Part shown: one piece after another, positions 1 through 62,530 of the stretch | Layout: each line of letters opens with the position of its first letter | Position numbering within the stretch: the stretch's first letter is position 1 | Assembly (NCBI GenBank): GCA_036523395.1 | Contig: DATDEH010000060.1 | Span: 1-62,530, forward strand | Direction of reading: 5' to 3' | Source: Candidatus Limnocylindria bacterium | GTDB lineage: Bacteria; Chloroflexota; Limnocylindria; P2-11E | DNA length: 62,530 bases | The notes under the pieces: generated by a model | What the model saw: only the letters and a program-made list of their open reading frames with translations | Told to the model about the DNA's origin: nothing | Databases searched by the model: none | Position numbers and translations under genes: made by a program

Positions 1-252
1 ACGGGATTCCACGCCGAGCTCGAGCGGCTCATCGGCGTCTACGACAACAAGAGCCTTGGGGGGATCTCGCCGTACCAGTTCTACATCTGCTGCTTCCGCG
101 CGCGGATCACCGGCGGCGATGCGACACCGTCGGTCGAGACACCTGAGGTCGCGCTCACCGACCCTGCGTCGTTGCCGGAGGACATGTCGCTGCTACAGCG
201 CACGATGCTGGCCGACTCGCTGAAGCGCGACGCGCCCGCGGTGTACCAGTGA
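1..252 (+). CDS. NUDIX hydrolase, C-terminal part (5' cut by window)
   Basis: The reading frame is open from base 1 to the TGA at 250-252, giving 83 residues. The sequence (SPYQFYICCFRARITGG, then SVETPEVALTD, then LPEDMSLLQRTMLADSLKR) resembles the end of NUDIX hydrolases with an N-terminal extension, where a stretch of this type follows the Nudix box. The Nudix box itself lies outside the window, so the family call rests on the C-terminal pattern only. The stop overlaps the GTG start of the next gene (GTGA), so the two are probably co-translated. Confidence 0.65.
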   Translation, partial: TGFHAELERLIGVYDNKSLGGISPYQFYICCFRARITGGDATPSVETPEVALTDPASLPEDMSLLQRTMLADSLKRDAPAVYQ

Positions 253-1196
253 CCAAGATCGTGGTCTGGTCAGGCTTCGGCGGCATGGCCAACGAGCTTC
301 CGAAGCTGCTAACGGAGGACGACGTCGCGGTCCCGAAGGATGAGTCGGAGCTCGCGACCGCGGCCGAAGCGGAGGTCGGCATCGGCACGAACAACGGCTC
401 GCGCGTTCGAAAGCTCTTCGACGCGGCGCCCAAGCTGAAGTGGTACCACTCGGTCGGCGCGGGCGTCGAGGACCTCGTGGGCGTTCCGGAGTTCCGCGCG
501 CGAGGCATCACGCTCACGAACAACAGCGGCTCGTACGACATCCAGATCGCCGAGCACGCGATGGCCTTCATTCTCGCCGGCGCGAAGCGGTTGCATGTCT
601 ACCGCGATCAACAGTCGCGACGCAACTGGAAGGACCACCGGCAGGACGAGATCCGCGGTGCGACGCTCGTGGTGTACGGCCTGGGCAGCATCGGGGCGGA
701 GATCGCCCGGCTCGGGGCAGCGTTCGGCATGCGCGTCATCGGCGTGCGCCGCCGCGTCGAGCCGGCTCCCGGCGTCGAACGCATCGTGCCGCCGGAGATG
801 CTCGCGGAGGTGGCAGCCGAGGCCGACTACCTCGCGGTGGCCGCGCCGCTTACCGCCGCGACGCGCGGCGCGGTGTCACGCGACGTCATCGGCGGGATGA
901 AGAAGACCGCGTGGATCGTGAACATCGCGCGCGGTGCGATCGTGGACGAGGCCGCGCTCGTCGACGCATTGCAGCAAGGGAAGCTCGGCGGCGCGGGTAT
1001 CGACGCGTTCAGCACCGAGCCGCTGCCCGTGGATCATCCACTGTGGGCGCTCGAGAACGTGATCATCAGCCCGCATTCGTCGAACTCGTCGCCTCACGTG
1101 CGCGAGCGCACCGTCGCGCTCTTCGTCGAGAACCTGCGGCGCTTCAAAGCGAACGAGCCGCTGCTCAACCGCGTCGACCTCGAGGCGGGGTACTGA
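249..1196 (+). CDS. D-2-hydroxyacid dehydrogenase (NAD-dependent)
   Basis: A 315-residue protein of normal family length. It carries the Rossmann fingerprint GLGSIG at residues 144-149 and the family's catalytic triad in the usual order: Arg228 (NIARGA), Glu257 (STEPL) and His276 (ISPHSSN). Known role: reversible reduction of 2-keto acids to D-2-hydroxyacids in the cytosol; the exact substrate cannot be read from sequence. The GTG start overlaps the upstream TGA, and its own TGA overlaps the ATG of the aminotransferase. A linked keto-acid reductase and aminotransferase suggests amino-acid or keto-acid turnover, which is an inference. Confidence 0.9.
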   Translation: MTKIVVWSGFGGMANELPKLLTEDDVAVPKDESELATAAEAEVGIGTNNGSRVRKLFDAAPKLKWYHSVGAGVEDLVGVPEFRARGITLTNNSGSYDIQIAEHAMAFILAGAKRLHVYRDQQSRRNWKDHRQDEIRGATLVVYGLGSIGAEIARLGAAFGMRVIGVRRRVEPAPGVERIVPPEMLAEVAAEADYLAVAAPLTAATRGAVSRDVIGGMKKTAWIVNIARGAIVDEAALVDALQQGKLGGAGIDAFSTEPLPVDHPLWALENVIISPHSSNSSPHVRERTVALFVENLRRFKANEPLLNRVDLEAGY

Positions 1197-2380
1197 TGCG
1201 CACCGCGCGCGTGAAGCTCGCGGCGCGCACGGCGGGGTTCACCGAGTCCGTCATCCGCGAGATGACGCGGCTCAACGCCGTCCACGGCGGCATCAATCTC
1301 GCGCAGGGCTTCCCCAACTTCGCCGCGCCGCAGGCGCTCAAAGACGCCGCGAAGCGCGCGATCGACGCGGACATCAACCAGTACGCGATCACCTGGGGCG
1401 CCAAGTCCCTGCGCGACGCGCTGTCGCGGACCTACGCCGATCTTTATGGGATGGCCGTGGACCCCGAGACGATGCTCACCGTGACCTGCGGGGCGACCGA
1501 GGCGATGATCTCGACCCTTCTCGCGCTCGTCGATCCCGGCGACGAGGTCATCGTGCTCGAGCCGTTCTACGAGAACTACGGCCCAGACGCCGACATCGCC
1601 GGCGCGCGCCCGGTGTACGTCGCGCTGCGGCCGCCTGAGAACGTGTTCGATCGCGACGAGCTGCGCAAGGCGTTCGGTCCCCGCACGAAGGCGATCATCG
1701 TGAACACGCCGAACAATCCCACCGGCCGCGTGTTCACGCGCGACGAGCTCACCTTCATCGCATCGCTCTGCATCGAGCACGACGTCGTCGCCGTGACCGA
1801 CGAGATCTACGAGCACATCCGCTACGAGGGCGAGCACTTCCCGATGGCGACGCTGCCCGGCATGGCCGAGCGCACGGTGACGATCTCGGGCGCGAGCAAG
1901 ACGTTCTCGGTCACGGGCTGGCGCGTCGGCTGGATCGTCGCGCCGCCGGAGCTCACCGCGGGGATCCGCAAGGTGCACGACTTCGTGACCGTCGGGGCAC
2001 CGGCACCGCTGCAGGAAGCGGTCGCGGCCGGCCTCGCGCTGGGTCGTCCGTACTATGCCTCGCTCAGCGCCGAATATCGCAAGCGCCGCGATCTCCTCGT
2101 GCCTGCGCTCGAATCGGCGGGGTTCGCTCCCCGCAAGCCGGAGGGCGCGTACTACGTCCTCTGCGACATCACGCCGTTCGGCTTCGACGACGACACCGAG
2201 TTCGCGCACTGGCTCGTGTCAGAGGTCGGCGTCGCCGGCGTGCCGGGCTCCTCCTTCTATTCGGAGCCTGCGCTTGGGAAACACCTCATCCGCTTTACGT
2301 TCTGCAAGACGCACGACGTGCTCGCCGCCGCGGCCGAGCGCCTGATGCGGACACGGGAGCTCGCGGCGAAGCGGCGCTAG
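1196..2380 (+). CDS. PLP-dependent class I/II aminotransferase
   Basis: A 394-residue fold-type I aminotransferase. The open frame runs much further upstream, but homology begins at the ATG at 1196 (MRTARVKLAARTAG), which overlaps the previous stop by one base. The INLAQGFPNF motif near residue 35 is typical of the kynurenine/methionine/glutamine transaminase group. NTPNNPTG is at about residue 165, and the PLP lysine is Lys235 in SGASKTFSVTGWRVGW. The C-terminal IRFTFCK segment carries the carboxylate-binding Arg. Substrate range is unknown. Confidence 0.92.
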   Translation: MRTARVKLAARTAGFTESVIREMTRLNAVHGGINLAQGFPNFAAPQALKDAAKRAIDADINQYAITWGAKSLRDALSRTYADLYGMAVDPETMLTVTCGATEAMISTLLALVDPGDEVIVLEPFYENYGPDADIAGARPVYVALRPPENVFDRDELRKAFGPRTKAIIVNTPNNPTGRVFTRDELTFIASLCIEHDVVAVTDEIYEHIRYEGEHFPMATLPGMAERTVTISGASKTFSVTGWRVGWIVAPPELTAGIRKVHDFVTVGAPAPLQEAVAAGLALGRPYYASLSAEYRKRRDLLVPALESAGFAPRKPEGAYYVLCDITPFGFDDDTEFAHWLVSEVGVAGVPGSSFYSEPALGKHLIRFTFCKTHDVLAAAAERLMRTRELAAKRR

Positions 2381-2383
2381 CCG

Positions 2384-4234
2384 TCAGCGGAAGCGCACCC
2401 GCACGACGAGCGGGCGGTGGTCCGACGTCGTCACTTGAAGGATCTGCGCGCTCAACACCTCGATGTCCTTCGTCACGAAGATGTAGTCGAGCTGCTCCTC
2501 GCCGGGCGGATCGAACGGGCTCCCCGATGACGTGAAGGTCATCGCTGCCCCAAGTCCTTGACCGGCCAGCGCGTCGATCAGGCCAGCGGCGACCATCGTC
2601 GTCACCGCGGGTTTGCTGCGATCGTCGTTGTAGTCGCCGGCGTGGATCGCGCGCCCGCGGCCGTAGTTGGTCGCGAAGGCGGTGATGGCGGCGGCTTGCT
2701 CGCCCCGCTCTCGTATCTCCTGGCCGCGGTCGTACGGGGTCAGGTGCGTCGCGGTCACGAACACGTCGCCGGCCGGAGCGGCGATCAGCGCCCACGCGAA
2801 GCCACGAGGAATACCGCTCGCCGCGATGGGAAAGTGCACCGTGCCTGAGTTGGCGATGCGGTAGCGGCTGAAGATCGCGTTGCCGAAGTGCACGCCGTTC
2901 ATCGCTCCGAACACGCTCTGGTATCCGCCGAACCGCCATCGCAGCCACGAGTAGCTGTCGACGCCGCCCGCCAGATCCCAGACGCGATTCACTTCCTGGA
3001 GCGTGATGACGTCGGGATTGCTCGCCGCGATCACATCGGCGACGCGCGGCAACGCGGGCAGGCCGTGCAGGTCGAAGCCCTGGTGGATGTTGTAGTCGAA
3101 CACGGTGAGCTCGCCCGACGCCGGCGCGACCGCGACCTGCGCCGTGTTCGATGGCACGAAGCTCAGCAGAACGCCCACGAGACCGACAACGCCTGCCGCT
3201 ATGGGTGACCTCCTTGTGCGTACCCTCGCCGCGCCCGATGCCCCGAGCGCCAGAAGGGCGACCGCGACCACCGCAACGGGCCACACGAACGTCGCGGTCC
3301 GGTTCGCGTAGTCGGCGTAGGCCGCGAAGGTGAAGACGAAGAAGAGCATCGCTCCTGCGTACGACGCAAGGTACGTGCGCCGCCCGCCCGATTCGCTGAG
3401 CGCGCCGGTGAGCACGACGACGAGGCCGGCCTGCGCGGGCACGACCGCGAACGTCGCGATGCCGCCGAGCGGCACGGCGAGCACGCAGAGCAGCGTCACC
3501 GCGCCTACGACCGCCATCGGCACCCGACCCGGGATCCACATGAGCGCGAGAGCGGCGGCGACGAGCGACAGCTCGATCACCAGACCCGCGATCGCAAGCT
3601 CCCAGCCGCCGAGCGCTTCGATGAACCCGATATTCGCCAGGAGCGTGAGCTGCAGGAACAGGAACGGACCGATCGCGATCGCGCCCCACGATGTGCCGGC
3701 CGGCGGGCAGTCAGCCTCCTGCGCCGCCACGCGGGTGACGAGGATGAACAGCGCCGCGAGCACGATGGCGGCGACCCAGCCTCCGGCACCGACGAGGTAC
3801 GGCACGTCCAGGCCGTGCAGCGCGAGCTGTCCCGCGACCTGCGCGGCGATCCCGAGGACCGCCGCGAGCGCGACGAGTCTCGATGCGCCGTGTCGCGCGG
3901 CTTCGTTGACATACGCGGGGAGCCACCAGAGCCAGACGATCACGCCTGCGAACGCGAGGGCCGCGGTCGCCGCTTCGTCGCTCACGACCTGGCGCACGAC
4001 GATGAGGACCCCGAGCAGCGCGGCCCACCGGTACACCGGACGCGGGCCGCCCGCGATGCGTGCTGCCACCCAGCCCAGGAGCCCGACCGACCAGACGGCG
4101 AGCGCGACGAGCCCGACGATCGTCGGAAGCTGATCCTCCGCGACGTTCCACACGACCATCGCGAAGAAGAAGCGGAGCGTCTGGATGCCGAGCCAGAAAC
4201 CGATGGCGCCGGCGATTACGAGTGCGGTCTGCAA
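2384..4234 (-). CDS. Membrane-anchored endonuclease/exonuclease/phosphatase family protein
   Basis: A 616-residue protein. The first ~370 residues form roughly ten or more hydrophobic segments. The last ~240 residues form an EEP (DNase I-like) domain with the expected order of motifs: FDYNIHQG, ITLQEVNR, HAGDYNDD, and SDHRPLVV at the end. The active domain probably faces one side of the membrane; possible substrates are phosphodiesters of lipids or nucleic acids. The start is TTG, chosen because the hexamer GATAAT lies 8 nt upstream and no better start codon precedes the first membrane helix. Confidence 0.8.
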   Translation of the reverse strand: MQTALVIAGAIGFWLGIQTLRFFFAMVVWNVAEDQLPTIVGLVALAVWSVGLLGWVAARIAGGPRPVYRWAALLGVLIVVRQVVSDEAATAALAFAGVIVWLWWLPAYVNEAARHGASRLVALAAVLGIAAQVAGQLALHGLDVPYLVGAGGWVAAIVLAALFILVTRVAAQEADCPPAGTSWGAIAIGPFLFLQLTLLANIGFIEALGGWELAIAGLVIELSLVAAALALMWIPGRVPMAVVGAVTLLCVLAVPLGGIATFAVVPAQAGLVVVLTGALSESGGRRTYLASYAGAMLFFVFTFAAYADYANRTATFVWPVAVVAVALLALGASGAARVRTRRSPIAAGVVGLVGVLLSFVPSNTAQVAVAPASGELTVFDYNIHQGFDLHGLPALPRVADVIAASNPDVITLQEVNRVWDLAGGVDSYSWLRWRFGGYQSVFGAMNGVHFGNAIFSRYRIANSGTVHFPIAASGIPRGFAWALIAAPAGDVFVTATHLTPYDRGQEIRERGEQAAAITAFATNYGRGRAIHAGDYNDDRSKPAVTTMVAAGLIDALAGQGLGAAMTFTSSGSPFDPPGEEQLDYIFVTKDIEVLSAQILQVTTSDHRPLVVRVRFR

Positions 4235-4242
4235 GCGCCGCG

Positions 4243-4248
4243 ATTATC
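4243..4248 (-). promoter_or_regulatory. Predicted -10 (GATAAT) of the EEP gene
   Basis: GATAAT on the minus strand ends 8 nt before the TTG start at 4234, with no Shine-Dalgarno in between. This is consistent with a leaderless transcript. Confidence 0.45.
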
Positions 4249-4279
4249 GGTACGCGCTGGCCTGGCCGCCAGCCGCGAC

Positions 4280-5011
4280 TCAGATTTCGATCTCGGTGCC
4301 GTCGGCGGCGAGTGGCCACGCGAGCTTGTCGTGCCGCGCGAGTGTCTCCGCCCCGGCGTGCGTCAGCACGATCCGCCTGGCCCGCAGGTCGCTGCGATGT
4401 GCAAGCAAATCCGCGTGCGACAGGTGTTGCGGGATGCGCTTCTCAAAGGAGTACGCCTCGGCGATGAAGAGGTCGGCGGCGTCGGCAAGCCTGGGTAAGG
4501 CGCCGCACCACTCCGTATCGCCCGTGTACGCGACGACGCGGCCGTCGACGCGCGCACGGAGTCCGTGAGGCACCGTCTCGGGCAGGTGCGCGACCGGCAT
4601 CGCGACGACCTCGAGCGGACCGATCCGCGTTGCCTTCTCGCCGAGCTCGACGTATGTGACGCCGAAGCGCTGCTCCGTTCGTGATGACGTCGGCAGCGCC
4701 GCCTCGAACACGGCCGTCATCCGTTCGCGCACGCCGGGTGGACCCGCGACGGCGAGCGGCCGCTCGCGCTTCGTGAACTGGCCGTCGAGGATCAGGTACG
4801 GAACACCGCCGCAGTGGTCACCGTGGAAGTGCGTGAGCAAAACGGCATCGATGGAGCCAGGGTCGACGCCGGCTCGCTTCAGCGCGACGAGCGATGTCGC
4901 GCCACAGTCGATGAGAGAACGGTAGCCATCGGCGTCGACGAGGATGCACGTCTGGAAGCGCCCGCCGCTGGCGAACGAGTCGCCGCTTCCGATGAAGCGG
5001 ACGCGCGTCAC
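4280..5011 (-). CDS. Metallo-beta-lactamase fold hydrolase
   Basis: A 243-residue MBL-fold protein. The zinc motif THFHGDHCGG gives His61, His63, Asp65 and His66. Later ligands are in MPVAHLPETVPHG, YTGDTEW and a final LTHAG. This arrangement resembles the RNase Z/phosphodiesterase-like branch rather than a beta-lactamase. The frame extends upstream, but homology starts at the GTG at 5011 (VTRVRFIGSGDSF), which overlaps the TGA of the upstream C39-like gene (GTGA), so the two are translationally coupled. The substrate is unknown. Confidence 0.85.
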   Translation of the reverse strand: MTRVRFIGSGDSFASGGRFQTCILVDADGYRSLIDCGATSLVALKRAGVDPGSIDAVLLTHFHGDHCGGVPYLILDGQFTKRERPLAVAGPPGVRERMTAVFEAALPTSSRTEQRFGVTYVELGEKATRIGPLEVVAMPVAHLPETVPHGLRARVDGRVVAYTGDTEWCGALPRLADAADLFIAEAYSFEKRIPQHLSHADLLAHRSDLRARRIVLTHAGAETLARHDKLAWPLAADGTEIEI

Positions 5012-6111
5012 TCGGTCGGGATCTGCTCGAACGGAGTGATGCGCAGCATCGCGAGATACAGCGCGTACGGATCCGGCGGAGCGACAACTCCGGACGACGG
5101 AACTGTGCTGACGTTGCTCAGCTGCTGCGCTGCCCGCTCGGCGTCCTGCTGCCGCCCGAGCGCGCGCAGCGCCTGCGGGTAGGAGTTGCGTAGACCGAAG
5201 ACACCGCTCGCCGACCCCATCGAGAGACCCTTCTCGAACGCGGCGACCGCCTCCTCGAACATCCCGAACGAGTACGCGGCCTCGCCGTATGCGAGCCACG
5301 AGAAGTTCGTGTTCTGCGTCAGCGCTTCCTTTTTCGCGCGCTCGTACAGGTCGCGCCGCATGACCACGTCGCTCACCTGCGGACCCATGATCGCCCTCAG
5401 GAGCTCCTCGTCCTGAGGCCGGTAGATGACCATGTAGCGATAGCTGAACGACTGCCAGTTGCGTCCGAACCACTCGTATGGGAGCGACACCATGTTGCCG
5501 AGCATCGAGTCGTTCACGTACACGACGCTCGTCGCGTCGTCATAGCCGCGTACCGTGCGCCAGTGCGCGATGCGCGAGACCCAGGGATCCTGCATCCACT
5601 GCGTGACCATGGGAGCGAAGCCGTTCGCGACGAGTGCCTTGATCGTGTCGATCGTGCCGCCGTTGCGCCACGTCGAGCGAAGATCGAAGTTGTCCTTCAC
5701 CCACGGGCCGACACCCTGCGGACCCATCCCGCGGCGCACGTCGGTCCCCCGCAGGGCGAGGCGCGCGGTCTCCTGGTTCGCGTCGACGCCGAGCGTCGAG
5801 AGCGCCATCACGACCGCGGCCGGTCCGCAGTTGTTGAGCGACTGCCACACGTGCTTCATCTCGGGGAACACCGCGCGCGCGGGAGCCGCGACCGGCGTGG
5901 GGAGGACCTCGTCGACGATCACCGGAACGGGGGCGCTCACCGCGACCATGGGCTCGGTAACGGTGACGCTCGCCGCGAGATCCTCGGTCGGTGTCGTATC
6001 AACGATGGCCGCGCTCTCCGCCGCTTCGACGGGCCGCAGGGCCACGCCCGCCGCGAGAACAACGGCGATGGTCAGGGCAGAGACGGCAGCGGAAGCACCC
6101 CGACCTCTCAT
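5008..6111 (-). CDS. Secreted C39-like peptidase-domain protein with TPR-like tail
   Basis: A 367-residue protein with a signal peptide at residues 1-30 (MRGRG, a hydrophobic core, then VEAAES). The papain-like C39_2 domain has Cys95 in NNCGPAAVV, His183 in AHWRTVRGYDD and a following VYVNDSM that could carry the third residue. A C-terminal helical region (~260-340) looks like one or two TPR units. The likely role is an exported cysteine peptidase or peptide-binding protein. It shares a 73-bp divergent region with the HemB-like gene. The ATG at 6111 is preceded by TACCCT 10 nt upstream. Confidence 0.75.
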   Translation of the reverse strand: MRGRGASAAVSALTIAVVLAAGVALRPVEAAESAAIVDTTPTEDLAASVTVTEPMVAVSAPVPVIVDEVLPTPVAAPARAVFPEMKHVWQSLNNCGPAAVVMALSTLGVDANQETARLALRGTDVRRGMGPQGVGPWVKDNFDLRSTWRNGGTIDTIKALVANGFAPMVTQWMQDPWVSRIAHWRTVRGYDDATSVVYVNDSMLGNMVSLPYEWFGRNWQSFSYRYMVIYRPQDEELLRAIMGPQVSDVVMRRDLYERAKKEALTQNTNFSWLAYGEAAYSFGMFEEAVAAFEKGLSMGSASGVFGLRNSYPQALRALGRQQDAERAAQQLSNVSTVPSSGVVAPPDPYALYLAMLRITPFEQIPTE

Positions 6112-6172
6112 ATGTGTCCATAGGGTAGCCCTCCGGCCGGTCACCGACGAGTCCGGCCGCGTCCCAGACACG

Positions 6173-6178
6173 TACCAT
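6173..6178 (+). promoter_or_regulatory. Predicted -10 (TACCAT) of the HemB-like gene
   Basis: TACCAT ends 6 nt before the ATG at 6185, and no Shine-Dalgarno fits in the gap. The divergent C39-like gene has its own TACCCT at 6122-6127 on the minus strand, so this pair uses separate elements. Confidence 0.4.
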
Positions 6179-6184
6179 CCGGCG

Positions 6185-7135
6185 ATGAGCCCGACCACGC
6201 TGGTCCGCGGCCGGCTGCGCGACCACCCGCTGTGGTCCCGCGCACTCGGCGCGCCCGAGATCGTGGGGCGCCTCATCCAACCGGTCATCGTTTCCGCGCG
6301 CGTCGAGGACCGCGAGCGCGTTCCTGATGTGCCGTTCCTCGAGCGCCTCTCCTTAACGGAGCTCGTGCGCGACGCGCGCGAAGCCTCCTCAGCGGGCCTC
6401 GCGGGTTTCCTCATCTTCGCCGCGTCGGATCGCAAGGACGAACACGCACTTCTTGCGAGCGAGCGCGACCAGATCGTCGCCCGAGCCATCCACGCGGTGA
6501 AAGATGCAGCGCCTGACCTCGCGGTCGCGACCGATGTTTGCGTCTGCGCGTATACGCCGCACGGCCAGTGCGTCCTCTTCGCGGACGGTCAGGCGAACGT
6601 CGCCGGAACCCTCGATCGGCTCGCCGAGATCGCCGCGGTGCATGCTGACGCCGGCGCCGACCTGCTCATACCTTCGGGGATGCTCGAGGGCAGCGTGCGC
6701 GCGCTTCGCGCGGCGGTCTCCTCCGCGGGACGGCCCGAGCTGCCGATCGCCGCGATGGTCAAGCTCCAGAGCGTTCTGTACGAAGCCCATCGCGTCGCGG
6801 TGGAGGCGGTCCCGGTGACCGAGCGCGCCGTGCCGCTGATCGCGGTCGACGATCGCGACGGAGCGCGCACGAGAGCCGCTCGCGAGGTCGCGGCGGGCGC
6901 GGACGCGATCGTCCTGAAACCAGGGCTCGTCACGCTCGACCTCGTGACGCGCGTGTCCGAGACCGTCGACCGACCGGTGATCTCGTTCTTCACGGCCGAC
7001 GAGCACGCGTTCTTCGTCACGCCCGATGACTCGCAAGATCGCACGGACGCCGAGCGCGAGACCTTCGCTGCCGCGCGGCGCGCGGGGGCAGACCTGCTCG
7101 TCAGCTACGGCGCACTGAGCGCAGCGGCCGAGTGA
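6185..7135 (+). CDS. Diverged porphobilinogen synthase (HemB family)
   Basis: A 316-residue protein, normal length for delta-aminolevulinate dehydratase, which condenses two ALA molecules to porphobilinogen. Both Schiff-base lysines are present: Lys193 (AAMVKLQS) and Lys245 (IVLKPGL). The three-cysteine zinc site is also present: Cys119, Cys121 and Cys129 in DVCVCAYTPHGQC. The sequence otherwise departs strongly. The usual YQMDPAN-like segment is absent (IAVDDRDGA instead) and the VSGEYAM segment reads FTADEHAF. No other haem gene is nearby. It may be the genuine enzyme or a repurposed paralogue. Its stop overlaps the GTG of the CAP gene. Confidence 0.75.
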   Translation: MSPTTLVRGRLRDHPLWSRALGAPEIVGRLIQPVIVSARVEDRERVPDVPFLERLSLTELVRDAREASSAGLAGFLIFAASDRKDEHALLASERDQIVARAIHAVKDAAPDLAVATDVCVCAYTPHGQCVLFADGQANVAGTLDRLAEIAAVHADAGADLLIPSGMLEGSVRALRAAVSSAGRPELPIAAMVKLQSVLYEAHRVAVEAVPVTERAVPLIAVDDRDGARTRAAREVAAGADAIVLKPGLVTLDLVTRVSETVDRPVISFFTADEHAFFVTPDDSQDRTDAERETFAAARRAGADLLVSYGALSAAAE

Positions 7136-7977
7136 TCCGCGCCAGCACGTTCGACACGACGCTTCGGTCCCTCGCGATAGCCGTCGCCCTCGTGGTGCAG
7201 ATCGTCGCCATCGCCGTGATCGGCGATGTGTTCCACGACGTGTTCGCATCCAAGCCATCTGTGGATGCCGCGGCAGCGCCGACGAGTGAGACCGTCGCAC
7301 GTGTCGCACTGGCCGCACGGGGCGACCGCCTCATGACCATCAACCTCGCGCTGGATGTGGCCGCGGTCGATCTAGCGGCGACCGCGCCGGTACGTGACGC
7401 GGAGCTCGTCAGCGACGCCAGCGGCGCGCTACCTGAGCCCGTGGCGGATACCGCCGTCGCGCCGGCGGATGGGGCACCCGAAGCGGCGCCGCCGCTGGTC
7501 GCGGAGACGACGCCGCAGCCGCGGCCCGATCCGACGGCCGCGCCGCGACCGATAGCCGCGGCTCCGGCGATCACGACCTCCCCGACGACCGTCGAAGCCG
7601 AGCTACGGATGCTCTACCTGATGAACACGTCTCGGATGCAGGCGGGCCTTGTCCCGCTCGCGCTCGACACCGGCGTGTCCGATGTCGCGCGTAAGCACAG
7701 CGCCGCCGAGGCGCAGGTCCGCTACGTCTATCACGACGGCCCTGACGGCACGGCGCATTCGCGCTACGTGCCCGCGTGCGGGACCGGCTGGTACGGCGAG
7801 AACACCGGCAAGGTGTGGAGCGGCGGCGTGGAAGTTCTGCATCGAGAGTTCATGGCCGAGCCGTGGGAGCCGATCAACCACCGCACGAACATCATGGATC
7901 CGAACTTCCGTCGCGTCGGCATCGGCGCGGTCCAGGGACCGGACGCGGTCTACATCACGATGGCGTTCTGCCGCTAG
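7132..7977 (+). CDS. CAP (SCP/PR1) domain protein, membrane-anchored or secreted
   Basis: A 281-residue protein. An uncleaved signal anchor or signal peptide occupies residues ~10-37 (hydrophobic AVALVVQIVAIAVIG). A low-complexity Ala/Pro/Thr linker follows to about residue 150, then a CAP domain: LMNTSRMQAGL, DVARKHSAAEA, WYGENTG, and a final YITMAFCR. Bacterial CAP proteins are extracellular; their biochemical role is mostly unknown. The GTG start overlaps the TGA of the HemB-like gene (GTGA). Confidence 0.85.
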   Translation: MIRASTFDTTLRSLAIAVALVVQIVAIAVIGDVFHDVFASKPSVDAAAAPTSETVARVALAARGDRLMTINLALDVAAVDLAATAPVRDAELVSDASGALPEPVADTAVAPADGAPEAAPPLVAETTPQPRPDPTAAPRPIAAAPAITTSPTTVEAELRMLYLMNTSRMQAGLVPLALDTGVSDVARKHSAAEAQVRYVYHDGPDGTAHSRYVPACGTGWYGENTGKVWSGGVEVLHREFMAEPWEPINHRTNIMDPNFRRVGIGAVQGPDAVYITMAFCR

Positions 7978-8213
7978 GTCTTCTGACCTCGGCGCTGGGC
8001 GAGCTGCTGCGCGACATCGCCCCGCGTGATCCCTCCGGTGGGCTCCCACGCGTGCTGCTCCGCCCGCACATTCATGGCGCAAAACGCCCAGCGGCCATCC
8101 ACGACCGTGATGTGGTCGCTCTCGAGTTGCGGGTCGCGGAGGTGCTCCGGGAGCACGCACAGGAAGTGGATGAGGGCATCGGAACGGCCAGTCAGAGCTG
8201 AGTCCCTCCTCAC
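7974..8213 (-). CDS. Small uncharacterised protein
   Basis: About 79 residues, convergent with the CAP gene (3' ends overlap by 4 bp). The central part (DPQLESDHITVVDGRWAFC, then HAWEPTGGI) has a natural amino-acid composition and good third-position GC bias, which supports translation on this strand. I do not recognise the family. The start is uncertain: a GTG at 8213 is used here; a CTG further in, nine or so bases after an AGGAGG, is an alternative. Confidence 0.5.
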   Translation of the reverse strand: MRRDSALTGRSDALIHFLCVLPEHLRDPQLESDHITVVDGRWAFCAMNVRAEQHAWEPTGGITRGDVAQQLAQRRGQKT

Positions 8214-8243
8214 GCTCGCGTCACGGTTGACCTCTCGCAATGC

Positions 8244-8249
8244 TAGCGT
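8244..8249 (+). promoter_or_regulatory. Predicted -10 (TAGCGT) that decides the M16 start
   Basis: TAGCGT lies inside the longest open frame and ends 8 nt before the in-frame GTG at 8258. This matches the leaderless spacing seen at other genes here and argues against the ATG at 8240. Confidence 0.4.
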
Positions 8250-8257
8250 TCGGCACG

Positions 8258-9547
8258 GTGGAGTACCTGAAGCGCACCCTACCGAACGGCGTGCGGATCC
8301 TCGTCTCGGAGATGCCGGAGACGCGCTCGGCGTCGCTGGCGGTGTTCGTCGGCGCGGGCTCGCGCATGGAGAGCCGCAAGGATGCAGGGACGAGCCATTT
8401 CCTCGAGCACATGGTGTTCAAAGGAACGGCGAAACGTCCGACCGCCGCCGACATCAGCATGGAGATCGAGAGCCGCGGCGGCGTCGTAAATGCCGCGACG
8501 GACAAAGAGGTCACCGTCTTCTGGACGCGCGTGCCGGCACGGCACTGGCGCATCGCGCTCGATGTCGTCGCGGACATGGTCCTCGCGCCGCTGCTGCGCG
8601 AGTCGGACGTCGAGTCTGAGAAGAAGGTCATCGTCGAAGAGCTTCGGATGTACCGCGATCAACCACAGGACCGCGTCCACACGCTTGTCGACGAGCTCCT
8701 GTATCCGAACCATCCGCTCGGCTGGGAGGTCGCGGGCCGCGAGCAGGTCGTGCTCGGAATGAAGGCCGACCAGATCCGCGACTTCATGGACCGCGGTTAC
8801 GCGCCGAAGAAGATCGTCATCGCGCTCGCCGGCAAGGTGGACGCGAACGAGGTGTCGGATGCGATCGCGGAGCTGTTCGCGCCGATCGCCGACCGCAAGC
8901 CGCCGCGCCTCAAGCCCGCGCCAAAGCCCTCGAAGACGCGCGTGAAGCTCCTCGGCAAGCGGACGGAGCAGGCGCACGTGTGCATCGGCTGGCGCGGCGT
9001 CCCGCAGGTGCATTCTGACAAGTACACGCTCGACATGCTCAACGCGATCCTCGGTGAGGGCATGTCGAGCCGGCTCTTCCTGGAGCTTCGCGAGAAGCGC
9101 GCGCTCGCATACGACGTGCATTCGTTCTCGTCGAACTACCTCGACGCGGGCCACGAGGTCATCTACGCGGGCATCGCGCCCGATCGGATCGGCGAGGTGG
9201 TCGACGCCGCGCTCGCGCAGGTCGCGCGCCTCCGCGACGAGATCGTGCCGCCCGACGAGCTCGAACGTGTGCGCGACTTCAACAAGGGACGTCTCGAGTT
9301 GCGCCTCGAGGACACGCGGGGTGTGTCGAACTGGCTGGCGGGGCAGGAGCTGTTCCTCGACCGCGTGCGGACCGTCGAAGAGGTGTGCGACATCATCGAC
9401 AGCGTCAGCGCCGAGGACATCCAACGAGCGGCGCAGCAGTACCTGCGACCTGACCTCGCATACGTCTCCGCGGTCGGCCCCCGCGCCGCGGTCGCCACGG
9501 TCCGCGCGCCTGAGGGCGCCGAGGTCGTGATGGAGATCGCCTCCTGA
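8258..9547 (+). CDS. M16 family zinc peptidase (catalytic type)
   Basis: A 429-residue insulinase-like protease. The inverted zinc motif HFLEH is at residues 47-51 (TSHFLEHMVFKGT), and a third-ligand Glu lies in SEKKVIVEELRMYRD about 75 residues later. A second M16 half follows to the C-terminus. The protein starts with MEYLKRTLPNGVRIL, the normal N-terminal strand, if the GTG at 8258 is used; an ATG six codons upstream is the alternative. It precedes the NDP kinase gene. A second M16 pair lies at 45.5-48.1 kb. Confidence 0.88.
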   Translation: MEYLKRTLPNGVRILVSEMPETRSASLAVFVGAGSRMESRKDAGTSHFLEHMVFKGTAKRPTAADISMEIESRGGVVNAATDKEVTVFWTRVPARHWRIALDVVADMVLAPLLRESDVESEKKVIVEELRMYRDQPQDRVHTLVDELLYPNHPLGWEVAGREQVVLGMKADQIRDFMDRGYAPKKIVIALAGKVDANEVSDAIAELFAPIADRKPPRLKPAPKPSKTRVKLLGKRTEQAHVCIGWRGVPQVHSDKYTLDMLNAILGEGMSSRLFLELREKRALAYDVHSFSSNYLDAGHEVIYAGIAPDRIGEVVDAALAQVARLRDEIVPPDELERVRDFNKGRLELRLEDTRGVSNWLAGQELFLDRVRTVEEVCDIIDSVSAEDIQRAAQQYLRPDLAYVSAVGPRAAVATVRAPEGAEVVMEIAS

Positions 9548-10017
9548 GCCCCGAGCAGATCGTCGAGCGCACCCTCGTCGTGCTGAAGCCCGATGCGGTG
9601 CAGCGCGGTATCTCGGGTGAGATCCTGACGCGCTTCGAGCGCCGCGGTCTGCGCATCGCGGCTCTCCGTTTGCTTCGCGTCGACCGCGCGATGGCCGAGA
9701 AGCATTACGCGGTCCACAAGGGGAAGTTCTTCTACGACGACCTCGTGAAGGTGATCAGCTCGTCGCCGGTGGTCGCGATGGTGCTCGAGGGGCCGAACGC
9801 GATCGCCGTTGTCCGCGCGATGGTCGGGGCGACCCGGCCCCACGAGGCCGCGCCGGGCACGATCCGTGGCGATTACGCGCTCGTCGGGCTGCGCAACCTC
9901 GTCCATGCGAGCGACGCGCCAGAGACCGCGAAAAGCGAGATCGCGCTGTGGTTCTCCGACGGCGTCGTCGACTACACGCGCGACGTGGAGCGCTGGATGA
10001 CCGAGGACAAGGCCTGA
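9544..10017 (+). CDS. ndk: Nucleoside diphosphate kinase
   Basis: A 157-residue Ndk, which transfers the gamma-phosphate of ATP to NDPs. The active-site His121 is in RNLVHASDAPETA, and EGPNAI and IRGDYA are in place. The first strand VERTLVVLKPDAVQRG is only complete if translation starts at the CTG at 9544. No ATG, GTG or TTG occurs in frame between an upstream stop (9511) and that CTG, and a GTG at 9580 would remove the strand. GGAG sits 8 nt before the CTG, and the CTG overlaps the preceding TGA. A CTG start is therefore inferred. Confidence 0.9.
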   Translation: MSPEQIVERTLVVLKPDAVQRGISGEILTRFERRGLRIAALRLLRVDRAMAEKHYAVHKGKFFYDDLVKVISSSPVVAMVLEGPNAIAVVRAMVGATRPHEAAPGTIRGDYALVGLRNLVHASDAPETAKSEIALWFSDGVVDYTRDVERWMTEDKA

Positions 10018-10511
10018 CTCCCAAGCGCGACCGCCCGAGTATCCCGAAGGGCTACATCACGCGTGGCCCGAAAGGCATGCTCGCGTGGACCGATGTCGAG
10101 AAGATCCTTCACAACGGCCGTTACTACTGGATCTCGACGACCGACGCCGATGGTCGCCCGCATCTCGTGCAGCAGTGGGCCGCCTGGGTCGACGATCACC
10201 TGTACTTCGAGGGCAGCGAGCGCACGCACTGGGCCCTGAACCTCGCACGAGATCCGCGCGTCGCGTTCGGGACACAGACCGGAACGCGAGCGCTCTTCGG
10301 ACAGGGCACCGTCGAGGTGGTGCGTGGCGCGGCGCCAGCCGTCGCGAAGAAGATCGCTGGCCAGTACGCCAGGAAATACGGGCGGGCCTTCGATTACCGG
10401 CCTAAACCCGAGCAGTACGAGAAAGGTCACGTCTTCCGCGCTAAACCCTCGAAGATCATCGCCTTCGATGTGAAACACTTCACCGCGTCTGGGACCCGCT
10501 TCACGTTCTAG
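10014..10511 (+). CDS. Pyridoxamine 5'-phosphate oxidase-like (PPOX, possibly F420/flavin) protein
   Basis: 165 residues forming a split-barrel flavin-binding fold: YYWISTTDADGRPHLVQQWAAW, then YFEGSERTHWALNLARDPRVAFG. This pattern is typical of PPOX-class proteins that bind F420, FMN or haem. Homology needs residues before the first internal ATG (10077), so the CTG at 10014 is the likely start. It overlaps the ndk TGA (CTGA) and follows GAGGA. A GTG further upstream lies inside ndk and would add an arginine-rich shadow sequence. Confidence 0.8.
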   Translation: MTPKRDRPSIPKGYITRGPKGMLAWTDVEKILHNGRYYWISTTDADGRPHLVQQWAAWVDDHLYFEGSERTHWALNLARDPRVAFGTQTGTRALFGQGTVEVVRGAAPAVAKKIAGQYARKYGRAFDYRPKPEQYEKGHVFRAKPSKIIAFDVKHFTASGTRFTF

Positions 10512-10537
10512 CGGCTGTGGGTAGGGGGTAGGGGAGC

Positions 10538-10765
10538 ATGGCGACGTTACTTCGCGCGTCACTTCTGCTGCGTGTCGGCCATGGCGAAAGACAGCTCGTC
10601 GTACGCGAGCTTCGTTCCGACCAGCGTGTCATGCAGCGGATCAATCCCGGCACGCCGGTCGACGACAAGCCCTGGACCGAGATCGGGCGCTACAAGGATC
10701 TCGAGAAAGAGCGCGAGCGGCTGCGGGTCGATGGCTGGGAGATCGAGGAACCGAGCCTCCGCTAG
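10538..10765 (+). CDS. Small hypothetical protein (75 aa)
   Basis: A 75-residue frame with a good purine-rich site (GGGGAG, 1-2 nt spacing from the ATG is short). The C-terminal half (KPWTEIGRYKDLEKERERLRVDGWEIEEP) looks like a real charged helix. The N-terminal half is less convincing, and the next in-frame ATG would leave 44 residues. Not recognised. It ends 42 bp before the M23 remnant. Confidence 0.4.
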   Translation: MATLLRASLLLRVGHGERQLVVRELRSDQRVMQRINPGTPVDDKPWTEIGRYKDLEKERERLRVDGWEIEEPSLR

Positions 10766-10807
10766 CGACGCGCTCGTCCGTCGGGTGGACTTGCGTCCGG
10801 TGTATGA

Positions 10808-11029
10808 GCGCTCTCGATCATCGCGCATGCCGGCGGCCTCGTTTCCGTCTACGCGCATCTCGACGACACGTTCGCGCGTCCGCCGGTGCGTATCGGGGAT
10901 GCGGTCCGGGCAGGTCAGGTGATCGGCTTCGTCGGACTCACCGGCATCACGACCGGCCCGCACCTTCACTTCGCCGTGCTGCGTGCCGGTCAGCCGATCG
11001 ATCCGCTCCCGCTGCTTACCTCGCGTTAG
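10808..11029 (+). pseudogene. M23 (LytM) peptidase remnant, 5' truncated
   Basis: The frame reads IIAHAGGLVSVYAHLDD, then GDAVRAGQVIGFVGLTGITTGPHLHFAV, and ends with a proper stop. This is the second half of a LytM zinc endopeptidase domain, including the HLHF motif. The first half, with the HxxxD zinc ligands, is missing. An in-frame TGA lies at 10805-10807, and neither other frame upstream encodes the missing half. Likely the decayed end of a cell-wall hydrolase gene. Confidence 0.75.
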
Positions 11030-11047
11030 CGCGGGGGACCCGCACGC

Positions 11048-12400
11048 CTAGAGCGGATGCAGCGCGCGAAGGAATTCGTCCGCGAACGCCGCGATGGGTT
11101 GCAGGAAGCCGTCCGGCTGCACGCCACCGATCAGTAGCGCCGCGAACACGAACCCGCCGACGATCCCGGCGATCGGTCGGCGCTCGATGCGCCAGCGGTC
11201 GGGTGCGGTGCGGAAGATCGCCATCGCCGCGCGCAGCTGCGCGACGAGAACGCCGAGGGTCGCGACGACGAGCGCGGTGCCCATCCAGCCCGAATACGAG
11301 TACGCGATGAGCTCGACAAAGAAGTGGCCTGGGAACGCAACGAGCGGCGGCGCGCCGATCATCGCGAAGCCTCCGACCACGAACGCGAGCGCGGCGAGCG
11401 GTGCGGTCGTCGCACTCGGGCGGTCCGCGCCGGCGCGACGCTCGAGCGTCCCGGCGGCGAGGAGCTGCTGTGTTGCGGCGAGGCCGGTCACGAGTGCGAT
11501 CGCCATCGCGCCGATGATCCCGGGGCCGGACAGCGTCGCGATCCCCACGAGCGCCTGACCGAGGTTCGCGATCACTGAGTACACCGCCACGCGCCGCAGC
11601 TCGGTGGACCCGGTGGCGAGGAACGCCCCGCCGAGCGCGGACACGAGCCCGAGCGCGAGGAGCAGGTCCTGCACCTTTCCGATCTGCACGATCGCCGGGA
11701 GCAGACCGGATAGCACGAGGATCTGCGCGAACGCGATGAAGGTCGTCGGCACGAGCACGCCGAAGTAGAGCGCGAGCGCGGACGCGGGGACCTCCGACGC
11801 GAGTAGCGCGGCGTGCGTGTGGAACGGGATCGCCGCGAGCTTGAGCGCGAACGCGACGACGATGATCACGACGAGGAGCACGAACGTCGCGGGGGGCTGG
11901 TCGCGTCCGAGGCTCGCTGAGAGGGCCAGCGCCGCCATGCCCAGGCAGCCGCCGAGCGCCACGAAGCTGAAGTGGCGGTAGGCCGCCTCCGCGCTCCGGT
12001 TGCGGTGCACCTGGAAGGTGAACGAGCCGACCGGAACGAGCAGCCCGAGCAGCAGCGTGGCGTAGATCGCGATCGGTGTGGTGAGGACGAGTACCGCGAT
12101 CACGACCGCGGCGACGACAAGGGCGGTCGGGAAGAAGTTGTACGCGGGCTCGTCGACCCATACCGCGAGCACCAGGAGGCAGAGCGTTCCCAGCATGACG
12201 ACCGCGGCGAGGCGTGCCAGTTCCGACATGCGCCAGGGCAGCTCGAGCACCTCGCCCGATGCATCCGTCGGCATGAGCGCGACGACTGCGATCGCAGCCA
12301 CGAGCGCCGCGAGCGTCACCGTCCCCACGACCGCAAGTCGCTTGCGGACGCCAAACGCGACGAGCGCCGCGACGCCGAGGAGCGAGACGACCTCGATCAC
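11048..12400 (-). CDS. NuoN/HyfF-like proton-translocating membrane subunit
   Basis: A 450-residue, ~12-14-segment polytopic protein of the NuoL/M/N antiporter-like family. The best-conserved part is FALKLAAIPFHTHAALLASEVPASALALYFGV, matching the lysine-bearing helix 7 and following loop of NuoN. The helix-5 glutamate expected in this family is not evident (LLVPVGSF at that place). The GTG start overlaps the TGA of the middle gene. It is the last gene of a three-gene module with no catalytic hydrogenase or dehydrogenase gene beside it. Confidence 0.75.
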   Translation of the reverse strand: MIEVVSLLGVAALVAFGVRKRLAVVGTVTLAALVAAIAVVALMPTDASGEVLELPWRMSELARLAAVVMLGTLCLLVLAVWVDEPAYNFFPTALVVAAVVIAVLVLTTPIAIYATLLLGLLVPVGSFTFQVHRNRSAEAAYRHFSFVALGGCLGMAALALSASLGRDQPPATFVLLVVIIVVAFALKLAAIPFHTHAALLASEVPASALALYFGVLVPTTFIAFAQILVLSGLLPAIVQIGKVQDLLLALGLVSALGGAFLATGSTELRRVAVYSVIANLGQALVGIATLSGPGIIGAMAIALVTGLAATQQLLAAGTLERRAGADRPSATTAPLAALAFVVGGFAMIGAPPLVAFPGHFFVELIAYSYSGWMGTALVVATLGVLVAQLRAAMAIFRTAPDRWRIERRPIAGIVGGFVFAALLIGGVQPDGFLQPIAAFADEFLRALHPL

Positions 12401-12984
12401 GCCTCGCGCGCCGCCCTCTGGTTGACGATGAGGAATGCCCCTGCCAGCGCGACGACCACCTGGAGCCACGAGAACAGCAGCGTCAACGCGAGATGCGGGC
12501 CGGGTACGAGGCGCACCAGCAGCTGCGTCCCCGTGAGCATGAGCAGCGCACCGAGCGAACCGCGGACGGCTCCCCGCGCCGTCAGCAGGATCGCGATGCC
12601 CGAGGAGAGGAGCCAGAACGCGGCCACCTCGGTCGTCACGCCGCTCGGATCCGGGCCGAGGAGATTCGTGTTGATCTCATCGCCCGTCTCGGGACGCAGG
12701 AACACGAACGCTGCCGCCGTCGTCGCTGCGGCCACGACCGTCGCGATCCAGAGCCGCCATCCGGGATCTTCGCCGTACCGCCGATCGCGGGCCGCGACGA
12801 AGAGGATCGCCGAAGCCACGAGCGCGGCACAGGCCGAGACCACGACCTGTGCCACAGCGAGGCTGCCGTCGTCGATGAGATGCGCAGCGAGCGCGACGCC
12901 AAAGAACGCGATCGCCATGTAGCGCAGCTGGCGCGCGCTGTTCGCCGCGAGCGTTGTGACCGCGACGATCGCGAGCAACAGCAT
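12397..12984 (-). CDS. HyfE-like small membrane protein
   Basis: 195 residues with about six hydrophobic helices. Position between NuoL-like and NuoN-like genes, size and topology match HyfE (hydrogenase-4 component E), which is NuoK-related. Sequence support is weak: the two membrane glutamates of NuoK are not obvious. The ATG at 12984 overlaps the previous stop (TGATG), and its own stop overlaps the next start, so the three proteins are made together. Confidence 0.55.
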   Translation of the reverse strand: MLLLAIVAVTTLAANSARQLRYMAIAFFGVALAAHLIDDGSLAVAQVVVSACAALVASAILFVAARDRRYGEDPGWRLWIATVVAAATTAAAFVFLRPETGDEINTNLLGPDPSGVTTEVAAFWLLSSGIAILLTARGAVRGSLGALLMLTGTQLLVRLVPGPHLALTLLFSWLQVVVALAGAFLIVNQRAAREA

Positions 12985-14759
12985 CAGCGCAGCGCCCAGA
13001 CGAGGAGCGTGGCGATGAGCGTGAGCGCGAGCCAGACCCCGGCGCGTTCCTCGAAGGCCGCGAAGATACCGGATACGGTCGTCGCCGATCCGGCCAGCGC
13101 GCGGAATGACGAGGACGCGATGGGGACCGGATCGGCGGCGGAGACCACGGCTTCGAGCCGCGTGCTGAGCGGGGTCAGCTCGGGTAGGAGGGCGCGTACC
13201 GCGCGTGCCACGACGACCAGAAGTGTCGCGACGATCGCAACGACCGGTACCAGCGTCACAAGCTCGTCGAGGCTTCGCGTGTTGGGTCGGCCCATCGCGT
13301 CGGACATCGCATCGACGACCGGCAGCGTGAGCGCGAGAACGACCATGACCGTGCCGAGGAACGACGCGATCGATGCCGAGATGTCCAGGTCGGCGGGAAC
13401 GGCTGCGATGCTGAGCCGTCTGCCTACATGCGCGAGCTCGAGCCCGACGACGGCACCGGCTGCGACGATGGCCAGGACCGCTGTGAGGAGATCTGACGTA
13501 TCGAACGCGCCGACTGCGATCGTGAGCGCACCGGCGACGACCACGGTTGAGCTGGTCATCGCGGTGATGTACGAGCGGTGTGGCGGCATCCAGAACGCGT
13601 CCGTCACGGCCGCGAGCCCGCCGCCCGCCAGCACGACGAACGCGCCGGCGAGAGCCATCGGCGACCCGGTCGCGAGCGCGATCCAGAGCGCCGCGATGAC
13701 GACGTCGTATCGCGATACGGCCCACTGCTCGGGCAGCGCCAACGAGACGGCTGCGGTGTACGCGATCGTCAGCAGCGAAGCGAGGAGGATGAGCTGGCTC
13801 CAGTGAATGAACGGGTAGACAAGGATGAGTACCAGCACCAGCAGCGAGATCACGATCCGCCGCCGCAGTGTGGGCTTGCCTCGCCGCAGGACGAAGCGCA
13901 GCGCGAGCGCGGCGACGACGACGGCGATGAGGGCCGGCGAGACGATCGCGGGAAGTCCGAGCGTCGCAAGATCGATGCGCGTCACACCGAGTAGGCGGCA
14001 CAGCACGAGCGTCGCGCCAAGACCCGCGGGCATCGTGAGCAATCCGCGAAGACTCTCGCGCTCGCCGGTCTCCTCACTGCGATAGCCCCACGGGACGAAC
14101 GGATAGAGACCCGCGAAGAGGGCCGCGCCGAGCGATGCCGCGAGGATCACGCCTGGCGTTGTCGCTTCCGGCGAGATCGTGTCGAAGCGGAACGATGCGC
14201 CCCCGAATCTCGATATGAGAAGCGCAGCGACGACGAAACCTTGAACACCGCCGGCGAGATAACCGGTGACGCGCGCGACCGCCGCCGCTGGCGAGACGAG
14301 CACCGCGATGAACGACGTGCTTGCCGCGAGCGCACCGAGAACGACGATGTCGGCGATCAGGTCGTCGGTGACGGCGAGTGTGATGAAGATGAGACCGTTC
14401 AAGAGGATCACCGGTCGCAAGAGCTGGTGCCGAGCACTCACACGTGTCGTGGCCACCAGAGCAGCCGCGACATAGAGGGCGCCGATCGCAAGGCCAATGG
14501 CAGCGAGACCATCCAGGCGATACGAGGCTTGGATGGTCGGTCCCCCCACCGCCGACCATTCCCACAGCGCCTGTCCACGCGCGCGTTCGGGATCGAGCGC
14601 GACGTACATAAGGAGTGGTGCAAGGCCCGCGATCGCGCAGCAGGCCACGGCCAACGGTATCCGCCAACGACGCGCTCGACGCGGCATGACAAATGCGAAC
14701 GCGAGCGCGGAAAGTGACAGAGCCACAACGAAGAGGATCAGTTCGGCTCGCACGAGCAC
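12984..14759 (-). CDS. NuoL/HyfB-like membrane subunit, diverged
   Basis: A 591-residue, ~16-helix protein. The order and spacing (VTDDLIADIVVLGALA, then LGAALFAGLYPFVPWGY) match helices 5 and 7 of NuoL/HyfB. The glutamate normally in the WEL motif and the lysine normally in TKSAQ-PFH are both replaced, so the usual proton-path residues appear lost; this is an eye alignment. The GTG start at 14759 has TACCTT 6 nt upstream, in the 18-bp gap shared with rpoN. Confidence 0.65.
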   Translation of the reverse strand: MLVRAELILFVVALSLSALAFAFVMPRRARRWRIPLAVACCAIAGLAPLLMYVALDPERARGQALWEWSAVGGPTIQASYRLDGLAAIGLAIGALYVAAALVATTRVSARHQLLRPVILLNGLIFITLAVTDDLIADIVVLGALAASTSFIAVLVSPAAAVARVTGYLAGGVQGFVVAALLISRFGGASFRFDTISPEATTPGVILAASLGAALFAGLYPFVPWGYRSEETGERESLRGLLTMPAGLGATLVLCRLLGVTRIDLATLGLPAIVSPALIAVVVAALALRFVLRRGKPTLRRRIVISLLVLVLILVYPFIHWSQLILLASLLTIAYTAAVSLALPEQWAVSRYDVVIAALWIALATGSPMALAGAFVVLAGGGLAAVTDAFWMPPHRSYITAMTSSTVVVAGALTIAVGAFDTSDLLTAVLAIVAAGAVVGLELAHVGRRLSIAAVPADLDISASIASFLGTVMVVLALTLPVVDAMSDAMGRPNTRSLDELVTLVPVVAIVATLLVVVARAVRALLPELTPLSTRLEAVVSAADPVPIASSSFRALAGSATTVSGIFAAFEERAGVWLALTLIATLLVWALR

Positions 14760-14764
14760 TGGGG

Positions 14765-14771
14765 TAAGGTA
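14765..14771. promoter_or_regulatory. Bidirectional -10 for rpoN and the NuoL-like module
   Basis: On the plus strand TAAGGT (14765-14770) ends 7 nt before the rpoN GTG. On the minus strand TACCTT (14771-14766) ends 6 nt before the NuoL-like GTG. The two hexamers are offset by one base within an 18-bp intergenic gap. Confidence 0.5.
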
Positions 14772-14777
14772 GCCGAA

Positions 14778-16220
14778 GTGGATATGCGTCTAATGCCTCA
14801 GCAGCAGCTGAAGGTGACTCCGAAACAGATCGCCGCGAATGCGATCCTGCAGCTGTCTTCACTCGAGCTCCAGGACGCGATCAATCAGGAGCTGGCGGAG
14901 AATCCCGCGCTCGATCTCGAGGAGCAACAGGTGTGCCCGCTCTGCGGGCAGCCGCTGCCAGGACGCGTTTGCCTGAACTGCTTTGGTCTCGCGAAGGCGC
15001 CACGGCAGAATGATCCTGAGACGGAGCCGCTCGAGGGCTCGAGTCTCATGCAGCGCGACGACGACGGCGACGAGTTCGATCCGGTCGTCCGCGCCGAATC
15101 AGAGCAGACGCTCGCCGAATGGCTGTCGTGGAACGTGCGCGTGCTCCTCCCAGCGCGCCTGCTCCCGATCGCCGAGTACCTCATCGGCAACATCACCGAG
15201 AACGGCTACCTTGACCCGGGCGTGACGATCGAGCAGGCGGCGGAGACGATGAAGGTCTCGGTCGCCGACGCGATGCGCGCGCTGCGCGCGATCCAGTCCG
15301 TCGAGCCGTGGGGCATCGGCGCACGCGACGTGCGCGAATGCATGCTCATTCAGATGGAGCACCTCGAGGAGGTCGGCGAGGAGGTACCACGGCACGCGCG
15401 AGAGATCATCACCGACCACTTCCGCGAGCTGGGCGAGCACAAGTTCGGCGACGTCGCACAGGCGCTTCACATCACTCGCGAAGAGGTCCAGGCCGCGTGG
15501 GACTACATAAAGGACAACCTCAACCCGCACCCGGCGCAGGGCTTCGCCGCCGGGCCGGACGGCACGAGCATCGGCGGGCGCGAGGTCGGGCTGCGTCCCG
15601 ACGTGATCATCACGAAGGCGGAGAGCGGCCAGTACGAGGTCGAGGTGATCGAGTCGCGGCGCTTCCTGTTGCGCGTGAACCCCGTTTACCGCCAGCTCAT
15701 CCTTCAGCTGCAGGCCGCGCGCAAGGAAGGCGCCGCGACGGTGCCGATGAACGATGACGACCGCCAGCACATCCGCGAGTACGTCACGCGGGCCAAGTTC
15801 TTCATCGACAACATCAACCAGCGCCGGCAGACGATCCTGCGGATCACCGAGGTCATCGTCGAGTGCCAGCTCGAATTCCTCGAGCACGGGATCCAATCAC
15901 TGCGGCCGCTGACGCGTGCCGAAGTGGGGGAACGCATCGGGATGCACGAGTCGACGGTCAGTCGCGCCACCGCCGGCAAGTTCGTGCTCCTTCCCAGCGG
16001 TCAGGTCGTCCCGTTCGCGATGTTCTTCACCGCGTCGCTCGGGACCAAGGACGTGATCAAGGAGATCATCGACGCCGAGGACCGCGGGCGGCCGTTCTCC
16101 GATCAGGAGATCGTCGAGAAGCTCGCCGACAAGCACGGGATCAAGCTGGCGCGGCGGACGGTGGCGAAGTACCGCGAGGAGCTGCAGATCCTGCCGGCGC
16201 GGCTACGGAAGCACGTCTAG
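14778..16220 (+). CDS. rpoN: RNA polymerase sigma-54 factor with zinc-finger insert
   Basis: 480 residues. The N-terminal activator-interacting region is rich in Gln and Leu (QQQLKVTPKQIAANAILQLSSLELQ). The core-binding domain has GYL and LRAIQSVEPWGIGARDVREC; the HTH/UP region is at ~350-400 (GERIGMHESTVSRAT). The RpoN box ARRTVAKYRE is at 458-467. Between region I and the core-binding region a CPLC-x8-CLNC motif (Cys53, 56, 65, 68) adds a probable zinc finger absent from enterobacterial RpoN. No sigma-54 activator (AAA+) gene is in this window. The GTG at 14778 is used; an ATG two codons on is also possible. Confidence 0.95.
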   Translation: MDMRLMPQQQLKVTPKQIAANAILQLSSLELQDAINQELAENPALDLEEQQVCPLCGQPLPGRVCLNCFGLAKAPRQNDPETEPLEGSSLMQRDDDGDEFDPVVRAESEQTLAEWLSWNVRVLLPARLLPIAEYLIGNITENGYLDPGVTIEQAAETMKVSVADAMRALRAIQSVEPWGIGARDVRECMLIQMEHLEEVGEEVPRHAREIITDHFRELGEHKFGDVAQALHITREEVQAAWDYIKDNLNPHPAQGFAAGPDGTSIGGREVGLRPDVIITKAESGQYEVEVIESRRFLLRVNPVYRQLILQLQAARKEGAATVPMNDDDRQHIREYVTRAKFFIDNINQRRQTILRITEVIVECQLEFLEHGIQSLRPLTRAEVGERIGMHESTVSRATAGKFVLLPSGQVVPFAMFFTASLGTKDVIKEIIDAEDRGRPFSDQEIVEKLADKHGIKLARRTVAKYREELQILPARLRKHV

Positions 16221-16231
16221 GCGGCGGCGAC

Positions 16232-16510
16232 CTACTTGGCGGCAATCTTGAGCGAGCTGTTCCCCTTCGCCGGCGCTTCCCCGAGGGCCTTCTTGATCTC
16301 ATCCACCGCCGACGCCTCGACGTGGTAGCCGAACGAGGTGCGGCGAACGCCCGGCAGCTCCTTGCCCCGCAGCGCGTCGCGCAGCGCGTGCTCGCGCCAG
16401 CCGATCCGCTGGGCGAGCTCGTTCGTGGTCAGCCAGTCGCGGTCCTTGCTCTTCTGCTTCTCGGACGCGTCGGCCTTGGGTGCGCTCTTCGAGGCCTTCT
16501 GTGGTGGCAT
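16232..16510 (-). CDS. Small helix-turn-helix / MerR-excisionase-like protein
   Basis: 92 residues. After a Lys/Ser-rich N-terminus, WLTTNELAQRIGWREHALRDALRGKELPGVRRTSFGYHVEASAVDEIKKAL reads like a winged-helix DNA-binding domain of the MerR/excisionase type, with a basic C-terminal tail. Likely a nucleoid-associated or regulatory protein; the target is unknown. Convergent with rpoN (11-bp gap). TATCGT lies 7 nt before the ATG. Confidence 0.65.
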   Translation of the reverse strand: MPPQKASKSAPKADASEKQKSKDRDWLTTNELAQRIGWREHALRDALRGKELPGVRRTSFGYHVEASAVDEIKKALGEAPAKGNSSLKIAAK

Positions 16511-16517
16511 GTCTCGA

Positions 16518-16523
16518 ACGATA
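16518..16523 (-). promoter_or_regulatory. Predicted -10 (TATCGT) of the HTH gene
   Basis: TATCGT on the minus strand ends 7 nt before the ATG at 16510, without a Shine-Dalgarno. Confidence 0.4.
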
Positions 16524-16566
16524 CCCGGTTTGCGCGCCCCCGCCGTCCCGCCCTAAACTGCCGCCG

Positions 16567-16601
16567 AAGCGCTGCGGCCCCCTCCGTCGGGGCGGGCGCT
16601 T
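16567..16601 (+). other. Imperfect hairpin upstream of hppA
   Basis: Outer arms AAGCGC / GCGCTT and inner arms GCCCC / GGGGC flank a six-base loop. The 3' side is followed by a pyrimidine-rich stretch but no clean T-run. It could be a leader structure of hppA or a weak terminator. The rest of the 132-bp gap shows no clear promoter. Confidence 0.35.
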
Positions 16602-16642
16602 GCTTCTTGTAAATTCACTTTTCGGCGCAGCGGGAGGGCTCT

Positions 16643-18772
16643 TTGGACGCGCAACCCCTGCTTTGGATCGTTCCCATCTCCGGACTGGTCGCCGTGCTCG
16701 TGGCCGGTTACTTCGCGTACGACGTCCTTCGCTCGCCGATCGGGACGCCGGAGATGCAGAAGGTCGCCGGCGCGATCTATGTCGCGGCCGTCGCGTTCAT
16801 CCAGCGGCAGTACCGCACGATCTTCCTGCTCGCGATCGGCGGGATGGTGCTGATCGGCATCGTCATTTACCGCTTCGAGTCGGCCCCTGAGACTGACCCG
16901 CTGGAGCTTGCCATCCGCACCTCGATCGCGTTCTTCGTTGGTGCGGTCTGCTCGATGGCCTCCGGCATCGTCGGCATGTTCGTCGCGGTGAAGTCGAACC
17001 TGCGGACCGCAGCGGCCGCGCAGCACAGCATCGGTGACGCATTGCGGATCGCGCTCCGCGGCGGCGCGGTGTCCGGGATACTCGTGGTCGGCCTCTCGCT
17101 CATCGGCGTGTTCGTCATGTTCATCGCCTACGGCGGATTCCAACGTCCGGACCTGGCCCCGTTCACGATCGTCGGCTTCGGCTTCGGCGCGTCGTTCGTC
17201 GCCCTCTTTGCGCAGCTTGGTGGCGGCATCTACACCAAGGCCGCCGACCTCGGTGCCGACCTCGTCGGCAAGGTCGAGGCCGGCATCCCTGAGGACGACC
17301 CGCGCAACGCCGCGGTGATCGCGGACCTGGTCGGCGACAACGTCGGCGACTGTGCGGGTCGTGGCGCGGACCTCTTCGAGTCGACCGCCGCGGAGAACAT
17401 CGGCGCGATGATCCTGGGCGTCGCGATCTACGCAGTGACGCACAACGTCGCGTGGATCGTTTTCCCGCTGGTCGTCCGTGGCTTCGGCCTGATCGCCAGC
17501 GTCATCGGGATCTTCCTGGTCCGCGGGAACGAGAAACGTGATCCGATGGGCTCGCTGAACTCCGGCTACTACATCACCATCGCGCTCTCGATCGCCGGCA
17601 TGTTCTTCGTCACGAACCAGATGCTCAACGAGAAGGGCGGGGCGCTGTACTTCTTCGGAGCGGGCGTCGTCGGCATCCTCACGAGCCTGGCCTTCGTCTA
17701 CATCACGCAGTACTACACGTCGGGCAACTGGCGGCCGGTCAAGGAGATCGCCGAGGCGGCGAAGACCGGCCCAGCGACCACGATCATCTCGGGCGTCGCC
17801 GTCGGCTTCGAGACCACGGCATCATCGACGATCACGATCGCGATCGCGCTGTTCATCTCGCACTGGCTCGGCGATCAGTGGGGCCAGGTGACCGGCCTGC
17901 CACACGGTGGCATCTACGGGACGGCCGTCGCGACGATGGGAATGCTCATGAGCGCGGCGTTCATCCTCGCCATGGACACGTTCGGTCCGATCACGGACAA
18001 CGCCGGCGGCGTCGCGTCGATGTCGCGCGCATCCGAGGAGACGCGCGAGCGCACCGACCGCCTGGACGCGGCGGGCAACACGACCAAGGCGCTGACGAAG
18101 GGTTACGCCGTCGCCTCCGCCGCCCTCGCCGCGTTCCTGCTGTTCTCCGCCTACCTCGACAAGGTGGCGCAGCTGACGGGCAAGCCCTTCAATTCCGTCG
18201 ACCTCGCGAAGGTCGATGTGTTCCTCGGGGGCTTCCTCGGCGCGATGCTCGTGTACCTCTTCTCGTCCCTCGCGATCCGAGCGGTCGGCCGCGCCGGCGC
18301 CGCGATCATCGAAGAGGTGCGCACGCAGTTCCGTGAGCATCCGGGGATCATGGCCGGCACCGAGGAGCCGAACTACGCGCGCGTCGTGGACATCACCACC
18401 GCGTCGGCGCTGCGCAACATGATCGCGCCCGGTCTCCTCGCGGTCGGCGCTCCGATCGTCGTCGGCATCCTGCTCAAGGCGGAGGCCGAGGCCGCCCTGT
18501 TGATGGTCGGCACGATGGCCGGCGTCATCCTCGCCACCGTCCTGAACAACGGCGGTGGCGCATGGGACAACGCCAAGAAGTACATCGAGTCGGGGATGTT
18601 GAAGGACGACAAGGGCAAGGTGCTGGGCAAGGGAACGCCGGCGCACGCGGCGGCCGTCGTCGGCGACACCGTCGGCGATCCGTTCAAGGACACCGCGGGT
18701 CCGAGCCTCCACGTCCTCATCAAGCTGCTCGCGACGATCACCCTCGTCCTGGCGCCGCTCTTCATTCCGTAA
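16643..18772 (+). CDS. hppA: Proton-pumping membrane pyrophosphatase, K+-independent type
   Basis: 709 residues and ~16 membrane helices. It hydrolyses pyrophosphate to pump protons across the membrane. Substrate-site motifs are intact: EDDPRNAAVIADLVGDNVGDCAGRGADLFES, DNAGGVASMS and GDTVGDPFKDTAGPSLH. The segment GNTTKALTKG carries Lys at the position that is Ala in K+-dependent enzymes, which by established family rules marks the K+-independent H+-pumping class. TTG start with a strong GGGAGG upstream. Unlike many genes here it has a leader, containing a hairpin. Confidence 0.95.
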   Translation: MDAQPLLWIVPISGLVAVLVAGYFAYDVLRSPIGTPEMQKVAGAIYVAAVAFIQRQYRTIFLLAIGGMVLIGIVIYRFESAPETDPLELAIRTSIAFFVGAVCSMASGIVGMFVAVKSNLRTAAAAQHSIGDALRIALRGGAVSGILVVGLSLIGVFVMFIAYGGFQRPDLAPFTIVGFGFGASFVALFAQLGGGIYTKAADLGADLVGKVEAGIPEDDPRNAAVIADLVGDNVGDCAGRGADLFESTAAENIGAMILGVAIYAVTHNVAWIVFPLVVRGFGLIASVIGIFLVRGNEKRDPMGSLNSGYYITIALSIAGMFFVTNQMLNEKGGALYFFGAGVVGILTSLAFVYITQYYTSGNWRPVKEIAEAAKTGPATTIISGVAVGFETTASSTITIAIALFISHWLGDQWGQVTGLPHGGIYGTAVATMGMLMSAAFILAMDTFGPITDNAGGVASMSRASEETRERTDRLDAAGNTTKALTKGYAVASAALAAFLLFSAYLDKVAQLTGKPFNSVDLAKVDVFLGGFLGAMLVYLFSSLAIRAVGRAGAAIIEEVRTQFREHPGIMAGTEEPNYARVVDITTASALRNMIAPGLLAVGAPIVVGILLKAEAEAALLMVGTMAGVILATVLNNGGGAWDNAKKYIESGMLKDDKGKVLGKGTPAHAAAVVGDTVGDPFKDTAGPSLHVLIKLLATITLVLAPLFIP

Positions 18773-18789
18773 GGTCGGATCGCCGCCGT

Positions 18790-18795
18790 TAGGCT
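18790..18795 (+). promoter_or_regulatory. Predicted -10 (TAGGCT) of the 227-aa hypothetical gene
   Basis: TAGGCT ends 9 nt before the GTG at 18805, in the short gap after hppA. Confidence 0.3.
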
Positions 18796-18804
18796 CTGGA
18801 AGCG

Positions 18805-19488
18805 GTGGGCGCATTGCCTTCCCTTCCACGTGCGTGGTGGTCGACCGATCTTCCGGGCTACCGGGAGCATCCGACACCCTTTGCCACGTATTCGGCGTTT
18901 TCGTACGCGGAGCTGCCCACGATCGAACGGCCACTCGATGCGGGACTCAAGTGGCTGCTCGCTCAGCCGCAGGTCGAGGGCAACCTGGGCCTCGACCGGG
19001 GTGACCCCGTGCCCGAGCGGGCAGCGAATCGAGCGCAGCTCGCCGCGCTCATGAGCGGCACGACGATCGAGCTACCGCCCGCGTTCAAGACCTTCATCTC
19101 GGAGCCCGAACCGCGCCTCCGCGTGCGCTCCGCGACGCTCTGCTATCTCGACCTGGCGGAGTTCCCGGTCGAGGTCGCCGGCGGGGGATGGTTGACCCAT
19201 TTCCTCTCGGACCAGCAGTGGGTCCTTCACTGGCTCATCTACGTCGGGGCAGACGGGTCCGAGGCAGTACTCGTCACGGAGACCCCGCTGGGATTCGAGG
19301 CCGACGAGCAGCGCTTCGCTCGTTTCGATCCGGCGAGGGATGACGCGTCAGTCTGCGCGGAGTCGTTCTCCGAGTTCCTCTATCGCTTCTGGATCGAGAA
19401 CGAGATCTGGTTCAGCGCGCTGCGGAAAGGGCCCGAGCGATCCCCGCTCACGGATGAGCAGCGCCGGTACGCGGAGCACTACCACTAA
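18805..19488 (+). CDS. Hypothetical protein, possibly SMI1/KNR4-like
   Basis: 227 residues with no signal peptide or membrane segment. ELPPAFKTFISEPEPRLRVRSATLCYLDLAEFPVEVAGGGWLTHFLSDQQW has the flavour of SUKH (SMI1/KNR4) folds, where an LPxxFxxF segment precedes the core, but I am not certain. The C-terminus ends in a charged helix. Overlaps the convergent CHRD gene by 4 bp. Confidence 0.7.
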   Translation: MGALPSLPRAWWSTDLPGYREHPTPFATYSAFSYAELPTIERPLDAGLKWLLAQPQVEGNLGLDRGDPVPERAANRAQLAALMSGTTIELPPAFKTFISEPEPRLRVRSATLCYLDLAEFPVEVAGGGWLTHFLSDQQWVLHWLIYVGADGSEAVLVTETPLGFEADEQRFARFDPARDDASVCAESFSEFLYRFWIENEIWFSALRKGPERSPLTDEQRRYAEHYH

Positions 19489-20084
19489 CGCGTCGCGACG
19501 AGCTGCCCTCGAATGACCCCGCCGCCGTGGGCTGCGGTGTGGACGTTCACGTAGTAGCTGCCGGGGTTCGTGACGAGGGCCTGCGCGATGAGCGGGTCGA
19601 CGGTGACGTTGGCTTTCTGGATCCGCGCGCCGGTCCCGAACGCGATCGGAGCGGTCGCCACCAGACCCGTATCGATCTTGATCGGTCCGTTCACCGTCGC
19701 AGCGCCCTCGTGGATGTGCGCGAGGATGATCGAGGTGGACGCTGGGCAGCCGGTGATCGTGATGTCGAAGGTGCCCTTCGCGCGCACGATGTTGTAGTAG
19801 TAGGAGTCGGTGGTCGCCTCCAACTTGAAGGTAGCCGTGCCGGCGCATGTCGCCTCGGCGTCGGCTATCGCGGGAACCTCGTTGGACGACTTGAGCTCCG
19901 CAGAGTATGCGTAGAGGTCGGGGCCAGGCGTCACGACGGGCTGCGGCGACGCGGTGGGCGCGGGCGCGGTGCTCGCCGGCGCTGCGCTCGCTGCGACGGT
20001 CGGACTCGGAGCCGTGGCGGCGCCGCCGCAGGCTGATGCGACGAGCAGGGCGGCGAAGACGAATCGCGCGCGCGATCCGGTCAT
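19485..20084 (-). CDS. CHRD domain lipoprotein
   Basis: 199 residues. An export signal with a lipobox-like VASAC (Cys19) is followed by an Ala/Pro/Thr spacer (~20-55) and then a CHRD domain: YAYSAELKSSNEVP, ATFKLEATTDSYYYNIV, ILAHIHEGA, VTNPGSYYVNVHTAAHGGGVIRGQL. CHRD domains are beta-rich extracellular domains of unclear function. The open frame runs far upstream; the ATG at 20084 was chosen because the signal peptide starts there and TATGCT lies 7 nt upstream. Confidence 0.88.
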   Translation of the reverse strand: MTGSRARFVFAALLVASACGGAATAPSPTVAASAAPASTAPAPTASPQPVVTPGPDLYAYSAELKSSNEVPAIADAEATCAGTATFKLEATTDSYYYNIVRAKGTFDITITGCPASTSIILAHIHEGAATVNGPIKIDTGLVATAPIAFGTGARIQKANVTVDPLIAQALVTNPGSYYVNVHTAAHGGGVIRGQLVATR

Positions 20085-20091
20085 CACAAGG

Positions 20092-20097
20092 AGCATA
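20092..20097 (-). promoter_or_regulatory. Predicted -10 (TATGCT) of the CHRD lipoprotein gene
   Basis: TATGCT on the minus strand ends 7 nt before the ATG at 20084. It overlaps an alternative in-frame ATG (20096), arguing for the downstream start. Confidence 0.45.
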
Positions 20098-20153
20098 CGA
20101 GCCAGCGCCGGCTGCGGACCAACGCTCTGTCGCTGCATCCTCATCCGCCGCGC

Positions 20154-20159
20154 TAACCT
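20154..20159 (+). promoter_or_regulatory. Predicted -10 (TAACCT) of pxpABC
   Basis: TAACCT ends 6 nt before the GTG of pxpA, leaving no room for a Shine-Dalgarno. Confidence 0.45.
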
Positions 20160-20165
20160 CCCTGA

Positions 20166-20924
20166 GTGCTCCCATCGATCGATCTCAACAGCGACCTGGG
20201 CGAGGGCGCGGGGGCCGACGCCCAGCTCATGCCGCTCATAACCTCGGCGAACATCGCCTGCGGCGGGCACGCGGGCGACGAGTCGACGATGAGCGCGACC
20301 GTCGCGCTCGCGCGCCGCTACAGCGTCGCCGTGGGAGCGCATCCGGGGTATCCCGACCGCGAGAACTTCGGGCGTGTCCCGGTCGCGATGACGCAAGACG
20401 AGCTCAGCGAGGAGATCGCGCGTCAGCTCCGTGCGCTGCGACACGTCGATCCGGACCTGAGGATCTCTCACGTCAAAGCGCACGGCGCGCTGTACAACGA
20501 GGCCTGGCGTGACCAGGCGATCGCAAAGGCGATCATCGCAGGGGTGAAGAAGGTCTTCACGGCGCACACCGACGTCGCGCTGTTCGCCGCTCCGAAGTCG
20601 GCGCTGGCCGAGGCCGCCCGAGGCGCGGGTCTGCGCGTCGTGCGCGAGGGCTTCGCCGATCGCGCATATGAAAAGGACGGAACGCTGCGTTCGCGCATGC
20701 TCGCGGGCGCGCTGCACACCGATCCGAAGGTCGCGGCGAAGCAGGCGCTGTCCTTCGTGCGCGACGGCGGCGTTCAGGCGCACGACGGTTCGTTCATCAA
20801 GATGACCGTCGACACGCTCTGCATCCACGGCGATACGCCCGGCGCGCCCGCGATCGCGGCCGCGGTGCGCGAGGCGCTGGCCGGCGCGGGCGTGAAGGTG
20901 CGGGCGGCGATCATCTGGCAGTGA
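20166..20924 (+). CDS. pxpA: 5-oxoprolinase subunit A (LamB/YcsF family)
   Basis: 252 residues. The family N-terminus IDLNSDLGEGAGADAQLMPLITSANIACGGHAGDE is intact, as are VGAHPGYPD, VKAHGALYNEA, REGFADRAYEKDGTLRSR and the final DTLCIHGDTPGA. With PxpB and PxpC it opens 5-oxoproline to glutamate using ATP in the cytosol. First gene of a three-gene operon; its stop overlaps the pxpB GTG. A leaderless GTG start is likely. Confidence 0.95.
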   Translation: MLPSIDLNSDLGEGAGADAQLMPLITSANIACGGHAGDESTMSATVALARRYSVAVGAHPGYPDRENFGRVPVAMTQDELSEEIARQLRALRHVDPDLRISHVKAHGALYNEAWRDQAIAKAIIAGVKKVFTAHTDVALFAAPKSALAEAARGAGLRVVREGFADRAYEKDGTLRSRMLAGALHTDPKVAAKQALSFVRDGGVQAHDGSFIKMTVDTLCIHGDTPGAPAIAAAVREALAGAGVKVRAAIIWQ

Positions 20925-21562
20925 AGGCGCGCGTCGTCCCCTTCGGCGAGGGCGCGCTCCTCGTCGAGCTCGGACGCGGATTCCAGGAGGACATCGTGGG
21001 CTGGGCGCGCGGCATCGCGGAGTACTGGGACACGACCTTTCGGTATGGCCCCGCAGTCCCGGCGTACGCCTCCGTCGTGCTTCGCTTCGACCCGCTGCGC
21101 ATCGCACCCACGCAAGCCGAAAAGTTCGCGGCAGAGCTCCTCGAGCGTCGCGAGTCCATGCTCGTCGCAGGCGACAAGCCGCGCCGCCTGATCGAGATCC
21201 CCACCACGTACGATGGCCCCGACCTCGCGGAGACGGCCGAACGCTCGCACCTCAGCGTCGAGGAGCTCGTCGCTCTACACGCGAAACGCGACTACACCGC
21301 GTATTTCCTCGGGTTCATGCCCGGTTTCGCGTACTGCGGACGGCTCGATCCGAAGATCGTCTCTTCGCGCCTCGAGCGTCCGCGGGAGCGCGTGCCCGCG
21401 GGCTCCGTCGCGATCGCTGACGGGCAGACCGGCGTGTACCCCTTCGCGTCGCCGGGCGGATGGCGTCTCATCGGGCGCACCGCGCGCGCGATGTTCGATC
21501 CGAGCGCCGCCGATCCGGTGCTCATCCGCGCGGGCGACGGCGTGCGCTTCGTCCCGCAGTGA
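20921..21562 (+). CDS. pxpB: 5-oxoprolinase subunit B (KipI-like)
   Basis: 213 residues. Conserved blocks: VPFGEGALLVELG, EIPTTYDGPDL, YFLGFMPGFAYCGRLDP, VPAGSVAIADGQTGVYPFASPGGWRLIGRT. Allophanate hydrolase subunit 1/KipI fold, providing part of the ATP-dependent 5-oxoproline ring-opening site with PxpC. GTG start overlapping the pxpA TGA, and its TGA overlaps the pxpC GTG. Confidence 0.95.
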   Translation: MKARVVPFGEGALLVELGRGFQEDIVGWARGIAEYWDTTFRYGPAVPAYASVVLRFDPLRIAPTQAEKFAAELLERRESMLVAGDKPRRLIEIPTTYDGPDLAETAERSHLSVEELVALHAKRDYTAYFLGFMPGFAYCGRLDPKIVSSRLERPRERVPAGSVAIADGQTGVYPFASPGGWRLIGRTARAMFDPSAADPVLIRAGDGVRFVPQ

Positions 21563-22464
21563 TCCGGATCACTGACGCGGGCCTGCGATCGACCGTGCAG
21601 GACCGCGGGCGCTTCGGCCACCTGCGCTCGGGCGTCCCGCCGGCCGGCGCGGCGGATCCATTCGCGCTCGCCGCCGCGAACGCACTCGCCGGCAACGCCG
21701 CGGACGCAGCGGGCATTGAGATCGTCGGCACCCTCTTCCGATTCACCTGCGACGATTCACGAGTCGTCGCGGTCGCCGGACGCGACGTCTCCTTGTCAAC
21801 GCGATCGCGGCTTCCGGGTTGGAGCTCGGTCTTTGTCAGAGCTGGGCAGACGGTGACCGTGCACTCGGGAGAGCGCACGCGCTTCGCATACCTCGCGGTG
21901 AGCGGTGGCATCGCGACCGAACCGGTCCTGGGCTCGCGTTCGTCGTACCTGCCCGCGGGGATCGGCGCTGCCCTGCGCGCGGGTGACGCGCTACCGCTCG
22001 GCGATCCGGACGCGGCGGCCGAGGACGCCGCCCGCCGCATCGACCCTCCGGCGTATGACGAGCGGGTCCGCGCGATGGCCGGACCGCATGACGATCGCTT
22101 CGAGGAGGACGTGACCGCGCGGTTCTTCGGCGAGGCGTTCGTCGTCCAGCCCGCGAGCGACCGGCAGGGCGTGCGTCTTGGCGGCGTGCCGATCGCGCCG
22201 CGCGCCGGCGAGCTTTTGAGCTGCGGTGTCCTCGCTGGAGCGGTGCAGGTGCCGCGCGGTGGCGCGCCGATCGTGTTGCTGGCCGATCACGGAACGACTG
22301 GTGGTTACCCCGTGATCGCGACGGTCATCGCGGCCGACATCGGAAGGGTCGCGCAGCGGATGCCCGGCGAATCGCTCCGCTTCTATCGCGTCGAACGCGA
22401 CGAGGCGCTCGACGCCTTGCGCGCCGAACGTCGCGCGCTCGATGGCGCGCGGGTGAGCGCCTGA
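21559..22464 (+). CDS. pxpC: 5-oxoprolinase subunit C (KipA-like)
   Basis: 301 residues. Family hallmarks: AGLRSTVQDRGRFGHLRSGVPPAGAADPFALAAAN, YLAVSGGIATEPVLGSRSSYLP, GSDRQ-like PASDRQGVRLGG and ILLADHGTTGGYPVIATV. The open frame begins earlier, but homology starts at the GTG at 21559 (VIRITDAGL), overlapping pxpB (GTGA). The last 82 bp overlap the 3' end of ribH on the other strand. Confidence 0.95.
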   Translation: MIRITDAGLRSTVQDRGRFGHLRSGVPPAGAADPFALAAANALAGNAADAAGIEIVGTLFRFTCDDSRVVAVAGRDVSLSTRSRLPGWSSVFVRAGQTVTVHSGERTRFAYLAVSGGIATEPVLGSRSSYLPAGIGAALRAGDALPLGDPDAAAEDAARRIDPPAYDERVRAMAGPHDDRFEEDVTARFFGEAFVVQPASDRQGVRLGGVPIAPRAGELLSCGVLAGAVQVPRGGAPIVLLADHGTTGGYPVIATVIAADIGRVAQRMPGESLRFYRVERDEALDALRAERRALDGARVSA

Positions 22465-22919
22465 CGCAGCGCGACCATCTCGAGCGCGGCGTCCATCGAC
22501 TCAACGCCCTTGTTCCCCTCGGCTCCGCCGGCGCGCTCGCGCGCCTGTTCGATCGAGTCGCAGGTCAGCACGCCGAATGGGATCGCGATCGGATAGGTGA
22601 GCGTGAGATCCATGAGACCTCTTGACACCGACTGCGCGATGTACTCGAAATGCGGCGTCTCACCCCGGATCAGGCAACCGATCGGGACGACGGCGTCGTA
22701 ACGACCCGTGTCGGCGAGCAACGCGACCGCGGCGGGCAGCTCGAACGAACCCGCGACCTCGAAGAGATCGACCTTCGCGCCGGCATCGGCCGCGCGCTCG
22801 ATCGCGCCGCGCTCCAAGGCGAGCGTGACCTCTTCATTCCAGCGTGCGCGAACGATCGCGACCCGCGCGCCGCGACTGGTGCCCGCGCCCTTACCGGCAC
22901 GTGTCTTTCCGGTGGCCAT
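22383..22919 (-). CDS. ribH: 6,7-dimethyl-8-ribityllumazine synthase
   Basis: 178 residues. It condenses 5-amino-6-ribitylamino-uracil with DHBP, the penultimate step of riboflavin synthesis. Motifs: AGSFELP, PIGCLIRGETPHFEYIAQ, PIAIPFGVLTCDSIEQARERAGG, GNKGVESMDAALEM. The family normally ends just after the last helix; here a ~22-residue Arg/Ser-rich tail is encoded opposite the end of pxpC. The ATG at 22919 is chosen because TAGAGT lies 7 nt upstream. Separated from the other rib genes by two unrelated genes. Confidence 0.93.
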   Translation of the reverse strand: MATGKTRAGKGAGTSRGARVAIVRARWNEEVTLALERGAIERAADAGAKVDLFEVAGSFELPAAVALLADTGRYDAVVPIGCLIRGETPHFEYIAQSVSRGLMDLTLTYPIAIPFGVLTCDSIEQARERAGGAEGNKGVESMDAALEMVALRQALTRAPSSARRSARKASSASSRSTR

Positions 22920-22926
22920 CGGTCGC

Positions 22927-22932
22927 ACTCTA
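22927..22932 (-). promoter_or_regulatory. Predicted -10 (TAGAGT) of ribH
   Basis: TAGAGT on the minus strand ends 7 nt before the ATG at 22919. The gap is too short for an FMN riboswitch leader. Confidence 0.45.
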
Positions 22933-22979
22933 ATTGGGGGTCGCCGTCGCATCCCGCCTGCCTTACCGTTCAACTAGGA

Positions 22980-24992
22980 ATGGACGACCCCCGGCTCGTT
23001 GCGCTCGGCCTTGTGCCGCCCCCGCCTGGACAGGAGGCCACGGAGGAGACTCCGGCCGCCCCCGCCACGCCACCGACCACTCCCGACTGGGCGCCCGCTG
23101 AGCAGTCGCAGTACATGCCTCAGCCGGACCAGTACATACCTAAGGCGGACCAGTACGTGCCGCAACCGGACCCGCAATCGAACCCGTTTTCGGAGGCAGC
23201 GAACACCATTCCGCAGTACCCGGATCCCTTCACGACCCCGCTGCCCCCGGCGCAGGCGCGACAGGCCCCGGCACCGCCGCCGCAGCCCGTCGTGCCGTCG
23301 ATCTTCAACTCGCCGAACTCGCCGTTCTCGTTCGCGCCGCAGGCGCCCGCGCCCGAGGCCCCGACGACACCTGCGCCATCAGCGTGGACACCGAGTCAGT
23401 TCAACGCGGCGCCCAGCGCGTTCAATTCGCCGAACAGCCCTTTCAGCGTCGGCGCGGCCTCCACCTCGTCTACCGCTCCGTCGCCGGTTGCCATGCCCAC
23501 GACCAAGGTCGACAAGAAGGCGATCAAGCGCGCCGAAGAAGAAGCGAAGAAGAACGCGAAGCTCGCTGAGGAGAACGCGGTCAAGGCGGCCAAGCTCGCC
23601 GAGATCGAAGCCAAGAAGAACGCGAAGCTCGCGGCGGCGCAGGCGATCGTCGACGAACGCGAAGCGAAGAAGGCCGCCAAGCTCGCGGCCGAACAGGCGA
23701 AGATCGAGGAACGAGAGGCGAAGAAGGCCGCGAAGCGCGACAAGCGCGGAGAGCAGGTCGCGGCTTCGACGGCGGTCTTCGCACCGCCTCCGGTCTTCAC
23801 ACCGCCGACGGTCTCAGCTCCGCCGCCCGCTCCCAAGCCGTTCGTCGCGCCGGCGCCGTTCACTCCGACCGTCATCGCTGCCCCGATCGTGCCGCTCAAG
23901 CCGCCGGCATATCTAGATCTCATGGCAGCGATCGGGAAGCACCCCAACGTCATCCGCAAGGACGTCCGCTTCGGCATGTTCGGTCGGGCGCGTCTCGAGC
24001 TCGCGCCGATCGGCGTCGCGCTCGTCGGGCTGCGCACCGGGACCGCCTACACCTGGAACGAGGTCAAGGACATACAGGGCAACCGCGGGCGCCTCCTGCT
24101 CAAGACAGAGGCCGACCGCGAGAAGGTCGTCAAGACGAAGGAAAGTACGACGACGCAGCCGTATGTCGAGAAGCTCACGCGTGCGCTGGTCATCTCGATC
24201 GACGGCGCGACGGAGCCCGGCCTAGCGCCTTACGTCGCGAAGGTGATGCAGGACATGAAGGCGCAGACCTTCAACTACCACGCGACGTCGTGGCTCGAGT
24301 ACGAGAACGCGCTCGAGCGTGTGCGCGGTGAGTTCGCCGAGCACGATGACCCGTTCGTGCCCGCCGTCGCCGGCGCTTTGTTCGCGTTCATCTTCTTCGC
24401 CGGCCTGTTCATGCTCCCGGAGATCGTGAACCTCGCGTCGGACATCCGGCCACCAGCTGGATCCGGTGCGTTCGTCGTGCAGCCGCGCTACAGCTGGCTC
24501 GACCTCCGGAGCTTCGTGATGGCGGTCGGGCTGTCCGCACTGCTCACTCGCCTGGTCCTGAGGCTCGGGCTCGGATCGTCGGCGCTCGCGTGGGCGCGCG
24601 GCACCGTGCGGGGCTGGCACACGAGTGGTCCCCAGGTGCTGCGCATCGTGACGCGCGAGCTCGCTCGGATCCTGCTCAGTACATCCGTCGCGTTCGCCGC
24701 CCTCTTCCTGGGCTTCGCCGCATTCGCGCCAACTGTTGCGTCGACCCTCGTCATCGACAATGTCGGCCTCCACGAGGTCGTCCCGCTGCCGATCGTCGGG
24801 ATCGACAAGAAGTGGTCCGAGGTCACCGACGTGCAGCGGAGCGAGGGCCCGGGCCGTCTCGAAGGCATCGGGGTCACGATCTTCTTCAGTGGTGGTCGCT
24901 GGATCACGACCGTCGACCATGACCTCTCGGGCGGCACAGACAATCAGCTCCTCAAGACCGCGACCAGCCTGTGGCAGAACGCGACGCGCTAG
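22980..24992 (+). CDS. Proline-rich / Ala-Lys-Glu-rich membrane protein of unknown function
   Basis: 670 residues in three parts. Residues 1-175 are Pro/Gln/Ser-rich and repetitive (three QY-M/I/V-P units; FNSPNSPFS twice). Residues ~178-260 form an uninterrupted Ala-Lys-Glu helix with EAKKxAKLA-type repeats, likely a coiled coil or single helix. After a second proline-rich linker comes a globular part (~310-440), then four hydrophobic segments (~465-485, 515-535, 575-600) and a final soluble stretch repeating a WxEVxDIQ-like motif (WNEVKDIQGNRGRL and WSEVTDVQRSEGPGRL). Not recognised. The ATG has only a GGA upstream. Confidence 0.75.
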   Translation: MDDPRLVALGLVPPPPGQEATEETPAAPATPPTTPDWAPAEQSQYMPQPDQYIPKADQYVPQPDPQSNPFSEAANTIPQYPDPFTTPLPPAQARQAPAPPPQPVVPSIFNSPNSPFSFAPQAPAPEAPTTPAPSAWTPSQFNAAPSAFNSPNSPFSVGAASTSSTAPSPVAMPTTKVDKKAIKRAEEEAKKNAKLAEENAVKAAKLAEIEAKKNAKLAAAQAIVDEREAKKAAKLAAEQAKIEEREAKKAAKRDKRGEQVAASTAVFAPPPVFTPPTVSAPPPAPKPFVAPAPFTPTVIAAPIVPLKPPAYLDLMAAIGKHPNVIRKDVRFGMFGRARLELAPIGVALVGLRTGTAYTWNEVKDIQGNRGRLLLKTEADREKVVKTKESTTTQPYVEKLTRALVISIDGATEPGLAPYVAKVMQDMKAQTFNYHATSWLEYENALERVRGEFAEHDDPFVPAVAGALFAFIFFAGLFMLPEIVNLASDIRPPAGSGAFVVQPRYSWLDLRSFVMAVGLSALLTRLVLRLGLGSSALAWARGTVRGWHTSGPQVLRIVTRELARILLSTSVAFAALFLGFAAFAPTVASTLVIDNVGLHEVVPLPIVGIDKKWSEVTDVQRSEGPGRLEGIGVTIFFSGGRWITTVDHDLSGGTDNQLLKTATSLWQNATR

Positions 24993-25004
24993 CCAGGCAC
25001 ACTC

Positions 25005-25520
25005 TCAGCACTCGAACACCGACCAGCAGATGTCGTTGCGTAACCGCTGGTCGTCGAGTACGAGCTGGCGAATAGGCTCCGGCAGCTGGGCGCGCTGCCA
25101 CCGGCACTCAAGTCGCCCTGCGCTTTCGCTCGCTCCTCCCCCCGCGCCAACACGGGCGGCCTTGATCGCATAGGCGGCCGCACCGAGCTCGTGCGCGGCG
25201 ACGTGTGCGACAGCGGCGGCCTGGCCAGCAGCGTACGCGGCATGCCGTGCTGCCCCACGCAGGTCTCTGGCAGCGGCGTTTGCATGGCCGGCCGCATCTC
25301 GAGCCTGGGTCATCGTGACCTCGCCGCGCACCCATGCGCGGACCTGCTCGATCGCCTGACGCGGTCGCGGGTCCTTAGGCTGACCCGACTCGAAGAGGGC
25401 AAGGACGTGCTCCGCGCACGATGCCGCCCACAGGGCGAGGAGTTGGTGATCCGCATCGGTGAGCGTCCCACCGCGGCGGATCGTTATGAAACGACGGTCG
25501 CGGTCCTTCGGGAGGATCAC
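25005..25520 (-). CDS. Imm-5-like putative immunity / helical alanine-rich protein
   Basis: 171 residues, soluble and helical. ILPKDRDRRFITIRRGGTLTDADHQLLALWAASCAEHVLALFE at the N-terminus, an Ala-rich middle (ARHAAYAAGQAAAVAHVAAHELGAAAYAIKAAR) and the ending LVLDDQRLRNDICWSVFEC match a family often labelled Imm-5-like or putative immunity protein. No toxin gene is adjacent. The GTG at 25520 has GGAG 8 nt upstream; an ATG at 25544 would add eight residues. Downstream of ribBA by ~65 bp and probably in its transcript. Confidence 0.75.
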   Translation of the reverse strand: MILPKDRDRRFITIRRGGTLTDADHQLLALWAASCAEHVLALFESGQPKDPRPRQAIEQVRAWVRGEVTMTQARDAAGHANAAARDLRGAARHAAYAAGQAAAVAHVAAHELGAAAYAIKAARVGAGGGASESAGRLECRWQRAQLPEPIRQLVLDDQRLRNDICWSVFEC

Positions 25521-25585
25521 ATCCAGCACTCCTTCCGCTCGCATCAGCCCACGTTCATCACGATGCCCGCGCGAGAGGGGCCTGG

Positions 25586-26866
25586 TTAGCTCGACTCGTC
25601 CGCGACCGCGCTCAACAGATGGCCCATCTTGTCGCGCTTGGTGTTGAGGTATGCGCGGTTCGTCGCGTTGGCCTTGATCTCGATCGGGATGCGCTCGACG
25701 ATCTCGAAGCCGTAGAGGGACACGCCGGCCTTCTGCGGATTGTTCGTGAGGATGCGCGCGCGGCGCACGCCGAGGTCCATCAGGATCTGCACGCCGATCC
25801 CGTACTCGCGGTTGTCGGCCTTGAACCCGAGACGCTCGTTCGCCTCGACCGTGTCCAGACCCTGATCCTGTAGCGCGTAGGCGCGCAGCTTGTTCATGAG
25901 GCCGATGCCGCGTCCCTCCTGTCGCAGGTAGAGGAACACGCCGCGCCCCTCCTCCGCGATGCGCGCCAGCGCGGCGTCCATCTGCGCGCCGCAGTCGCAG
26001 CGCTGCGAACCGAGGAGATCGCCGGTGAGGCATTCGGAGTGCACGCGTACGAGCACCGGCATGCCATCGGCGACGTCACCCATCGTCAGCGCGACGTGCT
26101 CGGCTTCGGTGTTGCCGAAGCGCGCCTTAAAGCCGTGGACGGTGAACTCGCCGTACTTCGTCGGTAGCTTCGCGGAAGCGACGCGCTCGACCATCTGCTC
26201 GCGTGCCATGCGATACGCGATGAGCTCTTTGACCGTGATCATCTTCAGTCCGTGGCGCTTCGCGAACCGCTTCAGCTCCGGGAGGCGCGACATCGACCCG
26301 TCCGGGTTGGTGATCTCGCAGATCACGCCCACGGGCTGCAGCCCCGCGAGCCGGCAGAGGTCGACGGCGGCCTCCGTCTGGCCGGCACGCACGAGCACGC
26401 CGCCATCGCGCGCCCGCAAGGGGAACATGTGTCCGGGCTTCACAAGGTCCTTCGCCGTCGCGTTGGGGTCGGCGAGGACCCGGATCGTGCGGGCGCGGTC
26501 GGCCGCGCTGATGCCTGTCGTGATGCCGTCGCGTGCATCGACGGTCACGCTGAACGCGGTGCCCAGTCGGGCCTCGTTCCGCTGCACCATCTGCGGCAAC
26601 TCGAGCTGCTCGAGCCGCTCGCCCGTCATCGGCACGCAGATGACGCCGCTCGCGTACTTCCGGATGAACGCGACCGCCTCGGGCGTGCACGCCTCGGCCG
26701 CCATCGTGAGGTCGCCCTCGTTCTCGCGGTCTTCGTCGTCGACGACGATGATCATCCGGCCCGCGGTGATCTCCGCGATGGCTTCGTTGACGGTGCCGAA
26801 CGGCGGCTCGGGCGAGACGACGCGCGGATGGGGCGTGATCTTCTTGGAAGCGCGAGCCGTCTTCAT
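25586..26866 (-). CDS. ribBA: Bifunctional DHBP synthase / GTP cyclohydrolase II
   Basis: 426 residues. The N-terminal RibB domain has [16 protein letters not shown] and [31 protein letters not shown]. The C-terminal RibA domain has the zinc motif [36 protein letters not shown] and [16 protein letters not shown]. It supplies both branches of riboflavin synthesis: DHBP from ribulose-5-phosphate and the pyrimidine from GTP. A TAAACT lies in the 14-bp gap after ribE, 6 nt before the ATG, so an internal promoter is possible. Confidence 0.96.
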
Positions 26867-26872
26867 ATGACC

Positions 26873-26878
26873 AGTTTA
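26873..26878 (-). promoter_or_regulatory. Possible internal -10 (TAAACT) before ribBA
   Basis: TAAACT ends 6 nt before the ribBA ATG and lies wholly within the ribE-ribBA gap. The spacing equals that of other predicted leaderless genes here. Confidence 0.35.
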
Positions 26879-26880
26879 GG

Positions 26881-27471
26881 TCACGACTTTCGGAGCAAAC
26901 GCTCCACGTACTTCGCGACGATGTCGACCTCGATGTTGACGGCTTCGCCGATGCCGACGGCGCCCAGCGTCGTTCGTTCGGCGGTGTGGGGGATGAGCGC
27001 GATCTCGAAGTACGTCTTGCCGAGACCGGCGATCGTCAGGCTCACGCCGTCGATCGTGATGAAGCCCTTCATGACGATGTAGCGCGCCGTCGCCTTCGGC
27101 AGCGCGAAACGCAGCCGCGCGCCCTCGCCTTCCGAGCGTCGCGCTACGAGCTTCGTGGTCCCATCCACATGACCCTGCACGAGATGGCCGCCGAGCGCCG
27201 TCTCCGGCGTCGCGGCGCGCTCCAGGTTCACGCGGCTTCCCCGAAGCAGGCTGCCCAGAGTGGTACGCGCGAGCGTCTCGGGCACGATGTCCGACGCGAA
27301 GCCGCGGTCGTCGCGTTCGATCACCGTCAGGCACGCGCCCCCCACGTTGACGCTATCGTCGACCGACAGCCGGTCGAGCACGCGAGAGCACGCGATCTCG
27401 AGCCGCGAGCCCGACTTCGTCGGACCCACGTGGCGGACCGTGCCCATCTCTTCCACGATGCCGGTAAACAC
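26881..27471 (-). CDS. ribE: Riboflavin synthase alpha subunit
   Basis: 196 residues with two lumazine-binding repeats. MFTGIVEEMGTV is the standard N-terminus; repeat 1 has SVNVGGACLTV and FASDIVPETLART, repeat 2 has GHLVQGHVDGTTKLV, FITIDGVSLTIAGL and ALIPHTAERTTLG. It dismutates two lumazines to riboflavin and the pyrimidine. One base separates the ribD stop from its ATG, so it is coupled to ribD. Confidence 0.96.
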   Translation of the reverse strand: MFTGIVEEMGTVRHVGPTKSGSRLEIACSRVLDRLSVDDSVNVGGACLTVIERDDRGFASDIVPETLARTTLGSLLRGSRVNLERAATPETALGGHLVQGHVDGTTKLVARRSEGEGARLRFALPKATARYIVMKGFITIDGVSLTIAGLGKTYFEIALIPHTAERTTLGAVGIGEAVNIEVDIVAKYVERLLRKS

Positions 27472-27472
27472 C

Positions 27473-28537
27473 CTAGAGATCTCCTTCGATGGCGATGTCC
27501 TCGCCGAAGCGACGCACGCGCACGTTCCTGAGCTCGGACGTGCCGGTGACGCCGGCGAACGCGGGCGGACCGTCGCCGCCCGCCAGCGGCGCCGTGATGA
27601 TCATGAGGCGATCCGCGAGTCCTCCGCGCACCAACGCGCCAGCGACACGCGGGCCGGCCTCGGACAGGACGGTGTTGACTCCGTGCTCGCCCAGCCAGCG
27701 CATCGCCGCGCCGAGGTCGAGGCCGCCGTCCGAACGCGGGAGCGTCGTCAGCAGGACGCCCGCCTCGCGAAGCTTGTTCGTCCGCCGGGTGTCGGCATCG
27801 CGCGCGACGAAGAGCACGGTGTGCTGCGGGTCCTTGGCGCGCACCACCTTTGAGCTCGGGGGAGTCCGCGCCTCGGTGTCGACGATGACGCGCAGCGGGT
27901 CCCGGCCCTTGACCTCGCGCACGGTCAGCGCCGGGTCGTCGGCGAGGACCGTGCCGATGCCGACGAGCACCGCGTCGGAGCGGTCGCGTAGTCGATGCAC
28001 TTCGCGCAGCGCTCGTTTTCCAACGAGGTAGCGGCGGCCGGGCGCCGTGACGCGGCCGTCGATCGTCGTCGCGAGCTTCACGAGAACGAACGGCCGTCCG
28101 CGCCGCACGCGGCTCACGAACCCCTCGTTCAGGCGCAGCGCCTCGGCTTCAAGGACGCCCTGCTCGACCTCGACGCCGGAGGCTTTGAGCTGCCGGAACC
28201 CTTTGCCGTCGGTGCGTGGGTCCACGTCGCGCATCGCAGCGACCACACGGCGCACGCCCGCCGTCACGATCGCATCGACGCACGGCGGCGTGCGTCCGTG
28301 ATGCGCGCACGGCTCGAGCGTGGTGTACAGCGTCGCGCCGCGCGCCGCGTCGCCCGCTTTCGCGAGCGCGTTGACCTCGGCGTGCGGCTCGCCAGCGGCG
28401 TGGTGATAACCCTCGCCGACGATCTTGCCGCCGCGGACGACGACCGTGCCCACCATCGGGTTGGGGCTCGTGCGCCCCGCGGCGCGCGCCGCTAGACGCA
28501 GCGCACGCCGCATGTACCGGGTGTCTTCGTCGGTCAT
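27473..28537 (-). CDS. ribD: Riboflavin biosynthesis deaminase/reductase
   Basis: 354 residues. The cytidine-deaminase-like N-terminus has the zinc motif PHAEVNAL and EPCAHHGRTPPC. The C-terminal reductase domain has VLVKLATTIDGRVTA, VGIGTVLADDPALTVR and SEAGPRVAGALVRGGLADRL. It performs steps two and three of the pyrimidine branch. The open frame extends upstream, but the ATG at 28537 gives the standard start (MTDEDTRYMRRALRLA). The 20-bp gap to the divergent acetyltransferase excludes an FMN riboswitch. Confidence 0.95.
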   Translation of the reverse strand: MTDEDTRYMRRALRLAARAAGRTSPNPMVGTVVVRGGKIVGEGYHHAAGEPHAEVNALAKAGDAARGATLYTTLEPCAHHGRTPPCVDAIVTAGVRRVVAAMRDVDPRTDGKGFRQLKASGVEVEQGVLEAEALRLNEGFVSRVRRGRPFVLVKLATTIDGRVTAPGRRYLVGKRALREVHRLRDRSDAVLVGIGTVLADDPALTVREVKGRDPLRVIVDTEARTPPSSKVVRAKDPQHTVLFVARDADTRRTNKLREAGVLLTTLPRSDGGLDLGAAMRWLGEHGVNTVLSEAGPRVAGALVRGGLADRLMIITAPLAGGDGPPAFAGVTGTSELRNVRVRRFGEDIAIEGDL

Positions 28538-28543
28538 CGGTTG

Positions 28544-28550
28544 TAGTCTG
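28544..28550. promoter_or_regulatory. Bidirectional -10 between ribD and the acetyltransferase gene
   Basis: Plus-strand TAGTCT (28544-28549) ends 8 nt before the acetyltransferase GTG. Minus-strand CAGACT (28550-28545) ends 7 nt before the ribD ATG. Weaker than the other two shared elements. Confidence 0.35.
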
Positions 28551-28557
28551 CCCCCTC

Positions 28558-29571
28558 GTGGCCACCGATCTCGCTGCTGTTTCCAGGCGTCTGCCGCCGG
28601 ATCTGCGCGTTCGCGTCGGCGAGGATGCCGACATCGAGCGCGTCGTGGAGTTCCAGAACCGCTGGGCGACACCGAGCAGCTGGATGTCTCCGGCGTCGGC
28701 GCGAAGGGCGCACGAGGTCAGCCCCGAGCCCGATCGCCTGACCCTGATCGTCGAAGACCGCGGCGGCGCGATCCAGGCGGTCGGGTCCACCGGCACCGGC
28801 GGCGTTTTCGCGTCGTCGGATGGCTCGTGGCGGGTCGGACTGCGCGTCGCGCCCGAGTGGCGGCGGCGCGGCGTCGCGCGATCACTGCTCGAGCAGCTCG
28901 ACGACCACGCACGCACCAACACGGCCAAGCGGCTCGTCGCGGCGGTGCGTGGCGACGAGCCCGACGGCGCTCGTTTCGCCGAGGCGGTCGCCTTCCGGGC
29001 TTACCACGAGCGGATCGATGCGTACATCGACGTACCGTCGTTCGACGCCTCCGCCTTCGAAGATCCCGACGAGATCGCGCGCAGGGCAGGTCTCCGGCTG
29101 GCCTCGTATGCGGATCTGCTGAGAGAGCGCGCGGACGACATCGAAGCGTTCCAGCGCGAGCTCCTCCCGGTCATCTGGGCGATGGCGCGTGACGTCCCGG
29201 CCCCGACGCCGATGCCGGAGCAGCCGCCGCCGTTCGAGATCGCGAGGCGCATGTTCTTCGAGGGACCTGGCCAGGATCCACCGAGCACGATCTACGCGCT
29301 TCGCGACGGCCACCCGGTCGCGATGACGGCGACGGTGGTGAAGGAAAACGGCGCCGCGTACACGAATTTCACCGGCGTCGCGCGCGCCGAGCGCGGCAAA
29401 GGCATCGCGCTCGCGCTGAAGCTCCGCGCGCTGCGCGAACTCCGCGCGCGTGGCGTGAAGCTCTTCGGCACGACGAACGACGAGAAGAACGCGGCGATGC
29501 GGAGCATCAACCGCAAGCTCGGCTACAAGCCCGAGCCGCCGACCACCATGTACGAAAGGCGCTTCTCGTGA
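28558..29571 (+). CDS. Tandem GNAT-domain N-acetyltransferase
   Basis: 337 residues with two GNAT halves. In the first, WRVGLRVAPEWRRRGVARSLLEQLDDHA is an acetyl-CoA binding motif A. In the second, NFTGVARAERGKGIALALKLRALRELRARGVKLFGTTNDEKNAAMRSINRKLGY is a second, well-formed one. Double-GNAT proteins of this kind include mycothiol-synthase-like enzymes; the substrate is unknown. The GTG start shares a 20-bp gap with ribD, and its stop overlaps the GTG of gdh. Confidence 0.88.
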   Translation: MATDLAAVSRRLPPDLRVRVGEDADIERVVEFQNRWATPSSWMSPASARRAHEVSPEPDRLTLIVEDRGGAIQAVGSTGTGGVFASSDGSWRVGLRVAPEWRRRGVARSLLEQLDDHARTNTAKRLVAAVRGDEPDGARFAEAVAFRAYHERIDAYIDVPSFDASAFEDPDEIARRAGLRLASYADLLRERADDIEAFQRELLPVIWAMARDVPAPTPMPEQPPPFEIARRMFFEGPGQDPPSTIYALRDGHPVAMTATVVKENGAAYTNFTGVARAERGKGIALALKLRALRELRARGVKLFGTTNDEKNAAMRSINRKLGYKPEPPTTMYERRFS

Positions 29572-30848
29572 CGCTGAGCACGCCAGCGCCCACCCATCCG
29601 GGTCGAGAGCTACGCGACTCGTCGCTGCGCCAGCTCGATAGCGCGGCGCGCGCGCTCAACCTCGATCCCGGCATGCACAAGTTCCTCCGCACGCCGGAAC
29701 GAACGCTCATCGTGTCCGTCCCGGTGATGCTCGAGGAGGGACAGCTCGAGGTCTACACCGGCTACCGCGTCCAGCACTCGACCGGCCGCGGTCCCGGAAA
29801 GGGCGGCATCCGATTCCATCCGGGCGTCACGCTCGAAGAGGTCGAAGGCCTCGCAATGCTCATGACCTGGAAGTGCGCCGTCACGGACCTCCCGCTCGGG
29901 GGCGCGAAGGGCGGCGTCGCGGTCGATCCGCACAGGCTCACGCGCCGTCAGGTCGAGCGCCTCACGAAGCGATACACCGCCGCGATCATGCCGATCATCG
30001 GCCCGGAGCAAGACATCCCCGCGCCCGACGTGAACACCGATGAATCGACGATGGCGTGGATCGTCGACACGGTCACGATGATGACCGGCCACCATTCGCC
30101 CGAGGTCGTCACCGGCAAGCCCATCGAGCTCGGCGGATCGCGCGGGCGGACCGAGGCGACCGGACGCGGCGTCGCGTTCGTCACTCTGGAGGCCGTCAAG
30201 CGCGCCGGCCGCCGTCCCGACAACACGCGCGTCGCGGTCCAGGGCTTCGGCAATGTCGGCAGCGTCACCGCGAAGATCCTCGCCGCGGCCGGCTGCAAGA
30301 TCGTCGCGGTCTCGGACGTAAGTGGTGGCTACGCGGCGCCGCAGGGGATCGACATCCCTGCGGCGATCGAGCACGTGCGTCGGCATCCGAAGCGGCTTCT
30401 CGAGGGACTCCCCGGTCTCTCCAAGATCAGCAACGCCGAGCTGCTCGCGATGGACGTCGATGTGCTCGTCCCGGCCGCGCTCGAGGGTCAGATCACGGCC
30501 GACAACGTCCACGAGGTCCGCGCGAAGATCATCGTCGAGGGCGCGAACGGGCCGACCACCGCCGACGCCGACCGCACGCTCGCGGACCGAGGCGTGACGA
30601 TCATGCCCGACGTGCTCGCGAATGCAGGCGGTGTTGTCGTCTCGTACTTCGAGTGGGTGCAGAGCCGCGCGCAGTTCTACTGGGAGCTCGACGAGGTCGA
30701 GAAGCGCCTGGAGATCTACATGCGCCGTGCGAGCGATCTCGTGCTCGCGAAAGCGAAGGCATACGACTGCACGCCGCGCGAGGCCGCGTTCATCGTCGCG
30801 GTCGAACGCGTCGCGAGCGCGATCGAGAAGCGGGGGATCTTCCCCTAA
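29568..30848 (+). CDS. gdhA: Glu/Leu/Phe/Val dehydrogenase (glutamate dehydrogenase type)
   Basis: 426 residues, typical of hexameric GDH. Substrate and catalytic region: GPGKGGIRFHPGVTLEEVEGLAMLMTWKCAVTDLPLGGAKGGV, with DxNTDE at VNTDESTMAW. NAD(P) fold: VAVQGFGNVGSVTAKIL. C-terminal EGANGPTT and NAGGVVVSYFEWVQ are standard. It converts glutamate and 2-oxoglutarate, the feed point for the arginine operon 1.3 kb downstream. The GTG start overlaps the previous TGA (GTGA). Confidence 0.95.
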   Translation: MTLSTPAPTHPGRELRDSSLRQLDSAARALNLDPGMHKFLRTPERTLIVSVPVMLEEGQLEVYTGYRVQHSTGRGPGKGGIRFHPGVTLEEVEGLAMLMTWKCAVTDLPLGGAKGGVAVDPHRLTRRQVERLTKRYTAAIMPIIGPEQDIPAPDVNTDESTMAWIVDTVTMMTGHHSPEVVTGKPIELGGSRGRTEATGRGVAFVTLEAVKRAGRRPDNTRVAVQGFGNVGSVTAKILAAAGCKIVAVSDVSGGYAAPQGIDIPAAIEHVRRHPKRLLEGLPGLSKISNAELLAMDVDVLVPAALEGQITADNVHEVRAKIIVEGANGPTTADADRTLADRGVTIMPDVLANAGGVVVSYFEWVQSRAQFYWELDEVEKRLEIYMRRASDLVLAKAKAYDCTPREAAFIVAVERVASAIEKRGIFP

Positions 30849-30851
30849 GCC

Positions 30852-31223
30852 GTGGCCACGAAGCCGAGCGTCGACATCCCGGCGGGCCCGCCTCTCGCTG
30901 AGCTCGTGCGCGAGGACCTCGTCATCGGCACGGGTGCGGAGGCGACACGGGGCAAGACCGTCGAGGTCCATTACGTGGGCGTCGCCTGGTCGACGAAGAA
31001 GCAGTTCGATGCGTCGTGGGACCGGGGCGAGACCTTTGACTTCCCGCTCGGCGCGGGCCGTGTGATCCGCGGCTGGGATGACGGCGTCGCAGGCATGCGG
31101 GTGGGCGGACGCCGCCGTCTCACGATCCCGCCCGCGATGGGCTACGGCGCGCGCGGCGCGGGCGGCGCGATCGGCCCGAACGAGACGCTGGTGTTCATCG
31201 TCGACCTGCTCGCGGTCCGCTAG
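30852..31223 (+). CDS. FKBP-type peptidyl-prolyl cis-trans isomerase
   Basis: 123 residues. The FKBP core is complete: LVIGTGAEATRGKTVEVHYVGV, FDASWDRGETFDFPLGAGRVIRGWDDGVAGMRVGGRRRLTIPPAMGYG and a final ETLVFIVDLLAV. No signal peptide, so a cytosolic folding helper. Three bases after gdhA and probably co-transcribed. Confidence 0.95.
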   Translation: MATKPSVDIPAGPPLAELVREDLVIGTGAEATRGKTVEVHYVGVAWSTKKQFDASWDRGETFDFPLGAGRVIRGWDDGVAGMRVGGRRRLTIPPAMGYGARGAGGAIGPNETLVFIVDLLAVR

Positions 31224-31231
31224 CCAGCAAG

Positions 31232-31247
31232 TACGAAGTCGTTCGTA
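31232..31247. repeat. Short inverted repeat (TACGAA-N4-TTCGTA)
   Basis: Perfect 6-bp arms around GTCG, 8 bases after the FKBP stop. It could be a regulator site or a weak end-of-operon structure; no T-run follows. Confidence 0.35.
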
Positions 31248-31295
31248 GTAGTTGCGAACTCGGAATTTGACGTCGCGCCACCACGCGTAGCCCAG

Positions 31296-31320
31296 CCTGA
31301 CGGTTGAATCCGTCAGGAGG
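31296..31320 (+). promoter_or_regulatory. Hairpin overlapping the Shine-Dalgarno of the SIMPL gene
   Basis: CCTGACGG (31296-31303) and CCGTCAGG (31310-31317) are a perfect 8-bp inverted repeat around a six-base loop. The 3' arm runs into AGGAGG (31315-31320), 7 nt before the GTG at 31328. Folding would hide part of the ribosome-binding site. Confidence 0.5.
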
Positions 31321-31327
31321 TGGACCC

Positions 31328-32080
31328 GTGACAGCCCTTCGCGTCACCGCACTCATCGCTTCCATCTTGTGTCTGGCGATCCTCGTGACTCCCGCCGTGG
31401 CATCCGGTCCCGTCAATGCATCGGCAGCCGCGCCGGCCTCGGACGCTCCCACCGTTACCGCCGTGGGTATCGGCATCGCCCAGTCGCAGGCCGATCCTCT
31501 CGCGGTCGCACAGACGCTGTACGTCAACATTCAGACGACCGTGGATGGAGCGAGCGTGCAAGCCGCCGCTGACGACATGGTCGCGCGGCTCGACACGATC
31601 AAGGGTGCGCTCGTCAAGGTGGGCGTCCCGGCCGATGGCATCCGCATGGCCGGGTTCAATGTCAGCCCGATGTTCGCCGGAAAGCCCGCACCATTCCCCG
31701 CGGAGAAGAGTCCGACGCAGCCGCAGGTCAGCGCGCTCATGCTGAGCGGCAACCTCACGGCGGACGTTCCCTCGATCCGCCTGCTCGTGGCCGCGATGAA
31801 CGCGGCGACGGCGAACGGCGCCACCAGCGTCAACGCCAATGGGGGCAAAGGCGGCGCTCCCTTTGGGAGCGTGCAGCCGTCAGCGGGCGAGCTCGCAAAG
31901 GCGACCGACGCGGCCGTGGCCAACGCGCGCACGAACGCTGAGGCCCTCGCTGCTGCGAGCGGCAGGCAGCTCGGCGGGATCCGTTCGGTCTCCTCGTCGC
32001 AGCTGCCGATGCTGGGGTGCTGTCCACCGAACTCCGGGTGGACCGTCCAGGTCATGGTGACCTTCGACTTCGCACCGTAG
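31328..32080 (+). CDS. SIMPL domain secreted protein
   Basis: 250 residues. Signal peptide at 1-26 (TALRVTALIASILCLAILVTPAVASG). A SIMPL (DUF541) domain follows: VTAVGIGIAQSQADPLAVAQTLYVNIQT, LDTIKGALVKVGVPADGIRMAGFNVSPMF, then ATDAAVANARTNAEALAAASGRQLGGIRSVSSS. SIMPL proteins are periplasmic or surface proteins of unclear function. The GTG at 31328 is set by the AGGAGG in front; it is one of the few genes here with a textbook Shine-Dalgarno. Confidence 0.9.
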   Translation: MTALRVTALIASILCLAILVTPAVASGPVNASAAAPASDAPTVTAVGIGIAQSQADPLAVAQTLYVNIQTTVDGASVQAAADDMVARLDTIKGALVKVGVPADGIRMAGFNVSPMFAGKPAPFPAEKSPTQPQVSALMLSGNLTADVPSIRLLVAAMNAATANGATSVNANGGKGGAPFGSVQPSAGELAKATDAAVANARTNAEALAAASGRQLGGIRSVSSSQLPMLGCCPPNSGWTVQVMVTFDFAP

Positions 32081-32094
32081 ACGGCCCTGCCCAA

Positions 32095-32129
32095 TTGCAT
32101 AAATATGCGGCCGACCGCATAATATGCGG
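32095..32129 (+). promoter_or_regulatory. argC promoter with two ArgR-box-like palindromes
   Basis: TTGCAT (32095-32100), 17 bp, CATAAT (32118-32123), then 8 nt to the argC ATG. Each hexamer lies inside a palindrome: GCATA-AA-TATGC (32097-32108) and CCGCATA-A-TATGCGG (32115-32129), with centres about 20 bp apart. Paired boxes about two helical turns apart are how ArgR hexamers bind elsewhere. The operon encodes ArgR. Confidence 0.65.
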
Positions 32130-32131
32130 CG

Positions 32132-33154
32132 ATGCCGGTGAAGGTCGCGATCGTCGGGGCGACGGGCTACGCGGGTGGGGAGCTGGCGCGGTTGCTGCTG
32201 CGCCACCCCGAGGCGCGGCTCGTCGCCGCCGTCGCCCGCGGCCGCCAGGGCGAGGCGCTGCGTGACGTCCAGCCGCACCTCCACGCCGCGCCGTCGTCGC
32301 TGGTCGTCGGTGGCGATCCCGGCGACGCCGAGGTCGTCTTCACAGCGCTGCCGGCGGGAGAGGCTGCGAAGCTCGCGCCGGCGTGGCTGGCGGAAGGCCG
32401 CGCGGTCATCGACATCGGTAGCGACTTCCGGCTCCGCGATCCCAAGGACTACGAGCGCTGGTACTCGTACACGCATCCCGCGCCGGAGCTGCTGAAGGAA
32501 GCGGTCTACGGACTCACGGAGCTGACCCGCAGCCGCCTCCGCGCTGCGCGCGTCGTCGCGAATCCCGGCTGCTATCCCACCGCAACGCTCCTGGCGCTGC
32601 TTCCGGCTCTCAAGGCGGATCTCGTCGAGGACGACCTCGTCGTCGATGCGAAGTCGGGCGTGTCCGGAGCCGGCCACAACGTCGACGATGCCTATCTCTT
32701 CGGAACGATCGACGAGAGCGTGCGGCCGTACGGCGTGCCGAAGCATCGGCACACACCCGAGATCGCGCAAGAGGTGCGCGGAATGTCGGGACGGGCGCCG
32801 CGCCTCACCTTCACGCCGCACCTCATCCCGATGACGCGTGGCCTCATCGCCACCTGCTACGCGACCCTGCGTGACGGCGTCGACGCGGCACGCGTCGCCG
32901 ACGCGTATGCGACGGCGTACGCGGAGGAGCCATTCGTACGCGTCACGAGCTCGTACCCGGCGACGAAGGCAACGCTCGGGAGCAACTGGTGTCTGGTGCA
33001 CGCCGTCGTGGACGCGCCGAACCGGCGTCTCGTCGCGTTCGGCGCGCTCGACAACCTCGTGAAGGGCGCCGCCGGATCGGCGATCCAGAACCTGAACGCG
33101 ATGCGCGGTTTTCCCGAGACGATGGGTCTCGACGCGCTGCCGCTCTGGCCATGA
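32132..33154 (+). CDS. argC: N-acetyl-gamma-glutamyl-phosphate reductase
   Basis: 340 residues. It reduces N-acetylglutamyl phosphate to the semialdehyde with NADPH. Rossmann motif VGATGYAGGELARLLLRHPEA at the start; catalytic cysteine in VANPGCYPTATLLALLP; C-terminal HRHTPEI and FTPHLIPMTRGL. First gene of a seven-gene arginine operon. Its ATG lies 8 nt after the -10, so the mRNA probably has no or almost no leader, and ArgR binding would block initiation directly. Confidence 0.96.
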   Translation: MPVKVAIVGATGYAGGELARLLLRHPEARLVAAVARGRQGEALRDVQPHLHAAPSSLVVGGDPGDAEVVFTALPAGEAAKLAPAWLAEGRAVIDIGSDFRLRDPKDYERWYSYTHPAPELLKEAVYGLTELTRSRLRAARVVANPGCYPTATLLALLPALKADLVEDDLVVDAKSGVSGAGHNVDDAYLFGTIDESVRPYGVPKHRHTPEIAQEVRGMSGRAPRLTFTPHLIPMTRGLIATCYATLRDGVDAARVADAYATAYAEEPFVRVTSSYPATKATLGSNWCLVHAVVDAPNRRLVAFGALDNLVKGAAGSAIQNLNAMRGFPETMGLDALPLWP

Positions 33155-34341
33155 CCGACGGTCGCGGCGTCACATTCGCGCACGGCTTCCGCGCCGGAGC
33201 GGCGAAAGCGGGCGTGAAGCACGGACGGCCGGAGCGCCTGGACGTGGCGCTCATCGTGTCGGAGCGGCCGTGCGTCGCAGCGGCGGTCTTCACCACGAAC
33301 CAGGTCATCGCCGCCCCCTGCGTCGTGACTCGCCGCCACGTCGAGCGTGGGCCACTGCGCGCCATCGTCGTGAACTCAGGCAACGCGAACGCGTGCACGG
33401 GGGAGCAGGGCGAGCGCGATGCGATCGCGATGGCGGAAGCCGCGGCGGCCGTCGTGGGCTGCTCCCCGTACGAGATCGCGGTCGCGAGCACCGGCGTGAT
33501 CGGCTTCAAGCTGCCGGTCGAGCGGATCGCTGCGGTGCTTCCGGGCATCGAGCTCACTGAGGTCGGCTGGGATGACACCTCGCGCGCGATGATGACGACG
33601 GACACGCGCCCCAAGGTGACCGAGCGCGAGCTGAATCTCACGGCGGGCACGGTGCGCATCGGTGGGGTCGCGAAGGGCGCGGGGATGATCCATCCGAACA
33701 TGGCCACGCTTCTCGCGTTCATCACGACGGATGCGGTCGTCGAGGCCAGCGACCTGCGGCGCATCGTCTCGCGCGCAGCGGACACGACGTTCAACGCGAT
33801 CTCGGTCGATGGGGACACGAGCACCAACGACACCTTGCTCGTCCTGGCGAACGGCGCCTCAGGCGTCACGCCGAGGGGCGCGGACCTCGCGACGTTCGAG
33901 GAGGGCGTTCGCACCGTATGTGCGGATCTCGCGCGAATGATCGTCGCCGACGGCGAGGGCGCCACGAAGGTGTTCGAGGTCCGCGTTCGCGGAGCCGCTT
34001 CAGCAGCCGACGCGCGCCTCGCGGCTCGGACGATCACCAACTCGAACCTCGTGCGCACCGCAATCCACGGCGGCGACCCCAACTGGGGTCGGATACTGGC
34101 TGCCGCGGGCCGCTCCGGCGCGCGAGTGGACGACCGCAAGGCGAGCGTGCGCATCGGCGATCTCTTCGTCTATCGGAGTGGCGCGCCGCTCGTCGTCGCC
34201 GATGCCGACGTGCGTGCATTGTTCGCGGCAGACGCGATCGAGATCGAGGTGACGCTCGGTCTCGGCGAAGGTCAGGCCGTGGCGTGGGGCTGCGACCTGT
34301 CGGCGGAATACGTGCGCATCAACGCCGAGTACATGACGTGA
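33151..34341 (+). CDS. argJ: Glutamate N-acetyltransferase (ornithine acetyltransferase)
   Basis: 396 residues. The self-cleavage site is NMATLLAF, with Thr186 as the expected N-terminal nucleophile of the beta chain. Other blocks: FTTNQVIAAPC, VNSGNANACTG, ASTGVIG, GVAKGAGMIHP and SNLVRTAIHGGDPNWGRI. It recycles the acetyl group from N-acetylornithine to glutamate, making the pathway cyclic. The ATG at 33151 overlaps the argC TGA (ATGA); the frame runs further upstream only by chance. Confidence 0.96.
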   Translation: MTDGRGVTFAHGFRAGAAKAGVKHGRPERLDVALIVSERPCVAAAVFTTNQVIAAPCVVTRRHVERGPLRAIVVNSGNANACTGEQGERDAIAMAEAAAAVVGCSPYEIAVASTGVIGFKLPVERIAAVLPGIELTEVGWDDTSRAMMTTDTRPKVTERELNLTAGTVRIGGVAKGAGMIHPNMATLLAFITTDAVVEASDLRRIVSRAADTTFNAISVDGDTSTNDTLLVLANGASGVTPRGADLATFEEGVRTVCADLARMIVADGEGATKVFEVRVRGAASAADARLAARTITNSNLVRTAIHGGDPNWGRILAAAGRSGARVDDRKASVRIGDLFVYRSGAPLVVADADVRALFAADAIEIEVTLGLGEGQAVAWGCDLSAEYVRINAEYMT

Positions 34342-35111
34342 GCGACGTCCTGGTGCTCAAGATCGGTGGCTCGATCATGGGTGATGAGGCCGCGGCCCTC
34401 GATGTCGTGGCGGCGCTCAACGACGCGGGTCATTCGCTCGTCGTCGTGCACGGTGGTGGTCCGCTCGCGACGGAATGGTCGGGACGGCTCGGTCTGGAGA
34501 CTCGTTTCGTCCGCGGGCTGCGCGTCACCGACGCCGCGACACGCGACGTCGCTCTGGCCACCATGGCCGGACTCGCCAACTCGCGCGTCGTGGCGGCGCT
34601 GATCGCGCGCGAGGTGCCCGCGGTCGGACTGTCGGGGATCGACGGCGGAATGCTGCGCGCGGAGCGCGAGGACGCGGAGCTTGGTCTCGTCGGCCGGGTG
34701 AGCCTCGTCGACAGCGCGCTGCTCGAAGAGTTGCTCGCGGCGGGACGTGTGCCGGTCGTGGCGCCCGCGGCGCTGGATAAGAAGGACGGCGAGATCCTCA
34801 ACGTGAACGGTGACGGCGTGGCTGGCGCGCTCGCCGCGAGCCTGGGCGCGCGGCTGCTGGTGTTCGTGACCGACGTCCCGGGTGTGCGCTCGAAGGATGG
34901 CAAGGTCATCACGTCGCTCGATGCCGCGCGCGCGAAGGCGCTCGTCGACGACGGCACGATCGAGGGCGGCATGGTGCCCAAGGTCGAGGCCTGCCTGATC
35001 GCCGCGAGCGCCGGGTGCCGGTGCGCGATCGTCGCAGCGCGCGGCGCCGACGCGATCGAGCGACTGCTCACCGGCGAGCAGGTTGGCACCGTCTTCGAGG
35101 CCGCGGCATGA
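34338..35111 (+). CDS. argB: Acetylglutamate kinase
   Basis: 257 residues of the amino-acid kinase fold: LVLKIGGS at the N-terminus, VVVHGGGP, RFVRGLRVTDAATRDV, NVNGDGVAGALAASL and EGGMVPKVEACL. The protein begins directly at the first strand, without the N-terminal helix that mediates hexamer formation and arginine inhibition in known arginine-sensitive kinases. Feedback by arginine may therefore act elsewhere. The GTG start overlaps the argJ TGA (GTGA). Confidence 0.94.
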   Translation: MSDVLVLKIGGSIMGDEAAALDVVAALNDAGHSLVVVHGGGPLATEWSGRLGLETRFVRGLRVTDAATRDVALATMAGLANSRVVAALIAREVPAVGLSGIDGGMLRAEREDAELGLVGRVSLVDSALLEELLAAGRVPVVAPAALDKKDGEILNVNGDGVAGALAASLGARLLVFVTDVPGVRSKDGKVITSLDAARAKALVDDGTIEGGMVPKVEACLIAASAGCRCAIVAARGADAIERLLTGEQVGTVFEAAA

Positions 35112-35590
35112 GAGAGGCGCTCACGCGCAAGCATCACCGGCAGCAGGCACTGGTGCGCCTGGTCCGTCAGGGGCGCCTATCGACGCAGGAAGAGCTCGTG
35201 CGCGCGCTCAAGAACGCAGGGTTCCCGTCGACGCAGGCAACGGTGTCGCGCGACATCGTCGAGCTCGGCCTGGTGAAGGTCGCGCGCGATGGGGCACACA
35301 TCTACGCGCCGCCCTCCGTCGTGAGCCAGGGCGGCACGGATCGCCTGCGCCGTTTCAGCGAGGACTATCCGGTCGAGGCGGCGGTCGCGGCGAACATGGT
35401 CGTCCTGCGCTCCTCGCCGGGCACAGCGAACGCGCTCGGCGCGGCGCTCGACGCGTCGGGGCTCACCGAGATCCTCGGTACGCTCGCTGGCGACGACACC
35501 GTCTTCGTCGCGACCTCGACCGAGCGGCATGCGCGTTCCCTGCTCACGCGTCTCACCGCGTTCGGCATCGCCCGAAGGGAGAAGTCATGA
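35108..35590 (+). CDS. argR: Arginine repressor ArgR
   Basis: 160 residues. The N-terminal winged helix has RQQALVRLVRQGRLSTQEELVRALKNAGFPSTQATVSRDIVELGLVKV (recognition helix in QATVSRDI). The C-terminal hexamerisation and arginine-binding domain ends with LGTLAGDDTVFVATSTERHARSLLTRL, containing the GDDT motif. As gene four of its own target operon it would autoregulate through the palindromes at 32095-32129. ATG overlaps the argB TGA. Confidence 0.95.
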   Translation: MREALTRKHHRQQALVRLVRQGRLSTQEELVRALKNAGFPSTQATVSRDIVELGLVKVARDGAHIYAPPSVVSQGGTDRLRRFSEDYPVEAAVAANMVVLRSSPGTANALGAALDASGLTEILGTLAGDDTVFVATSTERHARSLLTRLTAFGIARREKS

Positions 35591-36879
35591 CCGCGCCGGA
35601 GCACAGGGGGGAGACCTGCGTCCTCGCGTACTCAGGCGGCCTCGACACGAGCGTCGCGGTGGCGTGGCTGCGCGAGACGCACGGCTTCGAGGTCGTGACG
35701 TGCACCGGCGACCTCGGCTCGGTCCGCGACCTCGAGCAGATCCAGAAGAAGGCGATCGCGAGCGGCGCGCGCAAGGCGATCGTGCAGGACGCGCGCGACA
35801 TCTTCGTGCGCTTCTTCGTGTGGCCGGCGCTGCAGGCCGGCGCGCTGTATGAGGAACGCTATCCGCTTGCGACCGCACTGGGTCGGCCGCTGCTGGCGAA
35901 GCTGCTCGTCGACGCGGCGCGTGAGGAGAACGCTCGCTTCGTCGCGCACGGGTGCACCGGCAAGGGGAACGACCAGGTGCGCTTCGACCTCGCCGTCGGA
36001 GCGCTTGCCCCGGACCTCAAGGTGATCGCGCCGATGCGAGGCGGTATGAACATGACACGCGACGAGGAGATCGAATACGCGCGCGAGCGCGGCATTCCTG
36101 TTGAGGCAACCAAGCAGAGCCCGTATAGCGTCGATGAGAACCTGTGGGGTCGCTCGATCGAGGCCGGAGTTCTCGAAGATCCGTGGGGCGCGCCGCCGCG
36201 CGACGTGTTCCAGTGGACCGTCGATGCCGACGAGGCGCCCGCGAAGCCGCGCGAGATCGTGATCGGATTCCGCGAGGGGCTGCCGATCAGCCTCGACGGC
36301 GACGAGACCCTGGGCATCGAGCTCGTCGAGCGTTTGAACAAGCTCGGTGGCAAGTACGGGGTGGGCCGCATCGACCAGATCGAGAACCGGCTCGTGGGCA
36401 TCAAGTCGCGTGAGATCTACGAGGCGCCGGCGGCCGTCATCCTCCATCTTGCGCACCGCGCGCTCGAGGACATGGTGCTGACCAAAGAGACGCTGCGCTT
36501 CAAGGCGCAGGTCGCGCAGGAGTACGCCGACCTCGTCTACAACGGCCTGTGGTTCACGGCACATCATCAAGACCTCGCGGCGTACGTACGCAGCACGCAG
36601 CGCTTCGTGAGTGGCGAGATCCGCGTGCGCCTCCATCGCGGGGCGGCGACGATCGCCGGCCGCCGCTCACCGCACTCCCTCTATTCGACAGCGCTCGCGA
36701 CGTATGGCAAGGGCGACCAGTTCGACCACAAGGCGTCCGAGGGCTTCATCACCGTCTTCGGTCTGCCGCTCCGCACGCAGGCGCGGATCCAGTCGCTCTG
36801 GGGTGAGGGGAGCGAGGCGATGCTCGATGTGCCGAAGAAGGCGCTCGAAGCCCCGCAGGCGAAGAAGAAGACCAGGTGA
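35587..36879 (+). CDS. argG: Argininosuccinate synthase
   Basis: 430 residues. The PP-loop LAYSGGLDTSVAVAWL is at the N-terminus; HGCTGKGNDQVRFD and the SVDENLWGRSIEAGVLEDP block are standard. Citrulline plus aspartate plus ATP gives argininosuccinate. The ATG at 35587 overlaps the argR TGA. The C-terminal ~25 residues are Lys-rich and probably disordered. Confidence 0.96.
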   Translation: MTAPEHRGETCVLAYSGGLDTSVAVAWLRETHGFEVVTCTGDLGSVRDLEQIQKKAIASGARKAIVQDARDIFVRFFVWPALQAGALYEERYPLATALGRPLLAKLLVDAAREENARFVAHGCTGKGNDQVRFDLAVGALAPDLKVIAPMRGGMNMTRDEEIEYARERGIPVEATKQSPYSVDENLWGRSIEAGVLEDPWGAPPRDVFQWTVDADEAPAKPREIVIGFREGLPISLDGDETLGIELVERLNKLGGKYGVGRIDQIENRLVGIKSREIYEAPAAVILHLAHRALEDMVLTKETLRFKAQVAQEYADLVYNGLWFTAHHQDLAAYVRSTQRFVSGEIRVRLHRGAATIAGRRSPHSLYSTALATYGKGDQFDHKASEGFITVFGLPLRTQARIQSLWGEGSEAMLDVPKKALEAPQAKKKTR

Positions 36880-38252
36880 GCAAAGACCTGTGGAAGGGAC
36901 GCTTCGAGGGCGCGCTCGATCCGAAGGTGCGCGACTTCACCGCGTCGCTCGAGCTCGATAAGCGTCTCGCGTCGCACGACGTGCGTGGCAGCATCGCGCA
37001 CGCACGGATGCTCGGCCGCCAGAACGTGATCTCAAAGGACGAGGCGGCCACGCTCGTGCGGGAGCTGGAGCGCATCGCAGGGGAGCTCAAGAATGGCACG
37101 TTCGCGTGGCCGGCCGACGCTGAGGACGTGCACTCCGCGGTCGAGCGCGTGTTGACGGAGCGCGCGGGAGCCGTCGGCGGGAAGCTCCACACCGGCCGGA
37201 GTCGCAACGATCAGATCGCGCTGGACCTTCGTCTGCTCGTCGTCGAGCTTCTCGATGGTCTCGATGCCGCACTGGTGTCGTTCGCGCGGGTCCTGGTCGA
37301 GCGGGCGTCGGACGAGTCGGACACCGTGATGCCCGGCTACACACACCTGCAACGCGCGCAGCCGGTGTCGCTCGCGCATCACCTGCTCGCACATGTCGAA
37401 GCGCTACGACGCGACCGGATGCGGGTGAGCGAGGCTCGCGAGCGTGCGGCGACGTCGCCCCTCGGTGCCGGCGCGCTGGCCGGGGTGCCCTACGCGATCG
37501 ATCCGCAGGCGGTCGCGCGCGAGATGGGTCTCGCGCGGACGTTCCGCAACAGCATCGATGCCGTGGCGGACCGCGACTTCGTCGCCGACTTCACGTACGT
37601 GTGCGCGCTTGTTGCCGTGCACGCATCACGCTTCGCCGAGGAGCTCGTCCTGTGGACCACCGCCGAGTTCGGCTTCGCCGAGTTCTCGGATCGGCACGCG
37701 ACCGGGTCGAGCATCATGCCGCAGAAGAAGAACCCGGACGTCGCGGAGCTCGTGCGCGGCCGTGCGGGTCGCATCATCGGCGACCTCGTCGCGGTGCTCA
37801 CCACGCTCAAGGGACTGCCTCTCGCGTACGACGGCGACCTGCAGGAGCAGCGCGTTCCCCTGTACGACGCGGCCGCGGTGATCCCGGCCCTCGAGACGCT
37901 TGCGCTCGTCGTGGGCGGCGTGCGCTTCGACCGCGAGGCGATGCGCCGCGCGACCGAGCGCGGAATGCTGACAGCGACGGATCTCGCCGACCACCTCGCG
38001 CGCCGCGGTGTGCCATTCCGCGAGGCGCACGAGATCGTCGGTCGCCTCGTGCGCGAACGACTCGCGCAAAAGAAGGACCTGGCCGACGTCACGCTCGGCG
38101 AGCTGCGCGCCGTCGATCCGCGTTTCGGCGAGAGCGCGGTCGACGAGGTCGACGTGTCGCGCTCGCTCGCATCGCGGTCGTCGCCCGGCGGAACCGCGCC
38201 CGAGCGCGTGCGAGCGGCGATCGAGGAAGCCCGCACCGCGCTCCTCGCATGA
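36876..38252 (+). CDS. argH: Argininosuccinate lyase
   Basis: 458 residues of the fumarase/aspartase superfamily. Signature GSSIMPQKKNPDVAELVRGRAGR; also HTGRSRNDQIALDLRL and GYTHLQRAQPVSLAHHLLAH. It splits argininosuccinate to arginine and fumarate. The GTG start overlaps the argG TGA, and its stop overlaps the ATG of the acetyltransferase. Confidence 0.96.
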   Translation: MSKDLWKGRFEGALDPKVRDFTASLELDKRLASHDVRGSIAHARMLGRQNVISKDEAATLVRELERIAGELKNGTFAWPADAEDVHSAVERVLTERAGAVGGKLHTGRSRNDQIALDLRLLVVELLDGLDAALVSFARVLVERASDESDTVMPGYTHLQRAQPVSLAHHLLAHVEALRRDRMRVSEARERAATSPLGAGALAGVPYAIDPQAVAREMGLARTFRNSIDAVADRDFVADFTYVCALVAVHASRFAEELVLWTTAEFGFAEFSDRHATGSSIMPQKKNPDVAELVRGRAGRIIGDLVAVLTTLKGLPLAYDGDLQEQRVPLYDAAAVIPALETLALVVGGVRFDREAMRRATERGMLTATDLADHLARRGVPFREAHEIVGRLVRERLAQKKDLADVTLGELRAVDPRFGESAVDEVDVSRSLASRSSPGGTAPERVRAAIEEARTALLA

Positions 38253-38785
38253 GCCCGCAGATCAGGCCGGCGCGCACCGACGATGTCGACGCGATGCGAA
38301 GGCTGATCGACGGATACGCGGCGCAGGACCTGATGCTGTCGCGATCGCCCGAGTTCCTCCTCGAGCACCTCGGCGATTACATCGTCGCTGACGACGCCGG
38401 CTTCGCCGGATGCTGCGCGCTCGCCGTGCTCACGCGTGATCTTGCCGAGATCCGATCGCTTGCGGTGAAGCCGGAAACGTCACGTCGCGGAGTGGGGAAG
38501 GCGCTCGTCGATGGCTGCGTCGAGCGGGCGAGGACGCTCGGCCTGCGCCGTGTGTTCGCGCTCACGCTCGTGCCGGAGTTCTTCGAGCGCTGCGGTTTCA
38601 CGCTCATCAGCCTCGGCCGGCTTCCGGAGAAGAGCGCCGCGGAGTGCCCCGTGTGTCCGAAGCGTTTCGCGTGCGACGAGCAGGCGATGCTGATGGATCT
38701 TGACGGCACCAAGCCCGAGCCGCTCCGCCCTGGCGAGCCGTGGGGCTACACACGAATCTTTCTCGGGCAGGAGCCGGCCCGCTAG
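38249..38785 (+). CDS. argA: GNAT N-acetylglutamate synthase, short ArgA type
   Basis: 178 residues, a single GNAT domain: IRSLAVKPETSRRGVGKALVDGCVERARTLGLRRVFALTLVPEFFERCGF, followed by a cysteine cluster CPVCPKRFACDEQAML that recurs in stand-alone bacterial N-acetylglutamate synthases. It would prime the acetylated cycle with acetyl-CoA. Last gene of the operon; ATG overlaps the argH TGA. Assignment as ArgA comes from the domain, the cysteine motif and context. Confidence 0.85.
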   Translation: MSPQIRPARTDDVDAMRRLIDGYAAQDLMLSRSPEFLLEHLGDYIVADDAGFAGCCALAVLTRDLAEIRSLAVKPETSRRGVGKALVDGCVERARTLGLRRVFALTLVPEFFERCGFTLISLGRLPEKSAAECPVCPKRFACDEQAMLMDLDGTKPEPLRPGEPWGYTRIFLGQEPAR

Positions 38786-38787
38786 CG

Positions 38788-39870
38788 TCAGGGCTGCGGC
38801 TTCAGCATCTCCATCGTCGCGGCCCGGCCCGTCTCGCCTTCCACGACGTAGAGCACGTCGGCGATCGTGACGAGTGCCCCACCGCCGCGCGGCGACCGCA
38901 GCCGTGGACCGAAGTGCCAGTGGTCGAGCGTGAAGATGTGTATGTCGGGCGCGACGACCCAGAACCATCCCGCGGCCTCCGCCGCGCGCCCGCCGACGAC
39001 CGGCTTACGCAGGTCCGGCAGCCGCGTCCACTCGTTGCGCACCGGGTCGTAGCACTCGAAGGCGCGCTCGCCCCCGTTCCCGCCAGCCGCGCAGACGCTT
39101 CCTCGATAGGTTCCGACGGCGAGGTGGTCGCGCGGAGTTGGCATCGCTGCAAGACCGGTGATGAGCTTGCCGTGGTCGTACACCCAGACCTCTTTGACCC
39201 AGTTTCCGTCCTGCCCGACGCCTCCGACGATGTACGCACGCTCGTCGATTACGGCGATGCCGCCGGCCGCGCGCGCCGCCGGCATCGGCGTATGTTCGAT
39301 CCAGCGCGCGTCGTTCGCGCTTAGGCTGAAGACGCGATTGGTCGGTCGGCCGAACACGTATCCACCGAAAACGTAGACGCGGTCATCGACCGTCGCGGCC
39401 ATCGCGTGATCGAGCGAGATCGGCAGGTCGGGCGCCGACGTCCGTAGGCCGGTGCTCAGGTCGTAGCGGTAGACGTGCAGTCCATCGTCCGCCGTCCCGG
39501 TCCCGCCGATGACGTAGGCGGCTCCATACAGCGTCGTTTCTGCGACGTCCCCGCGTGCGGGGTAGCTCGGGCCGAGCGTCGTCCAGCTCTGTGTCTGGAG
39601 GATTTCGGCATCTCCGCTTTCCGCGGATACACCGCCGACGGGCGCGACCACGTACGGGGCGGTCACGATGAACTGCGCCGTAGCCCGCGGCGTCGCCGTT
39701 GCCTGCGGCGTCGTCGTGGCCTTGTCCGCCAGTCGCGGCACGACCAAGGAAACGACAACTCCAATGACGACCACGGGCGCGAGGACGAGGCTGAGCGATC
39801 CTGCGCGCCACGGTCCCCGGTTCGCAACCGGCTCGGGCTCGTCCAGCTCGATGATCTGGGTGTCGCTCAC
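38788..39870 (-). CDS. Kelch-repeat protein with N-terminal membrane anchor
   Basis: 360 residues. A short N-terminal tail is followed by one membrane helix (~28-50), a Thr/Ala linker and about five kelch blades, each with a GG or VIGG/VFGG/IVGG turn and a Trp after it (VIGGTGTADDGLHVYRYD, VFGGYVFGRPTNRVFSLS, IVGGVGQDGNWVKEVWVYD). Probably an extracytoplasmic beta-propeller tethered to the membrane; ligand unknown. GTG start; an upstream ATG would add sequence with poor codon bias. Confidence 0.8.
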   Translation of the reverse strand: MSDTQIIELDEPEPVANRGPWRAGSLSLVLAPVVVIGVVVSLVVPRLADKATTTPQATATPRATAQFIVTAPYVVAPVGGVSAESGDAEILQTQSWTTLGPSYPARGDVAETTLYGAAYVIGGTGTADDGLHVYRYDLSTGLRTSAPDLPISLDHAMAATVDDRVYVFGGYVFGRPTNRVFSLSANDARWIEHTPMPAARAAGGIAVIDERAYIVGGVGQDGNWVKEVWVYDHGKLITGLAAMPTPRDHLAVGTYRGSVCAAGGNGGERAFECYDPVRNEWTRLPDLRKPVVGGRAAEAAGWFWVVAPDIHIFTLDHWHFGPRLRSPRGGGALVTIADVLYVVEGETGRAATMEMLKPQP

Positions 39871-40001
39871 AGCAGTGAGGTACAACCTACGCCCGGACGA
39901 CGTTCCGCCAAGGGGAATGAGCCGCGCCTGCCTTGGCGTTAGCGTGTTGATCATGCCCGTACTGCTGACACCAAAGGGGGCGCGCGGCACGGGATTCCGG
40001 T

Positions 40002-40342
40002 ATGTTCCGGCTGTTCGGCCGGCGCATGCGCATCCAGGGCAGGCCGCTTCTACTGCTGACGACCACCGGCGCGAAGAGGGCGTCAGTGATTCGCGACTCA
40101 TCGTGGCATCGAACGCCGGCGCGGCCTCACATCCGGCGTGGTACGTGAACCTCGCGCGCCGTCCCGAGGGAGCGGCGATCGAAGTCGACGGCCGTCGCTT
40201 CGCGGTCAACGCCGACTCGCTGCACGGACCAGAACGCGACCGCGCGTGGAAGCGCATCGTCGCGCTCGCGCCTGGTTATGGCAAATATGAACGGGACACA
40301 GATCGAGAGATCCCGGTGGTACGAGTCACGCGTAGACCCTGA
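40002..40342 (+). pseudogene. Deazaflavin (F420)-dependent nitroreductase family gene, frameshifted
   Basis: From the ATG at 40002 the frame encodes MFRLFGRRMRIQGRPLLLLTTTGAKR, the standard start of the Ddn/DUF385 family. It then continues out of frame; the rest of the domain (LIVASNAGAASHPAWYVNL, then PGYGKYERDTDREIPVVRV) lies one frame over and ends at 40342. Between the halves about 30 bases are missing relative to the family (the GxxRxxPLxY segment). So a small deletion broke the gene, unless it is an assembly error. Confidence 0.75.
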
Positions 40343-40348
40343 GGCAGC

Positions 40349-40354
40349 TAGCCT
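40349..40354 (+). promoter_or_regulatory. Predicted -10 (TAGCCT) of the 123-aa membrane protein gene
   Basis: TAGCCT ends 6 nt before the ATG at 40361; no Shine-Dalgarno. Confidence 0.4.
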
Positions 40355-40360
40355 TCGCCG

Positions 40361-40732
40361 ATGTCCCAACGCGCGAAGGCTCTGGTGGCCGGCATCGACG
40401 CGCTCATCATGGGTGCGTTCACGTTCAGCGAGAGCGGCGGGACGTTCGGGATCGGTATCCCGGACCTCGTGCTGTGGGGCTCGGTCGTCGCGGCCGCGGT
40501 CTGCGCGCTCGTTGTGTTCACGGACGGCGCGGCGGTTATCGCCTGGATCGCCATCGGTTACGTCCTCTTCGGTGCCCTGCTGACGAACGGCAGCCCGAAC
40601 TGGCCGCTCGTGGCGCTGGCTCTCGCGCTGATGCCGCTCGTCCCGCGACCGAATGGTTCGCTGGGTCTCGGCGTGCTCATCGCATCAGGTGCGGCTGTCG
40701 TCGCACGCGTGCTCGTCGGTCTGCTCGTCTGA
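40361..40732 (+). CDS. Small membrane protein, four predicted helices
   Basis: 123 residues, almost entirely hydrophobic, with four helices (~8-30, 35-55, 57-78, 95-120) separated by short loops. I recognise no family. It stands between the broken nitroreductase and gamma-glutamyltransferase genes with its own predicted -10. Confidence 0.7.
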   Translation: MSQRAKALVAGIDALIMGAFTFSESGGTFGIGIPDLVLWGSVVAAAVCALVVFTDGAAVIAWIAIGYVLFGALLTNGSPNWPLVALALALMPLVPRPNGSLGLGVLIASGAAVVARVLVGLLV

Positions 40733-40746
40733 GGGACACGAGCGAA

Positions 40747-40752
40747 TAGCAT
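40747..40752 (+). promoter_or_regulatory. Predicted -10 (TAGCAT) of the gamma-glutamyltransferase gene
   Basis: TAGCAT ends 6 nt before the GTG at 40759. Confidence 0.4.
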
Positions 40753-40758
40753 CTTCCG

Positions 40759-42324
40759 GTGACCACGCGACCGACGATCCGTTCGGTGAACGGGCTGGTG
40801 GCGACCGACAACCATCTCGCCACGGCCGCCGGCATCGCCGTCCTTCGTGATGGTGGCAGCGCCGTCGACGCCGCGGTCGCGGCCGCGGCTGTGTGCGCTG
40901 TGACCCAGCCGCATCGCACCGGGATCGGCGGCGACCTCTTCGCGCTGGTCTACGACGCCCGCACTCGAGAGGTGCAGGCGTACAACGGGTCGGGAGCGGC
41001 AGCGAAGTCGCTCGACCGCGAATCGTTCCCCGACGGCTTCCCAAAGGGTGGGCCGCGCGTCGCCACGGTGCCCGGCGTGCTCGCTGCGTTCTCCGACCTG
41101 ATGGCCGACCACGGCCGCCTCGGTCTCGAGCGCGTGCTCGCGCCCGCCATCCAGTACGCGGAGGAAGGATTCCCGGTGAGCGACGGCCTCGCGGAGGGAT
41201 TCGTCGACAGCGGCGCGCGTCTCGATGAGGAGTGCGCGCGCGTCTTCGGTCCGGTCGGTCGTTTCCCGCGCGCCGGCGAGATCCTGCAGCAGACCGAACT
41301 CGCGCAGACGCTGCGCGAGGTCGTGACGCACGGGACGGCCGCGTTCTACGGCGGCGATCTTGGCGAGCGTTTCGCCAAGGGACTCGCGACGATGGGCGGT
41401 CACATCACGCTCGACGACCTCGCGTCGCACGCGACGGATCGACCCGAGCCGATCGCCGTCACGTACCGTGGCCTGCGCATCTTCGGACAGCCGCCCGTGT
41501 CGCAGGGTCACATCCTCCTGGAAGAGCTCGCGATCGCCGAAGGCCTCGACATGAAGGAGTTCCCGTGGGGAAGCGCCGACCTCGTCCATCAGATGGTCGA
41601 GATCAAGAAGATGGCGTTCGCCGACCGCGATGCCTACGCGGGCGACCCGAAGCACATGGGTTTCGCGGCCGATCGGCTCCTTGACGGACCGTTCGTGGCG
41701 AGCCGTCTCCGCGCGATACCGGCCAAAGCGAGCGAGCGCGCCGAGGCGGGTGCGCTTGCCGTGCTCGCGACGGACACGACGTACATGGCGATCGTCGATC
41801 GCGATGGCAACGCGGTCTCGCTCATCGAGAGCGTCTTCAGCGAGTTCGGGTCGGCGTCGATGGTCCCGGGCACAGGCATCCTGCTGAATGACCGGCTGAC
41901 CGGCTTCTCGCTCGACGCCGCATCGCCGAACGTGCTCGCTCCCGGCAAGCGGCCGATCCACACCCTGAACACGGTCATCGCGCTCGGCGGTGTCACGCCG
42001 CGCTTGGTGTTCGGCACGCCGGGCCGGCACGCTCAGGTGCAGACGAACTTCCAGCTCGCGGTCGCGCTCATCGACCACGAAATGGATGTCCAGCGCGCGA
42101 TCGAAGAGCCGCGCTGGTATCACGAGTCCGGCCGCGCACTCAAGGTCGAGAACCGTTTCACGGAGCAAACGCGCAAGGGGCTCGCGGCGAAGGGTCACGA
42201 GATCGCGCTCGTCGGCGACTGGGCCGAGGTGACCGGCGGCGCGCAGGCCATCGCGATCGACGAGAACGGCGTATTCAGTGGTGGCGCGGATCCTCGCCGC
42301 GAGGGCAACGCGGCCGGCTACTAG
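40759..42324 (+). CDS. ggt: Gamma-glutamyltransferase family protein
   Basis: 521 residues, an Ntn-hydrolase. Self-processing is expected before Thr340 in LATDTTYMAIVDRDGNAVS, giving a ~339-residue large and ~182-residue small chain. AAAAVCAVTQPHRTGIGGDLFAL and the small-subunit GTGILLNDRL are family hallmarks. No signal peptide is visible, unlike the periplasmic E. coli enzyme, so it may be cytosolic. Substrates could be glutathione-like or other gamma-glutamyl amides, or related acylases. Just upstream of the penicillin-binding lipoprotein. Confidence 0.92.
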   Translation: MTTRPTIRSVNGLVATDNHLATAAGIAVLRDGGSAVDAAVAAAAVCAVTQPHRTGIGGDLFALVYDARTREVQAYNGSGAAAKSLDRESFPDGFPKGGPRVATVPGVLAAFSDLMADHGRLGLERVLAPAIQYAEEGFPVSDGLAEGFVDSGARLDEECARVFGPVGRFPRAGEILQQTELAQTLREVVTHGTAAFYGGDLGERFAKGLATMGGHITLDDLASHATDRPEPIAVTYRGLRIFGQPPVSQGHILLEELAIAEGLDMKEFPWGSADLVHQMVEIKKMAFADRDAYAGDPKHMGFAADRLLDGPFVASRLRAIPAKASERAEAGALAVLATDTTYMAIVDRDGNAVSLIESVFSEFGSASMVPGTGILLNDRLTGFSLDAASPNVLAPGKRPIHTLNTVIALGGVTPRLVFGTPGRHAQVQTNFQLAVALIDHEMDVQRAIEEPRWYHESGRALKVENRFTEQTRKGLAAKGHEIALVGDWAEVTGGAQAIAIDENGVFSGGADPRREGNAAGY

Positions 42325-42327
42325 CCG

Positions 42328-44433
42328 TTGCGTTCCCTTGTTGCGCTCCTCTACGCGGCGCTCGTGGTGGCCTCGGCGTGCGAGGCGCTGCCGCCATCTC
42401 CCGATCCGGTCGCGAAGGCGTACGCCGACGCCTGGACGAAGGGCCACTACCAGGAGATGTGGGATCTCCTCACCGACGAGTCGCGCGCGCGTGTCGGAAC
42501 GGCGGGATTCGTCGACCGGCTGCCGCTCATCGCGCAGGAGATGACGCTGCGGTCGCTCGAGGCGACGACCGGACCATCGACACGGGAGAAGCTGCCAAAC
42601 GGATCGCCCGATCCGCGCCGCGCGACGGTCACGCTCGACGTGACGTTCCACACCACGCGGGTCGGAGACTTCAAGCGAAGCACGACGCTCTCGCTCGTGC
42701 TGGTCGGAGAGAAGGACAAGGCCGCCTGGCGGATCGCGTGGACTCCCGAGGCGATCCTGCCGAAGCTGTCGGCGGGGCGCCTCGTGCGCATGATGCGCAT
42801 CGGGACGTCGCGTGGCCGGATCATCGCGCGCGAGGGCACGGAGCTCGCGACCTTCATCGACGGCGCGACCGTTGGGGTCGTTCCCGGACAGGTGCGCTCC
42901 GAGGATGGGCTCGCAACGAGCCTCGCGCCGATCCTCGGGCTGCGGCCCGATGAGATCAAGGCGAAGCTCCACCAGTCGTGGGTGCGGCCCGACACGTACG
43001 TTCCGATCCGGAATCTTGCCGGCGCTTCGCTGACCGCTGCGCGTCCCGCGCTAGGCGTGATCGAGGGCGTGCAGCTGCAGGCGACCCGCGTCCGCAGCTA
43101 CCCGACGGGGCTCGCGTCGCAGACGTTGGGGTATCTCGCAGAGGCGAGCGATGTGGAGGCTCAGAAGCGCGCCGCCCGCGGCGTGCAGGCGGGCGATCTG
43201 ATCGGAAAGGCCAACAGCGGTCTCGAGGACACGCTCGACGAGGTGCTCGGTGGAACGTACGGCTGGCGGCTGACGATCATCGAGCCGAACGGTGATGTCG
43301 CCGAAGTGCTGGGCGAGAGCGTGCCGATCCCCGGGATGGACGTCGTGCTCTCGCTCGACCCCGCGCTCCAGCTCGCGGCCGAGAACGCGCTCGGGGACCG
43401 CAAGGGCGCTCTCGTCGCGGAGGATCCATGGACCGGCGAGATCCTCGCGATCGCGAGCCGGCCGACGTTCGATCTGAACGCGTTCGCGAACGGCGACGGG
43501 CTCAACATCGCGCGCTTCTCGGCCGACGCGCGCAAGCCGCTCTTCAACCGCGCGACGTTCGGTCAGTACCCGACCGGCTCGTCCTTCAAGCCGATCACGG
43601 CAGCGGCAGCGATGAAAGAGGGCCTCTACAAAGCTGGTGATCGCATCGACTGCCCGGCGCGCTGGACCGGCTACGGGGAGCAGTGGGCGCAGCTGAACCA
43701 CGAGACCGGGAACCTCGGGCTCATCGATCTCCGCACCGCGCTTGCGCGGTCCTGCAACACGTTCTTCTACGAGCTCGGCAAGCGCCTGAACGACCGCAAC
43801 GCCGATCTGCTTCCGAGCGCCGCGAAGAGCTTCGGTCTCGGGAAGGCAACGGACATCGACTACGTGCTCGAGGCCGAGGGGATCGTGCCGAGCCCCGCTT
43901 GGAAGTCGCAGTACTTCGCGAACCCGGCGGACAAGGTGTGGAACCCAGGTGACGCCACGAACCTGGCGATCGGGCAGGGCTTCCTGCTCGCGACGCCACT
44001 GCAGATGGCGAACTACGCCGCGGCGCTCGCGAATGACGGGATCGTGTGGAAGCCGCGTCTGGTGCTGGAGTTCCGCGACCGCGCCGGCACGCCACAGAAG
44101 AAGTTCGAACGCGCGGAGCTCGGGCACGCCGCAAGCATTCCCACCGACCTCACGCAGATCCGTGACGGGATGCGCTCCGTCGTCGCCGACACCGACGGCA
44201 CCGTCTACTTCCCGTTCCGCGGCTTCCCGGTCTCGGTCGCCGGCAAGAGCGGCACGGCCCAGACCCCTACCGACCCTGACGGCTGGTTCATCGGCTTCGC
44301 GTCCTTTGAACAGCCATCGATCGCGTTCGCGGCCGTGTTCGAGGAGTTCCACGAGACGCCGGGCAACTTCGCGTCGCAGGTCGCGGGCGCCGCGGCGCGT
44401 TCCGTCGTGGGCGCGAAGTTCGGTGTGAAATGA
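42328..44433 (+). CDS. Penicillin-binding transpeptidase lipoprotein with MecA_N/NTF2 domain
   Basis: 701 residues. Lipoprotein-type signal at 1-18 (VVASAC), then an NTF2-like domain (~28-145: KAYADAWTKGHYQEMWDLLTDESRARV) and a dimerisation region (RGRIIAREGTELA). The transpeptidase domain has SSFK (Ser418, Lys421), SCN (475-477) and KSGT (640-643). This is a class B PBP of the PBP3/MecA-like layout, which cross-links peptidoglycan, but lipid-anchored rather than held by a helix. TTG start three bases after ggt; the stop overlaps the next ATG. Confidence 0.93.
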   Translation: MRSLVALLYAALVVASACEALPPSPDPVAKAYADAWTKGHYQEMWDLLTDESRARVGTAGFVDRLPLIAQEMTLRSLEATTGPSTREKLPNGSPDPRRATVTLDVTFHTTRVGDFKRSTTLSLVLVGEKDKAAWRIAWTPEAILPKLSAGRLVRMMRIGTSRGRIIAREGTELATFIDGATVGVVPGQVRSEDGLATSLAPILGLRPDEIKAKLHQSWVRPDTYVPIRNLAGASLTAARPALGVIEGVQLQATRVRSYPTGLASQTLGYLAEASDVEAQKRAARGVQAGDLIGKANSGLEDTLDEVLGGTYGWRLTIIEPNGDVAEVLGESVPIPGMDVVLSLDPALQLAAENALGDRKGALVAEDPWTGEILAIASRPTFDLNAFANGDGLNIARFSADARKPLFNRATFGQYPTGSSFKPITAAAAMKEGLYKAGDRIDCPARWTGYGEQWAQLNHETGNLGLIDLRTALARSCNTFFYELGKRLNDRNADLLPSAAKSFGLGKATDIDYVLEAEGIVPSPAWKSQYFANPADKVWNPGDATNLAIGQGFLLATPLQMANYAAALANDGIVWKPRLVLEFRDRAGTPQKKFERAELGHAASIPTDLTQIRDGMRSVVADTDGTVYFPFRGFPVSVAGKSGTAQTPTDPDGWFIGFASFEQPSIAFAAVFEEFHETPGNFASQVAGAAARSVVGAKFGVK

Positions 44434-45032
44434 ATGAGGTAAGGGTCACGTACCCGCTCACGCTCACATTCAAGTTCCTGACCATCAGCTCGTACATCCG
44501 TGTCGTCGATGCGACCGGCCGGCTCGTGAGCTACGTCAAACAGCGAGCGTTCCGGCTTCGGGAAGACGTCACGATCTTTGCCAACGAGGAGCAGACGCAG
44601 CCCGTCTACCACATCAAGGCGAACAAGATCATCGACATCGGCGCGACCTACGCGATCACCAGCGCCGACGGAAGATCACTCGGTGCGGTGAAGCAACGTG
44701 GGATGCGCACGTTCTGGAAGGCGACGTACGACATCCTCGACGAGACCGGGAATGCCATCGGTCTCCTCCACGAGCAGAACGCCTGGGTGAAGGTCATCGA
44801 TGGACTCATCGGCGAGATCCCGCTCATCGGCTTCGTGATCCAGCAGTGGATCAACCCGACGTACCTCATCGACGGCGCCGACGGCACGACGTGTCTGCGT
44901 TTGCGCAAGCGGCCGTCGTTGATCGAGCGCAGATTCACCCTTGAGCAGGACTCGCCACTACCGTCGCGCCTCGAACAGGTGGCGCTGCCAGCGGTGCTCA
45001 TGGTCGTCCTGCTCGAGCGCGGCAGGGGCTAG
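44430..45032 (+). CDS. LURP-one/scramblase-like domain protein
   Basis: 200 residues. A tubby-like beta-barrel pattern with repeated strands (YPLTLTFKFLTISSYIRVVDATGRLVSYVKQRAFRLREDVTIF, then YHIKANKIIDIGATYAITSADGRSLGAVKQRGMRTFWKATYDILDETG) is typical of LURP-one-related proteins. Such proteins are predicted to bind lipids; bacterial roles are unknown. ATG overlaps the PBP stop. The SRPBCC gene continues in the same frame immediately after its TAG. Confidence 0.85.
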   Translation: MNEVRVTYPLTLTFKFLTISSYIRVVDATGRLVSYVKQRAFRLREDVTIFANEEQTQPVYHIKANKIIDIGATYAITSADGRSLGAVKQRGMRTFWKATYDILDETGNAIGLLHEQNAWVKVIDGLIGEIPLIGFVIQQWINPTYLIDGADGTTCLRLRKRPSLIERRFTLEQDSPLPSRLEQVALPAVLMVVLLERGRG

Positions 45033-45488
45033 CTGGGCGTCGTCGAGGTCAAGACCACCATCCGCGCGCCGGCGGGTCGGTGCTTCGATCTCGCGCGGAG
45101 CGTGTCGGCACATCTGTCATCGACGGAGCAGACCGGCGAGCGTGTGGTCTCGGACGTCGCGTCCGATCTCCTCGGACCGGGCGATGTTGTCACCTGGGAA
45201 GCCACGCACCGCGGGGTGCGCCAGAGATTGACATCGAAGATCACACAATTCGATCCACCGCGTTCGTTCGAGGACGAGCAGGTCGCCGGGCCGTTCAAGA
45301 TCTTCTGGCACCGGCACGAATTCAGTACGACCGATGACGCCACCGTGATGACCGACCTCGTGCGCTACCGCGCTCCCCTAGGTCCTATCGGGTCGCTCGT
45401 CGAGCGCGTCTACCTCGACCGCTATCTCAGGTCGTTCCTCGAACGGCGCGCCGCGCGTCTGCGCTCGCTGGCCGAATCCGCGCCATGA
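45033..45488 (+). CDS. SRPBCC (START-like) family protein
   Basis: 151 residues. VEVKTTIRAPAGRCFDLARSVSAHL at the start and DLVRYRAPLGPIGSLVERVYLDRYLRSFLERRAARL at the end are typical of cyclase/dehydrase-like SRPBCC proteins that bind hydrophobic ligands. The first strand is preserved only if translation begins at the CTG at 45033, directly after the TAG of the previous gene and preceded by AGGGG. A GTG at 45102 would cut off the strand. Both genes share one reading frame. Confidence 0.82.
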   Translation: MGVVEVKTTIRAPAGRCFDLARSVSAHLSSTEQTGERVVSDVASDLLGPGDVVTWEATHRGVRQRLTSKITQFDPPRSFEDEQVAGPFKIFWHRHEFSTTDDATVMTDLVRYRAPLGPIGSLVERVYLDRYLRSFLERRAARLRSLAESAP

Positions 45489-45499
45489 CCGTCTCCGCC

Positions 45500-45505
45500 T
45501 AAAAT
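45500..45505 (+). promoter_or_regulatory. Predicted -10 (TAAAAT) of the M16 protease pair
   Basis: TAAAAT is followed after 6 nt by an in-frame ATC (45512). The spacing equals that at other predicted leaderless genes. Confidence 0.4.
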
Positions 45506-45511
45506 CGACCT

Positions 45512-46801
45512 ATCCCGACAATCACTGACGCCCCGGCGACGCGTCGCCTCGACAACGGGCTGGTGCTCTACGCGCTCGAAGCGCGACACGCACCGGTCGT
45601 GTCGCTGTGGGTCTGGTACCACGTCGGCGGTCGCAACGAGGTCCCCGGGACCACCGGCATGTCGCATTTCCTCGAGCACATGCTCTTCAAGGGCACGACG
45701 AAGCATCCCAAGGGCGATCTCGACCGCCTGCTCGCGCGCTACGGCGCGCAGTGGAACGCCTTCACCAGCGAGGACGTGACCTGCTACTTCGAGACCGTGC
45801 CGAAGGCGCGGTACAAGACCGCGCTCGAGCTCGAGTCCGATCGGATGCGCAACGCGCTCATCTCGGTCGAGGAGACCGAGGCCGAGCGCACGGTGATCGT
45901 CAGCGAGCGCGAGGGCTACGAGAACGATCCGTCGTTCCTTCTCGGCGAAGAGCTTCAGGCCATCGCGTTCAGCCGCCACACCTATGGGCAGGGCGTCATC
46001 GGGAGCAAGGACGAGATCAAGCTCATGACGCGCGACGGCCTGTACGCCCACTACCGCCGCTTCTACGCGCCGAACAACGCGTATGTGGTCGTGACCGGTG
46101 ACGACGAACCCGAGCGTCTCATCGAGGAAGCGGCCGCGGCGTTCGGTCCGCTCGATCCGTCCAGCGATCTCGGCGAGCCGCCGAAGGCGCCCGAGCCGGA
46201 CCAGCACGGCGAGCGGCGCGTCGTCGTGCACCGCGCCGGCGGCACCCTTCCGATCGTGATGCTCGCGTTCCGCGCCCCGCGCGCGACCGACTCGCGCGCG
46301 GCGGCGATCTCCGCGCTGGCCGTGGCGCTCGCGGGCACGTCCACCGGGAGCGACGGCGCGTCCGGCCGTTCGTCTCGCCTGTATCGCGCACTCGTCGAGA
46401 CCGGGCTCGCGGCGGACGTCGACGCGTCGTTCCAGCTGATGAAGGATCCGTACCTGTTCTTCGCCGATGCCACGCTGCGTCCTGGCATCAAGCACGCGGA
46501 TGTCGAGCGCGTCCTGCTCGAGGAGCTCGCGAAGCTGTCCTCGGATCTTCTCGCCGAGGACGAGTTCGCGCGCGTGCGACGCCAGCTGCTCGCATCGACC
46601 GCGTTCAACACCGACACGATCACCTGGCGCGCGTATCGCTGCGGTCAGCTCCTCTCGACGGGCGCCGCGACCTCGATCAGCGAGTGGTACGACAAGCTCG
46701 CAGCGGTCACACGCGAGCAGATCCGCGACGCGGCGAGCGGCCTCTTCGTGGAGCGCTCGCGGAGCGTCGGCTGGTTCGTGCCCGAGGGCGACCTCTCATG
46801 A
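45512..46801 (+). CDS. M16 family zinc peptidase, catalytic partner
   Basis: About 429 residues. Zinc motif SHFLEHMLFKGT followed by ETEAERTVIVSEREGYEND with the third ligand. The N-terminal strand TRRLDNGLVLYALEARHAPVVSLWVWYHVGG needs translation before the GTG at 45563, but the frame upstream to the stop at 45500 holds no ATG, GTG, TTG or CTG early enough; an ATC at 45512 fits the -10 spacing. The start codon is thus unusual or the sequence has an error. Its stop overlaps the ATG of the inactive partner. Confidence 0.87.
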   Translation: MPTITDAPATRRLDNGLVLYALEARHAPVVSLWVWYHVGGRNEVPGTTGMSHFLEHMLFKGTTKHPKGDLDRLLARYGAQWNAFTSEDVTCYFETVPKARYKTALELESDRMRNALISVEETEAERTVIVSEREGYENDPSFLLGEELQAIAFSRHTYGQGVIGSKDEIKLMTRDGLYAHYRRFYAPNNAYVVVTGDDEPERLIEEAAAAFGPLDPSSDLGEPPKAPEPDQHGERRVVVHRAGGTLPIVMLAFRAPRATDSRAAAISALAVALAGTSTGSDGASGRSSRLYRALVETGLAADVDASFQLMKDPYLFFADATLRPGIKHADVERVLLEELAKLSSDLLAEDEFARVRRQLLASTAFNTDTITWRAYRCGQLLSTGAATSISEWYDKLAAVTREQIRDAASGLFVERSRSVGWFVPEGDLS

Positions 46802-48060
46802 ACAAGGTCCACCGCAGCGTGCTCCCGAACGGCCTGCGCATCGCGACGGTCCCGATCGCGGGCCTTCGCTCGACCTCGGTGTTCCTCGCCGTCGAGGCGG
46901 GGCAATGGTTCGAGCCTGCCGGCCGACCGGGCATCGCGCGTCTGGCGGCGCAGACGATGCTGCGCGGGACGAAGCGGCGCGACGGCGCGATCTGGGCAAC
47001 GGCGCTCGACGCGCTCGGCGCGGTCGCCCGTCTCGACGTCGGGTCGCACGCCGCGGTGTTCAGCGCGCAGTGTCTCGGCGACGATCTCGGCGAACTGCTC
47101 GGACTCATCGCGGAGGCCGTGCGAACACCGGCGCTGGCGGATGCGGAGATCGAGTTCGTGCGCGGCCAGACGCTCGCGCATCTCGAGAAGGACGAGCGCG
47201 ACACTCGCGCCGTTTCGGACCGCGTCTGGCGGGGGCTGGTGTACCCGACGGGGCATCCGTTCCATGCACCCGCGATCGGCGACACGGCCGTCGTGCGGTC
47301 GGCGACCGCCGAAGACATCCGCGCGTATCACAAGAGCGCGATCGCCCCGGACGGCGCCGTGCTCATCGTCGCAGGCGCGACGACCGCGGATGCGGTGAAG
47401 GACGCCGCAGGTCGAGCGTTCGGGGACTGGCCGAAACGAGCCAAGCCACAGAGTGCCAGCTATCCTCCGGTCGCGCTCGCGGCGACCAAACGCCGTGTCG
47501 AGGTCGTGCCGGACAAGACGCAGAGCGACGTGATCATCGGCTGGCCCGGCCTACCGCGTACCGATCCGCGCTTCACGGCCGCGCGCGTCACGAACATGGT
47601 CTACGCGGCCGACACGTTCGCGAGCCGCGCGGGCAACGTCATCCGCGACCAGCTCGGCCTGGCGTATTACGTGTTCAGCGGCATCGGCGCGAGCTGCGGG
47701 CAATCGCCGTGGATCGTGCGCATGGGTGTCAACCCGAAGAATGTGCATCGCGCGATCGAGGTCGCGCTCGACGAGCTGCGCAAGATCACGGTCGGCCAGA
47801 TCGCCGACGACGACCTGGCGCTGGCGAAGGACAAGCTCGTCGGGGAGCTCGACGTCGCGCTCGAGAGTCCCGCCGGCGTTGCATCGATGGTGCTCGAGGC
47901 TGAGATGTTCGAGCTAGGCGAAGACCACTTCGAGCGCTATCCGCGCGAGCTCCGCGCGGTCACGAAGGAGCAGGTGATCGAGACCGCTCGCGCGTTCTTG
48001 CCGCCGGATCGCTACGCGCTCGCGGTCGCTGGTCCCGCGCTCCCCGAGGCGCTCGTTTGA
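46798..48060 (+). CDS. M16 family protein, non-catalytic partner
   Basis: 420 residues. Same fold, but the HxxEH motif is gone (GIARLAAQTMLRGT in its place). The substrate-binding arginine/tyrosine region is kept in RDQLGLAYYVFSG. Known M16B enzymes work as heterodimers of one active and one inactive chain; the ATGA overlap with the active gene supports that here. Confidence 0.9.
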   Translation: MNKVHRSVLPNGLRIATVPIAGLRSTSVFLAVEAGQWFEPAGRPGIARLAAQTMLRGTKRRDGAIWATALDALGAVARLDVGSHAAVFSAQCLGDDLGELLGLIAEAVRTPALADAEIEFVRGQTLAHLEKDERDTRAVSDRVWRGLVYPTGHPFHAPAIGDTAVVRSATAEDIRAYHKSAIAPDGAVLIVAGATTADAVKDAAGRAFGDWPKRAKPQSASYPPVALAATKRRVEVVPDKTQSDVIIGWPGLPRTDPRFTAARVTNMVYAADTFASRAGNVIRDQLGLAYYVFSGIGASCGQSPWIVRMGVNPKNVHRAIEVALDELRKITVGQIADDDLALAKDKLVGELDVALESPAGVASMVLEAEMFELGEDHFERYPRELRAVTKEQVIETARAFLPPDRYALAVAGPALPEALV

Positions 48061-48449
48061 TGGCGACCTTCCCGCCCGCCGTACTGAAAAGCCTCGATGA
48101 CACCAGCGTCGTCGAGATCGAGACGCGCTCGGCGAAGGGGACGAAGCACCTGATCCCGATCTGGATCGTGGTGGTCGACGGCGTTGCGTACGTTCGCTCG
48201 GTGCGCGGCCCCGCGGGTCGCTGGTACCGCGAGCTCCTCGCGAAGGGCGAGGGCGCGGTGCTGGTTGGCGGGAGGCGCGTCCCGGTGCGCGCGACGAAGG
48301 ACAGCTCCGCTAAGGCGATCGAGGCTGTGAGCGCCGCGCTACGTAAGAAGTACGCGCGCAGCGGCCAGTCGCTCCAGTCGATGCTGCGCACCAACGTCTT
48401 GGACACGACCGTCCGTCTCGACCCGGTCGCGCGAACGCAGAAGCCCTAA
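48060..48449 (+). CDS. DUF2255-like protein
   Basis: 129 residues. EIETRSAKGTKHLIPIWIVVVDGVAYVRSVRGPAGRWYRELLAKGEGAVLVGGRRVPVRA resembles DUF2255 and the split-barrel F420-related families. The C-terminal TTVRLDPV is typical as well. Function unknown. ATG overlaps the M16 stop by one base; a TTG one codon earlier is possible. Convergent with mutY (4-bp overlap). Confidence 0.75.
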   Translation: MATFPPAVLKSLDDTSVVEIETRSAKGTKHLIPIWIVVVDGVAYVRSVRGPAGRWYRELLAKGEGAVLVGGRRVPVRATKDSSAKAIEAVSAALRKKYARSGQSLQSMLRTNVLDTTVRLDPVARTQKP

Positions 48450-49285
48450 AGAGGCAGTCGCACCGCGCGACCCTCGCGCTCGACCAGACCTTCGTCGACG
48501 AGCGCCGCGAGCAGATCGGGAACGCGCACGTCGTCGACGGCGCGCTGTATGGCAGTCGCGCTGATCGCGTCGTGGTCGCGCAGCAATGCGACGATGCGCC
48601 CGCGCACGCGCCGGTCGCTCGTCGCGAAGGTGGCCTGCCGGCGTGGCGCGGCGCGAACGATCCGTCCGCGCGAGCGGCAACCTTCCGCGATCGGGCAGAC
48701 GTCGCAGCGTGGCGTTCGCGCGAGACACACTGTCGCGCCGAGATCCATGAGCGCGTGATGCCAGCGATCGGCGCGTCGTCGAGGAACGAGACGCTCGTCG
48801 ATCGCGACGGCTTCGCGTTCCGTCGCGATCCGGCCGAGGAGCACTCGCCCCAGCACTCGGCGGATGTTCGTGTCGGCGAAGGCCACGCTTTCGCCGCGGC
48901 TGAAGCAGCTCACCGCGCCGGCCGTGTAGGTGCCGACTCCCGGGAGCGCATCCAGGCCGTCGCGCGTCTTTGGGAGCGAGCGGGGATGCAGCCGCGCGAT
49001 GCGGTGGAGATCGCGTGCGCGGCGGTTGTACCCCAGACCCGACCACGCCCGGAGGACGTCGCCGAGCGTGGCGCGGGAGAGCGCGGAGAGGGTGGGAAAG
49101 CGCCGGAGAAAGGTCGCGTAGGCGGGGACCACGCGCGAGACCTGGGTCTGCTGGAGCATCACTTCAGAAACGAGCACGGCGTACGGATCGCGCGTGCGGC
49201 GCCACGGAAGGTCCCGCGCGCTCCGGTCGTACCACCGCTGCAGTCGCCGTCGGAGCGTCCCCGCCACGGCCCTGTCCGTGTACAA
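48446..49285 (-). CDS. mutY: A/G-specific adenine glycosylase, short form
   Basis: About 279 residues. The HhH-GPD domain has DLPWRRTRDPYAVLVSEVMLQQTQVSRV (catalytic Glu in SEVM), LPGVGTYTAGAV and FADTNIRRVL (catalytic Asp). A 4Fe-4S cluster loop CLARTPRCDVCPIAEGC (Cx6Cx2Cx5C) is complete. The C-terminal MutT-like 8-oxoG recognition domain is absent; instead ~60 residues look like a winged helix. It removes A opposite 8-oxoG. TTG at 49285 (TATGCT 9 nt upstream) or GTG at 49267. Confidence 0.88.
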   Translation of the reverse strand: MYTDRAVAGTLRRRLQRWYDRSARDLPWRRTRDPYAVLVSEVMLQQTQVSRVVPAYATFLRRFPTLSALSRATLGDVLRAWSGLGYNRRARDLHRIARLHPRSLPKTRDGLDALPGVGTYTAGAVSCFSRGESVAFADTNIRRVLGRVLLGRIATEREAVAIDERLVPRRRADRWHHALMDLGATVCLARTPRCDVCPIAEGCRSRGRIVRAAPRRQATFATSDRRVRGRIVALLRDHDAISATAIQRAVDDVRVPDLLAALVDEGLVEREGRAVRLPL

Positions 49286-49294
49286 TCTGTCGCC

Positions 49295-49300
49295 AGCATA
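49295..49300 (-). promoter_or_regulatory. Predicted -10 (TATGCT) of mutY
   Basis: TATGCT on the minus strand ends 9 nt before the TTG at 49285. The remaining ~95 bp toward greA contain a T-rich stretch (49338-49349) but no clear promoter. Confidence 0.35.
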
Positions 49301-49394
49301 GGTAGCCCGGAGTGCTGAGGGCCGCGAGGTCTTCAGTTCTTTTGTTTCTAGGGCGGTGGGTAGCGCGAGTCGCACCCGGGGTAACGGAGGCTCA

Positions 49395-49865
49395 ATGAAC
49401 AATCTCGAAAAGCCGGTATATGTCTCTGCCGATGGGCTGAGGAAGCTGCAGGCGGAGCTCGAAGAGCTGCGCACGACCAAGCGCACCGAGGTGGCCGAGC
49501 GCATCCATGCCGCCATGGAGTTCGGCGACTTCACCGAGAACTCCGAGCTCGAGCAGGCGAAGAACGACCAGGCCTTCCTCGAGGGCCGGATCATGACCCT
49601 CGAGCAGATGATCAAGAACGCTCAGATCATCGACGAGACCGAGAAGCACGATCTCGTCGAGGTCGGCAGCCACGTCACGGTCGAGGCCGACGGGCGCAAA
49701 GAGAAGTACACGATCGTCGGGTCGGCGGAAGCGTCGCCGCAAGAGGGCAAGATCAGCAACGAGTCGCCGGTCGGACGCGCGCTCCAGGGTCACCGCGCGG
49801 GTGAGACGGTCAAGGTCTCCGTGCCCGCGGGCACCATGGAAATGAAGATCCTGGCGGTCAGTTGA
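49395..49865 (+). CDS. greA: Transcription elongation factor GreA
   Basis: 156 residues. An N-terminal antiparallel coiled coil (GLRKLQAELEELRTTKRTEVAERIHAAMEFGDFTENSELEQAKNDQAFLEGRI) carries the tip acidic residues, followed by a C-terminal FKBP-like domain (NESPVGRALQGHRAGETVKV). It rescues backtracked RNA polymerase. The ATG at 49395 has GGAGG 4-5 nt upstream. Its stop overlaps the TTG of lysS (TTGA). Confidence 0.96.
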   Translation: MNNLEKPVYVSADGLRKLQAELEELRTTKRTEVAERIHAAMEFGDFTENSELEQAKNDQAFLEGRIMTLEQMIKNAQIIDETEKHDLVEVGSHVTVEADGRKEKYTIVGSAEASPQEGKISNESPVGRALQGHRAGETVKVSVPAGTMEMKILAVS

Positions 49866-51493
49866 GCGTAAGGTCCAGCGCGAGCGTGACGGCCAAAGGG
49901 TCGGAGCAAGGTCACCAGGCGCGCTTCTGGGCGGACGAAGAGGCCGACCTCCTCGCCACCGATCGCCAGCACGTGATCCGCGACTCCAAGACGCCGTCGG
50001 GCGCTGTACCGATCTCGGGCCTGCGCGGTCCGATCATCACCGATGCGCTCTACCGGACGTTCAAGAAGCGCGGCCTGCGCATCCGCTACGTCTTCACGAT
50101 CGACGACTACGACCCCATGGACTCGCAGTCGCTGAAGGAGAAGGCGGCGTGGGCCGAGCACATGGGCAAGCCGTTCGCGCACATCCCCTCGCCGGAGCCT
50201 TCAGCGGCGTCCGACTTCGCGCGCTATCACGCCTCGGCCTACCTCGACACGTTCGCCACGCTGGGGATCCGGCCCGAGGAGATCCACTGGATGCGCGACC
50301 TCTACGGAAAGGGCGAGCTCGATAGGCAGATCGACCTGGTCCTGCGGAACGCGGCGGTCATCCGCGAGATCTACGAGCGGGTCTCGCATGTCACGAAGGA
50401 CGAGCGCTGGCTCCCCATCGGGGTGATCTGCGAGAGCTGCGGCCGTCTCGGAACGACCTTCGCGTATGACTACGACGGCAAGACCGTGGCGTACGAGTGC
50501 CGCAAGGACTACGTCGAGTGGGCGGAGGGCTGCGGTCACACAGGACGGCGTTCGCCATTCAAGGGCAACGCGAAGCTGTACTGGAACCTCCAGTGGTGCG
50601 CGATGTGGGACCACTTCGGCGTGACCTATGAGGAAGGCGGCAAGGACCTCCTCACCGCGGGCGGGTCACGCGACCGTGCCAACGAGATCTACCGCGAGGT
50701 GTGGAAGAAGGATCCGCCGATCGGCCTGGTGCACGAGTTCTTCACGACCGGCGGCAAGAAGATGTCCACCTCAAAGGGGTTGGGCGCGGCGGCCACGGAC
50801 CTGGTCAAGGTCTATCCGCCCGAGCTCGTGCGGTTCCTGATGTTGCGCACGCATCCGAAACGCCATGTCGAGTTCGATCCGACCGGCCTGACGCTGTCGA
50901 AGCTCTTCGACGAGTACGACCGCTGCGCCGACGCGTTCCGCAACGAGCCGGACAGCGATCAGGCGAAGATCTGGGCGCTGTCACAGGTCGCAGAAGATCC
51001 GGATCCAGCCGGTTTCCGCATGCGCTTCGCCATCGTCGCCGACTGGGTCCAGATCCCAAGCGTGGATCCAGTGAGGGAGGCCGAGGAGCGCAAAGGGGCG
51101 CCGCTGAGCGCGGCGGAACGCAAGGACCTCGATCAGCGCATCGCGCTGGCGCGCGTCTGGCTCGAGCGGTGGGCGCCGGATGAGGCGCGCTTCAGTGTCC
51201 TGCGCGAGCTGCCCGAGATCACGCTGTCGGACGCGCAGCGTCGCTACCTCGTCGCGGTGAAGGAGCTGATCGGCAAGATCAAGGATCCCGAGGCGCTGCA
51301 GCAGGAGCTCTACGAAACGGCGAAACGCGTCGGCGTCGTCGGCGCGGATGGCAAGGTGTCGCGCGACGCCTTCAGCGCCATCTATCTGGCGTTCCTTGGA
51401 AAGCCCAGCGGGCCGAAGGCGGGCTGGCTGCTCACGACATTGCCGGACGACGTCGTGCGCAAGCGTCTTGACGAGGCGGCGAAAGCGCGATGA
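49862..51493 (+). CDS. lysS: Class I lysyl-tRNA synthetase
   Basis: 543 residues of the archaeal-type class I LysRS, which replaces the usual class II enzyme in some bacteria. KMSKS-type loop GGKKMSTSKGLG; zinc-binding cysteines in VICESCGRLGT and CRKDYVEWAEGCGHTG. The HIGH-like signature, usually H-V/I-G-N/S in this family, reads PSGAVPISGLRG, so the first His appears to be Pro. TTG start overlapping greA. The stop overlaps the GH57 ATG. Confidence 0.94.
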   Translation: MSVRSSASVTAKGSEQGHQARFWADEEADLLATDRQHVIRDSKTPSGAVPISGLRGPIITDALYRTFKKRGLRIRYVFTIDDYDPMDSQSLKEKAAWAEHMGKPFAHIPSPEPSAASDFARYHASAYLDTFATLGIRPEEIHWMRDLYGKGELDRQIDLVLRNAAVIREIYERVSHVTKDERWLPIGVICESCGRLGTTFAYDYDGKTVAYECRKDYVEWAEGCGHTGRRSPFKGNAKLYWNLQWCAMWDHFGVTYEEGGKDLLTAGGSRDRANEIYREVWKKDPPIGLVHEFFTTGGKKMSTSKGLGAAATDLVKVYPPELVRFLMLRTHPKRHVEFDPTGLTLSKLFDEYDRCADAFRNEPDSDQAKIWALSQVAEDPDPAGFRMRFAIVADWVQIPSVDPVREAEERKGAPLSAAERKDLDQRIALARVWLERWAPDEARFSVLRELPEITLSDAQRRYLVAVKELIGKIKDPEALQQELYETAKRVGVVGADGKVSRDAFSAIYLAFLGKPSGPKAGWLLTTLPDDVVRKRLDEAAKAR

Positions 51494-53172
51494 ACGGAAA
51501 GCTGCCCGTCGCGATCATCTGGCACATGCACCAGCCGTACTACCGGCATCCGCAGACGAGCGAGTTCGTCCTGCCGTGGGTGCGCCTGCACGCCTCGAAG
51601 GACTACCTCCACATGGCGCGGCTGCTCCAGGAGTTCCCCGGCGTGAAGGCGCACCTGACCATGGTGCCGAGCCTCCGCGACCAGCTCGAGGACTACGCCC
51701 AGGGCGCAGACGACGAGGACACGCGCGTGACGATGCGGACGGTCGATGGCTCGCTGACCCCGGAGGAGAAGGAGCACATGCTGCGACGCTTCTTCTCCAT
51801 CCACCACGGGAACGTGATCCATCGTCACGACGAGTACCGTCGCCTCCTCCAACTCGGCATGGCGACGCACGATCGCCCCGAGCTGCTTTCGGACGACTAC
51901 TTCGTCGATCTGGCCCTGTGGTTCAACCTCGCCTGGATCGATCCCGACGACATCGCGAGCGATGCCAGGCTCGAGGAGCTGCGCCGCAAGGGGAAGCAGT
52001 ACACGCGCGAGGACGTGCGCTACGTCATCGGACGGCAACGGATGATGGCCTCGGGCGTGCCGCATCTGTACCACCGGCTCGAGCACGATGGGCAGGTCGA
52101 GATCCTGACCACGCCGTACTACCACCCGATACTGCCGCTCATCATCGACAGCCGCAGCGCGCTGCGCGGCGACCCGAATGCGATCATCCCCGATCCGCCG
52201 TTCCAGTACCCGGACGATGCGGCCTTCCAGATCGAGGAAGCGATCGCGTCGCACGAGCGCTCCTTCGGCAAGAAGCCGCGCGGCATGTGGCCGTCCGAAG
52301 GTTCCGTTTCGCCGGAGGCCGCGAGCGCCATCTTCAAGTCGGGCCTCGACTGGTTCGCGTCCGACGAGGGCGTGCTCGCGCGCTCGGTGAATGTCGAGTT
52401 CAAGCGCGACGAGGTCGGTGGACTCCTCGAGCCACAGCTGCTCTACCGCCCGTACCGCATCCCGGGCGGCGGCACCGCGATCTTCCGCGACCGCGAGATC
52501 TCCGATCGCATCGGCTTCCTCTACGGCGACATGTCGCCGCACGACGCCGTCGGCGACATGATCTGGAAGCTCGAGCGCGCCCGCGAGCGGCTGCCGGACG
52601 CAGGCGGTCCGTACCTGGCGACGATCATCCTCGACGGCGAGAACGCTTGGGAGCAGTACCCGAACAACGGCAACGACTTCCTGCGCTACCTCTACGGGAA
52701 GCTGCAGACCGACGAGCGGTTCGAGACCGTGCGCGTCAGCGACTTCCTCGACAAGACACCCGCGAACGTCGAGCTCCCGAACCTGCACACCGGCTCATGG
52801 ATCGACGCGACGCTCGGCGTGTGGATCGGCGAGCCCGCGCACGCGAAAGCGTGGAGCGCGCTCGAGCGCACGCGTCGCTTCGCGCAGGAGCAGTGGGGCG
52901 CGCTCCGCTACATGCCCAAGAGCGTGCGACAGCCGCTGATGGTCGCCGAGGGCAGCGACTGGTTCTGGTGGTACTCGAGCCGCAACTCGAGTCCCGAAGA
53001 TGCGGTGTTCGACGCGCTCTTCCGCGCGAACCTCGAGGTCGTGTGGTGGTACGCCGGCGCCGAACCGCCGGAGGACATCCGCACCTCGCTCATGGATCCG
53101 AATCGCCTCGCGGCGGTCGTTGGCCGAGGGGGCACGATGCTCCCGGGTGCTCGCGAGCAGTACGGCGGCTAG
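51490..53172 (+). CDS. Glycoside hydrolase family 57 protein
   Basis: 560 residues. The N-terminal WHMHQPYYRHP motif is diagnostic of GH57. The nucleophile region is MWPSEGSVSPE with the likely catalytic Glu; FASDEGVLARS follows, and ILDGENAWEQYPNNGNDFL matches a later family block. GH57 enzymes act on alpha-glucans (amylase, branching or glucanotransferase). No signal peptide, so intracellular glycogen or trehalose-type metabolism is likely. Overlaps lysS by ATGA. Confidence 0.93.
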   Translation: MNGKLPVAIIWHMHQPYYRHPQTSEFVLPWVRLHASKDYLHMARLLQEFPGVKAHLTMVPSLRDQLEDYAQGADDEDTRVTMRTVDGSLTPEEKEHMLRRFFSIHHGNVIHRHDEYRRLLQLGMATHDRPELLSDDYFVDLALWFNLAWIDPDDIASDARLEELRRKGKQYTREDVRYVIGRQRMMASGVPHLYHRLEHDGQVEILTTPYYHPILPLIIDSRSALRGDPNAIIPDPPFQYPDDAAFQIEEAIASHERSFGKKPRGMWPSEGSVSPEAASAIFKSGLDWFASDEGVLARSVNVEFKRDEVGGLLEPQLLYRPYRIPGGGTAIFRDREISDRIGFLYGDMSPHDAVGDMIWKLERARERLPDAGGPYLATIILDGENAWEQYPNNGNDFLRYLYGKLQTDERFETVRVSDFLDKTPANVELPNLHTGSWIDATLGVWIGEPAHAKAWSALERTRRFAQEQWGALRYMPKSVRQPLMVAEGSDWFWWYSSRNSSPEDAVFDALFRANLEVVWWYAGAEPPEDIRTSLMDPNRLAAVVGRGGTMLPGAREQYGG

Positions 53173-53194
53173 CTCCTCCTATATCGTCGCGGTC

Positions 53195-53971
53195 GTCATG
53201 GCAACAAGCACGAGCGCGGTCGGCCGGCTCCTGCCCGCCATCTCGTCGCTGCTACGGCCCCCGCCGCAGCACGAGCTCCGAGAATACGGCGGGATCGGCC
53301 TGGTCCGCGGCAAGCGCGTGATCGATATCGGCTGCGGCGACGGTCGCATGGCGCTCGGGTGCGCGCCGCACGCGTCGGAGGTCGTTGGAGTCGATCCGGA
53401 CCCCGACGCGATCCGTCTCGCGCGCGTCAAGGCGCGCGAGCTCGGTGTTGCGAACGCGCAGTTCAGGGTCGGCGTTGCGCAGGAGCTCCCCTTCGCGGAC
53501 GGGCACTTCGATGTGGCGATCCTCTCGTGGACGCTCTGATGCGTCCCACGAGGGGGCATGGTCGATGCCCTGAAGGAAGCTCATCGGATCCTCCGACCGC
53601 GCGGCATCCTCGTCGACGCGCGCCCTGATTCGCGCGTCCTCGCCTACGCGGAGCACGAGGTCGGGAAGGGCAAATACCGGGCCGGCGGTGTGATCGCGAC
53701 CGCGCGTGAGGAGCTGGTCAACGACCGCACGTCCGACCGAGCGGTCGCAACGGCAGTCGAAAACCTATGGTTCCGGTCGCGGCGCGCCGGTCGCTTCTGG
53801 CACCGCGTCCTGTTCGAAGACCGGCCGTCGATGCAGCGCTATCTCGGCGACCACGCGCGGTTCGTCCATCGCGTGCGCTGGATGGTCGATGCCCCGAAGC
53901 GACGAAAGTGGGAAGAAGACCCGTGGGCGATCAGGCGTGCCGTGCGCTACGAGCTCTTCGAGCGGATCTAG
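53195..53971 (+). pseudogene. SAM-dependent methyltransferase with in-frame TGA (nonsense or recoded)
   Basis: From the ATG at 53195 one frame encodes a class I methyltransferase: motif I VIDIGCGDGRMALG, VVGVDPDPDAIRLA, AQELPFADGHFDVAILSWTL. A TGA at 53537-53539 (codon 115) follows, and the same frame continues with CVPRGGMVDALKEAHRILRPRGILVDARPDSR to a stop at 53971. Homology runs through the TGA without a gap, so the interruption is one codon. It lies where relatives, as I recall them, have Cys or a similar small residue. Nonsense mutation, recoding to selenocysteine and sequence error are all possible. Confidence 0.7.
53524..53552 (+). other. Hairpin enclosing the in-frame TGA
   Basis: CTCGTGGACGC (53524-53534) pairs with GCGTCCCACGAG (53541-53552): eleven pairs with one bulged C. 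The six-base loop TCTGAT contains the TGA. The stem is coding sequence on both sides. Confidence 0.6.
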
Positions 53972-55221
53972 CTCGTCAGCGCGAACGCCGTCTCCCATGC
54001 GGATTCGTATCCCTCGAGAATGCGCGGCCACGCGAATCGCTTGGCCGTCGCGCGTCCTTCGGTCCGGATGGACCGTCCGAGCTCCGGGCGCTCGCGGAGC
54101 ATCAGCTGGGACGTGAGAAGCTCGCGCGGATCGTCGCTCTGCACGACGATCGCGTTCCCGAACGGCACCGCGTAGTCCTCTCCGGTACGGCCGAGGTAGG
54201 CGATGCCGCCCGACGCCATCACCTCGAGCCCGACGAGGCCGAAGGGCTCCTTCTCCGAGTTCGCCAGCACGCCGTCGGCCGACGCGTAGAGCGTCCGCAG
54301 CGCCTTCTCGTCGATGAAGAAGTCGAGGAACACGACTTCCGCGCTGGTGTTCGCTATCGCCGTGGCGAGGTCGCGTGACGTCGCGGTCGGCGCGAGCGCG
54401 AGCCGCTCGACGTTGAGCCCGCGTCCGAAGATGCGATCGCCGACGATGTCGGCGTAGGGGCTGCGACTGCCACGCATCACGAAGCGCGGCCGCATCCCGG
54501 CGTCGCGCATCGTGGCGATCGCGTCGATCGCCCAGAGCCAGCGCTTGTCGACGTCGAACCTGGCGACCTTCACGAACGTGGGCCGGTCGCCGAATGCCTT
54601 GCGCATGCCGGTCACGTCGCTCGGCGGGAGCGGCTTCAGGTAGCGCTCCGCGATCCCATTCGGCAGAACGGCCGCCTCGACGTCGACCTTCGCGAGCTCC
54701 ATGCGCATGTAGCGCGAGATCGTCGTGATCGACGCGGCACGGCGCAGCAACGGAAAGTCGATGCGGCCGAAGCCGTAGGTGTTGTTGGCGTTCCAGAACA
54801 GCGCAGCGGAGCGGTCGCTGCGCAGCGACAGCAGCGTGGAGGTGTTGATCGCCGCCGTGGCGGTCTGCCAGTCCTCGAACAGCACGACGCTGCGCTCACC
54901 GCGAGCCGCGGCCGCAGGGATGACCTCTCCCGCAAGATGCGGCGGCACCGTGCGCGAGAAGTCCAGGTATTTGCCCTCCTCGCCGTCATAGACGTCCTTT
55001 GGGTGGTAGCGACTGATCCACTGGCCCCAGCGCTCGAGCACCAGGCGTCCCTCGTCGCTCTCCTCTCGCGTCGGGAGCGACGGGTCGCCGACGAAGAGGT
55101 GATGCACGCGGTGTCCGCGGTCGAGCAGCGCTCCGGACAGGTCGATCATCCGCGTCGCGAGACCGCCAACGAACGAATAGCGGTCCGGACCTTCGAATGC
55201 GACGAGTACGACATGGAACAT
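53968..55221 (-). CDS. Glycosyltransferase, group 1 (GT4-like)
   Basis: 417 residues with a GT-B layout. The N-terminal VAFEGPDRYSFVGGLATRMIDLSGALLDRGH is the GG loop; the C-terminal half has FVKVARFDVDKRWLWAIDAIATM and the nucleotide-sugar motif ANSEKEPFGLVGLEVMASGG (E-x7-E). Target unknown. The ATG at 55221 (MFHVVLVAFEG) is used. Upstream in frame the frame crosses the intergenic gap into serS. Convergent with the methyltransferase (4-bp overlap). Confidence 0.88.
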   Translation of the reverse strand: MFHVVLVAFEGPDRYSFVGGLATRMIDLSGALLDRGHRVHHLFVGDPSLPTREESDEGRLVLERWGQWISRYHPKDVYDGEEGKYLDFSRTVPPHLAGEVIPAAAARGERSVVLFEDWQTATAAINTSTLLSLRSDRSAALFWNANNTYGFGRIDFPLLRRAASITTISRYMRMELAKVDVEAAVLPNGIAERYLKPLPPSDVTGMRKAFGDRPTFVKVARFDVDKRWLWAIDAIATMRDAGMRPRFVMRGSRSPYADIVGDRIFGRGLNVERLALAPTATSRDLATAIANTSAEVVFLDFFIDEKALRTLYASADGVLANSEKEPFGLVGLEVMASGGIAYLGRTGEDYAVPFGNAIVVQSDDPRELLTSQLMLRERPELGRSIRTEGRATAKRFAWPRILEGYESAWETAFALTS

Positions 55222-55228
55222 GAACGCC

Positions 55229-55235
55229 GATAATG
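55229..55235. promoter_or_regulatory. Bidirectional -10 for serS and the glycosyltransferase gene
   Basis: Plus-strand GATAAT (55229-55234) ends 9 nt before the serS ATG at 55244. Minus-strand CATTAT (55235-55230) ends 8 nt before the glycosyltransferase ATG. Both lie in one 22-bp gap. Confidence 0.5.
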
Positions 55236-55243
55236 ACACGCTC

Positions 55244-56506
55244 ATGAACCGCCTCCAGCGCGTCCGCGAGGACCCCCATGGCGTGCGCGCGATGCTCGCG
55301 GCCCGTCATTTCGACGCTCCGCTCGATCGGATCCTGGAGCTCGACAAGCAGAGCCGCGAGCTGCGCGCCAAGAAGGAGCTGCTCCAGGCGGAGCGGAACA
55401 AAGGAAGCAAGGGCGGGCCGCCGAGCGATGCGGTCAAGGCACGCATGCGCGAGGTGGGAGAGCAGATAAAGGACATCGACGCGAAGCTCGGCCCGCTCGA
55501 GAAGGAGCGCGACGAGCTGGCGCTTTGGATCCCGAACGACGTCGCGCCCGACGTGCCTCCGGGGAAAGATGAGCACGACAACCGCGTCGTGCGCGAGGAC
55601 CCCAAGCGCGTTCTGGCCTTTCCCGCGAAGCCTCACTGGGAGCTCGGCGAGTCCCTGGGGATCCTCGACATCCCGCGCGGGGCGAAGCTCGCGGGTTCGC
55701 GTTTCTACAACCTGCGCGGCGCGGGCGCGGCGCTCCAGCGCGCGCTCATAACGTGGATGATCGACCTCAAGGTCGATGCCGGCTTCACAGAGATCTATCC
55801 GCCGTTCGTGACACGCAAAGAGACGCTCATCGCATCGGCGCACCTCCCGCACTTCGATGAGAACCTTTATCGGGACGACGACGATGACGTGTGGCTCATC
55901 CCGACGGCGGAGCCGCAGCTCGTCTCACAGCATCGCGATGAAACGATCCCGCTCGAGAAGCTGCCGCTGCGGTACGTGGCATACACCGCCTGCTTTCGCC
56001 GCGAGAAGATGAGCGCCGGTCGTGATGTGCGCGGCATCAAGCGTGGTCATCAATTCGACAAGGTCGAGATGGTGTGCTTCACGTTGCCCGAAGACTCGCC
56101 GAAGGAGCTCGATCGTCTCACGCAGCTCGCCGTCGAAGTCATCGAGAAGCTGGAGTTGCCCGTGCGCGTCGTCGAGCGCTGCGCCGGCGATCTCGGTTTC
56201 ACCGCGATGAAGGGCTACGACGTCGAGACGTGGGGACCCGGTGTTGGAGAGTGGCTCGAGGTCTCGTCAACGAGTGACGGCGGCTCGCTCCAGGCGGACC
56301 GTGGTGAGATCAGGTTCAAGCGCGACGCGACCTCACGCCCTGAGCACCCGCACATCCTCAACGCATCGGGCGTCGCGCTGCCCCGCTTGATGATCTCGAT
56401 CATGGAGAACTATCAGCAGCAGGATGGGTCGCTCGTGATCCCGAAGGCCGTACGGCCCTACATGCGCGGGCGCGAGTGCATCAAGCCAGGGGAATTCGCG
56501 CTCTAG
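55244..56506 (+). CDS. serS: Seryl-tRNA synthetase
   Basis: 420 residues. The N-terminal coiled-coil arm (ILELDKQSRELRAKKELLQAERNKGS to ~100) binds tRNA-Ser. The class II core has motif 2 YTACFRREKMSAGRDVRGIKRGHQFDKVEM and motif 3 region SGVALPRLMISIMENYQ. The ATG at 55244 (MNRLQRVREDPHGVRAML) matches the family start; an ATG at 55220 would overlap the divergent start codon. Convergent with the HExxH lipoprotein (4-bp overlap). Confidence 0.95.
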   Translation: MNRLQRVREDPHGVRAMLAARHFDAPLDRILELDKQSRELRAKKELLQAERNKGSKGGPPSDAVKARMREVGEQIKDIDAKLGPLEKERDELALWIPNDVAPDVPPGKDEHDNRVVREDPKRVLAFPAKPHWELGESLGILDIPRGAKLAGSRFYNLRGAGAALQRALITWMIDLKVDAGFTEIYPPFVTRKETLIASAHLPHFDENLYRDDDDDVWLIPTAEPQLVSQHRDETIPLEKLPLRYVAYTACFRREKMSAGRDVRGIKRGHQFDKVEMVCFTLPEDSPKELDRLTQLAVEVIEKLELPVRVVERCAGDLGFTAMKGYDVETWGPGVGEWLEVSSTSDGGSLQADRGEIRFKRDATSRPEHPHILNASGVALPRLMISIMENYQQQDGSLVIPKAVRPYMRGRECIKPGEFAL

Positions 56507-57669
56507 GCCGGGTCGCAGGGCAGGGCGTTCCGGCGGCTCACGAGCGAGTTGTACTGGTTGACCATTGCTACGTAGTTGTCGTAGATCGCGCTCGGGATCC
56601 CACGTGGGTACTGCGATTCGATGGCGGTGATCTGCGCACCGAGGGAATTGAGCTGCGATTGGATCGACAGGACCTGCGTGATGCATGGATCCGGCGTCGG
56701 CGGCGGGAAGTTTGTGAAGCCGAGCGCGACCATCTCACGGTCGCTGAAGCGATTCGGGCAGCTCAGCACCGCGCCGAAGCTCACGCAGGTGACGGGGTCT
56801 GTCATCAGCCCGTACTTGTCGACGCCGTAGAGACCGGGACTTGCCTGTTTCGTCACCCAGTGCCCGGTGTCGTTGGCCTCAGGCCCGTGACAGCACCAGA
56901 TGTGACCGAGCTCGTGAAGCGCGACCGCGACGTTGTTCTCGACGGTCCGACGACCGAGCAGCTGGTCCGACACGTAGATCACGATGTCCTGCGAGTCGTC
57001 CGAGGCGTTACTGCGATGGACCGACGTACCGCGCGATGCGACGACATACATCGTGATGTCCGCCGATGTGTCATCGATCCGCAGGGAGCCGAGTCCGCGT
57101 GTGGCTGACTTCCATTCGGTCGCGAGCGTTTCCTTGATCTTGGCGAATGACGAGTCGCGCAGCGGGACAAGCGATGGGTCTGGATCGAACTGCTCGCGTG
57201 GCGGGACCTCGGTCGTGACGCGAACGTTGAGCGATGTCGCGGCGATCGGATGTGTGGGGATCGTGAAGATGCCCGACTTCGTCTCGGTCGCCGTCGAGTT
57301 CTGGCAACTAGCGGTGTAGGCACCGGTGCCGGCCGGGACGCGCGGCGTCGGATACGTCCAACTGACCAGGCCGTCCGGGCCGGCGCTTTGCTCTGGAAGC
57401 GAACCCGGTGGAACGTCCCCGTAATAGCCGCCTGCGATCTGCAGGAACGCGTTGCAGCGCACGCCTGGCGCGGTGCGAACGGACAGCGCTCCGTACTTCA
57501 CCTCAGCGATGCTCAGCGGTGGCGGCGTGGTCCCCGGGGTCGCCACCGCCCCGGGCGAGGACGTAGCAGCGCCGGGACTGGCGTCGGGTGTCGTCGGCGC
57601 GGCGCAGCCAACGACGAGCGCGGCGAGCGCCACCGTGAGCCGCAGCGGAAGAGACCTTTGACGGGACAC
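56503..57669 (-). CDS. Putative zinc metalloprotease lipoprotein (HELGH)
   Basis: 388 residues. Signal with lipobox LVVGC (Cys22), a Ser/Pro/Thr linker to ~52, a beta-rich region (~53-150) and then a metalloprotease-like part. This has VAVALHELGHIWCCH (His252, Glu253, His256, His261) and VDKYGLMTDP (Met289), which could be a Met-turn. The zinc spacing HExxHxxxxH differs from classical metzincins (HExxHxxGxxH). A helical C-terminus (~315-380) looks like a short coiled coil. Six scattered cysteines suit an extracellular protein. Not a family I can name. Confidence 0.7.
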   Translation of the reverse strand: MSRQRSLPLRLTVALAALVVGCAAPTTPDASPGAATSSPGAVATPGTTPPPLSIAEVKYGALSVRTAPGVRCNAFLQIAGGYYGDVPPGSLPEQSAGPDGLVSWTYPTPRVPAGTGAYTASCQNSTATETKSGIFTIPTHPIAATSLNVRVTTEVPPREQFDPDPSLVPLRDSSFAKIKETLATEWKSATRGLGSLRIDDTSADITMYVVASRGTSVHRSNASDDSQDIVIYVSDQLLGRRTVENNVAVALHELGHIWCCHGPEANDTGHWVTKQASPGLYGVDKYGLMTDPVTCVSFGAVLSCPNRFSDREMVALGFTNFPPPTPDPCITQVLSIQSQLNSLGAQITAIESQYPRGIPSAIYDNYVAMVNQYNSLVSRRNALPCDPA

Positions 57670-57717
57670 CGGTAATTCAGGCTAACCCTCGCTTGAAAGC
57701 AGCCAGCGGTTTGACGG

Positions 57718-57801
57718 CGTCGTGGCCGGACCGGATATGGTCAGATCCTCGACAACCTCGACAAGCACCTCGCGACGCTCTCGGGGAGGAAGAAGTCATG
57801 A
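57718..57801 (+). pseudogene. Possible 3' remnant of an SRPBCC (AHSA1-like) gene
   Basis: The frame ending at 57799-57801 reads GYGQILDNLDKHLATLSGRKKS before its TGA, resembling the last helix of AHSA1-type SRPBCC proteins. The TGA overlaps the ATG of the oxidoreductase (ATGA), the arrangement used between intact genes here. Upstream the frame closes at once with a stop, so only ~27 codons remain. The similarity is by eye and short. Confidence 0.35.
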
Positions 57802-59174
57802 GTGCGCAGACGCTTGCTGATCTCTCTGACGTGACCGGGCAGGTCATCCGTCCAGGCGACGCCAACTACGACAAGGCGCGCACGGTCTTCCTCGGCGGGG
57901 TCGACCGCCGTCCCGCGGTCATCATCCGCGTCGCCAACAACGGCGATGTTTCGCGCGTTATCGCGCTCGCGCGCGACACCGGGATGCCGCTCGCCGTGCG
58001 CAGCGGTGGGCACAGCGGCGCCGCGCATAGCCTCGTCGACGACGGCATCGTGCTCGATCTCGCGGACATGCGAGCGCTGAAGATCGACGCGCAGCGGCGC
58101 ACGGCGTCGGCCGAGACTGGCCTCACAGCGGCGGAGTTCAGCAAAGCCGCGGACGAGCACGGACTCGCGGTCGGATTCGGGGACACGGGCTCGGTCGGCA
58201 TCGGTGGGATCACGCTCGGCGGCGGAGTCGGCTACCTGGTGCGCAAGTACGGGCTCACGATCGACGATCTCCTCGCGGCCGACATCGTCACCGCAGATGG
58301 TGAACTCCGCCACGTCAACGCGGAGTCCGAGCCTGACCTGTTCTGGGCGATCCGCGGCGGCGGCGGGAACTTCGGCGTCGCGACTCGCTTCCAGTACCGG
58401 CTGCGTCCCGTCGGCGCGATCGTCGGCGGCATGATGATGCTGCCCGCGACAGCAGACGTCATCGCATCGTTCATCGCGTTGTCGGAGGAGGCGCCCGAGG
58501 AGCTGACCACGATCGCGAACGTGATGCCCGCGCCGCCGATGCCGTTCGTGCCGGCGGAGCATCATGGCAAGCTCGTGATCTTCGCGATGCTCTGCTTTGC
58601 CGGCGTAGCTGAGGCGGGGGAGCGTGCGGTCGCGCCGTTCCGCGCGCTGGCCACGCCGATCGTCGACATGGTCAAGCCCGGCCGGTACCCGGAGATGTAC
58701 CCGCCGGATGACGAGAATTACCACCCGCTCGCGACGAGTCGCACGATGTTCATCGACAAAGTGGACCGTGGCGTCGCGGACGTGATCCTCGAGCATCTCA
58801 GCGCGTCGACCGCGCCGATGCGTGTCGCTCAGCTGCGGATGCTCGGCGGCGCGATGGCGCGCGTACCGGTGGAGGCCACCGCATTCGCGCATCGCCGGTC
58901 GCGGATCATGGTGAACTGCGCCGCGATCTGCGAGCGGCCAGAAGAGATGGCGATGCACGCGCCGTGGGTCAGCGAGTTCGCGGCGGCGCTGCGACAGGGC
59001 GACACGGGCGCGTATGTCAACTTCCTCGCCGACGAGGGCGCCGCGCGGGTCCGGGCCGCGTACCCTGGCTCGACCTGGGACAGGCTCAGGGCGATCAAGA
59101 CTCGGTACGACCCGACCAACCTGTTCCGCCTCAATCAGAACATCCCGCCGAGCGAGGGACAGTCAAAGCGATGA
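57798..59174 (+). CDS. FAD-linked oxidoreductase (PCMH/BBE type)
   Basis: 458 residues. FAD-binding PCMH domain: VIIRVANNGDVSRVIALARDTGMPLAVRSGGHSGAAHSLVDDGIVLDLADM, where the His of RSGGHS is the usual 8-alpha-histidyl FAD site, and GSVGIGGITLGGGVGYLVRKYGLTIDDL. The C-terminal BBE region ends YDPTNLFRLNQNIPP. It oxidises sugars, alkaloid-like or other alcohols; the substrate is unknown. The ATG at 57798 has GGAGGAAG just upstream. A longer frame to 57693 reads through the remnant region in another frame and is not favoured. Confidence 0.93.
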   Translation: MSAQTLADLSDVTGQVIRPGDANYDKARTVFLGGVDRRPAVIIRVANNGDVSRVIALARDTGMPLAVRSGGHSGAAHSLVDDGIVLDLADMRALKIDAQRRTASAETGLTAAEFSKAADEHGLAVGFGDTGSVGIGGITLGGGVGYLVRKYGLTIDDLLAADIVTADGELRHVNAESEPDLFWAIRGGGGNFGVATRFQYRLRPVGAIVGGMMMLPATADVIASFIALSEEAPEELTTIANVMPAPPMPFVPAEHHGKLVIFAMLCFAGVAEAGERAVAPFRALATPIVDMVKPGRYPEMYPPDDENYHPLATSRTMFIDKVDRGVADVILEHLSASTAPMRVAQLRMLGGAMARVPVEATAFAHRRSRIMVNCAAICERPEEMAMHAPWVSEFAAALRQGDTGAYVNFLADEGAARVRAAYPGSTWDRLRAIKTRYDPTNLFRLNQNIPPSEGQSKR

Positions 59175-59184
59175 GGAGCTGAAG

Positions 59185-59601
59185 ATGCCGGCGAAACGGA
59201 CCGCGAAGAAGACCTCGACCAAGAAGATCGTGGCGAAATCGCCAGGGAAGAGCGGGTCGGAACCTACCGTCTCCGGTTACTTCGCGGAGCAGCCAGCGGA
59301 CAAGCGCGCGCTCCTCGAGAAGCTCCGCGCGCTGGTGGTACAAGGTGTGCCCGACGCCACCCCGACGATCAAATGGGGCGTGCCTGTCTACCAACGGAAT
59401 GGCAGGAACCTGTGCGCGCTCGCGGCGTTCAAGGATCACGTGGCGATCAACTTCTTCGTGTCGCCAAGCGTGCTCGCGGACCCCGGCAAGAAGCTCGAAG
59501 GCGGTAAGACGAACCGCCTCCTGAAGGTGCGGAGCGCCGGAGACATCGATGCCAGGACCATCACGCGCTGGCTCAAGGCGGCCGCAGCAGTCAATCCCTG
59601 A
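59185..59601 (+). CDS. DUF1801 (YdhG-like) protein
   Basis: 138 residues. A Lys/Thr-rich tail (1-30) precedes a DUF1801 domain: VSGYFAEQPADKRALLEKLRALVVQGVPDATPTIKWGVPVYQRNGRNLCALAAFKDHVAINFF. The family is small and cytosolic with an unknown role, common beside SRPBCC/ArsR genes. The ATG at 59185 has GAGGAG 6 nt upstream. It follows the oxidoreductase by 10 bp and is probably co-transcribed. Confidence 0.88.
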   Translation: MPAKRTAKKTSTKKIVAKSPGKSGSEPTVSGYFAEQPADKRALLEKLRALVVQGVPDATPTIKWGVPVYQRNGRNLCALAAFKDHVAINFFVSPSVLADPGKKLEGGKTNRLLKVRSAGDIDARTITRWLKAAAAVNP

Positions 59602-59614
59602 GAGGCGTCCGCGG

Positions 59615-59986
59615 CTACGCCTTCTTGTTCTCGGCGATCCGGGCTTTCACGAGCGTCCTTACGAGACTGGCGGGCAGAGCCTTGTCCGCGGGGAACTGGA
59701 TCGAGCCGCCGCCCAGCTTGTAGCCCTTGAGGGCGGCCAGGCGCGCGCGCATCGCGTCCGACGTGCTCATGAGGAAGAACGTGCAGTGCGCGGTCGCGGC
59801 GCCGAAGCCCACGAGCGGCTTGCCGTCGAGCTTGAACACCGGCACCTGATAGCTGATGCCCTCAGTCGCACCGGGTGCCGCCGCTTTGATCGCGGCCCGG
59901 AGCTTCGCGAGCGCGTCGCGCTTGTCCTTCGGCAGTGTGGCCAGGTACTGGTCGACGGTCTTGGTCGGCGCGTCAGGCTTCTTCAC
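59615..59986 (-). CDS. DUF1801 (YdhG-like) protein, second copy
   Basis: 123 residues. VDQYLATLPKDKRDALAKLRAAIKAAAPGATEGISYQVPVFKLDGKPLVGFGAATAHCTFFLMS is the standard DUF1801 domain, only distantly similar to the convergent copy 14 bp away. The GTG start overlaps the TAG of the GT39 gene by one base, so it is coupled to it. Function unknown. Confidence 0.88.
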   Translation of the reverse strand: MKKPDAPTKTVDQYLATLPKDKRDALAKLRAAIKAAAPGATEGISYQVPVFKLDGKPLVGFGAATAHCTFFLMSTSDAMRARLAALKGYKLGGGSIQFPADKALPASLVRTLVKARIAENKKA

Positions 59987-61566
59987 TACGGCGTGACGGC
60001 TTTTCGCGGCGCGTAGATCGGCCAGCGCAGATAGCCCACGTCGTCCACGCGCACGTAGCTCGCCTCGATCCACGAGAAGAGCCGTTCCATCTCGGGAAGG
60101 ATGGCGTACTTGGGCTCGAGAAGCGTCCAACCTGCGCGCGCCGCGCGATCGAGCGGCGGAACGTCGATGGTCGCTGGCGAGGCGTCGACGATCAGCGCGG
60201 GAGGATCGCCCTGAAGCGCCGTCAGCAGCTCGTCCACCTTCGCCGGGCTCTGGTAGTTACGCATGTACAGCGCGTATTGGTACGCGTAACGAGTGGGCGC
60301 GCGCCGTCCGGTCGTGAAGTTCAGCCCGCCCTCACCACCCCAGAAGAGAACATGATCGGTGCTGGACGTGTGCTCGATGACGTACGTCGTAGCTATCGGC
60401 CGTGTGCGCTCCTGAACGTTCGGTCCGAGCCCGCGTCGGAATCCCGCAAGGGTCGGGATCGCGCTCGCGGAGAGGATGGCGACGAGCACGAAGGTGCCGA
60501 TGACGGCGGTTCGGGCGGGCACTCTTAAGCGTGCTGACGCCCCCTCCAGCGCGGGTCGCACCGCGCTCGTCGCGATCGCGGCGAGGACGCCCAGGGTGGG
60601 GAGGCAACCCAGGAAGTACTCGCGATACGGACGGCCCGTCCCGCTCGCGAGCGCGTAATCGAGGGGCAGCGCGAACACACCGAACAGAAGGAGCGGCCGC
60701 GCGTTGGGCGGCGCGGTGCCGCGCACGAGCTTGACGAGCGCGGCGACCCATCCCGCGAACGCGATCGGGAACAAGCCCGAGAACGAGGTGAACCCGATGC
60801 CCTCGAGCAGCGCCTGCATGTGTTCGGAGAGGGTCGCGCTCGAGTACTCGACGTTGAAACCGAGCACCTGATCCACGAAATCGTCGAATACTCCGGTCGC
60901 GACGAAGTAGAGGCCGATGGGAAGCACGACCGCGAGGCCACCCAGCGTTCCGAGCACCACGGGCGGGACGAGCGATCTCACTGAGCGGAGCTGCGACGCG
61001 CGCACCGCCTCCGCCAGATAGATCGCTGCCCAGACGCCGATGATCGTTGGCTTCAAGAGTCCTGCGAAGCCGGCCGCGATGCCGATGGCGAACCAGCGCC
61101 ATCGCGATGGGCCGGCGCGCTTCTCCCAGAGGAAGAGCGCGATCGCACTGAACTGGAACGGCCATGCGTACTCCTCGGGCCGGTTGCCACCATCGAGGAT
61201 GAGTGGGACCGCGGTGATCCAGGCGATCGATCCGAAGAGCGCCGGCAGCAGCCCGAGCGTTCGATAGAGGGCCCAGAAGCCGACGACCGCGGCGAACAGC
61301 ATCGTCACGAACTCGACGACAGTGACGCCGGTGATGCCGTGATCGCCGAGCGCGAGTCCGATCAACCCAAAGTAATAGATGAGTGGTGGCTTGTGGTCCC
61401 ACACGTCGCGATAAGGGAGGCCACCGTCTTGGATGCGCTGAGCGACGTACAGGAACAGGCTCGAATCGCGGCCGATGAAGAACTGGATGCTGCGATCGAA
61501 CCAAAGCGCGCTGGCCGACAGGCCCGCGAGCGCGATCGTGACCAGGGCTCGCTCTCGCAGCCGCAT
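59986..61566 (-). CDS. Glycosyltransferase family 39 / ArnT-like membrane protein
   Basis: About 526 residues with ~11-12 membrane helices. The first loop carries RDSSLFLYVAQRIQDGGLPYRDVWDHKPPLIYYF, the acidic first-loop motif of polyprenol-phosphate-dependent mannosyl/arabinosyl transferases. NRPEEYAW and PYREYFLGCLP follow. A ~120-residue extracytoplasmic tail ends the protein. Likely adds a sugar to a surface lipid or protein outside the membrane. The ATG at 61566 is chosen; a TTG at 61614 would add 16 residues. Confidence 0.85.
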   Translation of the reverse strand: MRLRERALVTIALAGLSASALWFDRSIQFFIGRDSSLFLYVAQRIQDGGLPYRDVWDHKPPLIYYFGLIGLALGDHGITGVTVVEFVTMLFAAVVGFWALYRTLGLLPALFGSIAWITAVPLILDGGNRPEEYAWPFQFSAIALFLWEKRAGPSRWRWFAIGIAAGFAGLLKPTIIGVWAAIYLAEAVRASQLRSVRSLVPPVVLGTLGGLAVVLPIGLYFVATGVFDDFVDQVLGFNVEYSSATLSEHMQALLEGIGFTSFSGLFPIAFAGWVAALVKLVRGTAPPNARPLLLFGVFALPLDYALASGTGRPYREYFLGCLPTLGVLAAIATSAVRPALEGASARLRVPARTAVIGTFVLVAILSASAIPTLAGFRRGLGPNVQERTRPIATTYVIEHTSSTDHVLFWGGEGGLNFTTGRRAPTRYAYQYALYMRNYQSPAKVDELLTALQGDPPALIVDASPATIDVPPLDRAARAGWTLLEPKYAILPEMERLFSWIEASYVRVDDVGYLRWPIYAPRKAVTP

Positions 61567-61632
61567 CGACGGCGTCGAGTCTAGTGACACATCGGTGCTC
61601 GATTGATGGTGCAACCGAACGTCCCGCGGGGC

Positions 61633-61661
61633 TTGACGTCTGGGGCCTGGCGCTGTATATA
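61633..61661 (+). promoter_or_regulatory. Promoter of the ArsR/SRPBCC operon
   Basis: TTGACG (61633-61638), exactly 17 bp, then TATATA (61656-61661): the best sigma-70-type promoter in the window. Confidence 0.65.
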
Positions 61662-61674
61662 ACTAGTAGGTTAT
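61659..61674 (+). promoter_or_regulatory. Inverted repeat overlapping the -10: candidate ArsR operator
   Basis: ATAAC (61659-61663), six bases, GTTAT (61670-61674). It overlaps the -10 and the expected transcription start, the usual position for ArsR-type autorepression. Confidence 0.5.
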
Positions 61675-61699
61675 GAAAGAACCACGAACAGACCGATGA
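61673..61699 (+). CDS. Eight-residue upstream ORF (leader peptide)
   Basis: ATG at 61673 encodes MKEPRTDR, and its TGA at 61697-61699 overlaps the ATG of the ArsR gene (ATGA). The ArsR gene has no Shine-Dalgarno, so this mini-ORF could deliver ribosomes to it by coupling. Confidence 0.4.
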   Translation: MKEPRTDR

Positions 61700-62076
61700 G
61701 AGCCGATCCCCTCGACGCGACATTCTCAGCACTCGCCGACCCCACGCGGCGCGCGATCCTGGCGCGCCTGGCCTCGGGCGAGGCGTCGGTCACCGAGCTG
61801 GCGAAGCCGTTCGCGATGAGTCAGCCGGCGATCTCGAAGCACCTCAAGGTCCTGGAGCGCGCGGGCCTGATCTCGGGCGGCCGTGAAGCGCAGCGACGCC
61901 CGCGCCGGATCGAGGGCGAGGCGCTGGCCGTAGCAACGGGTTGGCTGGAGCGCTACCGCGAGGTGTGGGAGGGCAACTTCCAGCGTCTGGACGTTCTGCT
62001 CGAGGAGCTCAAGACGAGCGAGGCAAAGCGCGAGGCGAAACGCGGAGGCAAGAAGCGAAAGGGAGGCAAGAAGTGA
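61696..62076 (+). CDS. ArsR/SmtB-family winged-helix regulator
   Basis: 126 residues. FSALADPTRRAILARLASGEASVTELAKPFAMSQPAISKHLKVLERAGLISGGREAQRRPRRIE is the ArsR HTH of the metal-independent subgroup that pairs with AHSA1-type SRPBCC genes; metal-binding cysteines are absent. The Lys-rich tail is low complexity. The ATG at 61696 overlaps a mini-ORF stop, and its own TGA overlaps the GTG of the SRPBCC gene. Confidence 0.93.
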   Translation: MRADPLDATFSALADPTRRAILARLASGEASVTELAKPFAMSQPAISKHLKVLERAGLISGGREAQRRPRRIEGEALAVATGWLERYREVWEGNFQRLDVLLEELKTSEAKREAKRGGKKRKGGKK

Positions 62077-62530
62077 CGAGTATCGGACTGCTGGAGATAA
62101 CCACGCCGTCAGATCGGGCGATCGCGATGACGCGCGTCTTCGACGCTCCCGCAAGGCTGGTCTTCGATGCGTGGACCAAGCCCGAGCTCATCAAGCGTTG
62201 GCTCGGGGTGCGCGCCGGCTGGACGATGGAGGTCTGCGAGGTCGATCTGAGGGTGGGGGGCAAGTACCGCTTCGTGTGGCGTAGCCCGGACATGACGATG
62301 GGTATGGGCGGCGCGTATCGCGAGGTCGTCCCACCGGTACGCCTCGTCAGCACCGAAAAGTTCGACGAGCCGTGGTACGAGGGCGAAGCCGTCGACACGA
62401 TGGTCCTGGTCGAGAAAGACGGCAAGACCACCGTCACCACGACCGTGCGTTACGTGTCGCGTGAGGTCCGCGACGCGGTCATCAAGTCCGGCATGGCGAC
62501 CGGTGTGGCCGAGGGCTACGACAAGTTGGC
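62073..62530 (+). CDS. AHSA1-type SRPBCC protein (3' cut by window)
   Basis: The first 152 codons are present. ITTPSDRAIAMTRVFDAPARLVFDAWTKPELIKRWLG is the typical AHSA1/SRPBCC start; VGGKYRFVWRSPDMTMGMGGAYREVVPPVRLVSTEKFDEPW and SGMATGVAEGYDKL follow, so only the last few residues are missing. The GTG start overlaps the ArsR TGA. Such pairs are co-regulated; ligands are unknown. Confidence 0.92.
   Translation, partial: MTSIGLLEITTPSDRAIAMTRVFDAPARLVFDAWTKPELIKRWLGVRAGWTMEVCEVDLRVGGKYRFVWRSPDMTMGMGGAYREVVPPVRLVSTEKFDEPWYEGEAVDTMVLVEKDGKTTVTTTVRYVSREVRDAVIKSGMATGVAEGYDKL

Follow-up and report, generated by a model that had tools for sequence, protein, structure and literature searches.

A probable ArgR operator-promoter upstream of argC

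The DNA immediately upstream of argC very probably serves as the ArgR operator-promoter of an argCJBRGH operon with a near-leaderless argC, and a second module of the same kind is situated at carA. By sequence and conservation it is an ordinary, well-conserved ArgR operator over a promoter and not a new switch, though it is joined to the start codon more closely than usual. Conservation of the boxes at argC, their twin at carA and their co-occurrence with ArgR in f4 genomes together point to an ArgR operator laid over the promoter, with argR itself inside the operon that it would repress.

In the window (the whole 62,530-nt stretch of DNA analysed; all features described here lie on its forward strand), two putative ARG boxes were read from the sequence: box 1 at 32095-32110 (TTGCATAAATATGCGG; TGCAT-4 bp-ATGCG) and box 2 at 32115-32129 (CCGCATAATATGCGG), the latter with a core spacer of 3 bp where 4 bp is canonical. 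A -35-like TTGCAT (32095-32100) is situated inside box 1, in a position kept in relatives, and a -10-like CATAAT (32118-32123) is situated inside box 2; relatives carry CATAAT, CATACT, TATACT or TATAGT at the equivalent position. Both are imperfect promoter hexamers, separated by 17 nt, with 8 nt between CATAAT and the argC ATG at 32132, which places the predicted transcription start region at 32130-32132, 0-3 nt from the start codon. The gene upstream of argC, on the same strand, ends at 32080, ~50 nt before the ATG.

All six members of the operon were backed by family models: argC, encoding N-acetyl-gamma-glutamyl-phosphate reductase (32132-33154; TIGR01850, 395 bits, cut-off 234), argJ (33151-34341; NF003802, 484 bits), argB (34338-35111; TIGR00761, 211 bits), the arginine repressor gene argR (35108-35590), argG, encoding argininosuccinate synthase (35587-36879; NF001770, 550 bits), and argH, encoding argininosuccinate lyase (36876-38252; TIGR00838, 554 bits). 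Each junction is a 4-nt overlap, ATGA or GTGA (ATGA between argC and argJ and between argB and argR; GTGA between argJ and argB). ArgR possessed both the winged helix-turn-helix DNA-binding domain (PF01316, 63 bits) and the arginine-binding domain (PF02863, 71 bits), each above its Pfam cut-off; it scored 124 bits against TIGR01529, slightly below the cut-off of 130, and matched AhrC/ArgR structures at 1e-22. Direct reading thus bore out the preliminary description of TTGCAT-17-CATAAT ending 8 nt before the argC ATG within two palindromes, and the 4-nt overlaps and family models confirmed its placing of argR as the fourth gene of the argC operon. A second ArgC-like protein (G000:C122:85195-86211), with 40% identity to the ArgC of the window, was found in nearly all f1 genomes and possibly belongs to another pathway.

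Rarity, conservation and identity of the boxes

The pattern GCATAN{0,4}TATGC occurs at two places in the window, both at the argC promoter (shuffled windows: mean 0.05, with none of 100 reaching two), and at just one further place in the whole 3.0 Mb genome assembly (128 contigs). Genome-wide, a reversed-pattern control likewise occurs at three places, so rarity was dropped as a stand-alone argument and conservation was used as evidence instead. One-box matches with two or three mismatches elsewhere in the genome numbered 16, against 13 in the control, and those inspected (L175, L176 and L178) did not precede arginine genes. In f1 genomes, a degenerate form of the box pattern matched approximately once each, either at argC or at carA.

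We aligned 25 argC promoters from f1 and f2 (family/order), the window included, anchored on box 1. For box 1 (TTGCATAAATATGC), mean pairwise identity across 15 nt was 0.83, compared to 0.29 in the 40 nt upstream of it, 0.27 in the 5-nt linker between the boxes, 0.77 in the left part of box 2, which includes the -10, and 0.38 in the right part of box 2. The right arm of box 1, which falls in the spacer between -35 and -10, contained an invariant AT and an invariant C, and invariant bases within a promoter spacer point to a protein other than polymerase. The earlier claim of two palindromes therefore stood for box 1 (83% identity against 29% in the flank) and failed to generalize for box 2, whose perfect form at argC was found only in the window species and its closest relative, G002. 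In these two genomes box 2 is CGCAT-AAT-ATGCG, one base short and with the ATG one base closer; other f1 argC promoters have GCATAAT with a degraded right arm (most of them) or the canonical GCATACTCATGCG, and box 2 with a canonical 4-bp core was found at argC both in genus g8 and in f3 (for example TTGCATACTCATGCG and ATGTATAGTCATGCG). On the simplest reading, box 2 of the window would derive from GCATAATCATGCG by a 1-bp deletion that by chance made it look more symmetrical. The perfect symmetry of box 2 is its least conserved part, and the argC operator probably consists of one strong box plus one weak or half box; with its 3-bp core, box 2 of the window may be a poor site for an ordinary ArgR dimer.

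The ARG box consensus of Streptomyces is AWTGCATRWWYATGCAWT (PMC5291005). Box 1 agreed with it at 15 of 18 positions, the best match anywhere in the window; box 2 agreed at 8 of 18 in its best register, a count lowered by the 3-bp core, and box 1 was thus the only one of the two to match a known consensus. The half-site had been described as GC-shifted and unusual, a view that does not hold since TGCAT is already published as the Streptomyces ARG box (PMC5291005). The box centres, at 32102.5 and 32122, lie 19.5 bp apart at argC in the window, 20-21 bp apart in relatives and 21 bp apart at carA in the same genome, in keeping with a centre spacing of ~20-21 bp. Overlap with a promoter was found at argC and carA in the same genome, and at argH/carA in f4. 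ARG boxes that overlap the promoter are the usual arrangement, and in the textbook case a single hexamer binds two boxes separated by 2-3 bp (PMC3293853, PMC6245113), so the overlap in itself is nothing out of the ordinary. The boxes described here agree with such published operators in ARG box consensus, in separation and in promoter overlap. None of ten loci compared with Rfam gave a match above the gathering cut-off.

A probable second operator at carA and co-occurrence with ArgR

carA is an expected target of ArgR. A two-box matrix trained only on 57 argC promoters of the class was applied to regions upstream of carA and scored 36-43 in every f1 and f2 genome scanned, the window's own included, compared to a maximum of 10.7 in 2040 shuffles. 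Geometry in f1 and f2 was constant (box starts lay 21 bp apart, and the start codon followed the first base of box 2 by 18 nt), and both boxes were whole or nearly whole in all f1 genomes scanned. The putative second operator of the window's own genome (L174; G000:C54:17905-17944) has two canonical boxes before carA, TTGCATCTTTATGCAT-CAGAA-ACGTATAGTTATGCACCAATG, the second of which (ACGTAT-AGTT-ATGCAC) has a 4-bp core; the ATG again follows the start of box 2 by 18 nt.

Among f4 genomes, tandem boxes on the carA side were found in three that encode ArgR (G036, where the pair is situated between argH and carA, G048 and G050), and all 15 ArgR-less genomes tested were without them; G072, which encodes ArgR, has its box pair at argC. 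Most f4 genomes (G030, G032, G034, G038 and others), near-complete ones included, had neither argC nor ArgR, which suggests that arginine synthesis has been lost in part of the class. In f3, boxes were absent from carA though ArgR is encoded, and were mostly located at argC; f3 genomes such as G033 and G031 each have two ArgR homologues, one near argC and the other elsewhere. f1 genomes mostly encode a single ArgR, and the window's own genome has a single PF02863 match. Three fragmented f1 assemblies (G003, G009 and G024; 71-86% complete) keep boxes at argC or carA but yielded no ArgR, and these absences are probably assembly gaps. The carA pairs in f1 and f2 and the restriction of carA-side boxes in f4 to genomes with ArgR make ArgR by far the most likely reader of the boxes.

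Probable leaderless start of argC

The argC start codon follows the first base of box 2 by 15-18 nt in f1 and by 15-19 nt across the class, and in the commonest arrangement, conserved in argC and carA, the end of the -10 lies 8-9 nt from the start codon. A Shine-Dalgarno-like run was not found before the argC ATG, and a -10 situated ~7-9 nt before the start leaves no room for one. In the window, TANNNT hexamers peaked 12 nt before candidate gene starts, with seven at -12; 14 were seen at -11 to -15 where ~1.6 were expected from the background at 20-59 nt (~0.3 per position further out), in a count that used heuristic gene calls and included one intergenic region on both strands. Examples of window genes preceded by TANNNT start near 26866, 40360 and 20166. 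From the conserved distance between -10 and ATG in argC and carA, together with the TANNNT peak, the 5' end of the argC mRNA probably coincides with the AUG or lies no more than about three bases from it, and the peak at -12 makes leaderless initiation look widespread in this genome.

Proposed mechanism and alternative readings

From the sequence, its conservation, the carA twin, the co-occurrence with ArgR in f4 and the operon structure, we infer binding by ArgR, dependence on arginine, repression and the exact 5' end of the message. When arginine is plentiful, an arginine-bound ArgR hexamer would occupy both boxes, which lie two helical turns apart and of which box 2 is the weaker, covering both the -35 and the -10 and excluding RNA polymerase, and argR would be repressed along with the other genes of the operon. 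Once arginine becomes scarce, transcription would begin ~7 nt downstream of CATAAT, either on the argC AUG itself or 1-3 nt ahead of it, and ribosomes would initiate at this AUG on a nearly leaderless message. The second copy of the module would control carA of the same genome.

The conservation might be taken to reflect only a strong sigma-70-type promoter (TTGCAT-17/18-YATARt) in which the palindromes are incidental, and both hexamers are indeed well conserved, most f1 argC promoters having kept the -10 despite degeneration of the box 2 right arm. We consider this highly improbable: the right arm of box 1 is conserved within the spacer, down to invariant bases, the boxes at carA are whole or nearly so throughout the f1 genomes scanned, and across genomes the pattern is found at argC and carA, not at promoters in general. 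The presence of a second ArgR homologue in f3 would allow for boxes read by a regulator other than ArgR, a reading whose likelihood is close to negligible given the mostly single ArgR of f1, encoded here within the argC operon, the identity of the motif with the published Streptomyces ARG box, the nature of its targets (argC, carA and argH/carA), and its absence from carA in f4 genomes that lack ArgR.

A promoter located further upstream could give argC a leadered or readthrough transcript, as the same-strand gene ending at 32080 would permit, but we regard this as unlikely: the ATG has no Shine-Dalgarno-like run before it, the distance from box 2 to the start codon hardly varies at two loci or across the class, and the TANNNT peak in the window is positional. 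An ArgR operator over the promoter of a nearly leaderless argC accordingly stays the preferred reading, in line with what the preliminary description had proposed: comparison of the argC and carA boxes in relatives supports its operator, its suggested search for the same boxes before argC and carA in related genomes was positive (with the carA pair in all f1 and f2 genomes scanned), and the constant spacing from box 2 and the -10 to the start codon, with the TANNNT peak, favours its mRNA start at or beside the AUG.

Short open reading frames in f3 argC leaders

In 15 distinct f3 sequences the putative leaderless start after box 2 opens a short ORF of 20-36 codons (leaders at L030:1352-1449, L059, L060, L064, L067, L070, L071, L075-L078, L083-L085, L089 and L090). 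The TGA of this ORF overlaps the argC GTG (GTGA) inside a conserved GCCNGTGAGCGC in 14 of the 15; in L071 the ORF ends earlier, at a repeat of the same motif. Independent predictions placed one hairpin within the ORF and a second around the start of argC, each with a CCGTGA loop or a close variant of it. Their cells were paired in 89.8% of cases, compared to 23-59% when partners were slid; covariation was modest (3 of 11 pairs changed on both sides). The two-hairpin pattern occurred once per genome, at argC, in 12 of 16 leader-bearing f3 genomes and was absent from the control, and the leader matched no Rfam family. L032:1357-1455 retains the twin hairpin sequences, but here the short ORF continues in frame into argC, with GCG in place of the internal GTG, so that ArgC is extended at its N terminus. 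An arginine-rich attenuator peptide was considered for the short ORF and rejected, its arginine content of ~16% being about that of random GC-rich codons.

Termination-reinitiation would couple the short ORF to argC. With the operator taking up the whole promoter as far as the start codon, transcripts would be forced to begin at the AUG, and we tentatively raise, as a doubtful idea, that the class has met this lock-in in three ways: the start there is that of argC itself (f1), that of an N-terminal extension acquired by ArgC (part of f3), or that of a leaderless ORF of 20-36 codons, which hands ribosomes to argC through a hairpin-held GTGA (the 15 f3 sequences). If true, the hand-over would add a layer of translational control to repression by ArgR.

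Significance and comparison with known systems

The analysis provides a firm candidate ArgR regulon (argCJBRGH plus carA) and an operator matrix for a class of Chloroflexota sampled through MAGs, in which leaderless starts are indicated to be common. With operator, promoter and start codon fixed relative to one another class-wide, the constraint that a leaderless promoter places on downstream content can be traced. A survey of leaderless genes reported an average of 4.7% of genes in four Chloroflexi with signal, and ~20% in Actinobacteria (PMC3160421). Those genes, with TANNNT ~10 bp before the start, share with argC a -10 ~12 nt before the start and no Shine-Dalgarno, and the present window looks richer in them than the published 4.7%. 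Literature on ArgR with a leaderless argC was not found; the only paper to contain all three terms is a study of transcription start sites in E. coli and Klebsiella that treats the topics separately.

In Streptomyces, including argC of S. clavuligerus (PMC3293853, PMC5291005), ARG boxes have the same TGCAT-N4-ATGCA half-sites, two boxes lie ~20 bp apart upstream of argC, and argR is located in the arg cluster. Unlike in Streptomyces, the boxes here abut the start codon, argC has a second box that is either degraded or short of one base, and carA is targeted as well. The carAB P2 and argC operators of E. coli also place two 18-bp boxes over a promoter for one hexamer, and at carAB P2 ArgR and polymerase are mutually exclusive (PMC6245113, PMC3415461); the same arrangement is proposed here. 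E. coli differs in its TGAAT half-sites, its 3-bp separation and the tandem promoters of carAB, whereas here a single module reaches as far as the start codon.
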